From Verrucomicrobiaceae bacterium (lineage in GTDB: Bacteria; Verrucomicrobiota; Verrucomicrobiia; Opitutales; Intestinicryptomonadaceae): a DNA stretch of 56,182 nucleotides. Below, piece by piece: positions 1 through 56,182 of the stretch. The DNA lies in the NCBI GenBank assembly GCA_015061955.1, contig SUVO01000016.1, positions 1-56,182 on the forward strand, written 5' to 3'. Each line of letters begins with the position of its first letter. The stretch's first letter is position 1. Below the pieces are notes generated by a model. It had not been told where the DNA came from. It worked only from the letters and a program-made list of their open reading frames with translations, and made no database searches. The translations under genes were made by a program, and so were the position numbers.

Positions 1-37
1 TTACCACTATTTTTTTCATTTTTTTTACGCTTTTTTA

Positions 38-76
38 CAAAAAAAGAGCGACTCTTTACACCTTTTGTCGCCCTTT
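38..76 (-). terminator. Rho-independent terminator of the esterase gene
   Basis: Read on the minus strand, AAAGGGCGAC pairs with GTCGCTCTTT across a 14-nt loop (10 pairs, one G-U) and is followed by a run of T. It lies about 80 bases past the stop of the esterase gene. The rest of 1-156 is T-rich with no gene I can see. Confidence 0.65.
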
Positions 77-156
77 TTAATCTTTTCTTTTATGTTTTTT
101 TAACGCTTTTTTATACTTTTTTGATGATTTTTTCGCAAAAAACACATAAAAAACTT

Positions 157-1728
157 TTACTTTTTCTTACATTCAAACGGAAAAACAGGTAAATCATCGG
201 CGCCAAACAAGCAAACATCAGGCTTTGACCAACCTTTCCAGAGATAACGTACACCATCAACATTCTTCATTGCTGGAAATTGTAGATAAACATACCATTG
301 ACCACATATACATTCGGATTTCTCTATTTTCATATCAATATTTTCATCAATAGAAATCCACTTACCGTTTGTCAAAACTTCAAATCCACGCAATTTTCCT
401 TTTATTATCGGCTTATCATTAAATGATATTTTTACACCTTTATTGATAAATTCTATTTTGCCGACTTCGCATGAAGCTTTACAATTCTTCAGATTACCAT
501 AGACAAACATAGACGCTTTCTTTGCCAAACGTTCACCGATTTTCATTTTATCGGTTGGATGAATATCTTTACGATTTCCTGTATCTAAAGTTGGTACAAT
601 GTATGTTTGAGGTATTGTATATGCCACACGCTTTTGAGCTTTGCGTATTTCTGGCCATTGTGTTGAATCATAAGAAGGCAACTGTACGCAGATAAATGGT
701 AGTTTTGAATTATTGAAATACTTTCGCCACTGACCAATCAAACATTTGAAAGCATCTACAAACCCTTCAGCTTTATTAGATTCGCCCTGATACCAAATAA
801 CACCTTTAGCTGTGTAATTACGCATTGGGTATATACGGATATTATAAAACATATATGGCGATTTCCACATATATGGTGAGTCTGCCCACGGACGCATAAA
901 ATCGCGAACAGTCCATTCAGGTGGAAGATTTTTTTTACCTGCTTTTTTATCGTCATTATATTTTTTTACTTTTGCATTGAAGGCGTCTAAAGATTTTTTG
1001 TAATCATAGTTTTTGAAGGCCTCGGCAAATTGTTTTCGTATTAATGTAAAGTCGGGCGAGGTTTCGTATGTTTGTTGCGATACCCAACATTCCATTTTAG
1101 AACCTGACACTGCAGTAAAAACGATACCAACAGGTGCTTTAATTTTCTCCATTAGTTTATGTGCAAAAATAAAAGCAACAGCACTTGTACCCCCAGCGTT
1201 CTGTTTATCAACGCTAATCCACTTTGAGCCATCAATAAAGTCTTTGCAAGGTTGAGTACCAAAGCCCGACTTCATCGATTTCATTTTATCGATTGGCGAT
1301 GGATGAACAAAATAACGCACATTACCTTCTTGCATTTTTGCTACAAATTCTTTAGCCCCTTCGATGCCACTCAGTCCCATAGCCATATTCGACTGACCAC
1401 CAGCAATCCAGACTTCTCCACGAAGAACATTTTTTATTTCCTTTGCGAGTTTACCATTTTCAAAAATCTGAATATTAAATGGCTTGAACGAACCTTTTGC
1501 AGAAGGTAATTGCGCACGCCATTTGCCATTTAAATCAGCCTTACATTCAGCTTGAACTTCACCTGCTAAAATTTTTATTTTTGAATTAGCATCCGAGTTA
1601 CCCCAAATTTCGACAGGTTGATTTTGCTGTATCATCATATTGTCGGAAAATATTTTCGACATCTTTATTTCAGCAAAGATCGCAGTTATACAAAAGATAA
1701 AATAGATAGTTAATAGATATTTTTTCAT
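157..1728 (-). CDS. secreted sialate O-acetylesterase-like SGNH esterase
   Basis: Predicted exported esterase of the SASA/SGNH family, which removes acetyl groups from sugars. An upstream in-frame ATG exists, but the start at 1728 is chosen because it begins directly with a signal peptide (MKKYLLTIYFIFCITAIFA). Counting from there (523 residues), the block I motif GGQSNM holds the nucleophile Ser113, WYQGESN lies at 312-318, and DIHP supplies Asp388/His390 of the triad. The N-terminal stretch of about 100 residues looks like the beta-sandwich usual in these enzymes. It has its own promoter and terminator, so it is a single-gene unit next to the glycan operon. The exact substrate (sialic acid, xylan or another acetylated glycan) cannot be told from sequence. 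Confidence 0.85.
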   Translation of the reverse strand: MKKYLLTIYFIFCITAIFAEIKMSKIFSDNMMIQQNQPVEIWGNSDANSKIKILAGEVQAECKADLNGKWRAQLPSAKGSFKPFNIQIFENGKLAKEIKNVLRGEVWIAGGQSNMAMGLSGIEGAKEFVAKMQEGNVRYFVHPSPIDKMKSMKSGFGTQPCKDFIDGSKWISVDKQNAGGTSAVAFIFAHKLMEKIKAPVGIVFTAVSGSKMECWVSQQTYETSPDFTLIRKQFAEAFKNYDYKKSLDAFNAKVKKYNDDKKAGKKNLPPEWTVRDFMRPWADSPYMWKSPYMFYNIRIYPMRNYTAKGVIWYQGESNKAEGFVDAFKCLIGQWRKYFNNSKLPFICVQLPSYDSTQWPEIRKAQKRVAYTIPQTYIVPTLDTGNRKDIHPTDKMKIGERLAKKASMFVYGNLKNCKASCEVGKIEFINKGVKISFNDKPIIKGKLRGFEVLTNGKWISIDENIDMKIEKSECICGQWYVYLQFPAMKNVDGVRYLWKGWSKPDVCLFGADDLPVFPFECKKK

Positions 1729-1745
1729 ATACAGAATGATGTTAA

Positions 1746-1774
1746 ATGTTATTTCTAATATTTGCACCTGTCAA
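1746..1774 (-). promoter_or_regulatory. sigma-70 promoter for the esterase gene
   Basis: On the minus strand TTGACA (1769-1774) is followed by exactly 17 bases and TAACAT (1746-1751). The -10 box ends 17 bases before the start codon at 1728, giving a very short leader and no visible Shine-Dalgarno. It sits between the terminator of the upstream gene and this start, where a promoter is needed. Confidence 0.6.
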
Positions 1775-1826
1775 GAAACAAACACGTCCACGCAATATTT
1801 ACTTTGATAGAACAATACTTGCCATT

Positions 1827-1861
1827 AAAAAAAAGAGAGACTATCGCACTGACAATCTCTC
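1827..1861 (-). terminator. terminator of the coaX-to-esterase operon
   Basis: Minus-strand GAGAGA pairs with TCTCTC, extended inward by GTC/GAT (one G-U pair), and is followed by eight T. It lies 28 bases after the stop of the SGNH/GxDLY esterase gene and closes the long operon starting at coaX. Confidence 0.65.
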
Positions 1862-1889
1862 AAAAAATTTTTTCATTAAATAAAAATGT

Positions 1890-3029
1890 TTAATCAATTT
1901 TTAAAATCTTTTTGATTATTGGTAGAATCCCCTTATACATCAGATAAAATCCAGTATCATTAGGATGAACTTTATCGACAGCAAGCATCGATATATCTAT
2001 ATCTTTCATCATATCTCTGCCATCTATAAAATACACGTTTTTGTCGCCATTTTTTAGGGCGTTTTCGTAAGTTTGTTTTATGACAGCAACTCTGTCGTCG
2101 CCTGCATTTGTTACGCGTGTGAGAATTATTATTGGCAAGTTTGGTTGTGCTTTGCGAATTATTTTAAAGAATTTTTCATGAGTTTTTTTGAGATGTGCTG
2201 CATTAGGAGCGTTGTAATCGTAATCGTAAACAAAAACCGACATATCTAATTTTGAAATTAGTTCAGCCATTTTTGGTTCGCCTTTTGCATTGCCCGCAAA
2301 ACCAAGATTTACCATAGGAGCATCTACATCTCTACATACCAATGCAGGATAACACAAGCTAGTTCTCGATGCACACGCACCATGAGTTATAGACGATCCA
2401 TAAAATACTATTGGTTTTTTTATTTTATGAGATGTTGGTTGCTCAAACTTAGCATTAGGATCAACCCCAATTTCTAAACTCAGTACACCATTGAACAATG
2501 GCATATACAACGAATAATCACGCATTAGCCCATTCCCATTACGAAGTAGATTGGTTACGAGTGGATCGGGAATTTCATTTTTATAATGAGCGGGATTTAC
2601 AGTTTTTACATGTTCTTTATTATCGGCAAATAAGTCGAAGCCCGATGAACTTGTAGATGGCATGTGTCCCATATTGAATTGTCGATTTTGAATCTTTGCA
2701 CGCAATATTATGTTCTTTGCATTTGTTCTGAAACGAACAACTCCACCAGACGTATAATACGATAGTTTACGCAAGCCTCCACTCGTAGTTTTATTGTCGG
2801 CAATGGAATATGGCAACCGACGCAACTGCTTACCCTCTTCGCGAAATGGGAAACCCTCTAATACAAAAGGATTTTTTAAAGCATCACGAAAAACTACGTT
2901 TACTTTACCGACTTTTTCTACTACAAAATTTTTGTCTATTTTCGATATATCGTCTTGAGCAAGCACAAAGTTTGTAACAAGAGCAAACGCAACACTTATT
3001 TTTAAGAATAATTTTAAAACGTTTTTCAT
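1890..3029 (-). CDS. secreted SGNH/GDSL hydrolase with GxDLY-type N-terminal domain
   Basis: Exported esterase-like protein of 379 residues, with a signal peptide over about residues 1-24. An N-terminal beta-rich domain carries GFDLFAD (130-136), the signature of the GxDLY domain usually fused to Lipase_GDSL_3 esterases. The catalytic domain shows FYGSSITHG with nucleophile Ser213 and a C-terminal DKVHP with Asp352/His355. Family members deacetylate or de-esterify polysaccharides. It is the last gene of the operon and starts 12 bases after the GH116 gene, which suggests a shared substrate. Function at substrate level is inferred. Confidence 0.82.
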   Translation of the reverse strand: MKNVLKLFLKISVAFALVTNFVLAQDDISKIDKNFVVEKVGKVNVVFRDALKNPFVLEGFPFREEGKQLRRLPYSIADNKTTSGGLRKLSYYTSGGVVRFRTNAKNIILRAKIQNRQFNMGHMPSTSSSGFDLFADNKEHVKTVNPAHYKNEIPDPLVTNLLRNGNGLMRDYSLYMPLFNGVLSLEIGVDPNAKFEQPTSHKIKKPIVFYGSSITHGACASRTSLCYPALVCRDVDAPMVNLGFAGNAKGEPKMAELISKLDMSVFVYDYDYNAPNAAHLKKTHEKFFKIIRKAQPNLPIIILTRVTNAGDDRVAVIKQTYENALKNGDKNVYFIDGRDMMKDIDISMLAVDKVHPNDTGFYLMYKGILPIIKKILKID

Positions 3030-3041
3030 ACTTTATTTTAT

Positions 3042-5624
3042 TTAAATTTTTATTTTTTTGAAAATAATTTTATCGCCTGCTTTTAGGTTTGAATTTTCAA
3101 CTTTAAAAGAAGTATTACCTATTTTAAGAGTTTTTAAATTTAGCTTTCCACCAACAACGCTCAACGATACTTTATGGGCTGAAATTTCGCAATTGCCAAA
3201 GGCATAACCATTGCTCCAAAAATGTTTACCATTTCGATTTGAAAATTTCATAACGCCCTTTGAATATGTAAAACCATCAAGTGCAGGAATTGCCGACCAC
3301 GCAGCCATAGGACGTGCATAATATCTGCCACACTCTGGCTCACTGAACGGATTGCGTTTTAAACCATTGAAGCGATCTCTGATATCTTTTATACATTCAA
3401 CTCCTTCATTTCGCAAGCCTTCAAAAATCATACCAGTAGCAGCACAATATTCAAAACCCGACATTACTTCAGCAAAATATGGGAATGGTATTTTTAATCT
3501 ACCTTTTGGCCATTCAGCCATTTTCAAGGCACGTTCTTTACCGACAACATATGTACGCATATTGTTAAATTCTTTTGTAAAATCGGAACATCTATTGTAC
3601 TTGAGAATACTTTCAAATGTTTTGCGAGCGTTATCTTTCGATGCTAAGTTTCCCAAGCCACACAAATGTGCCATATACTGCCCTACTAATTGGTCTACCA
3701 AACATCCTTTACCAAGTTGGAAAACTGGAATTTCATCATCTGGCGTATTTTCATCAATAAATTTTCCAGTTTTGTGCGAGATTATTTTGTGTTCATAGTA
3801 TTCGCCATTAAAGAGTTCTTTATCTGTATAAGCCGATGCTTTTTTGAGAATATCTCTACATTTTTTTGCAAAATCGGCATCGCCCATATCTTCAGCCATT
3901 TTCTCAGCAGAAGCTAATGCACCCATATACCAAAACTGCATTTGTGGATTAGGTCCGTAATAATCACAATCCATTGTATTATGTTGTTTGCCCTCCATTA
4001 CACCATCGGCATCAGCGTCCCAAGAAGACGGAGTCCACGCATATTGCATAGCCAACTTCACTTTATCCCAATTAGATTTCAGAAAATTTTTATCTCCTGA
4101 AAATTGATAATCGCGATAAAACTTCATTATACATCCAAGCTGACCATCGGCAGCAACTAATCCGTCATCTTCTGCAGACAACGGCAAACGCTTGCGGAAC
4201 GACATTTTCCCGTCTTTATCAAGAGCATAATTAAACTCTACATCACGCATAGTTTTTGCCAACTCGCCAAACAGATATGCAGTTGAAACTTCGTAATTCC
4301 AAACGTGAGTGCATGAGCCATAACACGAACCATTATTTTGGAACAGACCTTCCCATCCCATCAAATGTCCACTCGGAATACGAAATACTGTTTGAGTACG
4401 CAACACTGCCAAATTAAACAAAGCTGCCTCTTTCACTGCATCGGGATAATCTGAAGAAAGCAATGCGTTAACAAAATCTAAAGAGCGTTTTTCTTGTTCA
4501 GGGATTTGTGGAATAACTTTTTGTGCTACATCCCAAGCATCAGAATATTTTTGCGAATACCAATTACCTACAATTTTTTTATCTTTTGTTGACGGCGTTA
4601 TTACCCAATCAGTTCTATTTGGGAAATTCCACGTTATATAAAAAGTAAAAGTTTGCGTAGAATTTGCAGATATTGTTTTTTTAACTGCCAATGCTGAATC
4701 GTTGCACGGATAAAATGTAAACAATGTTGAGTCAATCTTAGGAACTGTACGCTGGGTAAGTTTTCCATCGGCAGAAAAGTCGTCCCAAAAATCGAGCAAT
4801 GCTTGCGCCAAAGTTCTCGATGCAAACGATGTTCTATGCGAAATTTCGCCTTTTTCGCAAGTTGTTATAGCCACAGTTCCCCATGCTGGAGATTTTTTAT
4901 TTACCTTTTCTGAATACTGAAAAATTCCACTTATTCCATTTTCAGAGCGAAACTCGTTGCGATTTTCATATTCGCCTACTGCATTATATTTTTTAAATCC
5001 GAAACGACGCACAGTACCATCATTGCCTATAAAGTTTGGCATAAAAGAACAAACTGAAACTTCTATTGGCTTAGATGTTTTATTTTTTACTTCGTACGAA
5101 ATTACAGCAATAGGCTGACCACTTGCTTCTGCATCGGCTGGTATAAGTGGATTAAACGCCTTCATTGTTACCTGCAACGGAACAGAATTATCTTTAAAAA
5201 ACACCTGTCCGAAAGGATAAGCCGATGCAAATTCAGCTTTTTCAAAACGTGGTATACCATGATTGTTAAACGGATTGCCATCTGAGCTTAGATACTCATA
5301 CTCGTAAGGCATTCCAGCCAACATTATCGTTTTAGCATTTTCTCCTTGAGGCTTGTACCACATTGAGAAGTAAGGCGTATTATTGCATTCGCCATCTTTG
5401 AAATGTTCTTCAGAGGGAACATTCATAATTTCCCAATCTCGAAGTTCGCCACGCCCACCAAGTCCTACGCAACCAGTACCAATACCACCAATAGGCATTG
5501 AAATTCTGTACAAACTTTGACTGTCGTACTTTTTCAGTATGGGCCATTCAGCTGGCTTCCACTGCGAAAAACAAGATAATGTAATTATACTTATGAGCTG
5601 TATTAAAAGAAACTTTTTCCTCAT
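3042..5624 (-). CDS. secreted GH116 beta-glucosidase/glucosylceramidase-like enzyme
   Basis: Glycoside hydrolase family 116, the family of non-lysosomal glucosylceramidase (GBA2) and bacterial beta-glucosidases/xylosidases. Two ATGs lie 6 bases apart; the second (5624) has AAGGG eight bases upstream and is preferred. A signal peptide occupies about residues 1-20. The N-terminal domain begins with the typical MPIGGIGTGCVGLGGRG segment. The (alpha/alpha)6 barrel shows CTHVWNYE with nucleophile Glu445 and HNTMD with acid/base Asp552, matching the Glu/Asp pair known from GH116 structures. At 860 residues it is a normal family length. It sits between a GH99-like protein and an SGNH esterase in one operon. 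Confidence 0.92.
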   Translation of the reverse strand: MRKKFLLIQLISIITLSCFSQWKPAEWPILKKYDSQSLYRISMPIGGIGTGCVGLGGRGELRDWEIMNVPSEEHFKDGECNNTPYFSMWYKPQGENAKTIMLAGMPYEYEYLSSDGNPFNNHGIPRFEKAEFASAYPFGQVFFKDNSVPLQVTMKAFNPLIPADAEASGQPIAVISYEVKNKTSKPIEVSVCSFMPNFIGNDGTVRRFGFKKYNAVGEYENRNEFRSENGISGIFQYSEKVNKKSPAWGTVAITTCEKGEISHRTSFASRTLAQALLDFWDDFSADGKLTQRTVPKIDSTLFTFYPCNDSALAVKKTISANSTQTFTFYITWNFPNRTDWVITPSTKDKKIVGNWYSQKYSDAWDVAQKVIPQIPEQEKRSLDFVNALLSSDYPDAVKEAALFNLAVLRTQTVFRIPSGHLMGWEGLFQNNGSCYGSCTHVWNYEVSTAYLFGELAKTMRDVEFNYALDKDGKMSFRKRLPLSAEDDGLVAADGQLGCIMKFYRDYQFSGDKNFLKSNWDKVKLAMQYAWTPSSWDADADGVMEGKQHNTMDCDYYGPNPQMQFWYMGALASAEKMAEDMGDADFAKKCRDILKKASAYTDKELFNGEYYEHKIISHKTGKFIDENTPDDEIPVFQLGKGCLVDQLVGQYMAHLCGLGNLASKDNARKTFESILKYNRCSDFTKEFNNMRTYVVGKERALKMAEWPKGRLKIPFPYFAEVMSGFEYCAATGMIFEGLRNEGVECIKDIRDRFNGLKRNPFSEPECGRYYARPMAAWSAIPALDGFTYSKGVMKFSNRNGKHFWSNGYAFGNCEISAHKVSLSVVGGKLNLKTLKIGNTSFKVENSNLKAGDKIIFKKIKI

Positions 5625-5642
5625 AATCATAACCCTTTTTAT

Positions 5643-6851
5643 TTACTTTGAATCGTCTTTAAAAACATTCCAAATAGCATTCAAATAGCCATAACCAAAT
5701 TCTTCATCAGGCATCAAATAACTACCTTCAGTCCATTCATTCCATGAATTTATCGTAATTAAGCGAGGTCCCTTTGAATTTTTCAACGACCACTCCTTTA
5801 TAGCTCGCAAAGCTTTTTCAAAATCTTTCGGATTAGAACCATCTACACGAGGATCGAGTACATTTGCTGGGTATCGCGAATTTGTATCCCAACCAACCGT
5901 TGCATTTGGGAAGAAATTACCTTGAGTTTCCCTATGCAATTTATCCCACATTTTTTGAGCCATTGCAAACCACTTCATGTAAGTTAAATTTCCCTTTTGG
6001 ATTTCGTTCCAAGTACCGTAATTCCAGTTGTATGTAGTCAGTGCCGACACTCCATAATAATCCATTGCCGCCTTTTTATCATTTTTGATTGACGCAACCT
6101 TTACATCGCTATCAAGACGTCCAAAAACAATCAAATACACGCCTTTGAAACCAGCTTTTTTACACTCGCTATCTAAATACGCAATAGCTTCTTTGCCATT
6201 AGCCTCGCCTCCGACACCATTGAGGAATGTAGGAAAGTGATATATAGAAAACACTGGTTTATCATCTATTTTGTAATGATTTGCTTTTTTGAAATATTCA
6301 ATAAAGCGAGGAACTAACACTTTTTTGAAATCTTTTAGTGATACTTTTGCAGAAAACAAAGGTGGATTTACTTCTTTTTTTGCAATTTTATTATTCCAAA
6401 GATAATTGACATCGTGATTTGCCCACATCAAGAAGAATTTCATACGCTGACAATTCTTAGCTTTCAAAAAACCATTATTGAGAGCATTTTCAAGAAATGG
6501 TTTGCCCTCATACCAATACCAATCGTAGATAAAAACATTTATACCTGATGCTAACGCTGCATCAATCTGACGTGCCATTTCATTCGGATCGTCGTCCATA
6601 ACATATCCCCAAAGAGATTTTCTTGGTTCGTTATGTCCTTTAAATTTTGGCTTTGCTTCATAAACATTTTGCCATTCGCCAACTTTATCACCAAAAATAC
6701 CAAGCTCTTTCCAACGAGGTTCGTTTTGATACGCAGGCCAAATAATTGCAGCTATATCAAATTCAGCACCAGTATTCGACTTCCCCTTTTCTTTAGCAAA
6801 CAAAAATAAAGAAGAACATAACACAACAGACAATATTATTATTTTTTTCAT
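5643..6851 (-). CDS. secreted WbsX / GH99-like domain protein
   Basis: Exported protein with a GH99-like TIM barrel (the family also annotated glycosyltransferase WbsX). The start at 6851 gives a clean signal peptide (MKKIIILSVVLCSSLFLFA). Recognisable family segments are AAIIWPAYQNEP near the N terminus, GINVFIYDWYWYEGKPF, MWANHDVNYLW and a late TINSWNEWTEG. Members associated with polysaccharide loci act as endo-mannosidase-like hydrolases or are uncharacterised. Here secretion and adjacency to GH116 and an esterase favour glycan breakdown over polymer synthesis. A start 33 bases further upstream would overlap the preceding gene and bury the signal peptide. Confidence 0.82.
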   Translation of the reverse strand: MKKIIILSVVLCSSLFLFAKEKGKSNTGAEFDIAAIIWPAYQNEPRWKELGIFGDKVGEWQNVYEAKPKFKGHNEPRKSLWGYVMDDDPNEMARQIDAALASGINVFIYDWYWYEGKPFLENALNNGFLKAKNCQRMKFFLMWANHDVNYLWNNKIAKKEVNPPLFSAKVSLKDFKKVLVPRFIEYFKKANHYKIDDKPVFSIYHFPTFLNGVGGEANGKEAIAYLDSECKKAGFKGVYLIVFGRLDSDVKVASIKNDKKAAMDYYGVSALTTYNWNYGTWNEIQKGNLTYMKWFAMAQKMWDKLHRETQGNFFPNATVGWDTNSRYPANVLDPRVDGSNPKDFEKALRAIKEWSLKNSKGPRLITINSWNEWTEGSYLMPDEEFGYGYLNAIWNVFKDDSK

Positions 6852-6867
6852 TTTCTTATTATTTACT

Positions 6868-7104
6868 TTAATCGGAATCTGCAAATTCTACTGCTAAGGT
6901 AAAATACCCAAGTAAATCGGCATCGGGCTTTTTAATTTTTGAGTAATCTGCTAAAAGTGAATTTGGGTCTCTACCTTTCAGCTCAAAAATTTCTTTTATA
7001 CCCAAATCTAACAACGCACGCGCACCACTAACTTTCATGCGTGGTATACGCATAAATGGACTCGCCAACGCTATGTAATCAACTTTTTTCTTTTTCTGAT
7101 TCAT
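6868..7104 (-). CDS. small helix-hairpin-helix (Cdd1-like) protein
   Basis: Protein of 78 residues. The C-terminal 55 residues contain SGARALLDLGIKEIFELKGR followed by an acidic helical tail, resembling the Cdd1/pathogenicity-locus helix-hairpin-helix domain that normally binds nucleic acid. The usual four-cysteine or DxC signature is not seen (PDADLLGYF at that place). The start at 7104 leaves one base after the stop of the TPR gene; an ATG at 7119 would overlap that gene by 14 bases. Translation is probably coupled to the TPR gene. Function unknown. Confidence 0.6.
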   Translation of the reverse strand: MNQKKKKVDYIALASPFMRIPRMKVSGARALLDLGIKEIFELKGRDPNSLLADYSKIKKPDADLLGYFTLAVEFADSD

Positions 7105-7105
7105 T

Positions 7106-8290
7106 TTAATTTGTAGCATTAAAATAACGTTCGGCTACTGCTTTAGCACGAGCATCGTTTGAATAAGCATCTAAACACTGACGAATTAACGAACGCACTT
7201 TGGGGTCCTTAAACAATGGCTCGCTTGAAGAGTCTTTTACTGCGTTGTAGAACATATCGGCACAATCTTTTTGAGTAGATGCGTATTGAATCAAGCCTGC
7301 ACGAATATCTAAAGATACTTTTGATACATCGATTTTATCTTTAAATTCATCCCAAATAAAGCGATATTTAGCCAATAAGAAAAGTTCTACACCATCAATA
7401 GCAGCATCTTTGTCACCGTACTCGTAGGCTTTTTTTATTGAATTAGATGCTGCTGTTACATCGCCTAATCGATAATGAACAAGCCCCATTCCACGCAATG
7501 CCAACAAATTTTTAGGTTCGGCTTTTAAAACTTTTTTATAACAATCAACAGCTAAAATCCAATCTTCAAAAAGTGCCGCAGCCCTTGCTGGAACAACCAA
7601 AGCTGATGGAGTCCAAATATCAGGATTTGTAACATACAAACGCAAATGCAAACGCAAACTTTCAGGATTTGCCGATGTCAATACTTTTCGAGCATCTACA
7701 TCTTTTATAGTATTTTTCAAATTTTTTTCATTTTCTGGCGATTTAAAACGCATCGTGTATGTTATCAATACATTCAATGCTTCAAGATTTGTCTTTGCAA
7801 ATTTTTGTAATATAGGCAAAAACTGTTTTATTTCAGCCGGACGTTTAGCCAAAGTAAGTGCACTACTACAATATATAGCCGAAAACTCATCACCATGAGA
7901 TACTGCTTTTTTGTATGCGTCAATCGATGCATCTAAATCACGCATCAGAAAATTTACACTACCCAATGTACGCAAAACAATTATATTACGTTCATCATCG
8001 CCTATCAATTTATTTAAAACTGTTTTTGCTTTTGAAAAATCGCGTGTAGTCAGATAACATATTGCGATAGGGAAAAGCTGATTATCTTTATAAGCCTTTG
8101 GATTATTCTCATAATCTTTCAACAACGCAATATTGGCATTTCTATCAGAATAAATACGTTTTGACTCGAAAAGTTTAATATCTGAAAATTTATCCTTTTG
8201 CTTCAAAAGTTCAGGCGAAACTACTACATTTTTTCCAAAACACAAAGTAGTAATAACTGCTACAAAAAAAACTAAAATTTTTCTTTTCAT
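7106..8290 (-). CDS. secreted tetratricopeptide-repeat protein
   Basis: Protein of 394 residues with a signal peptide (MKRKILVFFVAVITTLCFG) and TPR-like helical repeats, clearest at about 95-130 (LRTLGSVNFLMRDLDASIDA) and 245-275 (ALRGMGLVHYRLGDVTAAS). It probably scaffolds other periplasmic or outer-membrane proteins. The start overlaps the end of coaX by 4 bases, so the two are translationally coupled. Partner proteins cannot be named from sequence. Confidence 0.75.
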   Translation of the reverse strand: MKRKILVFFVAVITTLCFGKNVVVSPELLKQKDKFSDIKLFESKRIYSDRNANIALLKDYENNPKAYKDNQLFPIAICYLTTRDFSKAKTVLNKLIGDDERNIIVLRTLGSVNFLMRDLDASIDAYKKAVSHGDEFSAIYCSSALTLAKRPAEIKQFLPILQKFAKTNLEALNVLITYTMRFKSPENEKNLKNTIKDVDARKVLTSANPESLRLHLRLYVTNPDIWTPSALVVPARAAALFEDWILAVDCYKKVLKAEPKNLLALRGMGLVHYRLGDVTAASNSIKKAYEYGDKDAAIDGVELFLLAKYRFIWDEFKDKIDVSKVSLDIRAGLIQYASTQKDCADMFYNAVKDSSSEPLFKDPKVRSLIRQCLDAYSNDARAKAVAERYFNATN

Positions 8291-9057
8291 ACAATCTTTC
8301 TATTATAAACAAAAGCCTTTGCAAGCCCGATATGAGCCAAATTTAAATTTACTTTTCTATTTCCTAACCACCCTTTTGGCAACAAACTTACGCTACCACC
8401 AGTAAAAATTGTTTTGTTATTTGGAGATATTCCAGCAAAGTATGTATTAGCAATATCGTCGATAAGCCCATCTATCAATTTGCAAAAGCCCTTTGCACAA
8501 CCAACATACATAGCTTGTTTTGTATCTTTGCCAACTACCAACGAACAATCAGCTTCTGCTGGATTTATCTCAGGAAGTTGTGCAGCACGCTCACTCAAGT
8601 ACGATGCAAACGCATTCATTCCAGGAGCAATAGCTCCTCCTGCGTATCTACCTTGTCCATCAACTAAATCTATAGTTACAGCCGTTCCCATATCAACAAC
8701 AATATACGGCGGTTCCAAGAACACACCAGCACCGACTGCATCAGCTATGCGATCTTGTCCTAATTGAGTCGGACTAATAATGTCTAAAACTAAAGGCGAA
8801 TTTTCGCAAGTTAACTGCATAGAGTCTATTCCAACCAACACAGACTTCAGCAACTCGGAATACTTAGGAACAACAGAACACCACGAAACTGCACTTGCAC
8901 CCGATTTACTAAAAAGCGACTTCTCTACAAACTCTTTAGCAAACTCATTGCTCATATAATCTGCCGATGCCTCAACTTTGAATATTGAACCATCAAAAGC
9001 AACCGTCGCACAATGAGTACGAGTATTTCCAATATCTATACAATAAATCTTCAACAT
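8287..9057 (-). CDS. coaX: type III pantothenate kinase
   Basis: Catalyses the first step of CoA synthesis, ATP-dependent phosphorylation of pantothenate. The 256 residues show all family signatures of the ASKHA fold: CIDIGNTRTH at the N terminus (phosphate 1 loop), GQDRIADAVGA (pantothenate side), VVDMGTAVTIDLV with the catalytic Asp, and GAIAPGMNA. CoaX is the cytoplasmic, feedback-insensitive type that needs a monovalent cation. It heads an operon of otherwise secreted glycan enzymes, which is an odd partner. No promoter stands out in the 90 bases upstream, which hold the terminator of the preceding lipoprotein gene. Confidence 0.93.
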   Translation of the reverse strand: MLKIYCIDIGNTRTHCATVAFDGSIFKVEASADYMSNEFAKEFVEKSLFSKSGASAVSWCSVVPKYSELLKSVLVGIDSMQLTCENSPLVLDIISPTQLGQDRIADAVGAGVFLEPPYIVVDMGTAVTIDLVDGQGRYAGGAIAPGMNAFASYLSERAAQLPEINPAEADCSLVVGKDTKQAMYVGCAKGFCKLIDGLIDDIANTYFAGISPNNKTIFTGGSVSLLPKGWLGNRKVNLNLAHIGLAKAFVYNRKIV

Positions 9058-9077
9058 ATATAAGCCAATTTAGACAA

Positions 9078-9118
9078 TAAAAAACGTCTTCCTTCGAAAC
9101 ATAATCGATTGGAAGACG
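9078..9118 (-). terminator. terminator of the small lipoprotein gene
   Basis: CGTCTTCC (9085-9092) and GGAAGACG (9111-9118) form an 8-bp stem. Read on the minus strand it is followed by TTTTTTATT. It lies just past the stop of the 85-residue lipoprotein gene and before coaX. Confidence 0.75.
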
Positions 9119-9151
9119 GTAGAAAATTCAATATGGGGTATGGATTGAGAA

Positions 9152-9409
9152 TTAGTAATCTTGGATTACAACTGCGTCCCAAAGGAACGAAGTTCTGTCT
9201 CCCGAAGGCAAGCCCATACCAAAAAGATCTTCAGTTCTGATAACAGCCGAATATTCGCCCGATGGAGCAAAGCTTGCTGGTTCATACTTTACAATACCCA
9301 AACAATTAAAACCATTGTTTGAAGCTGTATCGTTAGTAGAAGAACAAGCACTCATCAACAACGATGCTGTTACTGCCGAAAATAAAATTGCTAATTTATG
9401 AGGTTTCAT
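9152..9409 (-). CDS. small lipoprotein, unknown function
   Basis: Predicted lipoprotein of 85 residues. The start at 9409 begins MKPHKLAILFSAVTASL and leads to a lipobox MSAC, with the lipidated Cys followed by SST. The mature part of about 65 residues has no family I recognise and ends in an aromatic-rich strand (SFLWDAVVIQDY). Earlier in-frame starts would put hydrophobic low-complexity residues ahead of the signal peptide and are not favoured. It is a single-gene unit with a strong terminator, divergent from the TPR-ExbBD operon; the 186-bp space between them must hold both promoters, but I found no convincing boxes. Confidence 0.65.
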   Translation of the reverse strand: MKPHKLAILFSAVTASLLMSACSSTNDTASNNGFNCLGIVKYEPASFAPSGEYSAVIRTEDLFGMGLPSGDRTSFLWDAVVIQDY

Positions 9410-9595
9410 AATAGTAGAAGTTAGCATTATGATTTTAAAATGCAACAAAAAAATTATTTTTTTTATTTTGCACATATCTGCTAACAATGTTTCTAATTTA
9501 AACAACGACAAAAAATATACAAAATAAAGCAATCTTCTATTACTAAATAACATAAAAAGCTTGAAAACCTACAATAAAAATACGAGTATAAACCT

Positions 9596-12166
9596 ATGTA
9601 TAAACATTTGAAGAGTGTGGCTATTGTTGCCTTTTTATCTACTTGTGCTACATTATTGGCAACAAACACAGTGTCGAACAATAATGTAACAGGACAAGTT
9701 GCCCCATTTTCAACACCCAACGCCCCAAAAGCCGAATTAGAAAAAGAAGTAAGCCAAGCTGGTAAATCAGCTATCGAAGCAGGAATGCCATCTTTGGCGA
9801 GAGCTATTTTAGAAAGCAATATTCAACGCGCGCCTTATTTAGAAAATTCGAAGATTGTAAATGCTGTATATGTCGATGCATTAATATCGTTGGGTGAATA
9901 CAACAAAGCAGAACAAGTTGTAAAAACATTAACTGATTTATCTCCAGCAAATACAATTCGCAGAGCATTAATAATGTGTGGATTAGGTAAAGGAGAATTG
10001 GCTAAATCAGGTATAGAAACGCTCAATTCTAAAGCCATTCCTGAAGCCCTAATTTCGTGGTTTTATCTGGTAAAAGGGTATATTCATTTTGAAAATGGTG
10101 AAAAACAACAAGCTTTAACCGAATTTGCTAAAGCCAAACAGTATGCAAAAAGTTCGTTGGCAAGTGCCGATGCCGATGTAGCCATTCACATAGTAAAGTT
10201 ATCCTCTACCGATAACGAAAAAGATTTAGAAACGCTTGCCGAAGAGCTCAAAAGCAAAGTTCAAACGTTCATAGGTACCCCCGAAGGCTTTCAGTACGCT
10301 AAACAATGTGCGTCGGTATTATTCCGTTTGGGCAAAGAAAACGAAGCATTATATGTAATAAATCAACAATTAGAAATAGCGTTGGCACCAGAAATCGATA
10401 AAGAAGAACTAAATATAATTAGTGCAGCAATGACAAAAGATGCCAACAAACAACTTGAAATTCTTTCCGATGTACTGCGAAAAACTACATCGCCAGAGAT
10501 TGTTGAATTGGCTATAGAATTGATATCGTCTAATCGTAAAATATCTTCCGAACGCATCGATAAAATGTTAAGTGATGTTTTCGACAATGTATCAGTAAAA
10601 ATAAAAGATCGTATAATTATAGAACGTGCAAAATGTGCAATTAAGGCAAAAAAACGCGAGCAAGCTATGGCTTTTGCCCAAAACATTGTTGAAGAATATC
10701 CAACATCTAAATATAAATCTGATGCGCTCAGAATCTTAGCTTGGGTGGCATGGGAAAATAAACCACCACAATATCGTTTAGCTGCAGCAAACTTGTCGGA
10801 ATTGGCAAACATGCAAGATACACAGCAACAAAAGGACGAATTTATGTATTTGGCTGCAACTTGTTATTTTATGGATAAAGACTATGCAACCGCAGCAAAT
10901 ATATTTGAACAGGTAGCAAGTAAAATTCCAGAAAAACAAGGAGCCATACTAAATAGAATAGTAGAAGCCTATTTGGCACAGGGCAACGAAGAAAAAGCCC
11001 TCTCGTTTACAGATAAATCTTACAACAACAAGACAATAAACGAAGAAGAAATATGGAATGCTGAGTGGAAAATAATATCGTACTATACACAATCAAACTT
11101 AACAGAAAAAGCCCTTGAAAGAATAGATAAGGCTATCGAAACCTCAGCAAATTTTTCGGCTTTATTGAAAATGCGTATGATGTGGTTGCGTGCAATAATA
11201 TCGGAACAATCGCAAAACTACTCGCGTACAGTAAAGTATTGTAATAATATTATAGATTTAGTGCAAAATACCGAGGATATTTCTAATATAGAATCTGAAA
11301 TAGTAGCAAATACAATGCTTCTTAAAGCCTCATCTTTAGAAAAACTTGCAGGAACTGAAAATAAAAAGCAAAGTATAAATACATACGTACAACTGCGTAA
11401 AAATTATTCAAAGACTGAAGCTGTACCGTTGTCGTATTTGTATCAAGCACGCGTTGAAGCAAGCTTAGGACACTTCGATAGTGCTCACAAGCTTTGCATA
11501 ACATTAGCTCAAGATGAAAAGAATCCACAATATAGGTACGATGCCCTCATAGATGCAGCTGAATATCAAAAAAAGATTGCAACAGAATCATCTTATAGAG
11601 AAGCCCTAAAAATACTTGACACTTTATGTTCTGAATATCCCAACGACCCTCGTAATTTCTATGCTCGTCTTTGGCAAGCCGATATTTTACGTTTAATAAA
11701 TTCATTTTCAAATGCTCGTAAACTGTATTACGAAATAACAAATAAGTTTGAGCATCATCCAGAAGTTTTTTTGGCTTGGTTGGGCTTAGGCGATAGTATT
11801 ATGGCACAACAACCACGCCCTACCGATGCAATATCTATATTTGAACGCCTTTATGCGTTGCCTAATATACCTCTTTCGGCAAAAGCAGAAGCTGCATTTA
11901 AATGGTCGTTTGCATTGAGAAAATCGAACAGAAATTCAGAAGCAAACGAAGTTGCTTGGCTTACATCGAACGCATTGCTTAAGAACGAAAACCTTGATGC
12001 TCTTACAAAATATTGGATTGGAAGAAATCTATACACTATGGCTGAATCGCTCGAAGAAAAATCGTTCACTCGCGATGCAATATCGGCGTATAATTTATTG
12101 ATAAAATATAAATTGCCATCGTATAAAATGGCTGAACAAAAACTGAAAATTTCTAAACAAAAATAA
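9596..12166 (+). CDS. large periplasmic TPR protein linked to ExbB/ExbD
   Basis: Secreted protein of 856 residues with a signal peptide over about residues 1-23 (VAIVAFLSTCATLLA). The rest is helical repeats of TPR type, e.g. LGEYNKAEQVVKTLTD, FENGEKQQALTEFAKAKQYA and YPTSKYKSDALRILAW. It ends two bases before the ExbB gene and is clearly in its operon. Big TPR proteins next to ExbB/ExbD are probably the periplasmic partners of a proton-motive-force energised complex, by analogy with the YbgF/CpoB link to Tol-Pal. The specific client is unknown. Confidence 0.78.
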   Translation: MYKHLKSVAIVAFLSTCATLLATNTVSNNNVTGQVAPFSTPNAPKAELEKEVSQAGKSAIEAGMPSLARAILESNIQRAPYLENSKIVNAVYVDALISLGEYNKAEQVVKTLTDLSPANTIRRALIMCGLGKGELAKSGIETLNSKAIPEALISWFYLVKGYIHFENGEKQQALTEFAKAKQYAKSSLASADADVAIHIVKLSSTDNEKDLETLAEELKSKVQTFIGTPEGFQYAKQCASVLFRLGKENEALYVINQQLEIALAPEIDKEELNIISAAMTKDANKQLEILSDVLRKTTSPEIVELAIELISSNRKISSERIDKMLSDVFDNVSVKIKDRIIIERAKCAIKAKKREQAMAFAQNIVEEYPTSKYKSDALRILAWVAWENKPPQYRLAAANLSELANMQDTQQQKDEFMYLAATCYFMDKDYATAANIFEQVASKIPEKQGAILNRIVEAYLAQGNEEKALSFTDKSYNNKTINEEEIWNAEWKIISYYTQSNLTEKALERIDKAIETSANFSALLKMRMMWLRAIISEQSQNYSRTVKYCNNIIDLVQNTEDISNIESEIVANTMLLKASSLEKLAGTENKKQSINTYVQLRKNYSKTEAVPLSYLYQARVEASLGHFDSAHKLCITLAQDEKNPQYRYDALIDAAEYQKKIATESSYREALKILDTLCSEYPNDPRNFYARLWQADILRLINSFSNARKLYYEITNKFEHHPEVFLAWLGLGDSIMAQQPRPTDAISIFERLYALPNIPLSAKAEAAFKWSFALRKSNRNSEANEVAWLTSNALLKNENLDALTKYWIGRNLYTMAESLEEKSFTRDAISAYNLLIKYKLPSYKMAEQKLKISKQK

Positions 12167-12168
12167 TT

Positions 12169-12831
12169 ATGCAAAATATAATATCATTACTAAAATCGGG
12201 CGGAGTTATGACATATCCGTTGATAATTTTGGCATTTATTGCCTGCGTAATATTTCTAGAACGCTTTTTGTATTTACATCGTGGTAAAATAAGTGCAATA
12301 GAATTCGTTTCTGGTATAAAATCGTCGTTAAAAAAACGCCGATTGTTAGAAGCCATAACTATTTGTGATGAAAGCTATGGACCAATTCCACGCGTTGTAA
12401 AAGAAGCTTTAGTAAATTCAGAAAAACCTACCGATATTTTATCGCAAGCAGTAAATACAACAGCAATAAATCAGTTCACACTCTTGAGCCGACGTATAGC
12501 AAGCTTGGCTTTGATTGCAAAGATATCAACACTAATAGGCTTAATGGGAACTATTTTGGCAATGTTGGGTATGTTTCAAACGATGGCTGAAAGTGGTTCG
12601 TATGTATCTGCATCTGAATTGGCACAATATATATACAATGCACTAATATCTTCTGCATTAGGATTGTTTTTGGCTATTATAGGTTGGATTGGATATAGTT
12701 TTCTAAACAGTAAACTAAAGGCACTTGCTCAAGATATAGATTGGTCGGCAAATGAAATGATTTTATTTATAATGCGTGGAATGCCCGAAAACGAAGACCT
12801 CTACATAAAAGGCCAAGCAGAACAAAAATGA
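12169..12831 (+). CDS. MotA/TolQ/ExbB proton channel family protein
   Basis: Inner-membrane proton channel subunit of 220 residues that with ExbD converts proton-motive force into work on periplasmic or outer-membrane partners. Three hydrophobic segments are visible: about 12-32 (VMTYPLIILAFIACVIFLE), about 105-130 (ISTLIGLMGTILAMLGMF, the conserved pore region) and about 150-172 (ALISSALGLFLAIIGWIGY). Charged cytoplasmic stretch between TM1 and TM2 is normal for the family. It overlaps the next gene by 4 bases (ATGA). Whether it is ExbB or TolQ cannot be decided by sequence alone; no TolA, TolB or Pal is nearby. Confidence 0.88.
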   Translation: MQNIISLLKSGGVMTYPLIILAFIACVIFLERFLYLHRGKISAIEFVSGIKSSLKKRRLLEAITICDESYGPIPRVVKEALVNSEKPTDILSQAVNTTAINQFTLLSRRIASLALIAKISTLIGLMGTILAMLGMFQTMAESGSYVSASELAQYIYNALISSALGLFLAIIGWIGYSFLNSKLKALAQDIDWSANEMILFIMRGMPENEDLYIKGQAEQK

Positions 12832-13259
12832 CACCCGTTAACGTATTTTCAAAAATAAAAAAAGAAAAGATTTCCATTGGCGTAGTGGCAATCTTAGACG
12901 TTTTATTGATTGCGTTTTTAATATCGCTTTCAATGTCGAAGTTTGTTTTAGCACCAGGGTTGTCGATAGATTTAAATTCAAATTCAGAGTTGCCAACAAT
13001 GGCTCAACCCGAATATGTAAACACAAGTTCCGACCTAACTGTGTTGACTGCTAAAGGCAACTCTATGATTATTTTTGAAGGTTCTATTTGCGACAGAAGT
13101 TCACTTGTAAAAAAGATGCAATCTTCAAAACACAAAGGAACAATACTCATTAAAGCCGATAAATCGTTATCAATACAAGAACTTTTAGATATTGTTCAGA
13201 TAGCCAAGTTGAGTGGATTTCAAAAAATCCATATAGCAGCAAAGCCTGAAGATAAATAA
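12828..13259 (+). CDS. ExbD/TolR biopolymer transport protein
   Basis: Protein of 143 residues with a cytoplasmic N terminus, one membrane helix at about 18-37 carrying the proton-relay Asp24 (AILDVLLIAFLI), and a periplasmic domain ending in the typical IKADKSLSIQELLDIVQIAK segment. Asp24 corresponds to the essential Asp25 of E. coli ExbD. It is translationally coupled to the ExbB gene by a 4-base overlap and directly abuts the following gene. Confidence 0.87.
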   Translation: MTPVNVFSKIKKEKISIGVVAILDVLLIAFLISLSMSKFVLAPGLSIDLNSNSELPTMAQPEYVNTSSDLTVLTAKGNSMIIFEGSICDRSSLVKKMQSSKHKGTILIKADKSLSIQELLDIVQIAKLSGFQKIHIAAKPEDK

Positions 13260-13931
13260 ATGAATTCAACCTTAAAAGATAGAGCTATAATATGGGCAAT
13301 TGCATTTGTAATTGTTGCAATATTTTTTGCTTTTATCCCTAAAGTAGAATTAGGCAATTTTAAAGAAAACAATCAGCAATCTTACACAAGTATAATATCA
13401 ACAACAACCAGTGCTGACGATATTTCAGCTGATGAGTTTCACGATTATGCACCTATGTTTATTCCAACAAAATGGAATAATTTGGCACAAATGTTCAACT
13501 TGCCTAAAACATCAACTTGGACTACTACTGAGATTGACGAAAACGCATTTATTGGAGATGAAATAAAAATATCACCTTTCCTTGAACGCGAAAATGCAAC
13601 CAAACGCAATATGCTTATTTTTATGCGCAGTGCATTTTCTGGCTATGGAAAAATTCAAAAAGATATAGATGCTAAAGAACTTGGTTTTATATCTATAACC
13701 GATATGCAAACAGGCAAAATAGTATTAGAAAAACAATTACCTAAACATTCTTCAACACCTCAAATTGCTATTGCTGAATTTTTATTGAGAAAATCGAAAG
13801 GCATTGCACAAATTCCGTTGTTAAAAAAATCATCTGGCAACGATGCAACCGACAATATTCTTTCACAAACAGTAAAAAATATTCAGCACACACTTCCTGA
13901 CGGCAACTACAACGTACAAATAATTCAATAA
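13260..13931 (+). CDS. membrane-anchored periplasmic protein in TonB position
   Basis: Protein of 223 residues that begins on the base after the ExbD stop. It has one N-terminal membrane helix (about 8-27, AIIWAIAFVIVAIFFAFIP) and a soluble periplasmic part. No TonB C-terminal motif, proline-rich spacer or TolA-like coiled coil is visible, so although it occupies the place where TonB often stands, I cannot call it TonB. It likely belongs to the same energised complex. Operon ends in a strong terminator that overlaps the stop codon. Confidence 0.65.
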   Translation: MNSTLKDRAIIWAIAFVIVAIFFAFIPKVELGNFKENNQQSYTSIISTTTSADDISADEFHDYAPMFIPTKWNNLAQMFNLPKTSTWTTTEIDENAFIGDEIKISPFLERENATKRNMLIFMRSAFSGYGKIQKDIDAKELGFISITDMQTGKIVLEKQLPKHSSTPQIAIAEFLLRKSKGIAQIPLLKKSSGNDATDNILSQTVKNIQHTLPDGNYNVQIIQ

Positions 13932-13965
13932 AAAAAGGCGAATGTTTATACACTCGCCTTTTTTT
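13931..13965. terminator. bidirectional terminator between convergent operons
   Basis: AAAAAAGGCGA (13931-13941) pairs with TCGCCTTTTTTT (13954-13965) around a 12-base loop. With A runs on one side and T runs on the other it works for the ExbBD operon and the convergent mrp gene. Confidence 0.9.
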
Positions 13966-13978
13966 GTAAAAGATAAAC

Positions 13979-15001
13979 TTACTTAATTTCTAAAAGTTTT
14001 CTTGCTAAATCATCAAAAATTTGTTGCGAATTTTCAGAGATATTATCGGTATGCAATGTTTTATCGAGTGGAATTGTTGCCAAAATTTCCACACCTAAAT
14101 TTTGTGCAACTTCTTTAGCACAGCCCTCGCCAAAAATGTACTCCTTTTGACCAGCAATATCGATATATGCCATATTTTCAACAACGCCTGCAATCTTTAC
14201 ATTAGTTTTTTGAAATACCATAGCACCACGCAATGCAGTCTTAGATGCCAACGCATTTGGAGTTGTAATAATAACTGCACTATCTAAAGGAATTAGTTGA
14301 ACAACACTCAAAACAGCATCGCCAGTTCCAGGAGGTAAATCTAATACCATTACATCGAGTTCGCCCCATTTAAAATCTTGCGAAAACTGCTTGATAGCAC
14401 TCGTGACCATTGGTCCACGCCAAAGCAATGGTTGCGAATCTGAAACTAACATACCCATCGACATCACTTTTATACCATCAATTTCTGGTGGAACAATTTT
14501 TTCGTTTTCATCTACTGTTGGAAAAACTTCTTTGCCAAAGAGAATAGATGCACTCGGACCATGAATATCGCAATCCATCAACCCAACGCGAGCTTCTTCT
14601 TTCGAGAAAATTCGTGCAAAAGCTCTTGCTAAATTAACAGCAATAGTACTTTTACCTACCCCACCTTTACCCGATGCAACTGCAATCTTCAGCTTTACAC
14701 CAGTCAAAGTTTTCGATTTATCTATCGCCGGAGCAGAAGCTTGTTGAGCTGGCGCAGAGCTTGGAACTTCGGTTAACAATTCAATTTTAAACTCGCCTTG
14801 TGGATACGCATTTTTGAGAACTTCAGCCGATTCTTTTGTAATTTTTTCAGCCAAAGTTTTATCGCCACCCGTATAGATGCGAATTTCTGCAAAATTACCT
14901 TCAACCTTTACATATTTAACCATGCCAAAGGTTACAATATCTTTTGAGTATGGCGGATACTTTACCGCCCTCAATGTTTGTAAAATATCTTCTTTTGTCA
15001 T
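13979..15001 (-). CDS. mrp: Mrp/ApbC-type P-loop Fe-S carrier ATPase
   Basis: Protein of 340 residues. An N-terminal MIP18/DUF59 domain (about 1-80) is followed by a ParA/MinD-like ATPase with the deviant Walker A GKGGVGKST (about 111-119), DCDIHGPS, LLWRGPM and DLPPGTGD. Such proteins carry Fe-S clusters to apo-targets. The CxxC that binds the cluster in ApbC/Nbp35, expected just after ENMAY (275-279), is absent: the sequence continues IDIAGQKEYIFGEG. Loss of that motif is also seen in some bacterial homologues, so the carrier role is less certain. Last gene of dapA-dapB-ruvA-mrp, 5 bases after ruvA. Confidence 0.88.
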   Translation of the reverse strand: MTKEDILQTLRAVKYPPYSKDIVTFGMVKYVKVEGNFAEIRIYTGGDKTLAEKITKESAEVLKNAYPQGEFKIELLTEVPSSAPAQQASAPAIDKSKTLTGVKLKIAVASGKGGVGKSTIAVNLARAFARIFSKEEARVGLMDCDIHGPSASILFGKEVFPTVDENEKIVPPEIDGIKVMSMGMLVSDSQPLLWRGPMVTSAIKQFSQDFKWGELDVMVLDLPPGTGDAVLSVVQLIPLDSAVIITTPNALASKTALRGAMVFQKTNVKIAGVVENMAYIDIAGQKEYIFGEGCAKEVAQNLGVEILATIPLDKTLHTDNISENSQQIFDDLARKLLEIK

Positions 15002-15006
15002 AATAT

Positions 15007-15597
15007 TTATTTTGAAAGTGCAAATTTTACTAAGTCTTCAACAGTAGCATTTGAGCCAATATTAGCATATCCCTGTCGCACAAGCTTATCGGCATCGGTA
15101 GCTTTCATACCTAACGAACACAACGCCGCAACAGCATCTGATATAGCCGAAGCCTCGGTTACAACACTACCAATTCCTTGAGGTGTTGCCACAGGAACAA
15201 ACGCACCACGCAATTCTAAAACCAAACGTTCTGCAGTTTTCTTGCCTATACCCTGACACTTTGAAAGTAATGTTGCATCTCCCGAAGCAATAGCTCCTTG
15301 CAATGTTTGTACCGACATTCTGCTCATCATATTCAACGCTATTTTTGGTCCTATACCCGAAACTTTTTCAATTACCAATTTGAAAAAATCTCTATCGGCT
15401 GTCGATATAAATCCGTACAGTGCTTGCGAATCTTCGCGATAAACTGCCAACGTATGCAACATAACTTCTGCACCCGATGCAGGCAAACGTTCTGAGGTTG
15501 TCAAAGGAACATGGACTTCGTAAAACAATCCACCTGCCTCAACAACAGCTGAAACAGGCGTAGACGATATTAATTTACCTTTAATACCAACTATCAT
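15007..15597 (-). CDS. ruvA: Holliday junction branch migration protein RuvA
   Basis: DNA-binding subunit of the RuvAB complex that recognises four-way junctions and guides RuvB. The 196 residues give the expected three domains: OB-fold (MIVGIKGKLISSTPVSAVVE start), two helix-hairpin-helix motifs (VSGIGPKIALN and CQGIGKKTAERLVLEL) and a C-terminal three-helix domain for RuvB contact (from about 150). Neither ruvB nor ruvC is in the window. The gene sits 15 bases after dapB in one operon. Confidence 0.95.
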   Translation of the reverse strand: MIVGIKGKLISSTPVSAVVEAGGLFYEVHVPLTTSERLPASGAEVMLHTLAVYREDSQALYGFISTADRDFFKLVIEKVSGIGPKIALNMMSRMSVQTLQGAIASGDATLLSKCQGIGKKTAERLVLELRGAFVPVATPQGIGSVVTEASAISDAVAALCSLGMKATDADKLVRQGYANIGSNATVEDLVKFALSK

Positions 15598-15612
15598 TAC
15601 TAAATCTTAACA

Positions 15613-16341
15613 CTACTTTAGATTTAACACATCGTCCATACCATACAAGCCTGCAGGTTTATCTAACACCCACTTGCTCGCACGCAAAGCGCCATTTGCG
15701 AAAACTTTTCTATCGGCTGCTTTGTGAGTCAATTCCAAACGTTCGCCATCGGTAGCAAACATTACAGTATGATCACCCACAACACTACCACCACGCAAAG
15801 CATGAACGGCTACTTCGCCTTGTGGACGTTCACCTACCAACCCTTTGCGACCATAAACAACGCTATCTTCATCAATTCCACGTGCCTGCAAAACAACTTG
15901 CTTTAGTTTTTCGGCAGTACCACTTGGAGAATCTTTTTTATGACGATGGTGCATTTCAACAATTTCAACATCGTAAGAATCGTTGAGAATTTCGGCAGCA
16001 ACCTTAGTTAGATAATTGAGCAAGTTTACCCCCAACGAGTAATTGCCAGCCCATACTATTGCAATATCTTTTGTGTATTGCAAAATTTCTTCGCGTTGTT
16101 GTGCTGTATGACCTGTTGTACCGATAATCAAAGGTTTTTTGTGTTCGGCACAAAGTTTTGCTAATGGCGCAGTAATATCTCTGAACGAGAAATCTATCAC
16201 AACATCGCAATCTGCTATGAAATCAGCAGGATTATCACCGATATCACAACCTGCAAAAATTTCGCAACCTTCCAATGACGCAGCCGCTGTAATAGCCTGC
16301 CCCATTCGCCCTTTTGCACCATTCAATAAAACTTTTACCAT
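15613..16341 (-). CDS. dapB: 4-hydroxy-tetrahydrodipicolinate reductase
   Basis: Second committed enzyme of the diaminopimelate/lysine route, acting directly on the DapA product with NAD(P)H. The 242 residues show the nucleotide-binding GAKGRMGQAI at the N terminus, IIGTTGHTAQQ, and the catalytic EMHHRHKKDSPSGTAEKL segment with the conserved His pair and Lys. Its start codon shares one base with the dapA stop, so the two are translationally coupled. Confidence 0.95.
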   Translation of the reverse strand: MVKVLLNGAKGRMGQAITAAASLEGCEIFAGCDIGDNPADFIADCDVVIDFSFRDITAPLAKLCAEHKKPLIIGTTGHTAQQREEILQYTKDIAIVWAGNYSLGVNLLNYLTKVAAEILNDSYDVEIVEMHHRHKKDSPSGTAEKLKQVVLQARGIDEDSVVYGRKGLVGERPQGEVAVHALRGGSVVGDHTVMFATDGERLELTHKAADRKVFANGALRASKWVLDKPAGLYGMDDVLNLK

Positions 16342-17231
16342 TATATTAAACCAATCTTTTTAAGTTCAGCCTTTAATATTTCTAAATTCGATTCAGCCAT
16401 TTTGCACAAAGGCAAGCGAACATAAGGATTTGCAATCATACCAGCCATTGCCATTGCAGTTTTTGCTGGAACAGGATTTGGTTCAATGAATAATGCCTTA
16501 AAGAAACCAGCAAGCTTATCGTTCAAAGCTTCGGCTTTTTCCCAATTCTTATCTTTGCACAAATTCACAAGCTCGACCATAGCTTCAGGAACGAGATTTG
16601 AAGCAACACTAACAACACCAGTTGCACCAGCTTTCATAAAGTCGACAGTCAAACCATCATCACCACTTAGAACATCTATAATTCCATTTGCCTTTGCAGT
16701 TAAGTCGGCAACTTTTTCAACCTTACCACCAGCTTCCTTCATCACCTTGAAATTAGGATACGCATTAGCCAAACGAACAGCAGTATCGTTTGAAATTTCA
16801 ATACCACAACGTCCTGGAATAGAGTAAAGCATAATTGGCTTTTTTGTACATTTAGCAATTTCGCTCATGTGCAAAAATACACCTTCTTGCGAAGGTTTGT
16901 TGTAGTAAGGTGCAACAACCAAGAAACCATCGGCACCAGCTTCGTCAGCTTCGCGAGTAAGATGCACTGCTTCTTTAGTGCAATTAGCTCCAGTACCAGC
17001 TAACACAGGGACTCTACCGGCAGCAAACTCAATAGTTTTGCGAATAGTTACAATATGTTCAACTGGGTCGAGCGTAGGAGATTCGCCAGTTGTACCAACT
17101 GAAACCAATCCAGATACACCACCCTTAATTTGAGCTTCAACCAAATCTTTTAAAGCGTCGTAATCAACGCCCAACTCGGTCATTGGCGTAACCAAAGCTG
17201 TCCATACTCCTGAAAAATTTTGCATATTCAT
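16341..17231 (-). CDS. dapA: 4-hydroxy-tetrahydrodipicolinate synthase
   Basis: Condenses pyruvate with aspartate semialdehyde to start lysine and peptidoglycan diaminopimelate synthesis. The 296 residues carry the family marks GTTGESPTL (46-54), the catalytic Tyr136 in LYSIPGRCG, and the Schiff-base Lys165 in VMKEAGG. An ATG six bases downstream is an equally good start. It leads the dapA-dapB-ruvA-mrp operon. Confidence 0.95.
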   Translation of the reverse strand: MNMQNFSGVWTALVTPMTELGVDYDALKDLVEAQIKGGVSGLVSVGTTGESPTLDPVEHIVTIRKTIEFAAGRVPVLAGTGANCTKEAVHLTREADEAGADGFLVVAPYYNKPSQEGVFLHMSEIAKCTKKPIMLYSIPGRCGIEISNDTAVRLANAYPNFKVMKEAGGKVEKVADLTAKANGIIDVLSGDDGLTVDFMKAGATGVVSVASNLVPEAMVELVNLCKDKNWEKAEALNDKLAGFFKALFIEPNPVPAKTAMAMAGMIANPYVRLPLCKMAESNLEILKAELKKIGLI

Positions 17232-17311
17232 ATATTCAATAAAATACTCTCATTTGTTGCAACTAAAATTTTACATTTTAAGCGAAACTTTTTTATATCC
17301 GTTCAAAAAGT

Positions 17312-17341
17312 AAAACGCCGACTGCATTTACAATCGGCGTT
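17312..17341 (-). terminator. terminator of the carboxyltransferase gene
   Basis: AACGCCGA (17314-17321) pairs with TCGGCGTT (17334-17341). On the minus strand the stem is followed by a short T run. It lies 18 bases past the stop of the carboxyltransferase gene. Confidence 0.75.
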
Positions 17342-17358
17342 GTTTTGAATTGATAAAA

Positions 17359-18825
17359 TTAAATTTCTGCAACCTTTACAGTTTTTGCATTAGCACCGTC
17401 GATTGAAATGCTGAAAGAACGTTCCTTACCCGATGCTTTTGCTTCGGCAAGTTTCTTTTCTTCTGGCGACTTCAAACGGAACGCTTCGCGTGGTTTTGTG
17501 TAGAGATCTTCAAGTTGTTGAGGGAACATAGCATAAATTACGCAGTGCTCATCATCATCTTTAATACCCTTTGCACGCAATGCCTTACGCAAATCTTCCA
17601 TACCAGCAGGCTTGAGATCAGCTGGACGACATTCTATTGGTTCTTTGCCCGACTTTTCCTGAGCAAGCTTACGAATTTCTGGATCTACTGGAGCTGGAGT
17701 TCTACCATAATACCCTAAAGCAATATCAATTGCCTGAGGTGTAAACATCTTCCAACGTCCGAACTTTACGTTCATCATAGCCTGAGTACCTACAATTTGC
17801 GATGTAGGTGTTACCAATGGAATCCATCCAAGTTTTTCGCGAACATATGGCACTTCAGCAAAAACTTCATCGAATTTATCTTCCATTTTTTGTTCTTTGA
17901 GCTGAACACGGAAGTTCGACAACATACCACCTGGAACTTGATAAATGAGTGCGTCGGTATCAATTACCTCATTTTTAGGCATTGTATAAAAACCGAGCTG
18001 ATTATAAACCTTAGTAAAATATTTTCTTAGTTCTGCAAGCTTAGCAACATCGTAATTTGGCTTGCGTGGATGATCTTGCAACATCGCCAACATACGCGCA
18101 GCATCAGGCTGTCCGGTTCCATTTGCAAAAGGTGCAATCGATGTATCAATAGCGTCAACACCAGCGTCAATAGCTGCATAATAAGTTGGCGCACCCATAC
18201 CTGCAGTTTCGTGTGTATGAATAATTACAGGTATTTTTATGTTAGATTTTAAGCCCTTTACAATCTGATATGTTACATAAGGTGGAACTAAGCCAGCCAT
18301 ATCCTTAATAACAACAGCGTCGCAACCAAGTTCTTCAAGCTCGCAACCTAAACGCACAAAACTATCAACTGTATGAACAGGACTCTGTGTAAAACAGATT
18401 GTACCATGTGCTTCTTTGCCAACAGATTTTGCAGCTTTAATAGAACACTCCATATTTCGAGTATCGTTTAGAGCGTCAAAAATTCTGAAAATATCCATAC
18501 CATGTTTTGCAGAAGTTTTTACAAAAGCTTCTACCACATCATCTGGAAAGTGTGAATATGCTACAATGTTCTGTCCTCGAAAAAGCATCATGTGCTTTGT
18601 TTTTGGACAAGCTTTTTTAAGCGCATCTAATCTATCGAATGGAAACTCGCCCAAGAAACGCAACCCAGCATCGATAGTTGCTCCACCCCAAGTTTCGAGA
18701 GCGCCAAACCCCATACTATCGAGCAATTCACATGCCGGAAGCATTTCTGAAGTTGGCATTCTTGTAGCAGCGAGGGATTGATGACCATCGCGAAGAACAG
18801 TATTGTTAAAAATTACAGGTTTCAT
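17359..18825 (-). CDS. pyruvate carboxylase / oxaloacetate decarboxylase carboxyltransferase subunit
   Basis: Carboxyltransferase of the PycB/OadA family, moving CO2 between biotin and pyruvate/oxaloacetate. The 488 residues show the N-terminal TVLRDGHQSLAATRM, the carboxylated-lysine motif VVIKDMAGL, and the metal-binding HTHETAGMG. The usual C-terminal biotinyl domain is missing: the protein stops shortly after the linker with no MKM biotin site. The biotin carrier must therefore be a separate protein encoded elsewhere, as in multi-subunit decarboxylase pumps or split pyruvate carboxylases. It is a single-gene unit with its own promoter-like site and terminator. Sequence alone does not tell carboxylase from sodium pump. 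Confidence 0.87.
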   Translation of the reverse strand: MKPVIFNNTVLRDGHQSLAATRMPTSEMLPACELLDSMGFGALETWGGATIDAGLRFLGEFPFDRLDALKKACPKTKHMMLFRGQNIVAYSHFPDDVVEAFVKTSAKHGMDIFRIFDALNDTRNMECSIKAAKSVGKEAHGTICFTQSPVHTVDSFVRLGCELEELGCDAVVIKDMAGLVPPYVTYQIVKGLKSNIKIPVIIHTHETAGMGAPTYYAAIDAGVDAIDTSIAPFANGTGQPDAARMLAMLQDHPRKPNYDVAKLAELRKYFTKVYNQLGFYTMPKNEVIDTDALIYQVPGGMLSNFRVQLKEQKMEDKFDEVFAEVPYVREKLGWIPLVTPTSQIVGTQAMMNVKFGRWKMFTPQAIDIALGYYGRTPAPVDPEIRKLAQEKSGKEPIECRPADLKPAGMEDLRKALRAKGIKDDDEHCVIYAMFPQQLEDLYTKPREAFRLKSPEEKKLAEAKASGKERSFSISIDGANAKTVKVAEI

Positions 18826-18868
18826 ATATTTAGTTTACTTTATTGATATTTAGATTAAAAAAAATCCT

Positions 18869-18898
18869 ATGATACTATGTTCGTATAAAAAAAGACAA
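18869..18898 (-). promoter_or_regulatory. probable promoter of the carboxyltransferase gene
   Basis: On the minus strand TTGTCT (18893-18898), an 18-base spacer and TATCAT (18869-18874) lie about 45 bases ahead of the start. Matches to consensus are four and five of six. The divergent miaB gene starts about 75 bases to the right. Confidence 0.4.
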
Positions 18899-18972
18899 TA
18901 CGCAACAAAAAAAACGAAAAACGTTTGACTATCTACAATGGTATCGGCAAAAAGTATATTAATAAAATAAAA

Positions 18973-20340
18973 ATGAAAGCATATATTCGTACATACGGGT
19001 GCCAAATGAATGAACGCGATTCGGAAAATATCGCGGCAAATTTTGTGGAAAAAGGTTGGACAATTACTTCGGTTGAAGATGAAGCCGATGTAATTGTAAT
19101 AAATACTTGCTCTGTTCGAGAACAAGCAGAACAAAAAGCAATCGGTAAACTCAGTCATTTGTTGAGTTATAGAAAATGGCAAAAACGCAACTTACCTATA
19201 ATTGGTGTAACTGGTTGTATGGCTCAGAATCGTGGCGAAGAAATAGCAAAAGCACTTCCACGCATAGACTTTATTGCTGGTCCACGAAAAACTCATTTAG
19301 TAGCCAATATAGCAATAGATATTCACAATAAAGTTTTGCAAGAAACATTTTCACCAAGAGAACGTTTGCGTAAGCCATATATAGATATTTCTGACGACAA
19401 CACATCGCATTTGCGTATAAACAAGCATTATAACCTTTCAAAAACATCAAATGTTTGTGCATTCGTATCTATAATGCAGGGTTGTCAGATGAATTGTTCG
19501 TATTGCATTGTGCCAAAAGTACGTGGAGTTATGCGTTCGCGCCCAACCGACGACGTTGTGTGCGAAGTAAAACAACTTGTTGAAAATGGAGCCAAAGAAG
19601 TAATGCTTTTAGGACAAGTTGCAAACGCATTCGGCAGAGAAATCCCAGCACAAAATGGGGTATCGGAATTTGTACGGCTTCTGCAAAAATTAAACGATAT
19701 TGATGGACTTGAGCGCATACGATTTACATCGCCACATCCATCGTATTTTAGAGACGATTTAATAAATGCATACGGTTCGCTCGAAAAGCTCTGCGAATAT
19801 GTACATTTACCATTGCAATCAGGGAGCGACAGAATACTCAAAGCAATGAATCGCCCGTATAAGTCGGCAGACTTCTTGAAGATAGTTGATAAACTCCGAG
19901 CCCGTTCAAGTGATATGTCTATCTCAACCGACATAATAGTTGGTTATCCCGATGAAACCGAAGAAGACTTTTTGCAAACAGTAGAAGCCTTCAAGCAAGC
20001 TAATTTTGATATGGCGTTCATCTTTAAATATAGCGAACGCAAAGGCACAAAATCGGCAGAATTAAACGACAATATTTCAGACGCAATAAAAGAAGATAGA
20101 AATCAACGTTTACTTGCTGTATTAGAAAAACAATCTATGGATTTCCACAATGCAATGATAGGCAAAACATATCAAGTACTTGTTGAAAGCAATGCTAAAC
20201 GTGGCGAAAATATGTTTATGGGAAGAACAAGGAATCATCGCAAATGTATATTCAAAGCCGATGAATCTTACATAGGCAAAATGGTAAACGTTAAAGTGAA
20301 TAGTGCAACTGTTACTGCGTTAGACTGCGAAATTGTATAA
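18973..20340 (+). CDS. miaB: tRNA-2-methylthio-N6-dimethylallyladenosine synthase MiaB
   Basis: Radical-SAM methylthiotransferase that adds the 2-methylthio group to i6A37 of tRNA. The ATG at 18973 is chosen since the N-terminal domain begins MKAYIRTYGCQMNERDSE; upstream in-frame codons give no family-like sequence. The second 4Fe-4S cluster is bound by Cys10, Cys46 and Cys82; the radical-SAM cluster by Cys171, Cys175 and Cys178 (GCQMNCSYC). A TRAM domain closes the 455-residue protein from about residue 395. TYGCQMN plus these spacings point to MiaB rather than RimO or MtaB. Confidence 0.93.
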   Translation: MKAYIRTYGCQMNERDSENIAANFVEKGWTITSVEDEADVIVINTCSVREQAEQKAIGKLSHLLSYRKWQKRNLPIIGVTGCMAQNRGEEIAKALPRIDFIAGPRKTHLVANIAIDIHNKVLQETFSPRERLRKPYIDISDDNTSHLRINKHYNLSKTSNVCAFVSIMQGCQMNCSYCIVPKVRGVMRSRPTDDVVCEVKQLVENGAKEVMLLGQVANAFGREIPAQNGVSEFVRLLQKLNDIDGLERIRFTSPHPSYFRDDLINAYGSLEKLCEYVHLPLQSGSDRILKAMNRPYKSADFLKIVDKLRARSSDMSISTDIIVGYPDETEEDFLQTVEAFKQANFDMAFIFKYSERKGTKSAELNDNISDAIKEDRNQRLLAVLEKQSMDFHNAMIGKTYQVLVESNAKRGENMFMGRTRNHRKCIFKADESYIGKMVNVKVNSATVTALDCEIV

Positions 20341-20349
20341 AATATAAAA

Positions 20350-20464
20350 TTATTTCCCACCACAACCAAAGAATTCCTTGTTTTCATATTCGAACAAGCC
20401 CATCATATTCATCTAACGCATAAGTCGGCATGTATGGGTAGTGAGTGGTTAAAAATTCCTCAGT
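20350..20464 (-). pseudogene. possible frameshifted gene remnant
   Basis: In the 172-bp space between miaB and the holin-like gene, minus-strand frame one reads about 26 residues including HYPYMPTYALDEYDG. A second frame continues GLFEYENKEFFGCGGK to a stop at 20350. Removing one base near 20403-20404 joins them into a 37-residue C-terminal fragment. An in-frame stop lies just upstream and there is no start. I do not recognise a family. The second frame could alone encode a 20-residue peptide, but it lacks a ribosome binding site. Confidence 0.25.
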
Positions 20465-20480
20465 TTAAATTCTAAAACAA

Positions 20481-20507
20481 AAACGGTTGGATATTTTCCA
20501 ACCGTTT
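20481..20507. terminator. bidirectional terminator
   Basis: AAACGGTTGG (20481-20490) and CCAACCGTTT (20498-20507) form a 10-bp stem with a 7-base loop, followed by T on the plus side and preceded by A on the minus side. It serves convergent miaB and the holin-like gene. Confidence 0.88.
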
Positions 20508-20512
20508 ATTTT

Positions 20513-20980
20513 TTATCTACTTAATTTAAAAGCTTTACGCGTTATACCAGCACCAATATATGCCGAAATTAAGTTTGCCATTAGTTCTTTCCATACATCT
20601 GCTAAATAAAAACCATTTACATAAGCAACATTAAAGCGTTCTTTTTCGGGGATAAGTCCCCAAAGCCAACCACCATACTGTTCTGCTGTTTCAATAGCAA
20701 CTGGTATATCTACAAAAAATGCAAATAAAAACGGACAGACAGCCAGTACAAAAAATGCCATAAATAACATAATTCGTCTAACCCACTCGCCACTATCGCC
20801 CGATCTATTGAAGGCAGAATCATAAGCAGTAATGTCGCTTAATTGTTGTTTTTGTAGAGCGTCAAGTACCATAGTAAATTTTTGCGAATTTATTGCAGAT
20901 AATTGTCCGACACATGTAACAACACTACTAAATATAGCACCTAACGCACCACTATCCCAAAGCTCTAATAGTAATTCCAA
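20513..20980 (-). CDS. phage holin-like membrane protein
   Basis: Protein of 155 residues, counted from a TTG at 20980. That start has AGGAAGGA about ten bases upstream and follows the previous stop by one base; there is no ATG early in the frame. A hydrophobic helix (RIMLFMAFFVLAVCPFLFAF) is followed by a second semi-hydrophobic stretch near the C terminus (ANLISAYIGAGITR), and the segment before the first helix is amphipathic. The pattern resembles three-TM holins of tailed phages and gene transfer agents. It follows a tail-fibre-like gene, which supports phage origin. No endolysin is adjacent. Confidence 0.5.
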   Translation of the reverse strand: MELLLELWDSGALGAIFSSVVTCVGQLSAINSQKFTMVLDALQKQQLSDITAYDSAFNRSGDSGEWVRRIMLFMAFFVLAVCPFLFAFFVDIPVAIETAEQYGGWLWGLIPEKERFNVAYVNGFYLADVWKELMANLISAYIGAGITRKAFKLSR

Positions 20981-20981
20981 T

Positions 20982-21245
20982 TTATAATGTTCCTTCCTGT
21001 TGTTTTTGTTCAGCAATAGCTTTTATTTGTTCTGCCAATGCAAGTAATTCTTCAGAAGTAAAGTCTTTGCCAAAAGCAAAGCTTGTTAAATTGCCTACTA
21101 TTTCTGAAGGCAAGTGTTGAATAATAGAACTGTCGAGAGTTTTATTTAGATGTCCCGATAATTCTTTTTCACCAACAAATAACTTTGCTACAAGTTTAAT
21201 TTGTTCTACTTCTATTTCTGTAATTGAATTTATTCTGATTTTCAT
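20982..21245 (-). CDS. small protein between tail-fibre-like and holin-like genes
   Basis: Protein of 87 residues starting MKIRINSITEIEVEQIK. No signal peptide or membrane segment; mostly helical by composition, with a Gln/Lys-rich C terminus. I do not recognise it. It begins 3 bases after the tail-fibre-like gene and its stop is one base from the TTG start of the holin-like gene, so the three are one unit. A tail-fibre assembly chaperone is a possible role from position only. Confidence 0.5.
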   Translation of the reverse strand: MKIRINSITEIEVEQIKLVAKLFVGEKELSGHLNKTLDSSIIQHLPSEIVGNLTSFAFGKDFTSEELLALAEQIKAIAEQKQQEGTL

Positions 21246-21248
21246 AAA

Positions 21249-23024
21249 TTAGTTCTGTTCCGATGTTGATGTTGTTATTTCTTCTACAAATGCTTCTATT
21301 CTGGTATCGTTGTCTCCCATTACATTACCTGTAATTGTTGCGTGGTTTTTATTTCCAGAGTAGTCTAAAACTTTTCCGTTTATCGTGTAATCTTCGAGAG
21401 ATAAGAGAGTTCCGTTTTTGCAAATGTTAAAATTTTCTAAAATAGTTTGAACTCTATTTTCTGCAGAAGTGGCAGTATTACAATTAAATGTAAATCTTAT
21501 TTGAGTAATATTATCACTTGCAGTATATCTTTCATTCAACGTAGTTTCTGTTAATGGAATTGTTTTTACAGCTGTTAATGTATTATTTAAAAATTCAAAT
21601 TTACCATATGCTCCATTTACAATAACACCACCAATTAAATCACTAAAGCTTAAGTTAACAACTACACCTTTATTGATAATAAAATTATATCTTATTGACT
21701 TAGATGTTTGAGGATTTGAATTTTGTGTTAAAATGTAATTGTTTCCATTCCATGAATGAGATGTATCGGATGCGACTACGTTGGGATTTTTACCACCACC
21801 AAATAAAACAGCATTTAACAAACTTGGTGAAATAGGTTTGCCTTGCTGATAATCTTCAAGTGTATAAAGAGCATCTGCCGATGTTATATCGAAGTTGAAT
21901 TGATATATATCAGCGTATTGCAGTAAAGCTCCCTTTGAGTGTACTTGGAAATTTTGCGTTGGTGTAATATTTTCCAAAACTACACTTCCACTTGATATTA
22001 AATCGCCATCAAAATATATTTTTGCTTCATTGTTAAAACCTACAAGTACAACTGAATGCCACTTATCGTCTGTATAATTAGCCATTATTGACGAGCTAAT
22101 TGTAAATATTGTTTTATTTCCATTGCTACCACAATACTGAAACATCAATCCAGAATTAGAAGGTCTTAAACCAAAACCGATTGTTGATGCACCAAATTTA
22201 TTTGCAATAATGTATTCATTTTTAGTTACAAATATGTTCCAATTTTCAGCGTTTACTTTAAATCTAAAGCACCAACAAAATTCTTTTACATTTTGTTTTG
22301 AGCCTAATGCTAACGAGCCACCATCAAAATGCAATGCACCTTTGTTAGCTTTGAAAAGTTGCAAATCATTAATATTTAAATTTTGTAATTCTAAATTTGA
22401 AGCAACTTCAAATTTGTCGGCTTTCTGCTCTTGAAGATTATTTGAACTTTGTGTCAAATCGTAAAGCTCTGCAGCGATAGAATTTAACTTATCATTCTGT
22501 GCGTGGATTTGCCCTTGCAATTCAGACGCAATAGAAATTGATTGTTGAGGATTGTCGCTCAAATCGGCTTCAAAATTTTCTGCTACATAAATCCACCCAG
22601 AAGCAAATGTTACTTTGTCGCCATTTTTCAAATAAGCCGAAATTTTCAAGTATTTATCACCTGCAGTAAAGTATGCCTGACTTGATGTTATAGGCACACT
22701 GAAATGACACTTACCCAAATCAATTTCAGCCTGAGTTATATTTTTATTTATAAATTCGGCTAAGATTTCTTTTTTAAAGAGTGTTTTACAATTGCGAGGT
22801 AATGCTCTGTTTACTTCGCCAATATCCATAATTTCAAACGATGCCGAAACAATGTTCGTGCAATCGGCAATAGTTGAGTTATTCAGCAGAATAACATCGA
22901 AGCGTACACTATCGCCAGCCCTAATACAAATAGTTTCATTACTTAAACTATTTTTAGGATTATCAAAAACCGATAAATCAGCAAATAAGCGAACGCAATT
23001 TATATAATTGAATTCATCTTCCAT
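21249..23024 (-). CDS. phage tail-fibre-like protein with LamG-type domain
   Basis: Protein of 591 residues without a signal peptide. An N-terminal beta-rich domain (about 1-150) is followed by a coiled-coil shaft (about 162-228, heptad-rich with ELQGQIHAQNDKLNSIAAEL). A concanavalin/LamG-like lectin domain begins at about 229 with GALHFDGGSLALG and NVKEFCWCFRFKV. Further beta-rich segments follow and include VLDYSGNKNHATITGNVMG, a phrase typical of laminin-G-like repeats. The architecture of base-plate domain, trimeric stalk and lectin tip is that of receptor-binding tail fibres. GGAC precedes the start by five bases. No capsid, terminase or tail-tube genes occur near it. Confidence 0.6.
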   Translation of the reverse strand: MEDEFNYINCVRLFADLSVFDNPKNSLSNETICIRAGDSVRFDVILLNNSTIADCTNIVSASFEIMDIGEVNRALPRNCKTLFKKEILAEFINKNITQAEIDLGKCHFSVPITSSQAYFTAGDKYLKISAYLKNGDKVTFASGWIYVAENFEADLSDNPQQSISIASELQGQIHAQNDKLNSIAAELYDLTQSSNNLQEQKADKFEVASNLELQNLNINDLQLFKANKGALHFDGGSLALGSKQNVKEFCWCFRFKVNAENWNIFVTKNEYIIANKFGASTIGFGLRPSNSGLMFQYCGSNGNKTIFTISSSIMANYTDDKWHSVVLVGFNNEAKIYFDGDLISSGSVVLENITPTQNFQVHSKGALLQYADIYQFNFDITSADALYTLEDYQQGKPISPSLLNAVLFGGGKNPNVVASDTSHSWNGNNYILTQNSNPQTSKSIRYNFIINKGVVVNLSFSDLIGGVIVNGAYGKFEFLNNTLTAVKTIPLTETTLNERYTASDNITQIRFTFNCNTATSAENRVQTILENFNICKNGTLLSLEDYTINGKVLDYSGNKNHATITGNVMGDNDTRIEAFVEEITTSTSEQN

Positions 23025-23069
23025 AGAAGTCCAATATTAATCGGACCTTACGAATTATCAAACGAAGCT

Positions 23070-23093
23070 TTGATGTTTTTGAATAAACATCAA
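23070..23093. repeat. inverted repeat between regulator and tail-like genes
   Basis: TTGATGTTT (23070-23078) and AAACATCAA (23085-23093) form a 9-bp stem. On the minus strand no T run follows, so it is a weak terminator at best and the regulator and phage-like genes may be co-transcribed. Confidence 0.45.
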
Positions 23094-23118
23094 TTTTGGA
23101 AAAACGTACAAACTTTTG

Positions 23119-24684
23119 TTATTTCTTTGACGTTTTGAATGCTTTTGCAGTAATACCAAGTTTATCTATTTTATAATTTAAAATTCTGCGTGTAACCGAT
23201 AATCTACGAGCAGCCGCCGCTGCATTTCCGTTACACGAAGTTAGCGCTTCAACAATAATATCGCGTTCAAAATCGTCGACAAGCTTTTGAAAGTCGGCAT
23301 GCTCGCTATCGGCAAACAACGATGAATTTGTAGATTGTGCAGTTTGTAGCGATGGAGGCAAATCTGACACCGAAATACTTTGCCCTGCCGATATTATAAC
23401 TGCACGCTCTATACAATTTTCAAGTTCTCTTACATTTGTTGGCCAATGATACGCTTTCATCATACTCATTGCCATTGGATTTATTGAAACGATTTTTTTC
23501 TCACGCAAATGAGCGTGTTTTTGCATGAAAAATTTTGCCAGCGAAGGAATGTCTCGACGTCGTTCTCTAAGAGGTGGAATCATAATAGTAAATAGCGACA
23601 TCTGATAATAGAAGTCTTGTCTTACTGTTCCCTCTTTCATACGCTGTTCAAGATTTCCCGACGTAGAAGCAATAATGCGTGCCTTACCTTTTAGCAATTT
23701 TGTAGAGTCTACTTTGGTATATGTTTTATCGGTCAAGTAGCGTAAAATTTTCAACTGTAAAGCTTGCCCGATAAGCCCCATAGCATCAAGGTATACAATG
23801 CCAGTTTCAGCAATTTCAATAAGACCTCGTTTTGAAACCGAACCAAACAACTCAGCATCAATCAGATTATCTTGCATTGTAGAGCAATCTAAAATCTCGA
23901 GTGGTCGCCCACGCCATTTTGGACTATTTGCAATAATGTGCATTGCAAAATCCTTGCCCGAACCTGCTTCACCACGAATTAAAATATGAGCATCTGAATT
24001 ACACGCATTTGCAACTTGTTCGTAAACTTTGAGCATTGCCGAACTTGAGCCAATTGCATTTTGAGGTCTTAATGCAATGTCGATTTTATCGCGTAAAATT
24101 CTATTTTCTGCATGAAGTTTTTCGCCTTCTTCCATTTCAAAAAATAACACCGATACAGCTTCGGAAATAATATTTGCAATGGTTTTAAGTAAAAGAAGGT
24201 TTTTTTCTAAAAGTTCTTTGTTTGAATTTGGGCAGTCTGCCGACAACGTTCCGATAACTTTTTGTCCGCTAATAATAGGCACACAAATAAAAGCAATACC
24301 AATAAAATTACTTCGGCTTTCAGTTTTGTTTAGAAATTCCAAGCTTTCCGAAATATCTTCAACTAATTTAGCTTCTCCAGTTTCGGCAACTTTACCTGTA
24401 ATCCCTTCGCCTATTCTGTAAATACCACGTCGACTCTCATCTTGAGTCAAACCTTGCGATGCTCTTATAACTAAGAAATCGCCACTACACAATGTCACAG
24501 ATAGGTGATCTAACTCGGCTCTGTTCGAAACAATGTCTAAAACTTTTTTCAGCAAAATAGAAACATTTTTTGTTTCTTTTACAATCCGACTAGCCTCGCG
24601 TAAAATCGACACATGTAAACTGCGTTTTTTGTTCAGTTTATCGTCAACCAAATTACCCAAAGAATGTTCCTTATTTTTTGCCAT
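23119..24684 (-). CDS. degenerate NtrC-family regulator (GAF, AAA+, Fis HTH)
   Basis: Transcription regulator of 521 residues: GAF sensor domain (about 35-185), AAA+ domain (about 210-445) and Fis-type helix-turn-helix (about 465-515, NGNAAAAARRLSVTRRILNYK). Walker A is present (GEAGSGKD, 238-245). The sigma-54 contact loop GAFTGA is missing: after ELFG the sequence runs SVSKRGLIEIAETG straight to Walker B, about a dozen residues short. Walker B reads YLDAMG, so the catalytic Glu is Ala301, and one arginine of the RxDLYYR finger is Gln361. It should not drive sigma-54 open-complex formation and is more likely a sigma-54-independent activator or repressor, like TyrR or HupR. Divergent from the HAD gene. 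Confidence 0.85.
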   Translation of the reverse strand: MAKNKEHSLGNLVDDKLNKKRSLHVSILREASRIVKETKNVSILLKKVLDIVSNRAELDHLSVTLCSGDFLVIRASQGLTQDESRRGIYRIGEGITGKVAETGEAKLVEDISESLEFLNKTESRSNFIGIAFICVPIISGQKVIGTLSADCPNSNKELLEKNLLLLKTIANIISEAVSVLFFEMEEGEKLHAENRILRDKIDIALRPQNAIGSSSAMLKVYEQVANACNSDAHILIRGEAGSGKDFAMHIIANSPKWRGRPLEILDCSTMQDNLIDAELFGSVSKRGLIEIAETGIVYLDAMGLIGQALQLKILRYLTDKTYTKVDSTKLLKGKARIIASTSGNLEQRMKEGTVRQDFYYQMSLFTIMIPPLRERRRDIPSLAKFFMQKHAHLREKKIVSINPMAMSMMKAYHWPTNVRELENCIERAVIISAGQSISVSDLPPSLQTAQSTNSSLFADSEHADFQKLVDDFERDIIVEALTSCNGNAAAAARRLSVTRRILNYKIDKLGITAKAFKTSKK

Positions 24685-24757
24685 AAATAAAAATCTGATA
24701 AAAAATTAACAATCAATCTTGCATTTGTCGAAATAATTTTTGAATATATTTTACGCT

Positions 24758-25774
24758 ATGCAGGAAAACGAAAATACACTACATACAGGCAATATTATTG
24801 CGTGCGTTTGGGACTTCGATAAAACGCTTATCGATGGTTATATGCAAACTCCTATATTCAAAGAATATGGTATCGACGAATCTCTGTTCTGGAAAGAAGT
24901 AAATATGCTTCCAGAAATTTACGCACAGAAAGGTATTCGCGTTTCACCCGAAAGCGTTTATTTAAATCATCTATTAAGTTTCGTAAAGAATGGTAAAATG
25001 TCGGGGCTTAGCAACGCCAAATTGCGTGAGCTTGGTGGACATCTTGAGTTTTGTGCAGGTCTGCCAGAGTTTTTTAACGAACTTAAAAATGTAGTTAATG
25101 AAAATCCCGATTACAAGGCATTAGATATAAAACTTGAGCATTACATAATAAGCACAGGCTTGGCAGAAATGATAAGAGGTTCGAAAATAGCCGAATATGT
25201 AGATGATATTTTTGCCTGTGAGTTTGTTGAAGAACCTATGCCACCATACTTTTCACAACAACCTGAGTTCGATTTCGACAGCCTTGCAACTCAGATAAAT
25301 CAGATTGGTATGATTGTCGATAACACAATAAAAACGCGTTTTATTTTCGAGATAAATAAAGGTTCAAATAAAAATCCAGAAATAAACGTAAATGCAAAAA
25401 TTCGCGAAGAAGATCGCCGAGTACCAATTCGCAATATGATATACATAGCTGATGGCCCGAGCGATGTTCCAGTATTTTCGGTAGTTCGTAAAAGTGGTGG
25501 AAAAGCATTTGCCGTGTATAGTCCGAAAAACGATTTAGAATTTGAACAAAACGATTTTCTCTTGGCAAGTGGAAGAATAGACTCGTACGGACCTAACGAT
25601 TATACATCAACATCGAATACATCAAAGTGGTTAAAAATGCACGTAAAGAAGATTTGCGATCGCATTGTAAAAGAACATTTTGAAGCTATCGAAAATAAAG
25701 TAAGTAAAGCACCAACGCATTTGCATAAATTTGTTCAACAGCAACCAAAAGAACAAGAGCAAGAACTCTTCTAA
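24758..25774 (+). CDS. HAD-superfamily phosphatase-like protein
   Basis: Protein of 338 residues. Motif I is WDFDKTL with the nucleophile Asp19 and Asp21, motif II the Ser/Thr of ISTGLAEMI, and motif [11 protein letters not shown]. The cap region between motifs I and II is long and helical. The ATG at 24758 is used; upstream frame extension to a TTG adds only six residues. Substrate unknown; the long lysine/glutamine-rich C-terminal tail ([16 protein letters not shown]) looks disordered. It ends at a terminator hidden in the end of the convergent small gene. Confidence 0.78.
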
Positions 25775-25810
25775 TTAGAAAAGCAACATCATATTCTTAA
25801 AGTTAGAATA

Positions 25811-25853
25811 CTACACCGACGTTTTTTCTGAATTCTGTTGGTGTAGTTTTTTT
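25811..25853 (+). terminator. terminator of the HAD gene, overlapping a convergent gene
   Basis: CTACACC (25811-25817) pairs with GGTGTAG (25840-25846), followed by seven T on the plus strand. The stem lies inside the last codons of the 66-residue minus-strand gene. Confidence 0.6.
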
Positions 25854-26011
25854 ATGTCGCAATCAATTTTATGTTTAATTCTATCTGCTAACAAAGAATT
25901 TATTTCTTTTTCAGTAGCTTGATAAGCATTTTTTATTTCTTTCAAAAATTCTACATCTTCTTTTGCCAATTTAAATTCATCAGGGCATTTATTGTTATCT
26001 TGATTATTCAT
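25811..26011 (-). CDS. small protein coupled to the ECF sigma gene
   Basis: Charged protein of 66 residues, predicted helical (KLAKEDVEFLKEIKNAYQAT then a basic/acidic second helix), with no signal peptide or membrane segment. Its ATG overlaps the sigma factor gene end by 8 bases and has a strong AAGGAG eight bases upstream. The tight coupling suggests it works on or with the sigma factor, for example as a soluble regulator, but it resembles no anti-sigma domain I know. Confidence 0.6.
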   Translation of the reverse strand: MNNQDNNKCPDEFKLAKEDVEFLKEIKNAYQATEKEINSLLADRIKHKIDCDIKKLHQQNSEKTSV

Positions 26012-26642
26012 TGTTCAACTCCTTTTGATAATATTCCGACGAGTAGTTTTTGCGAATATCGCACAAGACTTTATGAATATTTTTATATACTTTTTTTGCA
26101 TCAGTATTCAGTTCATCGCAAATAGTAGAAATTTTCATATTCCTGAGATGTCGCATCTCGAAACACAACCATGTTTTTGCATCAAAATTTGTACGCGTAG
26201 TCCCAAGAATATCCATAATCAAGGCTTGTTTATATTCTCGTTCTTCGTCTTCATCTAAGCGATTATCGTATGTTGAAATATCGCACAAATCAATATCGCA
26301 ATCAGAATACTGAATCTGACGTTTTCGCGAACTATGTCTAAGATAATCTACAACTCTACGTTTTATTATAGTTTTCAAAAAGCCTCTAAATTTATACTTT
26401 TTGGGCTGATACACTCCACTTTCAAAAGCATTGCGTATAGACATAACAGTTGCAGATATGACATCTGTAATTTCATCATCTGTAGGTGCTCTCTTTATTT
26501 CCGTGATAAACGCGTTTATGGTCATCTGCTTAAGAGTTATACTGTACATTTCGTAAAATTTCGTCCACGAAATATTCCATACCTGATTATTTTGTGAATT
26601 TAGTTTTGAAATAATTGAATGTGGTGTGTCTGGACATCTCAT
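26004..26642 (-). CDS. ECF-type RNA polymerase sigma factor
   Basis: Protein of 212 residues with the two-domain ECF layout. Region 2 is recognisable by VMSIRNAFESG and FRGFLKTIIKRRVVDYLR; region 4 covers roughly 145-205 with a helix-turn-helix (MKISTICDELNTDAKKVYKNI). A linker rich in Asp/Glu joins them. No membrane anti-sigma gene is adjacent. Instead the divergent neighbour is a Ser/Thr kinase, as in ECF groups controlled by kinases, such as EcfP/PknT of Vibrio parahaemolyticus, where phosphorylation of the sigma factor activates it. Kinase control here is inference from arrangement. Confidence 0.83.
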   Translation of the reverse strand: MRCPDTPHSIISKLNSQNNQVWNISWTKFYEMYSITLKQMTINAFITEIKRAPTDDEITDVISATVMSIRNAFESGVYQPKKYKFRGFLKTIIKRRVVDYLRHSSRKRQIQYSDCDIDLCDISTYDNRLDEDEEREYKQALIMDILGTTRTNFDAKTWLCFEMRHLRNMKISTICDELNTDAKKVYKNIHKVLCDIRKNYSSEYYQKELNNE

Positions 26643-26660
26643 ATATAACCCTGTTCGTTA

Positions 26661-26676
26661 GAAAAAAATTTTTTTC
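26661..26676. promoter_or_regulatory. palindrome in the sigma/kinase divergent promoter region
   Basis: GAAAAAAATTTTTTTC is a perfect 16-bp palindrome in the 81-bp space between the two divergent start codons. It may be an operator or a bent A-tract; its base composition makes chance occurrence plausible in this AT-rich DNA. Confidence 0.3.
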
Positions 26677-26723
26677 AAAAAAATATTGAAATAAACAAAA
26701 TAAAAATTTAATAGCCCCTATAT

Positions 26724-28424
26724 ATGAAATTATCTGTAATAAATAGCAAATATATTTTGATTAAGGTAATTGGCGAAGGTGGTTTTGGCAAAGTTTGGTT
26801 GGCAAACGATGATAACAACAATTTTTTTGCTGTAAAACAAATAAAAAACATTACACCTCAAAGCCATGAATATAAGGGCGTAATGCACTATAAGAAAATT
26901 TCAGATGAATTAAATTCGAATTATCTGATAAAAATTTTAGACATTGCAATTGAAAACGATACACTCTACTACGCAATGCCTTTGTGCGATTCAATAAAAA
27001 CATCGAAAGAATATTTTGAGGAATTTGAAGAGAACGATGTATCGGAAATATCGCCTTTAGACGACAAATGGGAGCCTCGTACATTACAAACCGACATAGA
27101 ATTACAACGCTCAAAAAATGAATGGTTTGATAGGCATGAAATATGTGCTTATATCAAACCGATAATAAAGGCAGTCGATACCCTCAGCCAAAAAGGATTT
27201 CTTCATCGCGATATAAAACCTGCCAACATAATGTTCTTCAATGGCGTTCCGTGTTTGGGGGATGTTGGACTTCTTACAGCCGATACCGTTTCAGTAAGTT
27301 CTGCAGGAACACCATATTATTTGGCACCCAAATGGTTTATAGATTCGCATGGCAACCCAGATATATGGGGCTTAGCAATGACTTTGTTTACGCTCTTGTC
27401 TGGTTCAACGCCCGAGTTATACGGACGTCAGGCATATCGTTTCCCTCCACAAGGGAAAGAAAAAATGACCACCAAAAACATCATTGCTTGGGACAATTAT
27501 TATCAAATAATCTTAAATGCTACCTCGAAAAATTTGCGTGAGCGTTATGCAAGAATTTCTGATTTTGCAGTAGATGTAGAGCTAATAGCTACCGATAATT
27601 TCAATAAACCAACTCCCGATATAAACGCACAACATTTTGATACAGCATTGCGCAAACATCGCTTGCGAAAAAATATCATAATGGGGATTGTTGCCTTGAG
27701 TATGTTAGTTTGCACATTCTTTATCGGACGATACACTTCGCCTCCAACAAAAGTTGTAGAATATTTACCTGCTCCGAAATCTACCTATGATAAAGTCTTA
27801 GAATTTATAGACCACAGAACAAACATCCTCAAAAATTGGAAGACAAATAAAAATATAATACAAGACTTCGATAAACTTATCGATGAAGGAATTAACGTCA
27901 GAAGTGATAGTCCTCGAGAAGAATTTCACGTTTGGAGTAATATTTTTGCCGTCTATAAAGATAGCGACCACAAAATTGAGTACTACAAGCTCTTGCCATT
28001 TTTAGTAGAACATTACTCGAAGCAAGGTAATAATCAACGAGTAGAAAATATTGTAAAAGCTTTAAAAGAGTATCCTTTGCCACCAAATTATAGCAGAGCA
28101 ACAATAAAGGAGCTTTTAGAATTCAGTAAATTTATGCATAAGTATAATATCACAATTCCAAAAACAGATGTTGATAGTGCACTTAACAATAAACTTAAAG
28201 AACAAACAACAGATGAACTCGTAAAAATCTACCATCTGGCAAAAAAATATAACTTAGAAATGTCAATGATAAGCATTAGAAATATTCTCTATAGAAGATA
28301 TATGCACGAACATCGTAAATCTGATCCCAAAAGTGGAAGAATGGCATCAAGAAAAGAATTGTTTTTATTGCCAAAATTAGCTGATAAATATGTAAAAGAA
28401 CTCTTAAAAGAAAAAGAAAAATAA
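26724..28424 (+). CDS. membrane Ser/Thr protein kinase (PknB-like)
   Basis: Protein of 566 residues. The kinase domain (about 1-290) shows the Gly loop GEGGFGKVWLA (17-27), catalytic Lys38 (FFAVKQIK), HRDIKPAN with Asp163, and DIWGLAMTLFTLLSG. Two usual motifs are altered: DFG is DVG (180-182) and APE is APK (201-203). One membrane helix (about 317-336) separates it from an exported helical domain of about 230 residues with TPR-like heptads, presumably the sensor. It is transcribed divergently from the ECF sigma gene and has its own terminator. The active-site Lys, HRD Asp and metal Asp180 are kept, so catalysis is likely. Confidence 0.88.
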   Translation: MKLSVINSKYILIKVIGEGGFGKVWLANDDNNNFFAVKQIKNITPQSHEYKGVMHYKKISDELNSNYLIKILDIAIENDTLYYAMPLCDSIKTSKEYFEEFEENDVSEISPLDDKWEPRTLQTDIELQRSKNEWFDRHEICAYIKPIIKAVDTLSQKGFLHRDIKPANIMFFNGVPCLGDVGLLTADTVSVSSAGTPYYLAPKWFIDSHGNPDIWGLAMTLFTLLSGSTPELYGRQAYRFPPQGKEKMTTKNIIAWDNYYQIILNATSKNLRERYARISDFAVDVELIATDNFNKPTPDINAQHFDTALRKHRLRKNIIMGIVALSMLVCTFFIGRYTSPPTKVVEYLPAPKSTYDKVLEFIDHRTNILKNWKTNKNIIQDFDKLIDEGINVRSDSPREEFHVWSNIFAVYKDSDHKIEYYKLLPFLVEHYSKQGNNQRVENIVKALKEYPLPPNYSRATIKELLEFSKFMHKYNITIPKTDVDSALNNKLKEQTTDELVKIYHLAKKYNLEMSMISIRNILYRRYMHEHRKSDPKSGRMASRKELFLLPKLADKYVKELLKEKEK

Positions 28425-28460
28425 AAAGCATCTACACTTAATATAAACAAATAAATTCTA

Positions 28461-28491
28461 AAACTGCAGTATATTGAACATACTGCAGTTT
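28461..28491 (+). terminator. terminator of the kinase gene
   Basis: AAACTGCAGTA (28461-28471) pairs perfectly with TACTGCAGTTT (28481-28491) and is followed by T-rich sequence. It separates the kinase from the precursor-ligase unit, which must have its own promoter. Confidence 0.9.
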
Positions 28492-28589
28492 TTTTATTTT
28501 TTTGAGAAAAAAATAAAAAAAACAACGAATTAAGAAGTGAACATAATCTATATACAAACCAAAAAATATAGATATATGGAAAAATTATA

Positions 28590-28605
28590 GTCTATTTCAA
28601 TAGAC
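28590..28605. repeat. inverted repeat upstream of the putative precursor gene
   Basis: GTCTATT (28590-28596) and AATAGAC (28599-28605) with a 2-base gap lie 30 bases ahead of the precursor start, in the promoter/leader region 28492-28634. It could be an operator or a leader hairpin. I could not place confident -35 and -10 boxes here. Confidence 0.35.
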
Positions 28606-28634
28606 AATAATTAAACAACGAAAGGAAATAAAAT

Positions 28635-28844
28635 ATGATCATATCAACAATAGTAGCATCAGCAGCACTTATGTCGCCTGTTGATGTAGCAGAAAATATC
28701 AGTCAACCAACTGAACCAATTGTATCTAATGCACCTGTGTCTAAGTTGGAAGAAGAAACCAAAATGGGAGCTAGTGTAAACTATACTTACTCATTCGTAG
28801 GTAATGGAAGTCAGAGCATGGATGATGCAAGATCATGGGATTGA
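28635..28844 (+). CDS. putative graspetide (ATP-grasp RiPP) precursor peptide
   Basis: Peptide of 69 residues with a good ribosome site (AAAGGA, about nine bases before ATG), directly upstream of an MvdC/MvdD-like ATP-grasp ligase. The leader-like part (1-45) is hydrophobic at its start then rich in Glu/Pro. The C-terminal 25 residues are enriched in side chains such ligases join: hydroxyl donors Thr51, Ser53, Ser59, Ser61, Ser67 and acids Asp63, Asp64, Asp69. It ends in the core-like GNGSQSMDDARSWD. The microviridin leader motif PFFARFL is absent, and there is no GG cleavage site. The role as substrate is inferred from position and composition. It could instead be a small exported protein. 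Confidence 0.6.
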   Translation: MIISTIVASAALMSPVDVAENISQPTEPIVSNAPVSKLEEETKMGASVNYTYSFVGNGSQSMDDARSWD

Positions 28845-28856
28845 TATAAATTAAAT

Positions 28857-28884
28857 ATGAGTGGGAGTATTTTCTCCCACTCAT
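28857..28884 (+). promoter_or_regulatory. strong hairpin between precursor and ligase genes
   Basis: ATGAGTGGGAG (28857-28867) pairs perfectly with CTCCCACTCAT (28874-28884) around a 6-base loop: an 11-bp stem 12 bases after the precursor stop and 24 bases before the ligase start. No T run follows, so it is not a classical terminator. It probably stabilises the precursor mRNA 3' end or reduces ligase expression relative to the precursor, a common arrangement in RiPP loci. Confidence 0.7.
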
Positions 28885-28908
28885 TCAACTCTAAAAACAA
28901 GACAAAAT

Positions 28909-29811
28909 ATGCTACTTATTATTACATGCACCGAAGATGTTACAACTGAAATGCTTGTTCCATTTTTAGATGGAATTGAAGTTTTTCGTTTTAATATCGA
29001 CAAATGGAACGAATACGCTTGGGATTTTTCAGATAATGGCTTTGAAGTATTGTCTCCCGATGGAAAACGCCTTACACAAGAAAACTTAAAACTTGTCTAT
29101 TTACGCAAACCTATTTTTTTCAACACAATAGACGTACCCAAAACAGGTTGCCTTGAAAACTGGTGCAGAAAAGAAGTTGAACGCCTTTGGCAAGATTTAT
29201 ATTACGATATGGCTTCAAAAGGGAAAGCTGTTTTAGTGAAGCCCGCAAAAGCAAAGTGGTACAAACACACACAAATGACTCTTGCTCAAAAATATTTTCC
29301 TGTACCTGAATGGCATATAATTCGTGGACACACACCAGATTATTTAAAAAGTGGAAATTGGGTTATAAAAAGTCTTACACAAGAAATGATAGGTGAAGGT
29401 AAACTTTTTACAGTAAAAAGTGTAGATACATCAAAATTAGACCCATACTATCCTTGGTTCTATCAACGCAAGCTCGACGCACAATTCGACATTACAACTC
29501 TTTATGTAAACGGTAAAACTTTTTCTTTTCAACTCGATAGAAGCCTATTAACCAAGGAAGACTGTCGACAAGAAACACCTTTCTTGAAATGGGAAAAATG
29601 CAACTTAACCGCTCAAGAAGAAAATGCCATAGCCTCTTTTATGAAAGATACAGGCTTTGAGTTCGGAAGATTCGATTTTATGAGGAAAGATGGTGTTTTA
29701 TATTTCTTAGAATTAAATCCAAATGGAATGTGGGCTTGGTTAGATTTAGAATTTAAAAATGGTATTTTTGAATGTATTGCACATGAAATCAAAAAGGCAT
29801 ATCACAAATAG
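28909..29811 (+). CDS. MvdC/MvdD-like ATP-grasp peptide ligase (graspetide synthetase)
   Basis: Protein of 300 residues belonging to the ATP-grasp ligases that form side-chain ester or amide links in graspetides. Diagnostic segments are LVYLRKP (62-68, the YxRxP element of this clade), the grasp-fold lysine WVIKSL (151-156), FGRFDFM with Asp256, and LELNPNGMWAWL with Glu268 and Asn270 for Mg-ATP binding. NPNGxW is the hallmark of MvdC/MvdD and separates them from RimK or Ddl. The ATG at 28909 is used; a GTG upstream lies within the intergenic hairpin. No second ligase, acetyltransferase, peptidase or ABC exporter is seen within this locus. Confidence 0.87.
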   Translation: MLLIITCTEDVTTEMLVPFLDGIEVFRFNIDKWNEYAWDFSDNGFEVLSPDGKRLTQENLKLVYLRKPIFFNTIDVPKTGCLENWCRKEVERLWQDLYYDMASKGKAVLVKPAKAKWYKHTQMTLAQKYFPVPEWHIIRGHTPDYLKSGNWVIKSLTQEMIGEGKLFTVKSVDTSKLDPYYPWFYQRKLDAQFDITTLYVNGKTFSFQLDRSLLTKEDCRQETPFLKWEKCNLTAQEENAIASFMKDTGFEFGRFDFMRKDGVLYFLELNPNGMWAWLDLEFKNGIFECIAHEIKKAYHK

Positions 29812-29953
29812 TAAATATATATTGAGTGGATTGACTATTATTGTAGTTGCAATACTATTTATTAGTATAATGTTTTTATTCAAAAGTATCTGTAATGCAA
29901 ACGCATTACAACCCAACTTTGAACAATTAAAAACAGAATATCAAAATCAATAA
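29783..29953 (+). CDS. small single-pass membrane protein
   Basis: Protein of 56 residues: a basic N terminus, one long hydrophobic helix (about 15-35, LSGLTIIVVAILFISIMFLF) and a polar tail. Its ATG lies inside the last codons of the ligase gene (29-base overlap), which suggests coupling. A start 24 bases earlier is possible. No ribosome site or family is evident, so it could be a chance frame, but the hydrophobic pattern and operon position argue for a gene. Confidence 0.45.
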   Translation: MKSKRHITNSKYILSGLTIIVVAILFISIMFLFKSICNANALQPNFEQLKTEYQNQ

Positions 29954-29979
29954 ACAAAAAACACTAAAAAAAACAACAA

Positions 29980-30255
29980 ATGAAAAGAAAACTATTTAAA
30001 TATTTTTTGGCAATAGTTATATTGATAATTATCCCCTCTTGGCAATTGATAAAATATTATAACTACATAGAGTTCCTCGAACATAAACCTTCCGTCTCCA
30101 GCGATCACATCTATACTATCGAATGCTATGGGATTCCTATGCTAGCTCATCTTTTAATGATTGTATGCGCTTATTTTTCTATAAAGCTTATAAATGTAGA
30201 AGCTAAAATTGAACAAGCATTAAAAGCTATAAACAACGCAAAACAGAAAGAATAA
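29980..30255 (+). CDS. small membrane protein, two predicted helices
   Basis: Protein of 91 residues with hydrophobic helices at about 8-23 (YFLAIVILIIIPSWQ) and 52-70 (IPMLAHLLMIVCAYFSIKL), then a short basic/acidic helical tail. The stop is one base before the next gene's start. No recognised family. Its place in the putative graspetide unit might hint at immunity or export assistance, but nothing in the sequence proves that. Confidence 0.6.
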   Translation: MKRKLFKYFLAIVILIIIPSWQLIKYYNYIEFLEHKPSVSSDHIYTIECYGIPMLAHLLMIVCAYFSIKLINVEAKIEQALKAINNAKQKE

Positions 30256-30256
30256 A

Positions 30257-30766
30257 ATGAAAAAGATTATATTAACATTACTTATCGCATCATTTTACAC
30301 TATTGCATCATTTGGGGCAGGACTTACACTTAAACAAATGGCAAAACAGGGAAACCCTTCTGCACAACTGCTTATTAAGATTTTTAAAGAAGATAATGAA
30401 TATGGATTCCTTCTCCCAGAAACCAAGATTGCACGCAATAAAGCTCCCCAATGGGCTCACCAACAAGCCGAACAAGGCGATCCTTGCGCGCAAGTTATTC
30501 TTGCGTTGTGTTATGCTGATGGGTATGGAGTAAAACAATGCAGTATGAAAGCTTTCGCTTGGGCTTCTTTGGCTAACTGGAAAGGACTTAACATAGCAAA
30601 AATAATGTTGGAAACCCTAAAAAAAGAATACCTAACAGATGTTCAGCTAAAAATAGCCTTAAAAATGGCACAGAACTATCGCAGAGGAAATTTTGGTTAC
30701 GATCCGGAAGAAGACCTCTATAATGCTACTTTTAATAGTAAACCAGTAGATAATGCCTTTGAGTAG
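30257..30766 (+). CDS. secreted Sel1-repeat protein
   Basis: Protein of 169 residues with a signal peptide (about 1-20, LTLLIASFYTIASFGA). It contains Sel1-like repeats: QMAKQGNPSAQLLIKI at the start and AEQGDPCAQVILALCYADGY followed by GVKQCSMKAFAWASLA at about 72-107. Sel1 repeats form alpha-solenoids for protein contacts. It is the last gene before a strong terminator and shares tight spacing with the two membrane proteins. Confidence 0.75.
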   Translation: MKKIILTLLIASFYTIASFGAGLTLKQMAKQGNPSAQLLIKIFKEDNEYGFLLPETKIARNKAPQWAHQQAEQGDPCAQVILALCYADGYGVKQCSMKAFAWASLANWKGLNIAKIMLETLKKEYLTDVQLKIALKMAQNYRRGNFGYDPEEDLYNATFNSKPVDNAFE

Positions 30767-30771
30767 TTTAA

Positions 30772-30802
30772 AAAACACGCATTCTTTTTGAATGCGTGTT
30801 TT
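30772..30802. terminator. bidirectional terminator
   Basis: AAAACACGCATTC (30772-30784) pairs with GAATGCGTGTTTT (30790-30802) around TTTTT. It serves the Sel1-repeat gene and the convergent ribonuclease gene. Confidence 0.93.
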
Positions 30803-30824
30803 GTTTTCTTATAGAATGAAAATG

Positions 30825-32561
30825 TTATTTCAAAATTCTTCCACTGATAGCATCTTGAATACGGAAGTTTTCCATATGGTAAGATGGATCTGCTCGGAAG
30901 GTAAGCTTTAAATTATATGCCTTTTCCAAATTCTTCAAGTGTTCGTAATCTTCGTTTTGCAAACGCTGGAGATTATCGGGATGAAGCATAATTGTCAAAG
31001 CCAACTCTTTATCTTCAGAAATCGACGCACGCAAATTTCTGCATGCAAAAACTATCTTACGCTGAATTTCTGCACTCATTGTGCGTGCCGACTTCACAAT
31101 ACCTTTACCACCACAATATGGACAAGTTGTATAAATGCCACTAGCATTACTTTGAGCATGACGCTGACGTGTCATTTGCATAATACCAAGTTGAGAAATA
31201 GGCAGAACTTGGCTTTTTGCCTTATCCTTTTCCATTTCTTCTTTCAAGCGTTTGTACACAGCTTGTCTATCTTTACGGTTTTTCATATCGATTGTATCGA
31301 TAATTACCAAACCACCCAAATTACGCAAACGCACTTGTCGTGCAGCCTCGGTAACAGCTTCGAGATTTGCCTGCAAGATGAAATCTTTACCATCTTCGCT
31401 CTTACCCTTATGCGATCCTGTATTTACGTCGATTGCAACAAGAGCTTCGGTTTCATCTATAACAATTTCGCCACCCGATGGTAATGGAACTCGGCGTTGG
31501 AAAGTTTGTGCTATCTGACGCTCGATATTATAACGCTCAAAGATTGGTATATTTTCTTTGAAATACTGAATTTTATTGCGAGCCCTACGCGAGATTTCAG
31601 AAACCGGACGCATAATACGTTCGTAATGCTCACGACTATCGATTAAAATTCTATCGGTTTGTTCTGTCAAGAAGTCGCGAACCGTACGCTCGATAAGGTC
31701 GGGTTCTTTGTAAATCATTGCAGGCGCAGGTGTAGTTTCGATTCGCTGTTGGATTTTCTTCCAAACATTCAAAAGCATATGCAAATCGCGAACAAAATAT
31801 GTCCAGCGTTTTCCCTGTCCAGCTGTACGAACTATAACGCCCATACCTTCAGGAATTTTCATTGAACGCAAGATTTTCTTTATTCTATCACGCTCTTTCT
31901 TATCTTCAATTTTTCGAGAAATACCACACTGTCCTGCGTATGGCATAAGCACCAAATAACGCCCTGGAATAGCAATATTTGTTGTTATACGCGGACCTTT
32001 TGAACCAATCTGCGACTTTGTAATCTGAACAATTATTTCGGTACCAATTGGATATTTTTCAGGAATATCCTTAATCGAAAACTTCTGCTGAGCATTTTTC
32101 TTTTGCTCCTTACTTCTATTTTCACGAACAACTTCGTAAGAATTATCGGTAGATGTTGGAAAAATATCCCAATAATGTAAAAACGCATTCTTCTGCTGAC
32201 CTATATCAACAAACGCAGCCTTCAACCCTGGTTCAAGATTTTGAATCTTGCCCTTGAAGATTGCACTAACCATACTTTCATCGCCAACACGCTCAATTTC
32301 AAACTTCTGCATTACGCCATCTTCTAAAAGCGCAACTCGAGTTTCAAAAGGCTCTACGTTTATTACGATTTCACGATATGGAGAATTTTCACGCTTCAGA
32401 AAACGTATAATCTTTTCTAAAAACGGACGTTTTTTAGCACGAAGTTTTGCTTCTAAATTCAACTGTTCCTCCGAAACAGGCTCAACTATTTCTTCTGGAG
32501 GACGTTTTGTTAAAGCAATATCTACTTCTTCTAAATTTTGATTTTTTTCTTCTTTATTCAT
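30825..32561 (-). CDS. rng: ribonuclease E/G family endoribonuclease
   Basis: RNase E/G-type endonuclease for rRNA and mRNA processing. Of 578 residues, the first 60 or so are a charged extension, followed by an S1 RNA-binding domain (about 65-190) and the catalytic domain with VAIDVNTGS (metal-binding Asp378) and VIIDTIDM (Asp422/Asp425). The Zn-link CPYCGGKG (Cys480, Cys483) holds dimers in RNase E. The protein ends soon after the catalytic core, without a degradosome scaffold, so it is closer to RNase G. It is the last gene of the operon starting at the TM2-like gene. Confidence 0.92.
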
Positions 32562-32590
32562 TTGTTTCGCACTTTTTTCGAGCGAAACTT

Positions 32591-33877
32591 TTACGCATAC
32601 TCTCGTCTATGTCGGTAAACACTCTGAACGGTTCCGAGTAAAACACAACAAGTAAGCACAAAAGTTCCACCATAACTTAACATTGGCAGAGGAAGACCTG
32701 TTATTGGCATTATTCCAATTGTCATTCCTACATTTATAAAAGAGTGAGTCATAAATATCGTTGCAATCCCGATGCACAAGTACTGCCCAAATTTATCTCT
32801 TGAAACTTGGGCTGTTCTAACGCAACCAAACGCAACGATAATCGCCATTAAAGTAATGACGAACGCGCCACCAAGAAAACCGCTTTCTTCGGCAACGACT
32901 GAAAAAATAAAATCGTTATATGCCACACTAGACGGCAAATAACCAAGTTTTGCTTGAGTTCCTTCGGTTATTCCTTTACCCAAAAGACCTCCAGAACCAA
33001 CAGAAATTAAGCTTTGTCGTTGATTCCACGTTACTCCCATTCCGCTTTTATCCACGACATCTGGAAGAACAAACGCCAAAATTCTATTGCGCTGATAGTC
33101 TTTCATTGGGAGGGTTAATGCACCCGAAGATCCATACGCATTTTGGCTTGCAGCCTCTTTAGCAGTCATATTGTTTTCACGCAAAAAATTATGATAACCA
33201 TATATATCGGCGGCAACAAGCCCCACTACGATGGCGAATATCGTCAACGTGAGCACAAAAAATCTATATGGTAATTCTGAAATCAAAAGCATTGAAAACA
33301 GCATTGGGAAAAAAACCAACGATGAGCCTAAATCGGGCTGTAAAAATATTAGCAATATAGGGATTATTAAAGCTAAAGCAAGCTTAATCCAAAATAAAAT
33401 TGTTTCTTTAAAAGATCCTATTTTATTTCTGGCCAACATTGCAGCAAGCATTACACACGTTCCGTACTTTGCGACCTCTGAAGGCTGAATAGAGAAAAAC
33501 CCCAAATTTATCCACCGAGTAGCATTATATCTGGACTGTACGAATGGAATTGGTATAGAAAACAATTCTTTCAGCACAAGTGGTATCAGCAACAGCAAAC
33601 ATATCCAATATATTATATGTGCATTCTGAAAAAGCCATTTATAATCTATAAATGCAAACAACAAATAAACAGGCATACCTATGCCAAATATATAAACAAG
33701 TTGCTTTACCCAAAATTGCTTCGACAACTCAATTTCATCGGCAAGATAACTTTGGGCTGAATATATAAACACAACCCCAAACAAGAACAACAACAGCATA
33801 CACACAGGCATTACGAAGTCGAACGAACGACCTCGACGAAGCAAAATGCGAGCAACTGTGTTATCGGTAATATTCAT
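32591..33877 (-). CDS. rodA: rod-shape-determining SEDS glycosyltransferase RodA
   Basis: Peptidoglycan polymerase of the SEDS family (FtsW/RodA) in the inner membrane. The 428 residues contain about ten membrane helices and the conserved [53 protein letters not shown] and [15 protein letters not shown] segments. [15 protein letters not shown] and the lack of FtsW features favour RodA. The start shares one base with the metH stop. No partner PBP2 or MreB gene is in the window. Confidence 0.92.
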
Positions 33878-36800
33878 TAATCAACAACTTGAACAGACAT
33901 ATACTTTTGCAAATATTCAACATCAACGCAATCTCTTTTTGCTATATCGGCAACTTGCTCTAAGCTCAAAGACGGCACTACATATTTTGCATTCGGATTG
34001 GCAATCCAAACAGCAACTACACTCGATGTAGGTTGCATCATCATTGACGATGTAAGTTTTACGCCTATTTCTTCAAAATTCAACAACTTTGCAATTTTTG
34101 CTTTCTGCAAATGGTCGGGAAACGATGGGTATCCACAAGCAACACAAATACCATTGTTTGAGCTTTGTTGCCCAGAGCACGCTCCACACTTACAATCAGA
34201 TGTATGTCGCATTTTGAAAACTTCGCAACGCACATACTCCGACAACGCCTCGGCAGAGCAATCGCTCAAACTACGAACAAGCATTGCTGTATAATCGTCG
34301 CCCTTAGCTACCAAATCATCTGCCAATGCATCAACTTCTTTACCCATTGTGGCAACATACAAGCCCACAAAATCTTTTTCTGTTGAAGTTTCATCGGCAA
34401 CATAATCAGCCACCGAAACGCATTCACCATTAGCATCGGGAATTTGGTTTCGTACAAATTGCAAAGTTTCAACAACCACATTGTTCTCGTCTAACAACAT
34501 TACAGAAGCATTGCTACTCTGAGCTGTAAACATTTTTGCTTTAACCTTTGGTTTAGCAGTATTTTTCAGCAACGCTAAAGCACCTGCAATATCTTCAAAA
34601 AATTCTTTTTGTTGTGGAGTTTTTGCTACTTCATTCAAAGAGGAACATTTCATACCCCACGTTTTGAAAAATATGTGCCATGGAATATAACGTTCGATTT
34701 TTTCAAAATCAACATCGAGCATTACAGAGTTTTCAAACGGACGCTCTTTTCGCGAATTCAGAACATACTTATGCGCACGTTCTTTAGCATCTTCAAAAGA
34801 TAACATTTTTGAAGTTTTTTGAATTTGTTGTTTCTGCTCAAACGCATCTCGCAAATTTTGCTGATTAGCTAAAATTTCAAGTTTACTTGCCTTACTTGAA
34901 CTGCCCAACAAACTATTACATACGCCCGACATCAAGCTTGCATCGCCAACACGTTCCACAATTCCCGAATACAATGGTGCTAATTTTACTGCCGTATGCA
35001 ATTTACTTGTTGTAGCCCCACCAACTAACACAGGAACTTTCAAGCCTTCACGTTCAAAAAGCTTCAACACATTTGCCATTTCCTCTAAAGAAGGGGTAAT
35101 CAAACCACTGAGCCCTACCAAGTCGGCATCTCTTGAAGCTTCTAAAATTTTATCTGGCTCAACCATCACTCCCAAATCGACAACGTTAAACCCGTTACAC
35201 GACAACACAACATTAACAATATTCTTACCGATATCGTGAACATCGCCCTTCACTGTTGCTATAACAATTTTAGCACCCTTATTTTGAGCCGATGATGTCA
35301 TATATGGCTCAAGTGCCGATACTGCTTTTTTCATTACACGCGCACTTTTTACCACTTGTGGTAAAAACATTTTACCAGCACCAAACAACTCACCAACTTT
35401 TTTCATGGCATTCATTAAGGGTTGTTCAATAACGGCAATAGCAGAACCAAGTTCTTTATAAAAATGCAATGCAATTTCTTCAGCTTTATCATCTAAGCCT
35501 TTTATAAATGCAGTTGATAACTTATCTTGCCACGAAAGCGAATCCCAATCTGATGTGGTCGATGCTTTTTGCGATGCGCCCACCTTGAATTCATCTGCCA
35601 TAGATAACAGATTTTCTGTTGCATCGACTGATGTATTTAAAACAACAGCTTCTACTGCATCGCGTAATTTACCATCAATATCATCGTACGTAGCCAACAT
35701 TCCAGCATTTACAATGCCCATATCTAAACCAGCCTTACGAGCATGATACAAAAATACGCTATGCATAGCCTCGCGAACAGGATTATTGCCACGCAACGAA
35801 AAACTTATATTACTTACGCCTGCACTTGTTCTGGCCAACGGGCATTTTGCCTTAATTTCGCGAACAGCATTTATAAAATCTATACCATAACTATTATGTT
35901 CTGGCATTCCAGTTGCGATAGTTAAAACGTTGGCATCAAAAATAATATCTTCTGGTGGAAAATCTACTTTTTCAACCAACAATTTGTAGGCTCTACAACA
36001 AACCGATATTCTATCTTCTAAAGTTGAAGCTTGCCCAGTTTCATCGAAAGCCATAACAACAGTTGCAGCACCAAACTTTTTAAGTTCGCGTGCATGTTCT
36101 AAAAACTTTTCTTCACCTTCTTTTAGGCTTATTGAATTTACAACACCTTTACCCTGAATACACTTTAAACCTGCAACAATTGTATCCCAATCTGACGAGT
36201 CAATCATAATTGGCACTCGTGCTATTTCTGGATCAGCCCCTACTAAATTCAAAAATTTAGTCATACATTCGGGCGAATTCAACATGCTTTCATCGAAATT
36301 CACGTCGATTAAATTTGCCCCGTTTTCTACCTGATTACGAGCAACCGAAAGAGCATCAGAAAAACGATTTTCTTTAATCATTTTTCTGAATGCAGGCGAT
36401 CCCATTACATTAGTACGTTCGCCTACAAACACAAATGGTGCGTTATTTTCAACAACTTCTAATGCCTCAAGCCCCGACAACAACATCGACTTACTCTTTG
36501 CACGAATTTTGCGAGGCGTAAAATCTTTACAAGCTTCAACAACAGCTTTTATGTGAGCAGGTGTAGTGCCACAACAGCCACCCAACACGTTTACCAAACC
36601 ATCTTTTGCATAAGCACTCAAATAATTTGCAGTATCGGCTGGCATTTGGTCGTAACCAAATTCAGAAAGAGGATTAGGCATACCAGCATTAGGATAGCAA
36701 TGCGTATAACACTCGGCAATGCGATCGAACGTTTCAATATACGGACGCATTTTTTCAGCACCCAGCGAACAATTCAAACCAACAAACAATGGCTGTGCAT

Positions 36801-37539
36801 GACGTATACTTGTATAAAATGCTTCTATTGTCTGACCACTTAGAATTCGTCCCGATGCATCAGAAACAGTCATACTGATTGAAATAGGCACCTTTACATT
36901 CCATTTTTCAATCAAGTTTAAATACGCATAAATTGCTGCTTTTACATTTAGAGTATCAATAGAAGTTTCTAATAAAAACAAGTCTACACCAGCCTCGTAC
37001 ATCGACTGCATTTGTGTAGAATAAGCTTGTGTAAGTTCATCAAAAGTTATTGCTCTAACAGAAGCATCTTCAACATCACAAGCAATACTTGCAGCCTTAT
37101 TCATAGGTCCAATAGAACCTGCAACAAAAAGATCTTCGCATTTTTTACCAAGAGCCTTCGATGCTTTCTCGGCAGCAGTTTTTGCAATAGACACTGCTTT
37201 TTTATTTAACGCATCAATAAGCTCATCAGAAATTCCGTAATCAGCCTGTGCTACATTTGTAAGTGCAAAAGAATTTGTTGTTACAATATCGGCACCAGCC
37301 ATGTAATAATCGAAATGAATTTTCTCTATCACATCGGGGCGAGTTATATTCAACAAATCATTATTACCAACAAGCTCAGCCACCGAATTTTCTAATTCAG
37401 CAACGCCCTTGCGATAATCGGCTTCAACCAAACCACAGCGTTGAATAAGCGTACCCATTCCTCCATCGAGAAATACAATTCGCTCGTTCAACAACGAACA
37501 CAAACGTTGACCTCGTTCAGAAAGTTTAATACCCGACAT
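33877..37539 (-). CDS. metH: cobalamin-dependent methionine synthase
   Basis: Transfers the methyl group of methyltetrahydrofolate to homocysteine through cobalamin. The four modules are present in 1220 residues: homocysteine domain (1-340; zinc Cys257, Cys322, Cys323), folate domain (about 365-640), cobalamin domain (about 660-895; His768 in DVHDIG) and reactivation domain (about 905-1215). In the last, the RxxxGY motif that binds S-adenosylmethionine in E. coli MetH (Arg1134) reads CVACGY, and five cysteines cluster (1116, 1118, 1121, 1132, 1135). The rest of that domain (GYPSFPDH, KLTSSMMMQPTSSV) is normal. Reactivation may thus differ. Its operon neighbours are rodA and hprK. Confidence 0.94.
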   Translation of the reverse strand: MSGIKLSERGQRLCSLLNERIVFLDGGMGTLIQRCGLVEADYRKGVAELENSVAELVGNNDLLNITRPDVIEKIHFDYYMAGADIVTTNSFALTNVAQADYGISDELIDALNKKAVSIAKTAAEKASKALGKKCEDLFVAGSIGPMNKAASIACDVEDASVRAITFDELTQAYSTQMQSMYEAGVDLFLLETSIDTLNVKAAIYAYLNLIEKWNVKVPISISMTVSDASGRILSGQTIEAFYTSIRHAQPLFVGLNCSLGAEKMRPYIETFDRIAECYTHCYPNAGMPNPLSEFGYDQMPADTANYLSAYAKDGLVNVLGGCCGTTPAHIKAVVEACKDFTPRKIRAKSKSMLLSGLEALEVVENNAPFVFVGERTNVMGSPAFRKMIKENRFSDALSVARNQVENGANLIDVNFDESMLNSPECMTKFLNLVGADPEIARVPIMIDSSDWDTIVAGLKCIQGKGVVNSISLKEGEEKFLEHARELKKFGAATVVMAFDETGQASTLEDRISVCCRAYKLLVEKVDFPPEDIIFDANVLTIATGMPEHNSYGIDFINAVREIKAKCPLARTSAGVSNISFSLRGNNPVREAMHSVFLYHARKAGLDMGIVNAGMLATYDDIDGKLRDAVEAVVLNTSVDATENLLSMADEFKVGASQKASTTSDWDSLSWQDKLSTAFIKGLDDKAEEIALHFYKELGSAIAVIEQPLMNAMKKVGELFGAGKMFLPQVVKSARVMKKAVSALEPYMTSSAQNKGAKIVIATVKGDVHDIGKNIVNVVLSCNGFNVVDLGVMVEPDKILEASRDADLVGLSGLITPSLEEMANVLKLFEREGLKVPVLVGGATTSKLHTAVKLAPLYSGIVERVGDASLMSGVCNSLLGSSSKASKLEILANQQNLRDAFEQKQQIQKTSKMLSFEDAKERAHKYVLNSRKERPFENSVMLDVDFEKIERYIPWHIFFKTWGMKCSSLNEVAKTPQQKEFFEDIAGALALLKNTAKPKVKAKMFTAQSSNASVMLLDENNVVVETLQFVRNQIPDANGECVSVADYVADETSTEKDFVGLYVATMGKEVDALADDLVAKGDDYTAMLVRSLSDCSAEALSEYVRCEVFKMRHTSDCKCGACSGQQSSNNGICVACGYPSFPDHLQKAKIAKLLNFEEIGVKLTSSMMMQPTSSVVAVWIANPNAKYVVPSLSLEQVADIAKRDCVDVEYLQKYMSVQVVD

Positions 37540-37547
37540 TTTTTTTA

Positions 37548-38513
37548 TTAGTCTTTTTTTGCCATATGGGCAATGAGCTTATCGTTGAATGCCTTTGCAC
37601 TATCGTGTCCCATCTGACGCAATGCGTACACACGAGCAGCAACTTCTACCAATCTTGCCATATCTCGACCTGGACGAACTGGAATTTCAAAATGTGGAAT
37701 TTGCACACCAAGGATATTTTTATACTTAGTATCTAATCCCGTTCTATCTTCAACCATTCCACTTTTCCACTCAACAAACGACACAATAATATCGATTGAT
37801 TTTTCCATGCGTACACAATTGATACCAAACAACTCTGCCACACTGATAATACCAATACCTCTACATTCCATATAGCCCCTATTTAATTCTGGAGCTTTAC
37901 CTAAAACTTTATGATCGTTTACTTTTTCGCAATAAACAACATCGTCGGCAACCAAAGAATGACCTTTATCGATTAGAGCCAAAGCACATTCACTTTTACC
38001 AATACCACTATCTCCACAAATGAGTGTTCCAACACCACGAATATCTATAAGCGTTCCGTGTTCAGATGTCTTAGGCGAAAACATTCTATCAATTCGCACA
38101 ATGATATCAGCCAAGAACTCCTTTGACTTCATCTTTGTACGGAAAAGTGGCACTTTACATTCGTTAGCAACATCTACCATTGCCTTTGTTGGTGCAAGAT
38201 TACGAGAAATTACAATACACGGAATTTTCAATTCTGCCATTCTGAACAGAACATCGCGTTGCGATTTTTCCGATAAGTCGCGCATGTATGCCATTTCACC
38301 TGCACCAAAAAGTTGAATTCGTTTTGATGCAAAGTTCTTGAAGTATCCTGTAATAGCAAGTGCCGGTCTGTTCAAACTTGGTTCTAGTATAATTCTATCA
38401 AAACCATCACCACCAGCCAACAACTCAAGCTCGGTTAATTCTTTAAAATTTTCATAAAACTTTCTTACCGATAACTCCTGAGATTGTTTGATATTGTTTA
38501 GTTTTGTATCCAT
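37548..38513 (-). CDS. hprK: HPr kinase/phosphorylase
   Basis: Bifunctional enzyme that phosphorylates and dephosphorylates a regulatory serine of HPr. Of 321 residues, the N-terminal domain is about 1-135. The catalytic domain carries the conserved His152 (EHGTLIDIRG), Walker A GDSGIGKS (167-174) and the signature ECRGIGIISVAELFG (216-230). In diderms with incomplete PTS it often serves signalling roles. It lies 9 bases after lptB; linkage of hprK to lptB is also known in Proteobacteria. No HPr gene is in the window. Confidence 0.93.
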   Translation of the reverse strand: MDTKLNNIKQSQELSVRKFYENFKELTELELLAGGDGFDRIILEPSLNRPALAITGYFKNFASKRIQLFGAGEMAYMRDLSEKSQRDVLFRMAELKIPCIVISRNLAPTKAMVDVANECKVPLFRTKMKSKEFLADIIVRIDRMFSPKTSEHGTLIDIRGVGTLICGDSGIGKSECALALIDKGHSLVADDVVYCEKVNDHKVLGKAPELNRGYMECRGIGIISVAELFGINCVRMEKSIDIIVSFVEWKSGMVEDRTGLDTKYKNILGVQIPHFEIPVRPGRDMARLVEVAARVYALRQMGHDSAKAFNDKLIAHMAKKD

Positions 38514-38522
38514 AATAAAAAT

Positions 38523-39263
38523 TTACATTTGAAAGTTTTCGCCCAAATAAAGTTTACGTGCATTTTCATCATTAACAAGAAAATCGCTCGAACCCTCACA
38601 CAAAACGGAGCCATCGCATATCAAGTATGCACGGTCAACAATACTTAATGTTTCACGAACATTATGGTCGGTAATCAAAACGCCTATACCTCTATTTTTA
38701 AGACCTCTTACAATGTCTTGCACTTCTGCAACACTGATTGGATCAACCCCACTGAATGGTTCATCCATCAATAGAAAACTTGGACGTGTTGTAAGAGCTC
38801 GCGTTATTTCAAGACGACGTCGCTCACCACCCGACAACGTAAATGCTTTTTGTTTTGCCAAATGAGCCAAATTGAGTTCTTGAAGCATTTTCATTGAATA
38901 CTCGTGCAGCTGTTTACGTGGAATATTTAAAGTTTCGGCAACTGCCAAAATATTTTCATACACAGTAAGTTTTCTAAAAATAGATGCTTCTTGAGGCAAA
39001 TAACCAATACCTGTTCTGGCACGCTTGTACATTGGCATATTTGTTACATCTTTACCATTCAGAAAAACCTTACCTTCAGTAGCTGGAACAAGACCAACTA
39101 TCATATAAAAACTGGTTGTTTTTCCAGCTCCATTCGGACCTAACAACCCAACAATCTCGCCAGCCGAAACATTTATATTTACGCCTTTTACAACGCGACG
39201 TTTCCCATACTCTTTTACGAGATTTTCGGTGCGAATCGACATTACATCATTATTTGAATTCAT
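38523..39263 (-). CDS. lptB: LPS export ABC transporter ATPase LptB
   Basis: Cytoplasmic ATPase of the LptB2FG transporter moving lipopolysaccharide to the outer membrane. Motifs are Walker A GPNGAGKTT, signature LSGGERRRLEI, Walker B FLLMDEPFSGVD and the His-switch TDHNVRETL, with the LptB-typical Q-loop LPQEASIFRKLTVYEN. Three in-frame ATGs occur (39281, 39263, 39242); 39263 is used, and 39242 would also keep the full fold. lptF, lptG and lptC are not in the window. Confidence 0.92.
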   Translation of the reverse strand: MNSNNDVMSIRTENLVKEYGKRRVVKGVNINVSAGEIVGLLGPNGAGKTTSFYMIVGLVPATEGKVFLNGKDVTNMPMYKRARTGIGYLPQEASIFRKLTVYENILAVAETLNIPRKQLHEYSMKMLQELNLAHLAKQKAFTLSGGERRRLEITRALTTRPSFLLMDEPFSGVDPISVAEVQDIVRGLKNRGIGVLITDHNVRETLSIVDRAYLICDGSVLCEGSSDFLVNDENARKLYLGENFQM

Positions 39264-39284
39264 AATAAATATTTTTAACAAAAA

Positions 39285-39560
39285 TTAGAAGTGTTGCAAT
39301 ACTTTTGATTTTGTATTTTTAAAACGTAAATTTGGGAAAAACCCATCAATTACACTCCAACAATGGATCAATACTGCCAATGGTAAAAAATGTACATAAA
39401 AAACAGGCATAAACAAAAAATACAAAATTCCTCGCAAATATTTACGCTGAAATATTTGACCAACACCTGGAGCAAAAAAGCTTGTAGCCATAGCTAATAT
39501 CACATCAAACAATGCGTATCCATCTCGACTAAAATAACATTTTTTCAAACAAAATTGCAT
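39285..39560 (-). CDS. small TM2-like membrane protein
   Basis: Protein of 91 residues with two hydrophobic segments. The segment SFFAPGVGQIFQRKYLRGIL resembles the TM2 domain (PGxGQxYxGxxxxG) found in small bacterial membrane proteins of unknown role. It is the first gene of the operon that goes on to lptB, hprK, metH, rodA and rng. Confidence 0.6.
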   Translation of the reverse strand: MQFCLKKCYFSRDGYALFDVILAMATSFFAPGVGQIFQRKYLRGILYFLFMPVFYVHFLPLAVLIHCWSVIDGFFPNLRFKNTKSKVLQHF

Positions 39561-39627
39561 TGTTTTATTTCAAAAAAATTACAATTAGAACGCAACTGTA
39601 TTTTTTACTTTTTATACGACAAACAAA

Positions 39628-39659
39628 AAGGTAGGTAATCGTATTGATTTACCTACCTT
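39628..39659 (-). terminator. terminator of the ompH operon
   Basis: AAGGTAGGTAA (39628-39638) and TTACCTACCTT (39649-39659) make an 11-bp stem. On the minus strand it is followed by TTTGTTT. It ends the rplY-to-ompH operon about 80 bases past the ompH stop. Confidence 0.85.
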
Positions 39660-39741
39660 CTTAGATTATACAATGAAATTGTAGCTATTTGTTAAGTTTA
39701 ATATAAAACTTTTTTCAACCACAAATCTCATTTACATAAAA

Positions 39742-40284
39742 CTATTTCTTTGGAGCCGAAGCGTTGATTCTCTTGATTGTTTCTGCAGAAAGATCAAACT
39801 TTGGATCTGCATAAATGCAAGAGCGTTTTTCTAAAACGTAATCAGCCTTCTTTTCTTTTGCGATTTTTTCAACTTCTTTTGAAATTTCTTCTAAGTGCAA
39901 AAGTCTTACACGCTGTAAGCTTTCCGACAAGCGTTTCTGTGCTTGTTCAACAATGCTACGCATTTCGCCTTCAAGCTTTTGAACTTCGATTGCCTTTGGA
40001 CGCATTTCTTTTTCCATGAACTGCTTTTTACCATCTTCCGACAATGGCTTACTTTCTAAATCTTTCTGCAGATTCTTAAGTTCACCAATAAGTTTCTGGC
40101 GTTTTTCTTCCATCTTCTGAACTTCTTGCTTTGTTGTTTCAGCAGATGCGTTTATTTGTGCATTAGCTTCTTTTGCTTTGTAGAACTCTTTATATACTTC
40201 AATCATATCTACATAGTATATAGAAGTTGCATTTGCGATTGTGTAAGCAGCTACTGCTGCGAGTATTGTAAGTATTTTTTTCAT
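39742..40284 (-). CDS. periplasmic chaperone OmpH/Skp
   Basis: Periplasmic chaperone of 180 residues that carries unfolded outer-membrane proteins to BamA. The start at 40284 is chosen because it begins with a signal peptide (MKKILTILAAVAAYTIANA). The mature part is a long charged coiled coil (about 40-130) ending in ADYVLEKRSCIYADPKFDLS, the typical OmpH C-terminal pattern. It follows bamA, the usual arrangement. A longer in-frame start would overlap bamA and bury the signal. Confidence 0.9.
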   Translation of the reverse strand: MKKILTILAAVAAYTIANATSIYYVDMIEVYKEFYKAKEANAQINASAETTKQEVQKMEEKRQKLIGELKNLQKDLESKPLSEDGKKQFMEKEMRPKAIEVQKLEGEMRSIVEQAQKRLSESLQRVRLLHLEEISKEVEKIAKEKKADYVLEKRSCIYADPKFDLSAETIKRINASAPKK

Positions 40285-40345
40285 ATTTTTTACTTTTGTT
40301 GATGTTATTATAGAAAGTTTTTTTATAGTTTTGTTCCAACTTTTT

Positions 40346-42790
40346 TTAGAAAACTGTACCAAACGAGAAGTTAAACTGAGGTCCATCGTCATTATAATCT
40401 CCAGTTTTCATTGGGAAACCAACATCTAAACGCATCGGAGCGCCCATCAAGATAATACGCAATCCGACACCAAAGTCTGAATTGTAATCCGATGGATTGA
40501 AATCCCAATCGCTAGAATTTAGGAAACCTACATCGTAGAACATAGCAAAACGCACAGGATTAAACACCTCAATAGAGTACTCTGCCGATGCAAACCCGAA
40601 CGAATCGCCACCAAAAGGTTCTTCGGTCAGTTTACCAAGCTTACCCACTTTTCTGTATTTAAAACCACGCAAATTGTATGCACCACCCAAGAAGAATTTT
40701 TCAAAGTACGGAACTTCATCGCCCGACAATCCCATAACTGTACCTATACGACCAACTATCGAGAACACTTGATTACCGAAATCGAACGTTGGCACCCAAT
40801 AACCAGCTCTGAACTCAATTCTGTAAAGGTCGGTATCGCCCATAAATGGCCCACCTGCAAAATCGTTAATAAGCTCGAATCGAGTACCTCGTGTTGGCAA
40901 CAGATAACTATCGCGAGTATCACGCAAGAATGTCAACGAAACTTGAGATATCGAACGCGACCCAATATCGCCACGTTCACGACTCATAACGCCATCTGCA
41001 ATAAGCTCATCATCTACATCACTAATATCTACCGATTCTATTTTGTAAGCCAACTTTGCTTCAACGAGTTCATATATACGTTTACGCAAGTAATGTTGCA
41101 TACCTAATCTGCATTCTTCATAATAATCTGAATAATAATCCGACTCTGAACGATACAATTCAAATCCGTATGCTAAATTTCTGTTAAATACCCAAGGTTC
41201 TTCAAAATTGAGAACAATCTGACTACTTTTCAAACCAATACTACCACGCAATCTGAATTTCTGTCCATCACCTTGGAACATACTATCTGGATTTTTATAA
41301 TCGAAATTTCCTTGAGTAAGTTCTACTGTACCAACCAAACTTTCAACAGTACTGAACCCTGCACCAAAAGTTACATTACCTGTTCTACCTTCTTTTACAA
41401 CAATTCGCAAATCTCTACGATTAGGAATTTTTGAGGCTTCTGGTGCTAAAGTTACTTCATCGAAAAATCTTGTTTCTTTTAAGCGATTTTCCGATTGTTT
41501 CATACGCTTAAGGTCGAAAATTTCCCCTGGTGCCAACGACAATTCGCGTATAATAACTTCGCTTTTTGTCTTTGTGTTTCCTTGAATGTTTATTGACTCT
41601 AAATAAAATTTTTCACTTTCGATTATATCGATAATCAAATCAATCTTACCTGTTTTCAAATTTGGTCTGCGCAAGGCTCTTACAATTGTATCAATATAAC
41701 CATACTCACCATAATATGTTTTTATAGCTTCGGTCATTTTATCGACAGCTTCTGGTGAAAAAACATTACCATCGGTCAAATCGAAGTATTCAACAAATTC
41801 AAATAATTTCTCTGTTTTAAAGAGTTTATTATTTTTAAAGGTAGTATTTCCCACATAATAACGTTTATTTGGCACAACATGAATAACTATATCCATATCG
41901 CCCGGATTATCTTCATCAGGAAATTCAAACTTAACTTTTGTTTCATCAATTTCTACATCGAGAAAACCTAAGTTTCTATAAAATTTACGCAAAGTTTCAA
42001 GGTCGGCTTTAAACTCGTCTTCTTTAAATCGACCATTATCTGTTAAATGCGATATTATAGGAATCCATGTATCTGTTTTTATTGCCGCTTTGAGTTTCAA
42101 CGAACTAAGCTCATCTTTCTGGTCGCGAGCAAAAAGTTTTTTACCAATCTTACCCCAAAATCCGTACGATTTTTCAACCATTGGGTCGCCAGTAAAATAG
42201 ATATTTTGAATTTGTATATCGGCACCTTCATCAATATTGAATATAACAGCCCCCAAACCAAGCTGTTCATTACGTTCAATAGAATAAGTAACCTTAGCTA
42301 ACGCAAAACCTTTTTTGATATAAAAATCTCTAATTTTATCGGCATCACGTTTTACTTTCACTTCATCTAAAATCGAACCTGCATACGAATCGATTTCGCT
42401 TTGTAATTTTGAAGAACGATACTCTTTATTACCATTAAACGCCAACTGCGATATTCTGAATTTAGGCGTTACAAAGAAATCAACAACTAATTTATTATCA
42501 ATATTTAAGCTTCTTTTAGCTGTAATTAAATCGTATTGTCCGGTAGCATACAACGAACGTATAGACTGATCGAGAGCAACTTGATTAAATTTATCACCTT
42601 TACGCAAATGCACATGCGAAAGAACTGCATCTTTAGCTACTGCTTTTGGTCCTTCTATTGTAACGTTGATTTCTTCGATTACCTGCTCTTGTTTTTCTTG
42701 AGCAAAACCGAACATAGCCGTAAATGCAAAAACACTTACAACTACTACCTTTACTATACTTTTTACAAACTCTATCATAAGAAATTTCAT
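40346..42790 (-). CDS. bamA: outer membrane protein assembly factor BamA
   Basis: Core of the BAM complex that inserts beta-barrels in the outer membrane. The 814 residues consist of a signal peptide (about 1-30), five POTRA domains (about 38-430; INIQGNTKTKSEVIIRELSL is typical of POTRA5) and a 16-strand barrel with the conserved GGAYNLRGF (lid-loop VRGF-like motif) near 735 and a terminal Phe. A second ATG four codons downstream is possible. It lies 6 bases from dnaB and runs on into ompH. Confidence 0.94.
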   Translation of the reverse strand: MKFLMIEFVKSIVKVVVVSVFAFTAMFGFAQEKQEQVIEEINVTIEGPKAVAKDAVLSHVHLRKGDKFNQVALDQSIRSLYATGQYDLITAKRSLNIDNKLVVDFFVTPKFRISQLAFNGNKEYRSSKLQSEIDSYAGSILDEVKVKRDADKIRDFYIKKGFALAKVTYSIERNEQLGLGAVIFNIDEGADIQIQNIYFTGDPMVEKSYGFWGKIGKKLFARDQKDELSSLKLKAAIKTDTWIPIISHLTDNGRFKEDEFKADLETLRKFYRNLGFLDVEIDETKVKFEFPDEDNPGDMDIVIHVVPNKRYYVGNTTFKNNKLFKTEKLFEFVEYFDLTDGNVFSPEAVDKMTEAIKTYYGEYGYIDTIVRALRRPNLKTGKIDLIIDIIESEKFYLESINIQGNTKTKSEVIIRELSLAPGEIFDLKRMKQSENRLKETRFFDEVTLAPEASKIPNRRDLRIVVKEGRTGNVTFGAGFSTVESLVGTVELTQGNFDYKNPDSMFQGDGQKFRLRGSIGLKSSQIVLNFEEPWVFNRNLAYGFELYRSESDYYSDYYEECRLGMQHYLRKRIYELVEAKLAYKIESVDISDVDDELIADGVMSRERGDIGSRSISQVSLTFLRDTRDSYLLPTRGTRFELINDFAGGPFMGDTDLYRIEFRAGYWVPTFDFGNQVFSIVGRIGTVMGLSGDEVPYFEKFFLGGAYNLRGFKYRKVGKLGKLTEEPFGGDSFGFASAEYSIEVFNPVRFAMFYDVGFLNSSDWDFNPSDYNSDFGVGLRIILMGAPMRLDVGFPMKTGDYNDDGPQFNFSFGTVF

Positions 42791-42796
42791 TTTAGG

Positions 42797-44245
42797 CTAA
42801 ATTGCTGGCGTATCAACCTTTGCCTCTGTTTCGTATCTTGTATAACTTCTATTGAACAAGAGAGTTGTTACACCCGTTGGACCATTACGATTTTTTGCCA
42901 ATTCGGCACGAATATGCCAACAATTACTTTCTATTACTTCTTTCGATGTATTTTGACGACTCAACAACAATATTGCGTCGGCATCTTGTTCAATTGAACC
43001 TGATTCACGCAAATCACTCGGGCGTGGTGGTCTATCGCCTTTTTCACTATCTCTATTCAACTGCGCCAACACTATAACTGGCACCAACAATTCCTTTGCC
43101 ATAGCTTTCATACCACGCGATATTTCAGCTATTTCCTGTTCTCGAGGCAACGTTGGATCTGATCCACGCAAAAGTTGCAAATAGTCAACAACAATCAAAC
43201 CAAGCTTACTACCTTTCTGCTGAAGTTGCTGATTTAATCTGCGTGCTTTTGCTCGCATTTCCATAATAGACAAGCCTGCAGTATCATCTATCCAAAGTGG
43301 CGAACCTTTCAATTCCTTTGCAGTTGTAAGGATATCGGCTTTTGTTTTATTATCAATTCTTCCCTCAGCAAGTTTATGTTGGTCGGCACGCGCTCTAGAA
43401 GCAATCATACGCATATACAAGTCGTCAGCCAACATTTCCAACGAGAACACAAGTGTAGGATATGGTGGATTACTAAAGATAGCACTTTCTACTATATTCA
43501 ACGCTATAGACGTTTTCCCCGTACCAGGACGCCCTGCTATAACAATCATTTCGTTAGCGTGCAAACCATGAGTTTTACTATCCAAATCTTTAAAGCCCAT
43601 TGGCACGCCTCGGATAGCACCTTTATTTGCTATAATTTCGTTTATCTTGCTAACAGCAGAATCTACTTGCTCCGAAGCCTTTCGAATATTATCGCCTACA
43701 CGATCTGTATTTATATTCAAAAACGCCTCTTCTACGTTATCTATAAGAGCTTCTATTGAACCCTTATTATTGCGAACTTTATCGAGCGTTACAACGCACT
43801 CGCGAGAGATTTTACGCAAGAAATATTTTTCACGCAAAATTTCTATCCACTCGCGAAAATTTGCAATAGTTTCAACCCTACCAAGAATATCATTACTTAT
43901 GTAATCTACCCCTATTTTTTCCAAATAACCCATCGATTTTAGTTTTTCAGAAAGCAAAACTACATCGATTGGTTTGGTTTCATTATGTAGGGCTAACATA
44001 GCCGAATAAATTTTTGCGTTTTTAGCGTCGAAAAAATACTCTTCTCGTATTTTATTCATAACGCAACTGCCCATAACCTCGCCAGATTCATCGAGCAATA
44101 TTGATGCTAACACACCACATTCGGCATCTACATTACGTGGTGCATCATCACTCCAGACAAAATTTGTCGACAAGAAAGCCCCAGAGCCCCCATTTAGAGC
44201 ACCTGCGGCTTTCTTTCCTGTGGATTTTTTGCCCCTTTCTGACAT
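42797..44245 (-). CDS. dnaB: replicative DNA helicase DnaB
   Basis: Hexameric helicase of the replication fork. The 482 residues comprise a basic N-terminal extension (about 1-35), the DnaB N-domain and the RecA-like domain with Walker A AGRPGTGKTS, LFSLEMLADDLYMR, Walker B IVVDYLQLL and SDLRESGSIEQDADAI. The coding sequence has no intein or insertion. It follows rplI, as in many bacteria. Confidence 0.95.
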   Translation of the reverse strand: MSERGKKSTGKKAAGALNGGSGAFLSTNFVWSDDAPRNVDAECGVLASILLDESGEVMGSCVMNKIREEYFFDAKNAKIYSAMLALHNETKPIDVVLLSEKLKSMGYLEKIGVDYISNDILGRVETIANFREWIEILREKYFLRKISRECVVTLDKVRNNKGSIEALIDNVEEAFLNINTDRVGDNIRKASEQVDSAVSKINEIIANKGAIRGVPMGFKDLDSKTHGLHANEMIVIAGRPGTGKTSIALNIVESAIFSNPPYPTLVFSLEMLADDLYMRMIASRARADQHKLAEGRIDNKTKADILTTAKELKGSPLWIDDTAGLSIMEMRAKARRLNQQLQQKGSKLGLIVVDYLQLLRGSDPTLPREQEIAEISRGMKAMAKELLVPVIVLAQLNRDSEKGDRPPRPSDLRESGSIEQDADAILLLSRQNTSKEVIESNCWHIRAELAKNRNGPTGVTTLLFNRSYTRYETEAKVDTPAI

Positions 44246-44262
44246 GGTGGCAAACCACTTAA

Positions 44263-44733
44263 TTATTTATCGTCAATCGGATTTTCCGAAACGACTTCAA
44301 AACCGAAATCAACCTTTACGCTATTATGAAGCTTGATTGCAGCAGTATGTTTGCCCAATTCCTTAACAGGAGCTTCAAGATGAATAGCTTTCTTTGGCAA
44401 TTCAATTCCGTTTTCAGCAAGCTTTGCTACTAAATCTGCCGATGTTACCGAACCGAACATCTTACCACCTTCGCCTGTTTTAACTGCGAAAGCAATCGAC
44501 ATACCTTCAAGAGCCTTTGCTACTGCTTGAGCATTTTCAAGCTCCTTAGCTTCTCTAATTTCACGAGCCTTCAAGAGAGCTTCAATCTGCTTTTTGTTGG
44601 CCTTGTTTACGGGAATTGCAATTTTTTTAGGGAGCAAGAAATTGCGGGCATAACCTGCTTTTACTGTAACTTGTTCGCCTTCACCACCCAAATTTGCGAG
44701 GGGCTTAACCAATAATACTTTACTTGTTGCCAT
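44263..44733 (-). CDS. rplI: 50S ribosomal protein L9
   Basis: Ribosomal protein of 156 residues. It starts MATSKVLLVKPLANLGGEGE, with the L9 signature VKAGYARNFLLPKKIAIPV in the N-terminal domain, a long connecting helix and the C-terminal rRNA-binding domain (KMFGSVTSADL). It lies between ssb and dnaB. The usual rpsR between ssb and rplI is absent here. Confidence 0.95.
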   Translation of the reverse strand: MATSKVLLVKPLANLGGEGEQVTVKAGYARNFLLPKKIAIPVNKANKKQIEALLKAREIREAKELENAQAVAKALEGMSIAFAVKTGEGGKMFGSVTSADLVAKLAENGIELPKKAIHLEAPVKELGKHTAAIKLHNSVKVDFGFEVVSENPIDDK

Positions 44734-44772
44734 AATTTTTACCTGTGTAAATTATATAGTTTTTGTTAAAAA

Positions 44773-45216
44773 TCAAAACGGAACATCATCTTCAAGATCA
44801 TCTTGAACAGCTGGTGCCTGCTGACGCACGCGTGCTGGCGATGGGGTATATTCCGCATTATCAAATCCACCCGCAGATGAATCTCTACCGCCTCCAACGA
44901 ACTCGAAACGTTCGAGAACTACTACGAGCTTTGTGCGTTTCTGTCCTTGCTTGTCTTCCCATGAATCTTGGCGAAGGCGCCCTTCTACCAAAATCGGCTT
45001 ACCCTTTGAAAAATATTTTGAAATATTTTCTGCTGTTCTGCCGAACGAATCAATGTCAACAAAGCAAGTTTCATCACGTACGGTTCCATCTTGAGCTGGA
45101 AACGAACGATTTACCGCAATCGAAAAACGACAGATGCTTGTACCTGTCTGAGTCTGACGAATCTCTGGGTCTCTTGTGAGATTACCCATCAAAATGACTC
45201 TGTTGAACGAAGACAT
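44773..45216 (-). CDS. ssb: single-stranded DNA-binding protein
   Basis: Protein of 147 residues. An OB fold (about 1-108, starting MSSFNRVILMGNLTRDPEIR, with VDIDSFGRTAENISKYFSKG and LVEGRL) is followed by a flexible linker and the acidic partner-binding tail DDLEDDVPF, which recruits replication and repair proteins. It stands between rpsF and rplI as in most bacteria. Confidence 0.95.
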   Translation of the reverse strand: MSSFNRVILMGNLTRDPEIRQTQTGTSICRFSIAVNRSFPAQDGTVRDETCFVDIDSFGRTAENISKYFSKGKPILVEGRLRQDSWEDKQGQKRTKLVVVLERFEFVGGGRDSSAGGFDNAEYTPSPARVRQQAPAVQDDLEDDVPF

Positions 45217-45230
45217 CTCGACCTCCGAAA

Positions 45231-45518
45231 CTATTTTGCGATAACAATGAAGCGATCAACTGTTCTGTCGAGGCGCAACTTTTCTCTGATAATACTTGCC
45301 GAATTAGCTGGACCTTCGTAATCGAATTTTACATAGATACCTGCTGGGAAATTACGATCAGTTGCACGAGCAAATGTTTTCTGACCGAGATTTTCGCATG
45401 CTTCAATCTGGCAACCTGCCGATTCAATTACACCCTTGAGTTTTTCTACCAACGTTTCAACAGGTTCGTTATAACCTCTTGTATCGAGAATGAATGTTGT
45501 TTGATATTTTTTGTTCAT
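45231..45518 (-). CDS. rpsF: 30S ribosomal protein S6
   Basis: Ribosomal protein of 95 residues. It begins MNKKYQTTFILDTRGYNEPV, has the ferredoxin-like fold strands (FARATDRNFPAGIYVKFDYE) and ends with LRLDRTVDRFIVIAK. It is 14 bases upstream of ssb. Identification rests on sequence and on the rpsF-ssb-rplI order. Confidence 0.92.
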   Translation of the reverse strand: MNKKYQTTFILDTRGYNEPVETLVEKLKGVIESAGCQIEACENLGQKTFARATDRNFPAGIYVKFDYEGPANSASIIREKLRLDRTVDRFIVIAK

Positions 45519-45609
45519 ATTTGTGAGTTTTTAAATTGTTATTAAATAAATGTGCTATCTGTTATCTATTAAACAAACGCCGATTGCAAGCAAAAAGCCT
45601 TTTCAATCA

Positions 45610-46182
45610 CTATGTATCAGTTCTATTAAAAGTATTTTGTGTTTTTGCTATACCTTCCGAAACCAACATATCTACACACGAGCAAATATCAAAAGCCTTA
45701 AAAGCTTCTATATCTTCAGCCGACAACTTTCCCAAAACGTGATCCGAAAGAGCCATCGCCTTATGTTGTTTAGAACCAATACCTATTCTAATTCGTGCAA
45801 AATCGTTACCAATTTTTTGCATAATATCGTTTATTCCATTATGCCCTCCACTTGAACCACCTTGTGAAATCTTAACTCGACCCACAGGCAAGGTAATATC
45901 ATCGTATATAACGCCTACCTCATTCGGAGCAAACTTGAAAAACGACAAAACCTTCTTAACACCAACACCACTATTATTCATATACCCCTGACAAAACGCC
46001 AAAATTATACTATGTGATGCCGACATTATCTTAGCAATTTCAGCATTACAAAACTTATTCTTAGCAAACTCTACACCTCTTATTTGTGCCAAATTCTTCA
46101 GAACAATAACGCCAGCATTATGACGCGTTTGCAAATATTCGTCGCCAATATTACCAAGCCCGAATAGAATTTTTATCGACAT
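45610..46182 (-). CDS. pth: peptidyl-tRNA hydrolase
   Basis: Releases tRNA from prematurely ended peptidyl-tRNA. The ATG at 46182 gives MSIKILFGLGNIGDEYLQTR, the normal N terminus, so the upstream GTG is not used. It carries the catalytic His in RHNAGVIVL, the conserved NNSGVGV and the signature SGGHNGINDIMQKIG with the second active-site region. Length is 190 residues. It lies between rplY and rpsF. Confidence 0.94.
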   Translation of the reverse strand: MSIKILFGLGNIGDEYLQTRHNAGVIVLKNLAQIRGVEFAKNKFCNAEIAKIMSASHSIILAFCQGYMNNSGVGVKKVLSFFKFAPNEVGVIYDDITLPVGRVKISQGGSSGGHNGINDIMQKIGNDFARIRIGIGSKQHKAMALSDHVLGKLSAEDIEAFKAFDICSCVDMLVSEGIAKTQNTFNRTDT

Positions 46183-46278
46183 TTTTAATATTTTAAAGAA
46201 CAGAATGTCGCACACGCGAGTTTATTGTCAGCCAAAAGCAAATCAAAAACAACTCGCATGCAAGACTTTTATTATTTA

Positions 46279-46869
46279 TTACTTAGCTTCTTCAGCCGCA
46301 GCTGCGTCGCCACCAACCGAATTACATGTAACTACAACGTCATCAGCATTCGATTCAAATTCAACGCCTTCTGGTGCTTGGAGATCTTTTACACGAATAG
46401 CTTCGCCTACCTTCAACGATGTCAAGTCAACAACAATCATTTCAGGCAAGTCGCGTGGACGGCACTTTACGCGAACTTCTAATTCGTGTGTTTCAATAAT
46501 ACCATTTTCGTTCTTTACACCATAAGCTTCACCTGTGAAGTGGAGTGGTACTGTAGCAAACATTGGTTTACCACGTACAACTTCAATGAAGTCTACATGC
46601 AATGGATTACCTGTAAGCGGATGACGTTCTACATCTTTAAGCATTGCATAACGCATATCTGTACCATCATCGAATTCCATTTCGATGAGAACTGCCTTAC
46701 CGAGTATCGACTTAAGTGCAATCGACAAAGATTTTTCATCAATAAGCAAGTTCTTTTCACCGCTTTCCCCGTAAATTACAGCAGGGATCTGACCATTCTT
46801 ACGGTAGCGCTTTGCGTTGTTGCCACCGAGTTTTGTTCTGTTCGTTGTATTTAGCTTTATTTGTTTCAT
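46279..46869 (-). CDS. rplY: 50S ribosomal protein L25/general stress protein Ctc
   Basis: 5S rRNA-binding protein of 196 residues in the long (Ctc/TL5) form. The N-terminal L25 domain (about 1-92) starts with KLNTTNRTKLGGNNAKRYRK and includes PAVIYG and PLTGNPLHVDFIEV. A beta-rich C-terminal domain follows (PRDLPEMIVVDLTSLKVGEA) with an acidic Ala-rich tail. It heads the rplY-pth-rpsF-ssb-rplI-dnaB-bamA-ompH block. Confidence 0.94.
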   Translation of the reverse strand: MKQIKLNTTNRTKLGGNNAKRYRKNGQIPAVIYGESGEKNLLIDEKSLSIALKSILGKAVLIEMEFDDGTDMRYAMLKDVERHPLTGNPLHVDFIEVVRGKPMFATVPLHFTGEAYGVKNENGIIETHELEVRVKCRPRDLPEMIVVDLTSLKVGEAIRVKDLQAPEGVEFESNADDVVVTCNSVGGDAAAAEEAK

Positions 46870-46888
46870 TGTCTTATCTTTGTATAAA

Positions 46889-46894
46889 ATTATA
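46889..46894 (-). promoter_or_regulatory. -10 box ahead of rplY
   Basis: A perfect TATAAT on the minus strand lies 19 bases before the rplY start codon. No good -35 is visible at the right spacing (TTTTTC is the nearest). The remaining space up to the divergent STAS gene (to 47130) is AT-rich, with no gene I can support. Confidence 0.4.
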
Positions 46895-47130
46895 CGCTAG
46901 ATTTACCACCGAAAAAAATGTATCGACAGTAAACCTTATAAAGTTAAAGGGGTATACTTTATTGCTATTGTGTATAAAAGCAACAAAAATTTTCAGTAAA
47001 ATTGAAAAAAATATGAAACAATTGGTATTTATCTACTAAAGATTTACTCAAAACACATTATATTTGTTGACTTTTTCACACAAAAATATTCTCTATCTAA
47101 CGTAACAACGTAATTCAACTTAGATTAAAT

Positions 47131-47469
47131 ATGGAAATTAAGATTATATCGCAACCTTCATCAGAAATCATTGTAATAAAAGGCAGACTTGATGTAACAA
47201 CAACACAAGACCTTGAAAAAACTTTTACTGATCTATTTAATGCAGGTAAGAACAAAATGTTGATAGACTGCACTGAACTTGAGTATATAAGTAGTGCTGG
47301 ATTGCGTACTTTACTCACTGCAGCAAAAACATCTAAAAAGATAGATGGCAAGATTGTTTTGGCAAACCTCAACACAAACGTAAAACAGATTTTTGAAATA
47401 TCGGGCTTTACATCTATTTTTGATATTTTTGATTCTCTGCAGAATGCTGTTAGTGCATTAGAGAGTTAA
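47131..47469 (+). CDS. STAS-domain anti-sigma factor antagonist-like protein
   Basis: Protein of 112 residues that is a single STAS domain like SpoIIAA/RsbV. The family segment LEYISSAGLRTLL carries the phosphorylatable Ser54/Ser55. Such proteins are switched by an anti-sigma kinase and bind it when unphosphorylated. No RsbW-like kinase or PP2C phosphatase gene is in the window, so the partner lies elsewhere. Single-gene unit with a perfect terminator. Confidence 0.85.
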   Translation: MEIKIISQPSSEIIVIKGRLDVTTTQDLEKTFTDLFNAGKNKMLIDCTELEYISSAGLRTLLTAAKTSKKIDGKIVLANLNTNVKQIFEISGFTSIFDIFDSLQNAVSALES

Positions 47470-47487
47470 TCAATTTACATAACCAAT

Positions 47488-47517
47488 AAAAAAAGGCGTG
47501 AATTCACGCCTTTTTTT
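47488..47517. terminator. bidirectional terminator, perfect palindrome
   Basis: A run of A, GGCGTGAATTCACGCC and a run of T form a perfect 30-bp palindrome between the STAS gene and the convergent isomerase-like gene. Confidence 0.92.
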
Positions 47518-47532
47518 GTTTATCAAGTCAAC

Positions 47533-48441
47533 CTACACTTTAAAGAATTTAGAATTCTTTACATAAGCAATGTTGTATTTCATACAATCAATAGCCGTAG
47601 GGAATTTCTCGCTCTTCTTAAATGCGTGATGCTCAAAAATCAACCAACCTTGATAATTTGCCTTTATGATTTCATCAATACATGCAGGCATATCTAATGG
47701 TTTTGAATTTACTGAATCATGGGCATGACCCAAGCTTTTCAAGTGAACTTCACCTATCAAATTCTTAAGCTTAGAAATTTCTTGAGGTGCTTTCCAACCA
47801 TAGTATTCCAAATTCATTGTATCTACATAAACTTTGAGATTATCTAAACCAACTTCGTTTATGATAGCAATGTTATCATCGGCACAGAAGGCATTTTCCA
47901 TTGAAATAGTAATACCCTTATCTTTAGCGTACAAAACGCCTTCTTTTATTTTGGCTGAATAAGCCTTTATATTTTCAGCACTTACACGGAATGTTTTTTT
48001 ATCTCTAAAATTTGCTGGTCCAAACGATGGCACAAGAATATTTTTTGCACCCAACTTAACCGACGCATCAACAGCTTTTTTAATATGTTCAACTCCATTT
48101 GGTAAAATGAACAACGGAGCCGCATTCAAACCACCTGCACAAACACTGGAAATTGCAACATTATATTTTTTTGAAAGCTCTAAAAACTTAGCAATATCTT
48201 CGTCTTTAATAAAAATACCACTCTTAACAGAAGCACCACTTAACTGGATACCTTCCATACCAATTTCGGCACAAGCTTTGAACATTTCTTCTGGTTTTTT
48301 ATTCAAACCTGTACTAGCGTCCATTGCACCAACTTTGAACTTTGGACTTTGTTTATTACAACCAACGACTCCAAACAATGAAGCCGATGCAACAAAAAGC
48401 GAGCAATCTTTTAAGAATTTTCTACGAGTTAAGTTTTTCAT
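47533..48441 (-). CDS. Tat-exported sugar phosphate isomerase/epimerase-like lipoprotein
   Basis: TIM-barrel protein of the xylose-isomerase-like (AP endonuclease 2) family, 302 residues. The N terminus has a twin-arginine signal (TRRKFLKD) followed by a lipobox GVVGC, so it should be exported folded and lipidated. Barrel segments include GMEGIQLSG, NVAISSVCAGG and ISMENAFCADDN, the late IGEVHLKSLGHAHD with candidate metal ligands, and GWLIFEHHAF. Substrate unknown. It is the last gene after the flavodiiron and rubredoxin genes, 8 bases from the former. Confidence 0.78.
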   Translation of the reverse strand: MKNLTRRKFLKDCSLFVASASLFGVVGCNKQSPKFKVGAMDASTGLNKKPEEMFKACAEIGMEGIQLSGASVKSGIFIKDEDIAKFLELSKKYNVAISSVCAGGLNAAPLFILPNGVEHIKKAVDASVKLGAKNILVPSFGPANFRDKKTFRVSAENIKAYSAKIKEGVLYAKDKGITISMENAFCADDNIAIINEVGLDNLKVYVDTMNLEYYGWKAPQEISKLKNLIGEVHLKSLGHAHDSVNSKPLDMPACIDEIIKANYQGWLIFEHHAFKKSEKFPTAIDCMKYNIAYVKNSKFFKV

Positions 48442-48449
48442 ATATTTTT

Positions 48450-49625
48450 TTATTTTGTTGGAAGTTCTTTTATTATATTCTCTGCTAATTCATCTAAAGC
48501 AGAAAAATCTTCTGATTTTGCTCTACCTTTAACGATAACGTCGGCAAATTTTTTAGGCTTTATGATACTGAACGCAGAATCAATAACACCACTGAGATTA
48601 CCACCCCATCCGAACGAACCTATTACAGCATAGAACTTTATTTTAGCTCTCAATATATTAGCCAACATAGCAACATACGGAGTCTTTGGATGAGGGCCAG
48701 CCAACACCATAGATGTTCCGAAAACTATGCCGGCAGCATCTATAAGTTGTTCTGCAATTTCGCCTTCATCTGCTTCTGAAATATCTACCAATGCAACATC
48801 TACCGATGCTTTACGCAATTTTTCAGCCAAATATTCCGACATCACCTTTGAACTATCATACATAGAAATGTACGCAACAATGACCTTGCGCGATACATCT
48901 GGAGATGTCCACTTAGAATACAAATCAGTTATAAATTTTACATCTTCGCTACCTTTATAAACTGGACCATGCGAAGGTAAAATTAAATCTACATTCATTT
49001 GCAAAACTTTTGCCAAATATTTTACGCAAAAATTTCTGAAAGGCATCATAATTTCGGCATAATAACGTTCTGCCGATTTTACAAGATCAGCCGACTTATC
49101 TGCAAAAATATCAAAATTTGTATAGTGAGCTCCAAAGAAATCGCAAGTAAACAAAGCGTTATCTTCTTTACAGAAAGTAAACATAGTGTCGGGCCAATGC
49201 ACCCAAGGAGCCATAATAAACTGCAATGTTTTATTACCTAACGAAATACTATCGCCATCGTTTACAACATCGATATACGTTCTATCAACATGCAACATAT
49301 TTTCGAGATTATCGGCACATTTTTGCGAACACATTACTCGAGCATTCGGGAACACCTTCAACAATTTAGGTATAGCGCCACTATGATCAGGCTCGGCATG
49401 GTTTGAAACAATCACATCAATGTTTACGCCAAAATCTACAATATTTTTTATATAAGCATCGTCAAACTTAGCGTACATAGTATCAATCAACGCTGTTTTT
49501 TCCGACCCTTTTATCAAATAAGAATTATAGCTTGTTCCTTGTGTGAGAGGAACAAGCTGATCAAAAACCTGTCTTTCCTTATCGCGATAACCGCAATAAA
49601 AAACACCGTTTACAATTTCTTTCAT
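48450..49625 (-). CDS. flavodiiron protein (FprA/ROO type)
   Basis: Reduces O2 (or NO) to water (or N2O) using electrons from rubredoxin, protecting anaerobes. The beta-lactamase-like diiron domain keeps all ligands: His76, Glu78, Asp80, with neighbouring His81 (SNHAEPDH), His143 (WVHWPDT), Asp162 and His219 (LPSHGP). A flavodoxin domain follows (about 247-391; KVIVAYISMYDSSK, YAVIGSFGWGG). At 391 residues it is the basic two-domain form. The rubredoxin gene ends 9 bases upstream. Confidence 0.93.
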   Translation of the reverse strand: MKEIVNGVFYCGYRDKERQVFDQLVPLTQGTSYNSYLIKGSEKTALIDTMYAKFDDAYIKNIVDFGVNIDVIVSNHAEPDHSGAIPKLLKVFPNARVMCSQKCADNLENMLHVDRTYIDVVNDGDSISLGNKTLQFIMAPWVHWPDTMFTFCKEDNALFTCDFFGAHYTNFDIFADKSADLVKSAERYYAEIMMPFRNFCVKYLAKVLQMNVDLILPSHGPVYKGSEDVKFITDLYSKWTSPDVSRKVIVAYISMYDSSKVMSEYLAEKLRKASVDVALVDISEADEGEIAEQLIDAAGIVFGTSMVLAGPHPKTPYVAMLANILRAKIKFYAVIGSFGWGGNLSGVIDSAFSIIKPKKFADVIVKGRAKSEDFSALDELAENIIKELPTK

Positions 49626-49634
49626 GCGATAAAA

Positions 49635-49796
49635 CTATTCTTCTTTTTCGAACTCGTCTTTACCAACTGCACAAAGTGGACAAACCCATTCTTCTGGGAG
49701 ATCTTCAAAAGAAGTTCCTGCTGGAACACCGTTATCAGCATCGCCTTCTGCTGGATCATAAACATATCCACATACTTTACATTTATATTTTTCCAT
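49635..49796 (-). CDS. rubredoxin
   Basis: Electron carrier of 53 residues. The two CxxC pairs that bind one iron are [11 protein letters not shown] (Cys6, Cys9) and [11 protein letters not shown] (Cys39, Cys42), with the standard DPAEGD and FEDLPEEW between them. AAAGGA precedes the ATG by seven bases. It lies directly upstream of the flavodiiron gene and is its evident electron donor. Confidence 0.95.
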
Positions 49797-49827
49797 ATTT
49801 TTATCCTTTCTGTTATTTTATAAATAT

Positions 49828-50844
49828 CTATTTTATTTCTGTTATAGTAAAAACTGCACGCACTGTCTTTGAAGCTTCAAGCTGATACTTTTGCTTTATT
49901 TTTTCGTATGAACCTTTGGTATCGTACATACCTTTCTTTTTTTCTGGTTCTTTATCTTCGGCATCTTCATCAACATTTTCTGTTGTAAGAGCCGATACAT
50001 CAGATCCAGAGAAAAGTCGAGTTTGCGATATTGCGTCTTGAATAGTTTTAGCTTCTTCCAACGAACTTGGACGCGTAAACTGAATGCAATAAGGCTTACC
50101 AAGTGTTATTTTTGCTTTTGTACCAAGTCTTTCAAAAATTTCAAAAATAGGATATTTAGTAATAGCATTATCGGTATTTTTACCATCGTGATAAGCCATC
50201 GACAACAATCGTGAATATGCATACGATATTCTAAACTGTATCTTATTAGGGTTTATAATTTTTTCAATTTTCATTCTGCAATACGAACCAATATCGTATT
50301 CTTCAAAATCTTGATATTTTATTTTACGCAAACGAGCCATTCTTTTGGCATCGTCAATATCATCTTTTGTAGGTGCTCGCTTTTCGACATATTTATCGTA
50401 TTTCATTTTTGCCGACATCGGCGAGCCTTTCATGAGCTTTTCTATTTCTTCAAGTTCTGCAATTTCATCTCTGTTCTTTTGCGCTTCCATTTGTGCGTTT
50501 TCGGCACGTTTTTCGGCTGTAACTTGAGCAGTACGCAACTTGAAGATTTTTTCAGAAATCTGTTCTGCTACTGTTTTTTCAGTTTCTTTTTTCTCATTTT
50601 GAACAGGAGCATCTGTTTTATTTATGGACTTTATATTTAAGTGGTCGAAACCCTTAGCCAAAAATCTTTTTGCTAAATATTTACCATCATATCCTTTTTG
50701 CTGGATTTCACCTTCTTTTATGACAAATTCAAATTTATCTTCAAGCCTGTCGCCCACATAAGTATCAACACGCACATTATATGTAGCAGCAAAAACCGAT
50801 GTTACTGCACCAATACAGAAAAAACTAAATAAAATTTTCTTCAT
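49828..50844 (-). CDS. secreted protein with coiled coil, unknown function
   Basis: Exported protein of 338 residues with a signal peptide (about 1-19, ILFSFFCIGAVTSVFA). A short beta-rich N-terminal domain is followed by a coiled coil (about 90-135, AEKRAENAQMEAQKNRDEIA), then a mixed domain with SYAYSRLLSMAYHDGKNTDN and an acidic linker near the C terminus. No family recognised. It lies 63 bases after the lipoprotein gene and 31 bases before the rubredoxin gene. Confidence 0.6.
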   Translation of the reverse strand: MKKILFSFFCIGAVTSVFAATYNVRVDTYVGDRLEDKFEFVIKEGEIQQKGYDGKYLAKRFLAKGFDHLNIKSINKTDAPVQNEKKETEKTVAEQISEKIFKLRTAQVTAEKRAENAQMEAQKNRDEIAELEEIEKLMKGSPMSAKMKYDKYVEKRAPTKDDIDDAKRMARLRKIKYQDFEEYDIGSYCRMKIEKIINPNKIQFRISYAYSRLLSMAYHDGKNTDNAITKYPIFEIFERLGTKAKITLGKPYCIQFTRPSSLEEAKTIQDAISQTRLFSGSDVSALTTENVDEDAEDKEPEKKKGMYDTKGSYEKIKQKYQLEASKTVRAVFTITEIK

Positions 50845-50907
50845 TTTTATATACTACACAAATTTTGTAAGGGAGAACGATAGACAATCAAAAACAAGCT
50901 GTCAAAA

Positions 50908-52905
50908 CTATTTATATTTAATATTTGTGCCTCGTTTTATTCCACCCCTATTTACATTGTTAATTGTACCACCAGAATCATTGCCATTTACATTTATGCC
51001 CTGATCAATAAATGCAGTAACATTACCATCTTTTATATACTCTTTCATATAGTCGTACATAGATTGGCGTAAAGCTTTTTGATAGGCAAATTCCCCTCGA
51101 TATATAGAGTAGATTTTATCAGGAGAAATATACAAACCATCAAGTTTATTCATATCAATACGCATAGAATGCAGTACTTCAATTACAAAAGCTTCGTATC
51201 GACGCTCGAATGAACTACGCGAAATATGTCGCGATTCAAAATCATTCTTATATTTACGAGCAATCCCAGATAATCTGAACGAACGCAATGCTTCGCCATA
51301 GCTACCACGTATAAAAAACTTTAGATATTCATTATTTACATCGGTATATTTTCTGATTGCATTTTTCTGCTTCCAAAAGCTAGGTACATCAAGCCTTTTC
51401 CAATTTTTCATATCGGTCATTCTTATAAAACGAACCGAGCTTAAAGGTGGATACGGAGTTGACCCAACAACTCCATCGAATTGTCGGACAAACGATACAA
51501 AATCAGGAATTTCCGATTTTTCATGCCCGATAATATTTCCTGTTTTACCACCAATATCAATCATACCATATGCATAATAACGCAATGCTATCGACACTAA
51601 TTTTCTGGATTCAGCATCAAACACAATTGCATTTTCGCCGATATCGAAAGAATCTATAATATCAATAACAATCTTTTCAGCATCTCTATCGAGTTTGCGT
51701 ATATTCTGCATACGTCGTGTTTTAGGAGTATCGTCTACTGAAAAATTCAAATACTTTAAATCTTCCGAAAAAACTCTTACAGGTTTGCCAGTAAAGCCTC
51801 CCTTATCTGGAGCAATTAAATACAAACTTTTCTTGTGTAAATCGCGACATTCCAATTGAGAAATAATTTCAATAGGTTCAAACATTTTAGGTTCTTCGTC
51901 GGGAATCATAATTACCATAGGATAATCGTCAGATACAAACGCCTTGGAGCAACTAATTTGCCCCAAACTATTACCAAAAACTACTGGCATTTTTTGTGGA
52001 ATATAATTTTTCGAGCACAAAACGACCGTTTTACCATTCATTTTTACCAAAACTGCAACATCTATATTATCAGCTTCGCCACGCTTTGTAAAAACACAAT
52101 CTCTGAAAATCTGTTCGGCCTTTACACGCATCGATTTTTCAAGAGGACTAATATTTTGCTTTTTATTTGAGTCTTCCTTATATTTAGAAAAATCAAATTT
52201 CTGCATTGCATCAAGCTGAGCAACAAAATCGAACGGATATTGTTGTTGCATCAAAGCTCTAACCTCTTCCATTTTTGCGCGAGGAACATCTCTAAGTGTA
52301 AAAGCTTTTACTTTCCCAACTGCTCGAGTTTGAGCATAGAATTTTGGCATTACATCGTTAGGAGTGTTGCGCTCGTTTTCTAAAAATCGTTTTTTGATAG
52401 CTAAAAATTCATCTTTTTCAAAATGGCGTGAAACAAAATTCATATCTTCCAGAACAACGAACCATTCTTTTGCTCTATTTAGAGAACTTTTATACTCAAC
52501 TGCATTTGAATCGTTGAAAAACGATTTTATAAATTTTGCATCTTCTACCGAAAGTTTATCTAACTGTTCTTTTACATCAACAGCCATACGCGACATTTCA
52601 ACAACCTCGGCATAAAGTTCAGTATAATCATCGCCAACCATATCCTTTGCATACTTTATAATTTTGCCATATTCTTCGGCTGGCAACGATGGCATATACG
52701 CCGAAAACTCTTTATAAGATTCTATCTGTTTATTTATGTACGCTTGTGCGTGGCTTTTATTTGATGAAAAATTTTTCTGAGCCTGAGTACAAATAGAATC
52801 GTATACATCTTTAGGAATACCTAAATCTTCGTTTTTTTGTTTTTGTTCACAACCGAACGCAAAAAAACAAAACAATAATATAACTGTATTTTTGAATTTA
52901 AACAT
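50908..52905 (-). CDS. large lipoprotein, unknown function
   Basis: Predicted lipoprotein of 665 residues with signal MFKFKNTVILLFCFF and lipobox AFGC (Cys19), followed by a charged mature part. The N-terminal third is helical; the middle contains trypsin-like-looking but unproven segments (VAVLVKMNGKTVVLCSKNYI). The Ser/Asp/His set for a protease cannot be confirmed by eye. The very C terminus is Asn/Gly-rich (GINVNGNDSGGTINNVNRGG). I do not recognise the family. Confidence 0.6.
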   Translation of the reverse strand: MFKFKNTVILLFCFFAFGCEQKQKNEDLGIPKDVYDSICTQAQKNFSSNKSHAQAYINKQIESYKEFSAYMPSLPAEEYGKIIKYAKDMVGDDYTELYAEVVEMSRMAVDVKEQLDKLSVEDAKFIKSFFNDSNAVEYKSSLNRAKEWFVVLEDMNFVSRHFEKDEFLAIKKRFLENERNTPNDVMPKFYAQTRAVGKVKAFTLRDVPRAKMEEVRALMQQQYPFDFVAQLDAMQKFDFSKYKEDSNKKQNISPLEKSMRVKAEQIFRDCVFTKRGEADNIDVAVLVKMNGKTVVLCSKNYIPQKMPVVFGNSLGQISCSKAFVSDDYPMVIMIPDEEPKMFEPIEIISQLECRDLHKKSLYLIAPDKGGFTGKPVRVFSEDLKYLNFSVDDTPKTRRMQNIRKLDRDAEKIVIDIIDSFDIGENAIVFDAESRKLVSIALRYYAYGMIDIGGKTGNIIGHEKSEIPDFVSFVRQFDGVVGSTPYPPLSSVRFIRMTDMKNWKRLDVPSFWKQKNAIRKYTDVNNEYLKFFIRGSYGEALRSFRLSGIARKYKNDFESRHISRSSFERRYEAFVIEVLHSMRIDMNKLDGLYISPDKIYSIYRGEFAYQKALRQSMYDYMKEYIKDGNVTAFIDQGINVNGNDSGGTINNVNRGGIKRGTNIKYK

Positions 52906-52972
52906 AACTTAAATTACTTTCCAAAAATCTATACTTGCTTTATAAAAAATACAAATACACCTGTAAAGTATT

Positions 52973-53716
52973 TTATTTAGACTGACGATTTATCACACTG
53001 GCAATGTACGCTGCACCATAACCATTATCTATATTTACAACACTTACCCCATTTGCACACGAATTAATCATCGAAAGCAACGCACTCAAGCCTTGAAAAT
53101 TAGCACCATAACCAACCGATGTTGGTACTGCTATAACGGGAGTTTTTACTAATCCTGCCACAACCGATGCCAATGCGCCTTCCATACCAGCAATTGCAAT
53201 AACTACATTTGCTTTGCGAATATTTTCTAAATTAGAAAGTAATCGATGTAAACCAGCCACACCACAATCAAAAAAGCACTCAACTTTATTTCCGAAAAAC
53301 TCAGCAACGGCTTTGGCTTCAATTGCAACAGACATATCAGATGTTCCAGCTGTTACAATGGCTATCAATCCAGTTGGTTGCGGTACTTCAGAAGAATATA
53401 ACACAGCAGTGTGCGATAGATTATCTATTTTTATATCTTCAAAACATTGTGCTAAAACTTTTGCACTATCTTCAGATACACGCGTTGCCAAGGCATTTAT
53501 TTTTTGTTTTTTTAATTCTACAAAAATATCAACGAGTTGTTGAGGAGTTTTGCCTTGAGCAAAAACAACTTCACCAAAGCCGGTACGAGCAGTTCTGTCT
53601 AAATCTAATTTTGTATGTCCCAAATCTGCAATCGACACATCTTTTAAAGTCTCTAACGCAATATCAACCGATATTTCAGCATTTTTTAATTTTTCTAAAA
53701 TTTCACGAACTTGCAT
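52973..53716 (-). CDS. larB: nickel-pincer cofactor biosynthesis protein LarB
   Basis: Carboxylates nicotinic acid adenine dinucleotide at pyridinium C5 and hydrolyses the phosphoanhydride, the first step toward the nickel-pincer nucleotide. The start at 53716 gives MQVREILEKLKNAEISVDIA, as usual for LarB, and follows the larE stop by one base. The C-terminal part is PurE-like, with AIVTAGTSDMSVAIEA, CFFDCGVAGLHR and PVIAVPTSVGYGA. Length is 247 residues. Confidence 0.93.
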   Translation of the reverse strand: MQVREILEKLKNAEISVDIALETLKDVSIADLGHTKLDLDRTARTGFGEVVFAQGKTPQQLVDIFVELKKQKINALATRVSEDSAKVLAQCFEDIKIDNLSHTAVLYSSEVPQPTGLIAIVTAGTSDMSVAIEAKAVAEFFGNKVECFFDCGVAGLHRLLSNLENIRKANVVIAIAGMEGALASVVAGLVKTPVIAVPTSVGYGANFQGLSALLSMINSCANGVSVVNIDNGYGAAYIASVINRQSK

Positions 53717-53717
53717 T

Positions 53718-54515
53718 TTACATATCCTCTTGCATACAACCAAATTTATACCCAGTAGACGATGGATAAACTTTGTTTATATCTTTTGATTGAAAATAAT
53801 TTTTTATTTTTTGCCAAACTTCTTGTGAATTTAATTTTCCAATATCGTTCACTGATGTCTGAATTTCATAATGACTATCAAAACAACGAACTCGAACTAA
53901 ATTGAAACCAAGATTTTTTAAAAAGTTTTCAGCTTCTTGAATAATTTGCAAATCACTCAACGATACAGCTCTCCCCGTTTTAAAACGTGTCATCAAACAG
54001 GTTGCCGATGCTCTATTTACACGTTCGTGCAATCCTAATTCAGTAGCCAAATTTCTAACTTTTTGCTTATTTATATTACATACAACAAACGGACTTTCTA
54101 TATTCAATTGCAACTTAGCCTTATCGCCCAAACGTTTTTCAACTAAATCATCTGTATTTGAACCGTCAAACAAGTATTTAAAACCTTTTTTTTCGGCTTC
54201 GATACGAGCTTTTGAAAATATATTAAACTTGCACAAATAACAACGATCTGACGGATTACCATTTAATATTTCGTCTAAACCGACATCAATTTCTTGAACA
54301 CACACGCCCAATTTTACCGACAAATTTTTTGCATATTCAATTTCGTCAGAAATCATGTACGAAGCATCGCCAATAATTGCTAATACATTTTCAGAACCCA
54401 ATACAGATACACAAAAAGCTAACAAAGTAGAACTGTCGAGCCCTCCAGACAAACAAACAGCTACTCGTTCACGCCCTTTAATAAACGTGTTAAGCTTTTG
54501 AATTTCTAAATTCAG
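53718..54515 (-). CDS. larE: pyridinium-dithiocarboxylate sulfurtransferase LarE, likely CTG start
   Basis: PP-loop enzyme that adds sulfur to the LarB product. The PP-loop is VCLSGGLDSST, followed by RCYLCKF and the conserved ATCLMTRFKTG, whose Cys can serve as sulfur donor or cluster ligand. No ATG or GTG exists upstream of the PP-loop in frame: the open frame runs back to a stop at 54520. A CTG at 54515 has AGGAAAGGA ending seven bases upstream and would give NLEIQKLNTFIKGRERVAV before the loop, matching the usual LarE N terminus (265 residues). A TTG at 54452 would cut into the PP-loop strand. It overlaps larC by 26 bases. Confidence 0.85.
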   Translation of the reverse strand: MNLEIQKLNTFIKGRERVAVCLSGGLDSSTLLAFCVSVLGSENVLAIIGDASYMISDEIEYAKNLSVKLGVCVQEIDVGLDEILNGNPSDRCYLCKFNIFSKARIEAEKKGFKYLFDGSNTDDLVEKRLGDKAKLQLNIESPFVVCNINKQKVRNLATELGLHERVNRASATCLMTRFKTGRAVSLSDLQIIQEAENFLKNLGFNLVRVRCFDSHYEIQTSVNDIGKLNSQEVWQKIKNYFQSKDINKVYPSSTGYKFGCMQEDM

Positions 54516-55842
54516 TTTCTATCCTTTCCTTTGCAGATATAAAAGAAATTTGCAACAAATTGGCTATACGCGCAACGTCGTCGGCCTCTACCTTAAATTT
54601 ATCGCCCGACACCTTAATAGAAACTTCGCCAATAGACGACTTAAATTTTACAATCTCGCGTTCAACTTTCAGACGTTGCACTTCCGAAACACGAACACCC
54701 AATGTGCTAGAATGTTTAAAAAACGCACCTTGCACATCTGGTAATTTGTCGGTAGCAACCAACCCACATACTTCAACTGCCAAGCGAGATTTTTTCATAG
54801 TTATACTTTGTTGCCAAACATCTACACACCCAGCTTGAAAAAGCTTCTGACACAAATAAGATATTTCTTCGGCTGTCATATCGTCAATATTTGCCGAAAC
54901 AACAAACATTTTTTCAGTCAAAGATTCTGAGTCAGAATCAATCAATATCACTTGCAAAACGTTTGCACGTTCAGAACAATCACGTTGCCCAATACCTATA
55001 CCTCTACCAATAACTTTGCCCTTAGCCGATACATTTTTATCAGCTAATGCACTCAAGAATGCCATTCCAGTTGGCGTGGTAGCTTCGTGATTTACGCCAC
55101 CAACAGAACACACAAAATTTGTAGCCATAACAGCTGTTGCGGGAGCTGGCACAGGCATAACACCATGCGCGCATTTTACTACACCACCACCTAACTCTAT
55201 GTTGCCTACCGAAATAGAATCGATACCTAATTGTTCTAAACATATTACGGCACCAACAATATCTATTATAGAGTCAACTGCGCCAACTTCGTGGAAATGG
55301 ACATCGTTGACATTCTTATTGTGAATAAAAGCTTCGGCTTTAGCTAATACCTCGAATATTGCAATAGATTTTTCTTTTACAAAATTGCTAAGTTCACTAC
55401 CCAAAATTAAATTGCGTATGTCGGAAAAACTTCGCCCATGCTCGTGATGATGATGATGGTTATGATGATGCTCATGATGGCAATCACTATTATGCGCTGA
55501 ATCGGTATGTCCACAACAACAACCATGCTCGTAATGATGATGAGAATGATTGTGTTGATGATGCCCTCCACAACAAGAATTTTCGTGCTTAGTATTTCGA
55601 CAATGGTTGTCGGAATGGTTGTTTTCTGCTGAATGTTCAGTACCACCAATGCAGTCTATTTTTACTTGAGTACCCCAAATACCTTGCTTTTGCGATTTAA
55701 TCGATGAAAGCGACCAATCATCTAAATTCAATTTTTTTAGTTCTGAAATTAACAAATCTTGATTTGCTCCTAAATCGATTAGAGCCGATAAATTCATATC
55801 GCCACTAATTCCAGAAGTACAATTGTAACGTAATATCTTCAT
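54490..55842 (-). CDS. larC: nickel insertion protein LarC with His-rich insert
   Basis: CTP-dependent cyclometallase that inserts nickel into the pincer nucleotide used by lactate racemase LarA and relatives. The 450 residues begin CTSGISGDMNLSALIDLGA. LarC1 runs to about 305; LarC2 starts at VVSANIDDMTAEE (313-325). It is one continuous frame, without the programmed frameshift of Lactobacillus. Residues 70-135 hold 25 His and 7 Cys in runs like HHEHHHNHHHHHEH, a probable nickel store. HFHEVGAVDSIIDIVG and MPVPAPATA are intact family segments. First gene of larC-larE-larB. Confidence 0.93.
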   Translation of the reverse strand: MKILRYNCTSGISGDMNLSALIDLGANQDLLISELKKLNLDDWSLSSIKSQKQGIWGTQVKIDCIGGTEHSAENNHSDNHCRNTKHENSCCGGHHQHNHSHHHYEHGCCCGHTDSAHNSDCHHEHHHNHHHHHEHGRSFSDIRNLILGSELSNFVKEKSIAIFEVLAKAEAFIHNKNVNDVHFHEVGAVDSIIDIVGAVICLEQLGIDSISVGNIELGGGVVKCAHGVMPVPAPATAVMATNFVCSVGGVNHEATTPTGMAFLSALADKNVSAKGKVIGRGIGIGQRDCSERANVLQVILIDSDSESLTEKMFVVSANIDDMTAEEISYLCQKLFQAGCVDVWQQSITMKKSRLAVEVCGLVATDKLPDVQGAFFKHSSTLGVRVSEVQRLKVEREIVKFKSSIGEVSIKVSGDKFKVEADDVARIANLLQISFISAKERIETEFRNSKA

Positions 55843-55897
55843 TAAATTGATAATAGCAATTTTCTAAGACATCTATCAAGACAAAACATGTTTTTTA

Positions 55898-55926
55898 TAT
55901 ATAGAGAAGTGAAGATTACTTCACAA
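55898..55926 (-). promoter_or_regulatory. probable lar promoter with operator in the spacer
   Basis: On the minus strand TTGTGA (55921-55926), a 17-base spacer and TATATA (55898-55903) lie about 55 bases ahead of larC. An inverted repeat GTGAAG-ATTA-CTTCAC (55909-55924) overlaps the -35 and spacer, where a repressor or a distorting activator would bind. The half-sites recall TGTGA/TCACA of Crp/Fnr regulators, but the spacing is 8 rather than 6. Confidence 0.45.
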
Positions 55927-55970
55927 TTTCCCAACACATAAAAAACACCACTAACGCAATCTAATACAAA

Positions 55971-55996
55971 AAAGGCAATTCCGAAGAATTGCCTTT
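55971..55996 (-). terminator. terminator upstream of the lar operon
   Basis: AAAGGCAATTC (55971-55981) pairs with GAATTGCCTTT (55986-55996) around a CGAA tetraloop. On the minus strand it is followed by TTTTGTATT, so it ends a transcript coming from the right edge. Confidence 0.8.
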
Positions 55997-56054
55997 CATC
56001 ATTATTATATAAAAAATTCGCATACGTATTAGAATAAACATTGGAATGGGAAAT

Positions 56055-56158
56055 AAAAAACGTGTGTGGTGTCTGCTAAAAGAGATGTTTGCGAGTTGGT
56101 GGAGCTGTGCTACGCACTGCCCACCCGAGCAGACGCTCTTTTAGCTACAAGCACCACT
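56055..56158 (-). ncRNA. candidate structured small RNA
   Basis: About 92 bases (56066-56157) fold into one long rod. Stems are GTGGTG/CACCAC (56066-56071 with 56152-56157), CTAAAAGAG/CTCTTTTAG (56076-56084 with 56136-56144), GTTTGC/GCAGAC (56087-56092 with 56129-56134) and GGTGG/CCACC (56098-56102 with 56121-56125). The tip is GC-T-GTGC/GCAC-T-GC. Tandem G-A pairs separate two helices. GC content is far above the surrounding DNA. Minus strand is preferred because CACCAC is followed there by ACACG and six T. It has no open frame of note. It is not tRNA, tmRNA, RNase P or SRP RNA by motif. Strand and class are uncertain. Confidence 0.5.
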
Positions 56159-56182
56159 TTGCGAATTTAAATAAAAAAAGTA

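Follow-up and report, generated by a model that had tools for sequence, protein, structure and literature searches.

Among the described graspetides, microviridins have a core pattern of their own and are made by systems with two ligases, and plesiocin has repeated TTxxxxEE cores, each with an adjacent Thr pair and a Glu pair. The microviridin leader carries the motif PFFARFL, as given in the main text of a 2022 survey (PMC8939145). The main text of a 2026 RODEO survey describes the hairpin topology of hairpin-like graspetides and the annotation of MirB, of group 21, as TIGR04187 (PMC13097080).

The locus described here lies in a window (the whole stretch of DNA analysed, 56,182 nucleotides) that makes up a single contig in a genome of 2.4 Mb, G000. 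Judging from sequence, we think that it makes a graspetide (probability about 0.88), because a precursor and a ligase recur as a pair, the ligase is homologous to graspetide synthetases over its full length, and leader and core motifs recur among the precursors. An earlier note on this DNA had proposed such a locus, and the ligase homology, the recurring pair and the conserved leader and core support it. The peptide gene of 69 residues, with its ribosome site, directly precedes the ligase, and the downstream ORF carries LVYLRKP and LELNPNGMWAWL, both at the positions that the note gave; the window genome has a single copy of the ligase, as the note's “one ligase only” implied, and the leader as read in our alignment indeed lacks PFFARFL. 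Two of the three findings that the note had named as evidence against it were looked for, and neither appeared: a candidate upstream ORF was present in 30 of 30 readable loci, and no peptide conserved apart from a ligase was seen among 116 relatives searched. The central features of the locus are as follows.

28590..28605 (+): inverted repeat GTCTATTTCAATAGAC, just 5' of the ribosome site (sequence reading)
28635..28844 (+): putative graspetide precursor, 69 aa (ORF reading, genus alignment, motif counts)
Precursor residues ~1-44: leader, with hydrophobic MIISTIVASAALM and then SPVDVAENI
Precursor residues ~45-69: predicted core, GASVNYTYSFVGNGSQSMDDARSWD, with Thr51, Ser53, Asp63 and Asp64 conserved
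28857..28884 (+): hairpin between precursor and ligase, likely a partial terminator or attenuator (shuffle and consensus scans)
28909..29811 (+): putative graspetide synthetase (ATP-grasp ligase), 300 aa (profile matches; start by alignment)

The ribosome site AAAGGA, from 28621, stands ahead of the precursor ORF, whose leader/core border was placed by eye. By alignment, the ligase starts at the ATG at 28909 and not at the listed GTG at 28861, because relatives begin at the former and the GTG is not conserved; 64 nt then separate the precursor stop from the ligase. The ligase occurs in three of the 14 genomes of the genus, each time with the peptide immediately 5' of it. BLASTP of individual pairs gave 45% identity between the window precursor and the peptide of G001 (E 3e-18) and 36% with that of G009 (E 1e-9). 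Because a related peptide immediately precedes an orthologous ligase in both congeners, the pairing is, as judged from these comparisons, not a matter of chance. A precursor profile search of the 116 relatives returned three strong matches, all adjoining the ligase, and the next best match had an E-value of 0.036; weak matches (E 0.036-0.94) were taken as chance. The profile-search E-values of 1e-36 and 2e-33 belong to rows of the query profile itself and add no proof.

The earlier note had placed the core around Ser59, Ser61 and Ser67 with Asp63, Asp64 and Asp69, and this stood in part. Asp63 and Asp64 are conserved, and so are Thr51 and Ser53, which we take as the true conserved donors; the check for conserved C-terminal S/T and D/E positions beside the ligase came out positive, 26 of the 29 distinct peptides having the core motif. 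Ser59 and Ser61, which align with Asn and Val in G001, are not conserved and were ruled out as donors. Ser67 and Asp69 are missing from several relatives, and Ser67 is possible solely as an extra donor in part of the family.

The top four NCBIfam matches of the window ligase are all graspetide-maturase models, the best being TIGR04187 (E 3.5e-21), and the fifth is at chance level (E 0.1). Its scores lie far below the curated cut-offs (TIGR04187, 75.7 against 350 bits; TIGR04185 MvdC, 62.3 against 425; TIGR04184 MvdD, 34 against 475; TIGR04192, 28.1 against 230), four ligases of relatives likewise fall far below the NCBIfam cut-offs, and Pfam gave no match to the window ligase. Against PDB chains, the single ligase sequence matched AMdnB, 5ig8, CdnC, 9bou and 5ig9 (E 5e-10 to 0.004). 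A profile of 15 relatives (A3) aligned full-length with AMdnB (7m4s; E 2.8e-28, positions 2-297), and at E ≤ 0.001 it found five distinct PDB sequences, AMdnB 7m4s and then 5ig8, CdnC 7mgv, 5ig9 and 9bou; 5ig8 and 5ig9, which the PDB lists as ATP grasp ligase, are presumably microviridin ligases. Among the invariant columns of the ligase alignment are K154, R220, R254, D256, E268 and N270, which we take to have a role in the ATP-grasp site. An AlphaFold model from a two-row alignment (A4, the window and L005 ligases) had a mean pLDDT of 37.

A mobile origin of the locus was considered and rejected. Eight plasmid records do hold relatives of the ligase, all below 60% identity, and the best reaches 25% when the full query is counted; among the plasmid relatives, those annotated tgmB in Streptomyces and Kitasatospora show 25-30% identity. 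Among three viral-contig loci, the phage-like contig IMGVR_UViG_3300034010_000835 (L104:382-1895) has a 33% ligase relative, and the ORF upstream of it ends YDYDW...SGSTATETITGNLLDTDSDDDRSYD, resembling a family precursor. In the window itself, on reading alone, 20513-23024 (-) holds genes resembling a phage-tail/LamG-type protein and companions.

Profile searches, pooled with the genus, found the ligase in 31 Verrucomicrobiota genomes; the sets searched overlap. A phylum-wide draw gave 16 of 387 genomes, including the distant G050, G220 and G268, whose graspetide-like ligases were set aside from the family counts; the ligase was further found in 20 of 114 genomes of family f58, 4 of 145 of f29, and 3 of 137 from the order to which G195 belongs. 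Independently of the query, a three-row ligase profile (A2) recovered relatives in f58, f96 and f29 with E-values from 5e-79 to 1e-105. In a tree of 23 of the 31 ligases and two of the three outgroup graspetide-like ligases of the phylum, the 23 family ligases formed one clade (support 100/99), with long outgroup branches. G519, in which the ligase is cut at the contig start and the upstream DNA is absent, was dropped from the counts, and a candidate small precursor ORF preceded the ligase in every one of the 30 loci with readable upstream DNA. Beyond the genus (27 loci) these ORFs were chosen by eye, some of them from a list pre-filtered for acidic pairs.

After exclusion of the G513 peptide, which is identical to that of G385, there were 29 distinct precursors. 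The core pattern [TS]-x-[STC]-x(3-13)-D-D occurred in 26 of them against 2.0 expected, and the leader pattern P-x-[DE]-[IVTM]-[AS] in 24 against 0.45 expected; both expectations come from shuffling the same residues and leave the choice by eye uncorrected. The core motif is missed by G509 (which ends early), G427 (DTD) and G729 (END), and the leader motif by G359, G177, G293, G427 and G729. Precursors of G427 and G729, which have neither, were placed by position and a YDW element; the upstream ORF in 28 of the 30 loci has the leader motif, the core motif or both (G509 the leader alone). Of the 26 core-motif precursors, 16 have Ser/Thr at the second donor position and 8 have Cys, and in 2 the position could not be assigned. 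Counted from the first donor, the first Asp lies at a distance of 7 in six peptides and of 11-14 in eighteen. The leader and core motifs recur, whereas the residues that separate donors from acceptors are variable. In a RiPP-like pattern of evolution, G136 and G225 are 98% identical in the ligase, 90% in the leader and 50% in the core, with S-F-[SC] and DDWHLA retained. A faster core was absent from two other close pairs, G433/G556 (core 93%, ligase 95%) and G532/G516 (core 84%, ligase 80%); G433 and G359 are 85% identical in the ligase, 56% in the leader and 40% in the core. Precursors of the genus and of f29 have an extra hydrophobic N-terminus that those of f58 and f96 do not (MIISTIVASAALM versus MTPNDIA).

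Next to these peptides the intergenic DNA has recurring elements. Every one of the 25 loci tested has a hairpin between precursor and ligase (z −1.9 to −7.2 relative to mononucleotide shuffles; G513, G509, G556, G427 and G729 of the 30 loci were left out), and its sequence differs between lineages. Another inverted repeat lies at a like place to GTCTATTTCAATAGAC, 5' of the ribosome site, in many f58 loci. Upstream of the precursor, TGTCAG-N15..17-CGTA occurs in 20 of 20 f58/f96 loci, followed downstream by the palindrome TTGGTTAACCAA in 17 of the 20; a GCGGAC/GTCCGC-type inverted repeat is the best simple hairpin in 12 of the 20, with compensating changes in some. A strict form of the promoter, TGTCAGATT-N13..15-CGTAT, had 62 matches in 18 of 20 f58/f96 genomes, 50 of them on the ligase-bearing contig (contigs of 4 to 174 kb); the reversed-pattern control had none in the 20 genomes, and the strict motif was absent from G359 and G520. 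The f58 form of the motif, TTGTCAGAT-N14..16-CGTAT, had no match in G000 (the window genome), G001 or G009, and a sigma-70-like promoter scan of the window found 26 sites against 24.7 in shuffles, no excess. In 14 of 19 f58 loci a looser motif is also present where the ABC transporter gene begins. Conservation of the f58 motif may be partly coding, because its −35 part shares bases with the 3' end of the transporter gene there; in f96 there is no such overlap. This distribution fits a cluster-centred sigma regulon and does not prove reading by the adjacent sigma factor.

Behind the same promoter motif, f58 genomes also have a candidate structured RNA of ~100 nt (GTGCCATTAGGCAG, CCGGCTGAGAGAGCCCGG, and CCTGCGG paired with CCGCAG), seen in L083, L084, L085, L086, L093, L094, L100, L103 and L047. 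Rfam had no match in any of the ten loci compared with it, which include six of these nine, and none in the window.

Downstream of the window ligase are three small genes.

29783..29953 (+): hydrophobic 56-aa protein with a single TM-like segment, its ORF overlapping the 3' end of the ligase gene (reading)
29980..30255 (+): membrane-like ORF, 91 aa, no family match (ORF list, Pfam)
30257..30766 (+): 169-aa protein with a signal-peptide-like start, similar to a Sel1-repeat protein of G009 (E 3e-14)

A small ORF similar to the first follows the ligase in G009 (reading); the post-ligase protein of G009 has a Sel1 repeat (Pfam), and G001 also has a Sel1 protein. All 19 f58 loci have an ABC transporter gene ahead of the precursor, and the three f41/f46 loci have one behind the ligase. 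Similarity searches found no ABC transporter near the genus, f29 or f96 loci read, and the ORF list and similarity search showed no exporter or leader peptidase gene near the window locus; our guess is that the hydrophobic N-terminus of the genus and f29 precursors may stand in for a transporter. Cleavage at a GG site was rejected, as Pfam found no C39 peptidase domain in the two transporters checked, L047 (f58) and L054 (f41). Beside the L054 transporter is a stand-alone M41 peptidase gene (L054:7736-8422, +), possibly a leader peptidase. Near the G009 locus lies a trypsin-fold protease with PDZ domains (L006:12536-14020, -; Pfam), and in G545 and G524 the promoter motif is immediately followed by genes for proteins that resemble it on visual inspection (L087 from ~893, +; L101). 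Possible roles are target, processing or self-protection.

A divergent sigma-kinase pair precedes the precursor in the window.

25811..26011 (-): 66-aa ORF overlapping the end of the sigma gene (ORF-list reading)
26004..26642 (-): ECF-type sigma factor, divergent from the kinase (TIGR02937, 44.1 bits against a cut-off of 42.9)
26724..28424 (+): Ser/Thr (Hanks-type) kinase, 566 aa, with an N-terminal kinase domain (Pfam, similarity, hydropathy)
28460..28492 (+): terminator-like hairpin 3' of the kinase gene (consensus scan)

The last of these would separate the kinase and precursor transcripts. In the window kinase a hydrophobic, TM-like segment at ~317-335 is followed by a C-terminal part predicted to lie outside the cytoplasm, and 18 of 20 kinases examined have such a segment after the kinase domain (hydropathy). 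G001 likewise has a small ORF after the sigma gene (ORF-list reading). We searched for neighbouring kinases and sigma factors by similarity to three queries each. Of the 30 loci, 22 have a kinase gene no more than 5 kb from the ligase, and 21 of these have a sigma gene as well; the exception, G528, is on a 4-kb contig. None of the four f29 loci had either gene in the DNA read, of which one flank spans only 0.9 kb in G177; one flank is also shorter than 5 kb in several other loci. Outside f29, 22 of 26 loci have the kinase against 1.2 expected from kinases per genome (Pfam PF00069), the loci with no near kinase being G385, G513, G545 and G523. The nominal P of 4e-27 for this proximity ignores kinship; four lineages and several orientations are involved.

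These observations can be assembled into a working model. The ligase would read the leader via its P-x-[DE]-[IV]-A element and use ATP to phosphorylate the Asp side chains of the D-D pair, and rings would close between the activated D-D and the [TS]-x-[STC] hydroxyls. The product would be a hairpin-like bicycle whose loop varies in length. Its rings are probably nested, with Thr51-Asp64 as the outer and Ser53-Asp63 as the inner ring, as analogy with hairpin-like graspetides suggests (PMC13097080). The hairpin 3' of the precursor would let the peptide be made in high and the ligase in low amounts. The transmembrane kinase encoded nearby may sense a cue outside the cell and activate the neighbouring ECF sigma factor, which would then switch on the operon; a precedent for the kinase-to-sigma step, in the available text of its report, is the transmembrane Hanks kinase PknS, which phosphorylates and activates the ECF sigma factor EcfK (PMC13147305). 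Control of the graspetide operon by the pair seems to us slightly the better bet. In the weakest step of the model, the mature peptide would leave the cell and act, most likely, as a protease inhibitor or as a competition or signalling peptide; protease inhibition is a default guess from the class. More speculatively, and with a slim chance of being right, Cys could be a native ring donor, the ligase making omega-thioesters as well as esters, and the exported peptide could be the ligand of the kinase in a kinase-ECF sigma-graspetide autoinduction loop. The main text of the 2026 survey calls thioester linkages non-native in graspetides (PMC13097080); native Cys rings, if true, would make natural thioester graspetides, a new chemistry.

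How far other explanations account for the data differs with the part of the model. Since ATP-grasp enzymes are diverse, one plasmid relative (H2) is annotated rimK, and Pfam did not match the ligase, the protein might instead belong to the RimK-like or some other branch of ATP-grasp enzymes, with the small ORF either encoding a small protein that has nothing to do with it or serving as a leader-peptide attenuator. We regard this as very improbable: the top PDB and NCBIfam matches are graspetide-type ligases, the core pattern and leader conservation lie far above shuffles, and a candidate precursor is found at 30 of 30 loci. The kinase-sigma pair, for its part, could be a neighbour by habit in pair-rich genomes and have no control of the peptide. 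Of the 30 genomes counted, 28 have between 5 and 35 kinases each (G001 has 2 and G009 has 1), and G532 has two kinase-sigma pairs near the locus; pair orientation varies, and 0 of 4 f29 loci have the pair. Against this stand the 22 of 26 loci versus 1.2 expected (relatedness ignored), spread over four lineages (g1, f96, f58, f41/f46) with differing orientations, and the promoter motif centred on the cluster in f58/f96, and we consider mere habit rather unlikely.

A graspetide locus being our preferred reading, there is also the question of whether its product is already catalogued, as one of groups 25-43 of the 2026 survey or of the 174 families of 2022. The scale of those surveys favours this: by their main texts, the first predicts 21,584 graspetides and adds 19 new groups, of which some come from phyla that have been little studied (PMC13097080), and the second reports 115 new families and has TPR-repeat proteins among graspetide neighbours (PMC8939145). 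The same main texts also speak against it. “Verrucomicrobi-” and “sigma” are unmentioned in both; “kinase” appears twice in that of 2022 (in Table 1, as histidine-kinase-like ATPase) and not in that of 2026 (PMC8939145, PMC13097080), which names phosphotransferases only in groups 29 and 37, of Actinomycetota (PMC13097080). In the open literature, with the two surveys covered by main text, we found no description of graspetides in Verrucomicrobiota or with a kinase-sigma pair, and a search for graspetide with Akkermansia found none. On balance, prior cataloguing is possible but the lesser prospect. The earlier note's suggestion of a new graspetide group is accordingly unproven, the comparison with groups 25-43 and the 174 families having been made by main text only.

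Taken at the level of sequence, the family is sizeable in Verrucomicrobiota, its clusters usually have their own sensor kinase and sigma factor, and its product is very probably a ring-locked peptide. The phylum would thereby gain a graspetide family whose 29 distinct candidate precursors can now be synthesised and tested. Its predicted nested-ring core is simple, its loop varies, and the kinase-sigma pair is a clear candidate for its regulator. If the pair does control the cluster, a signal that switches on a RiPP via Ser/Thr phosphorylation would be directly testable.

Of the known systems, the microviridin type (AMdnB, CdnC) resembles the family in full-length ligase homology, a small precursor beside the ligase and acidic acceptors near the C-terminus; the window family differs in having neither the PFFARFL leader (PMC8939145, main text) nor the microviridin core, in its one ligase and in its kinase-sigma neighbour. 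TIGR04187 (GRASP_SAV_5884) ligases are the best NCBIfam match of the window ligase, yet at 75.7 bits against a cut-off of 350. In Xanthomonas citri, PknS-EcfK is likewise a transmembrane Hanks kinase with a cognate ECF-type sigma factor; in the available text that pair controls a type VI secretion system, whereas the window pair adjoins a RiPP cluster and its phosphorylation step is putative (PMC13147305). Plesiocin and the hairpin-like graspetides share with the family two close hydroxyl donors followed by two adjacent acidic residues, and the shortest family members read T-Y-T-x4-D-D. Rather than the plesiocin-type pattern, the precursors show [TS]x[STC] and D-D in a single core, with donors one residue apart, Asp in place of Glu, a loop of 4 to 11 residues and another leader.
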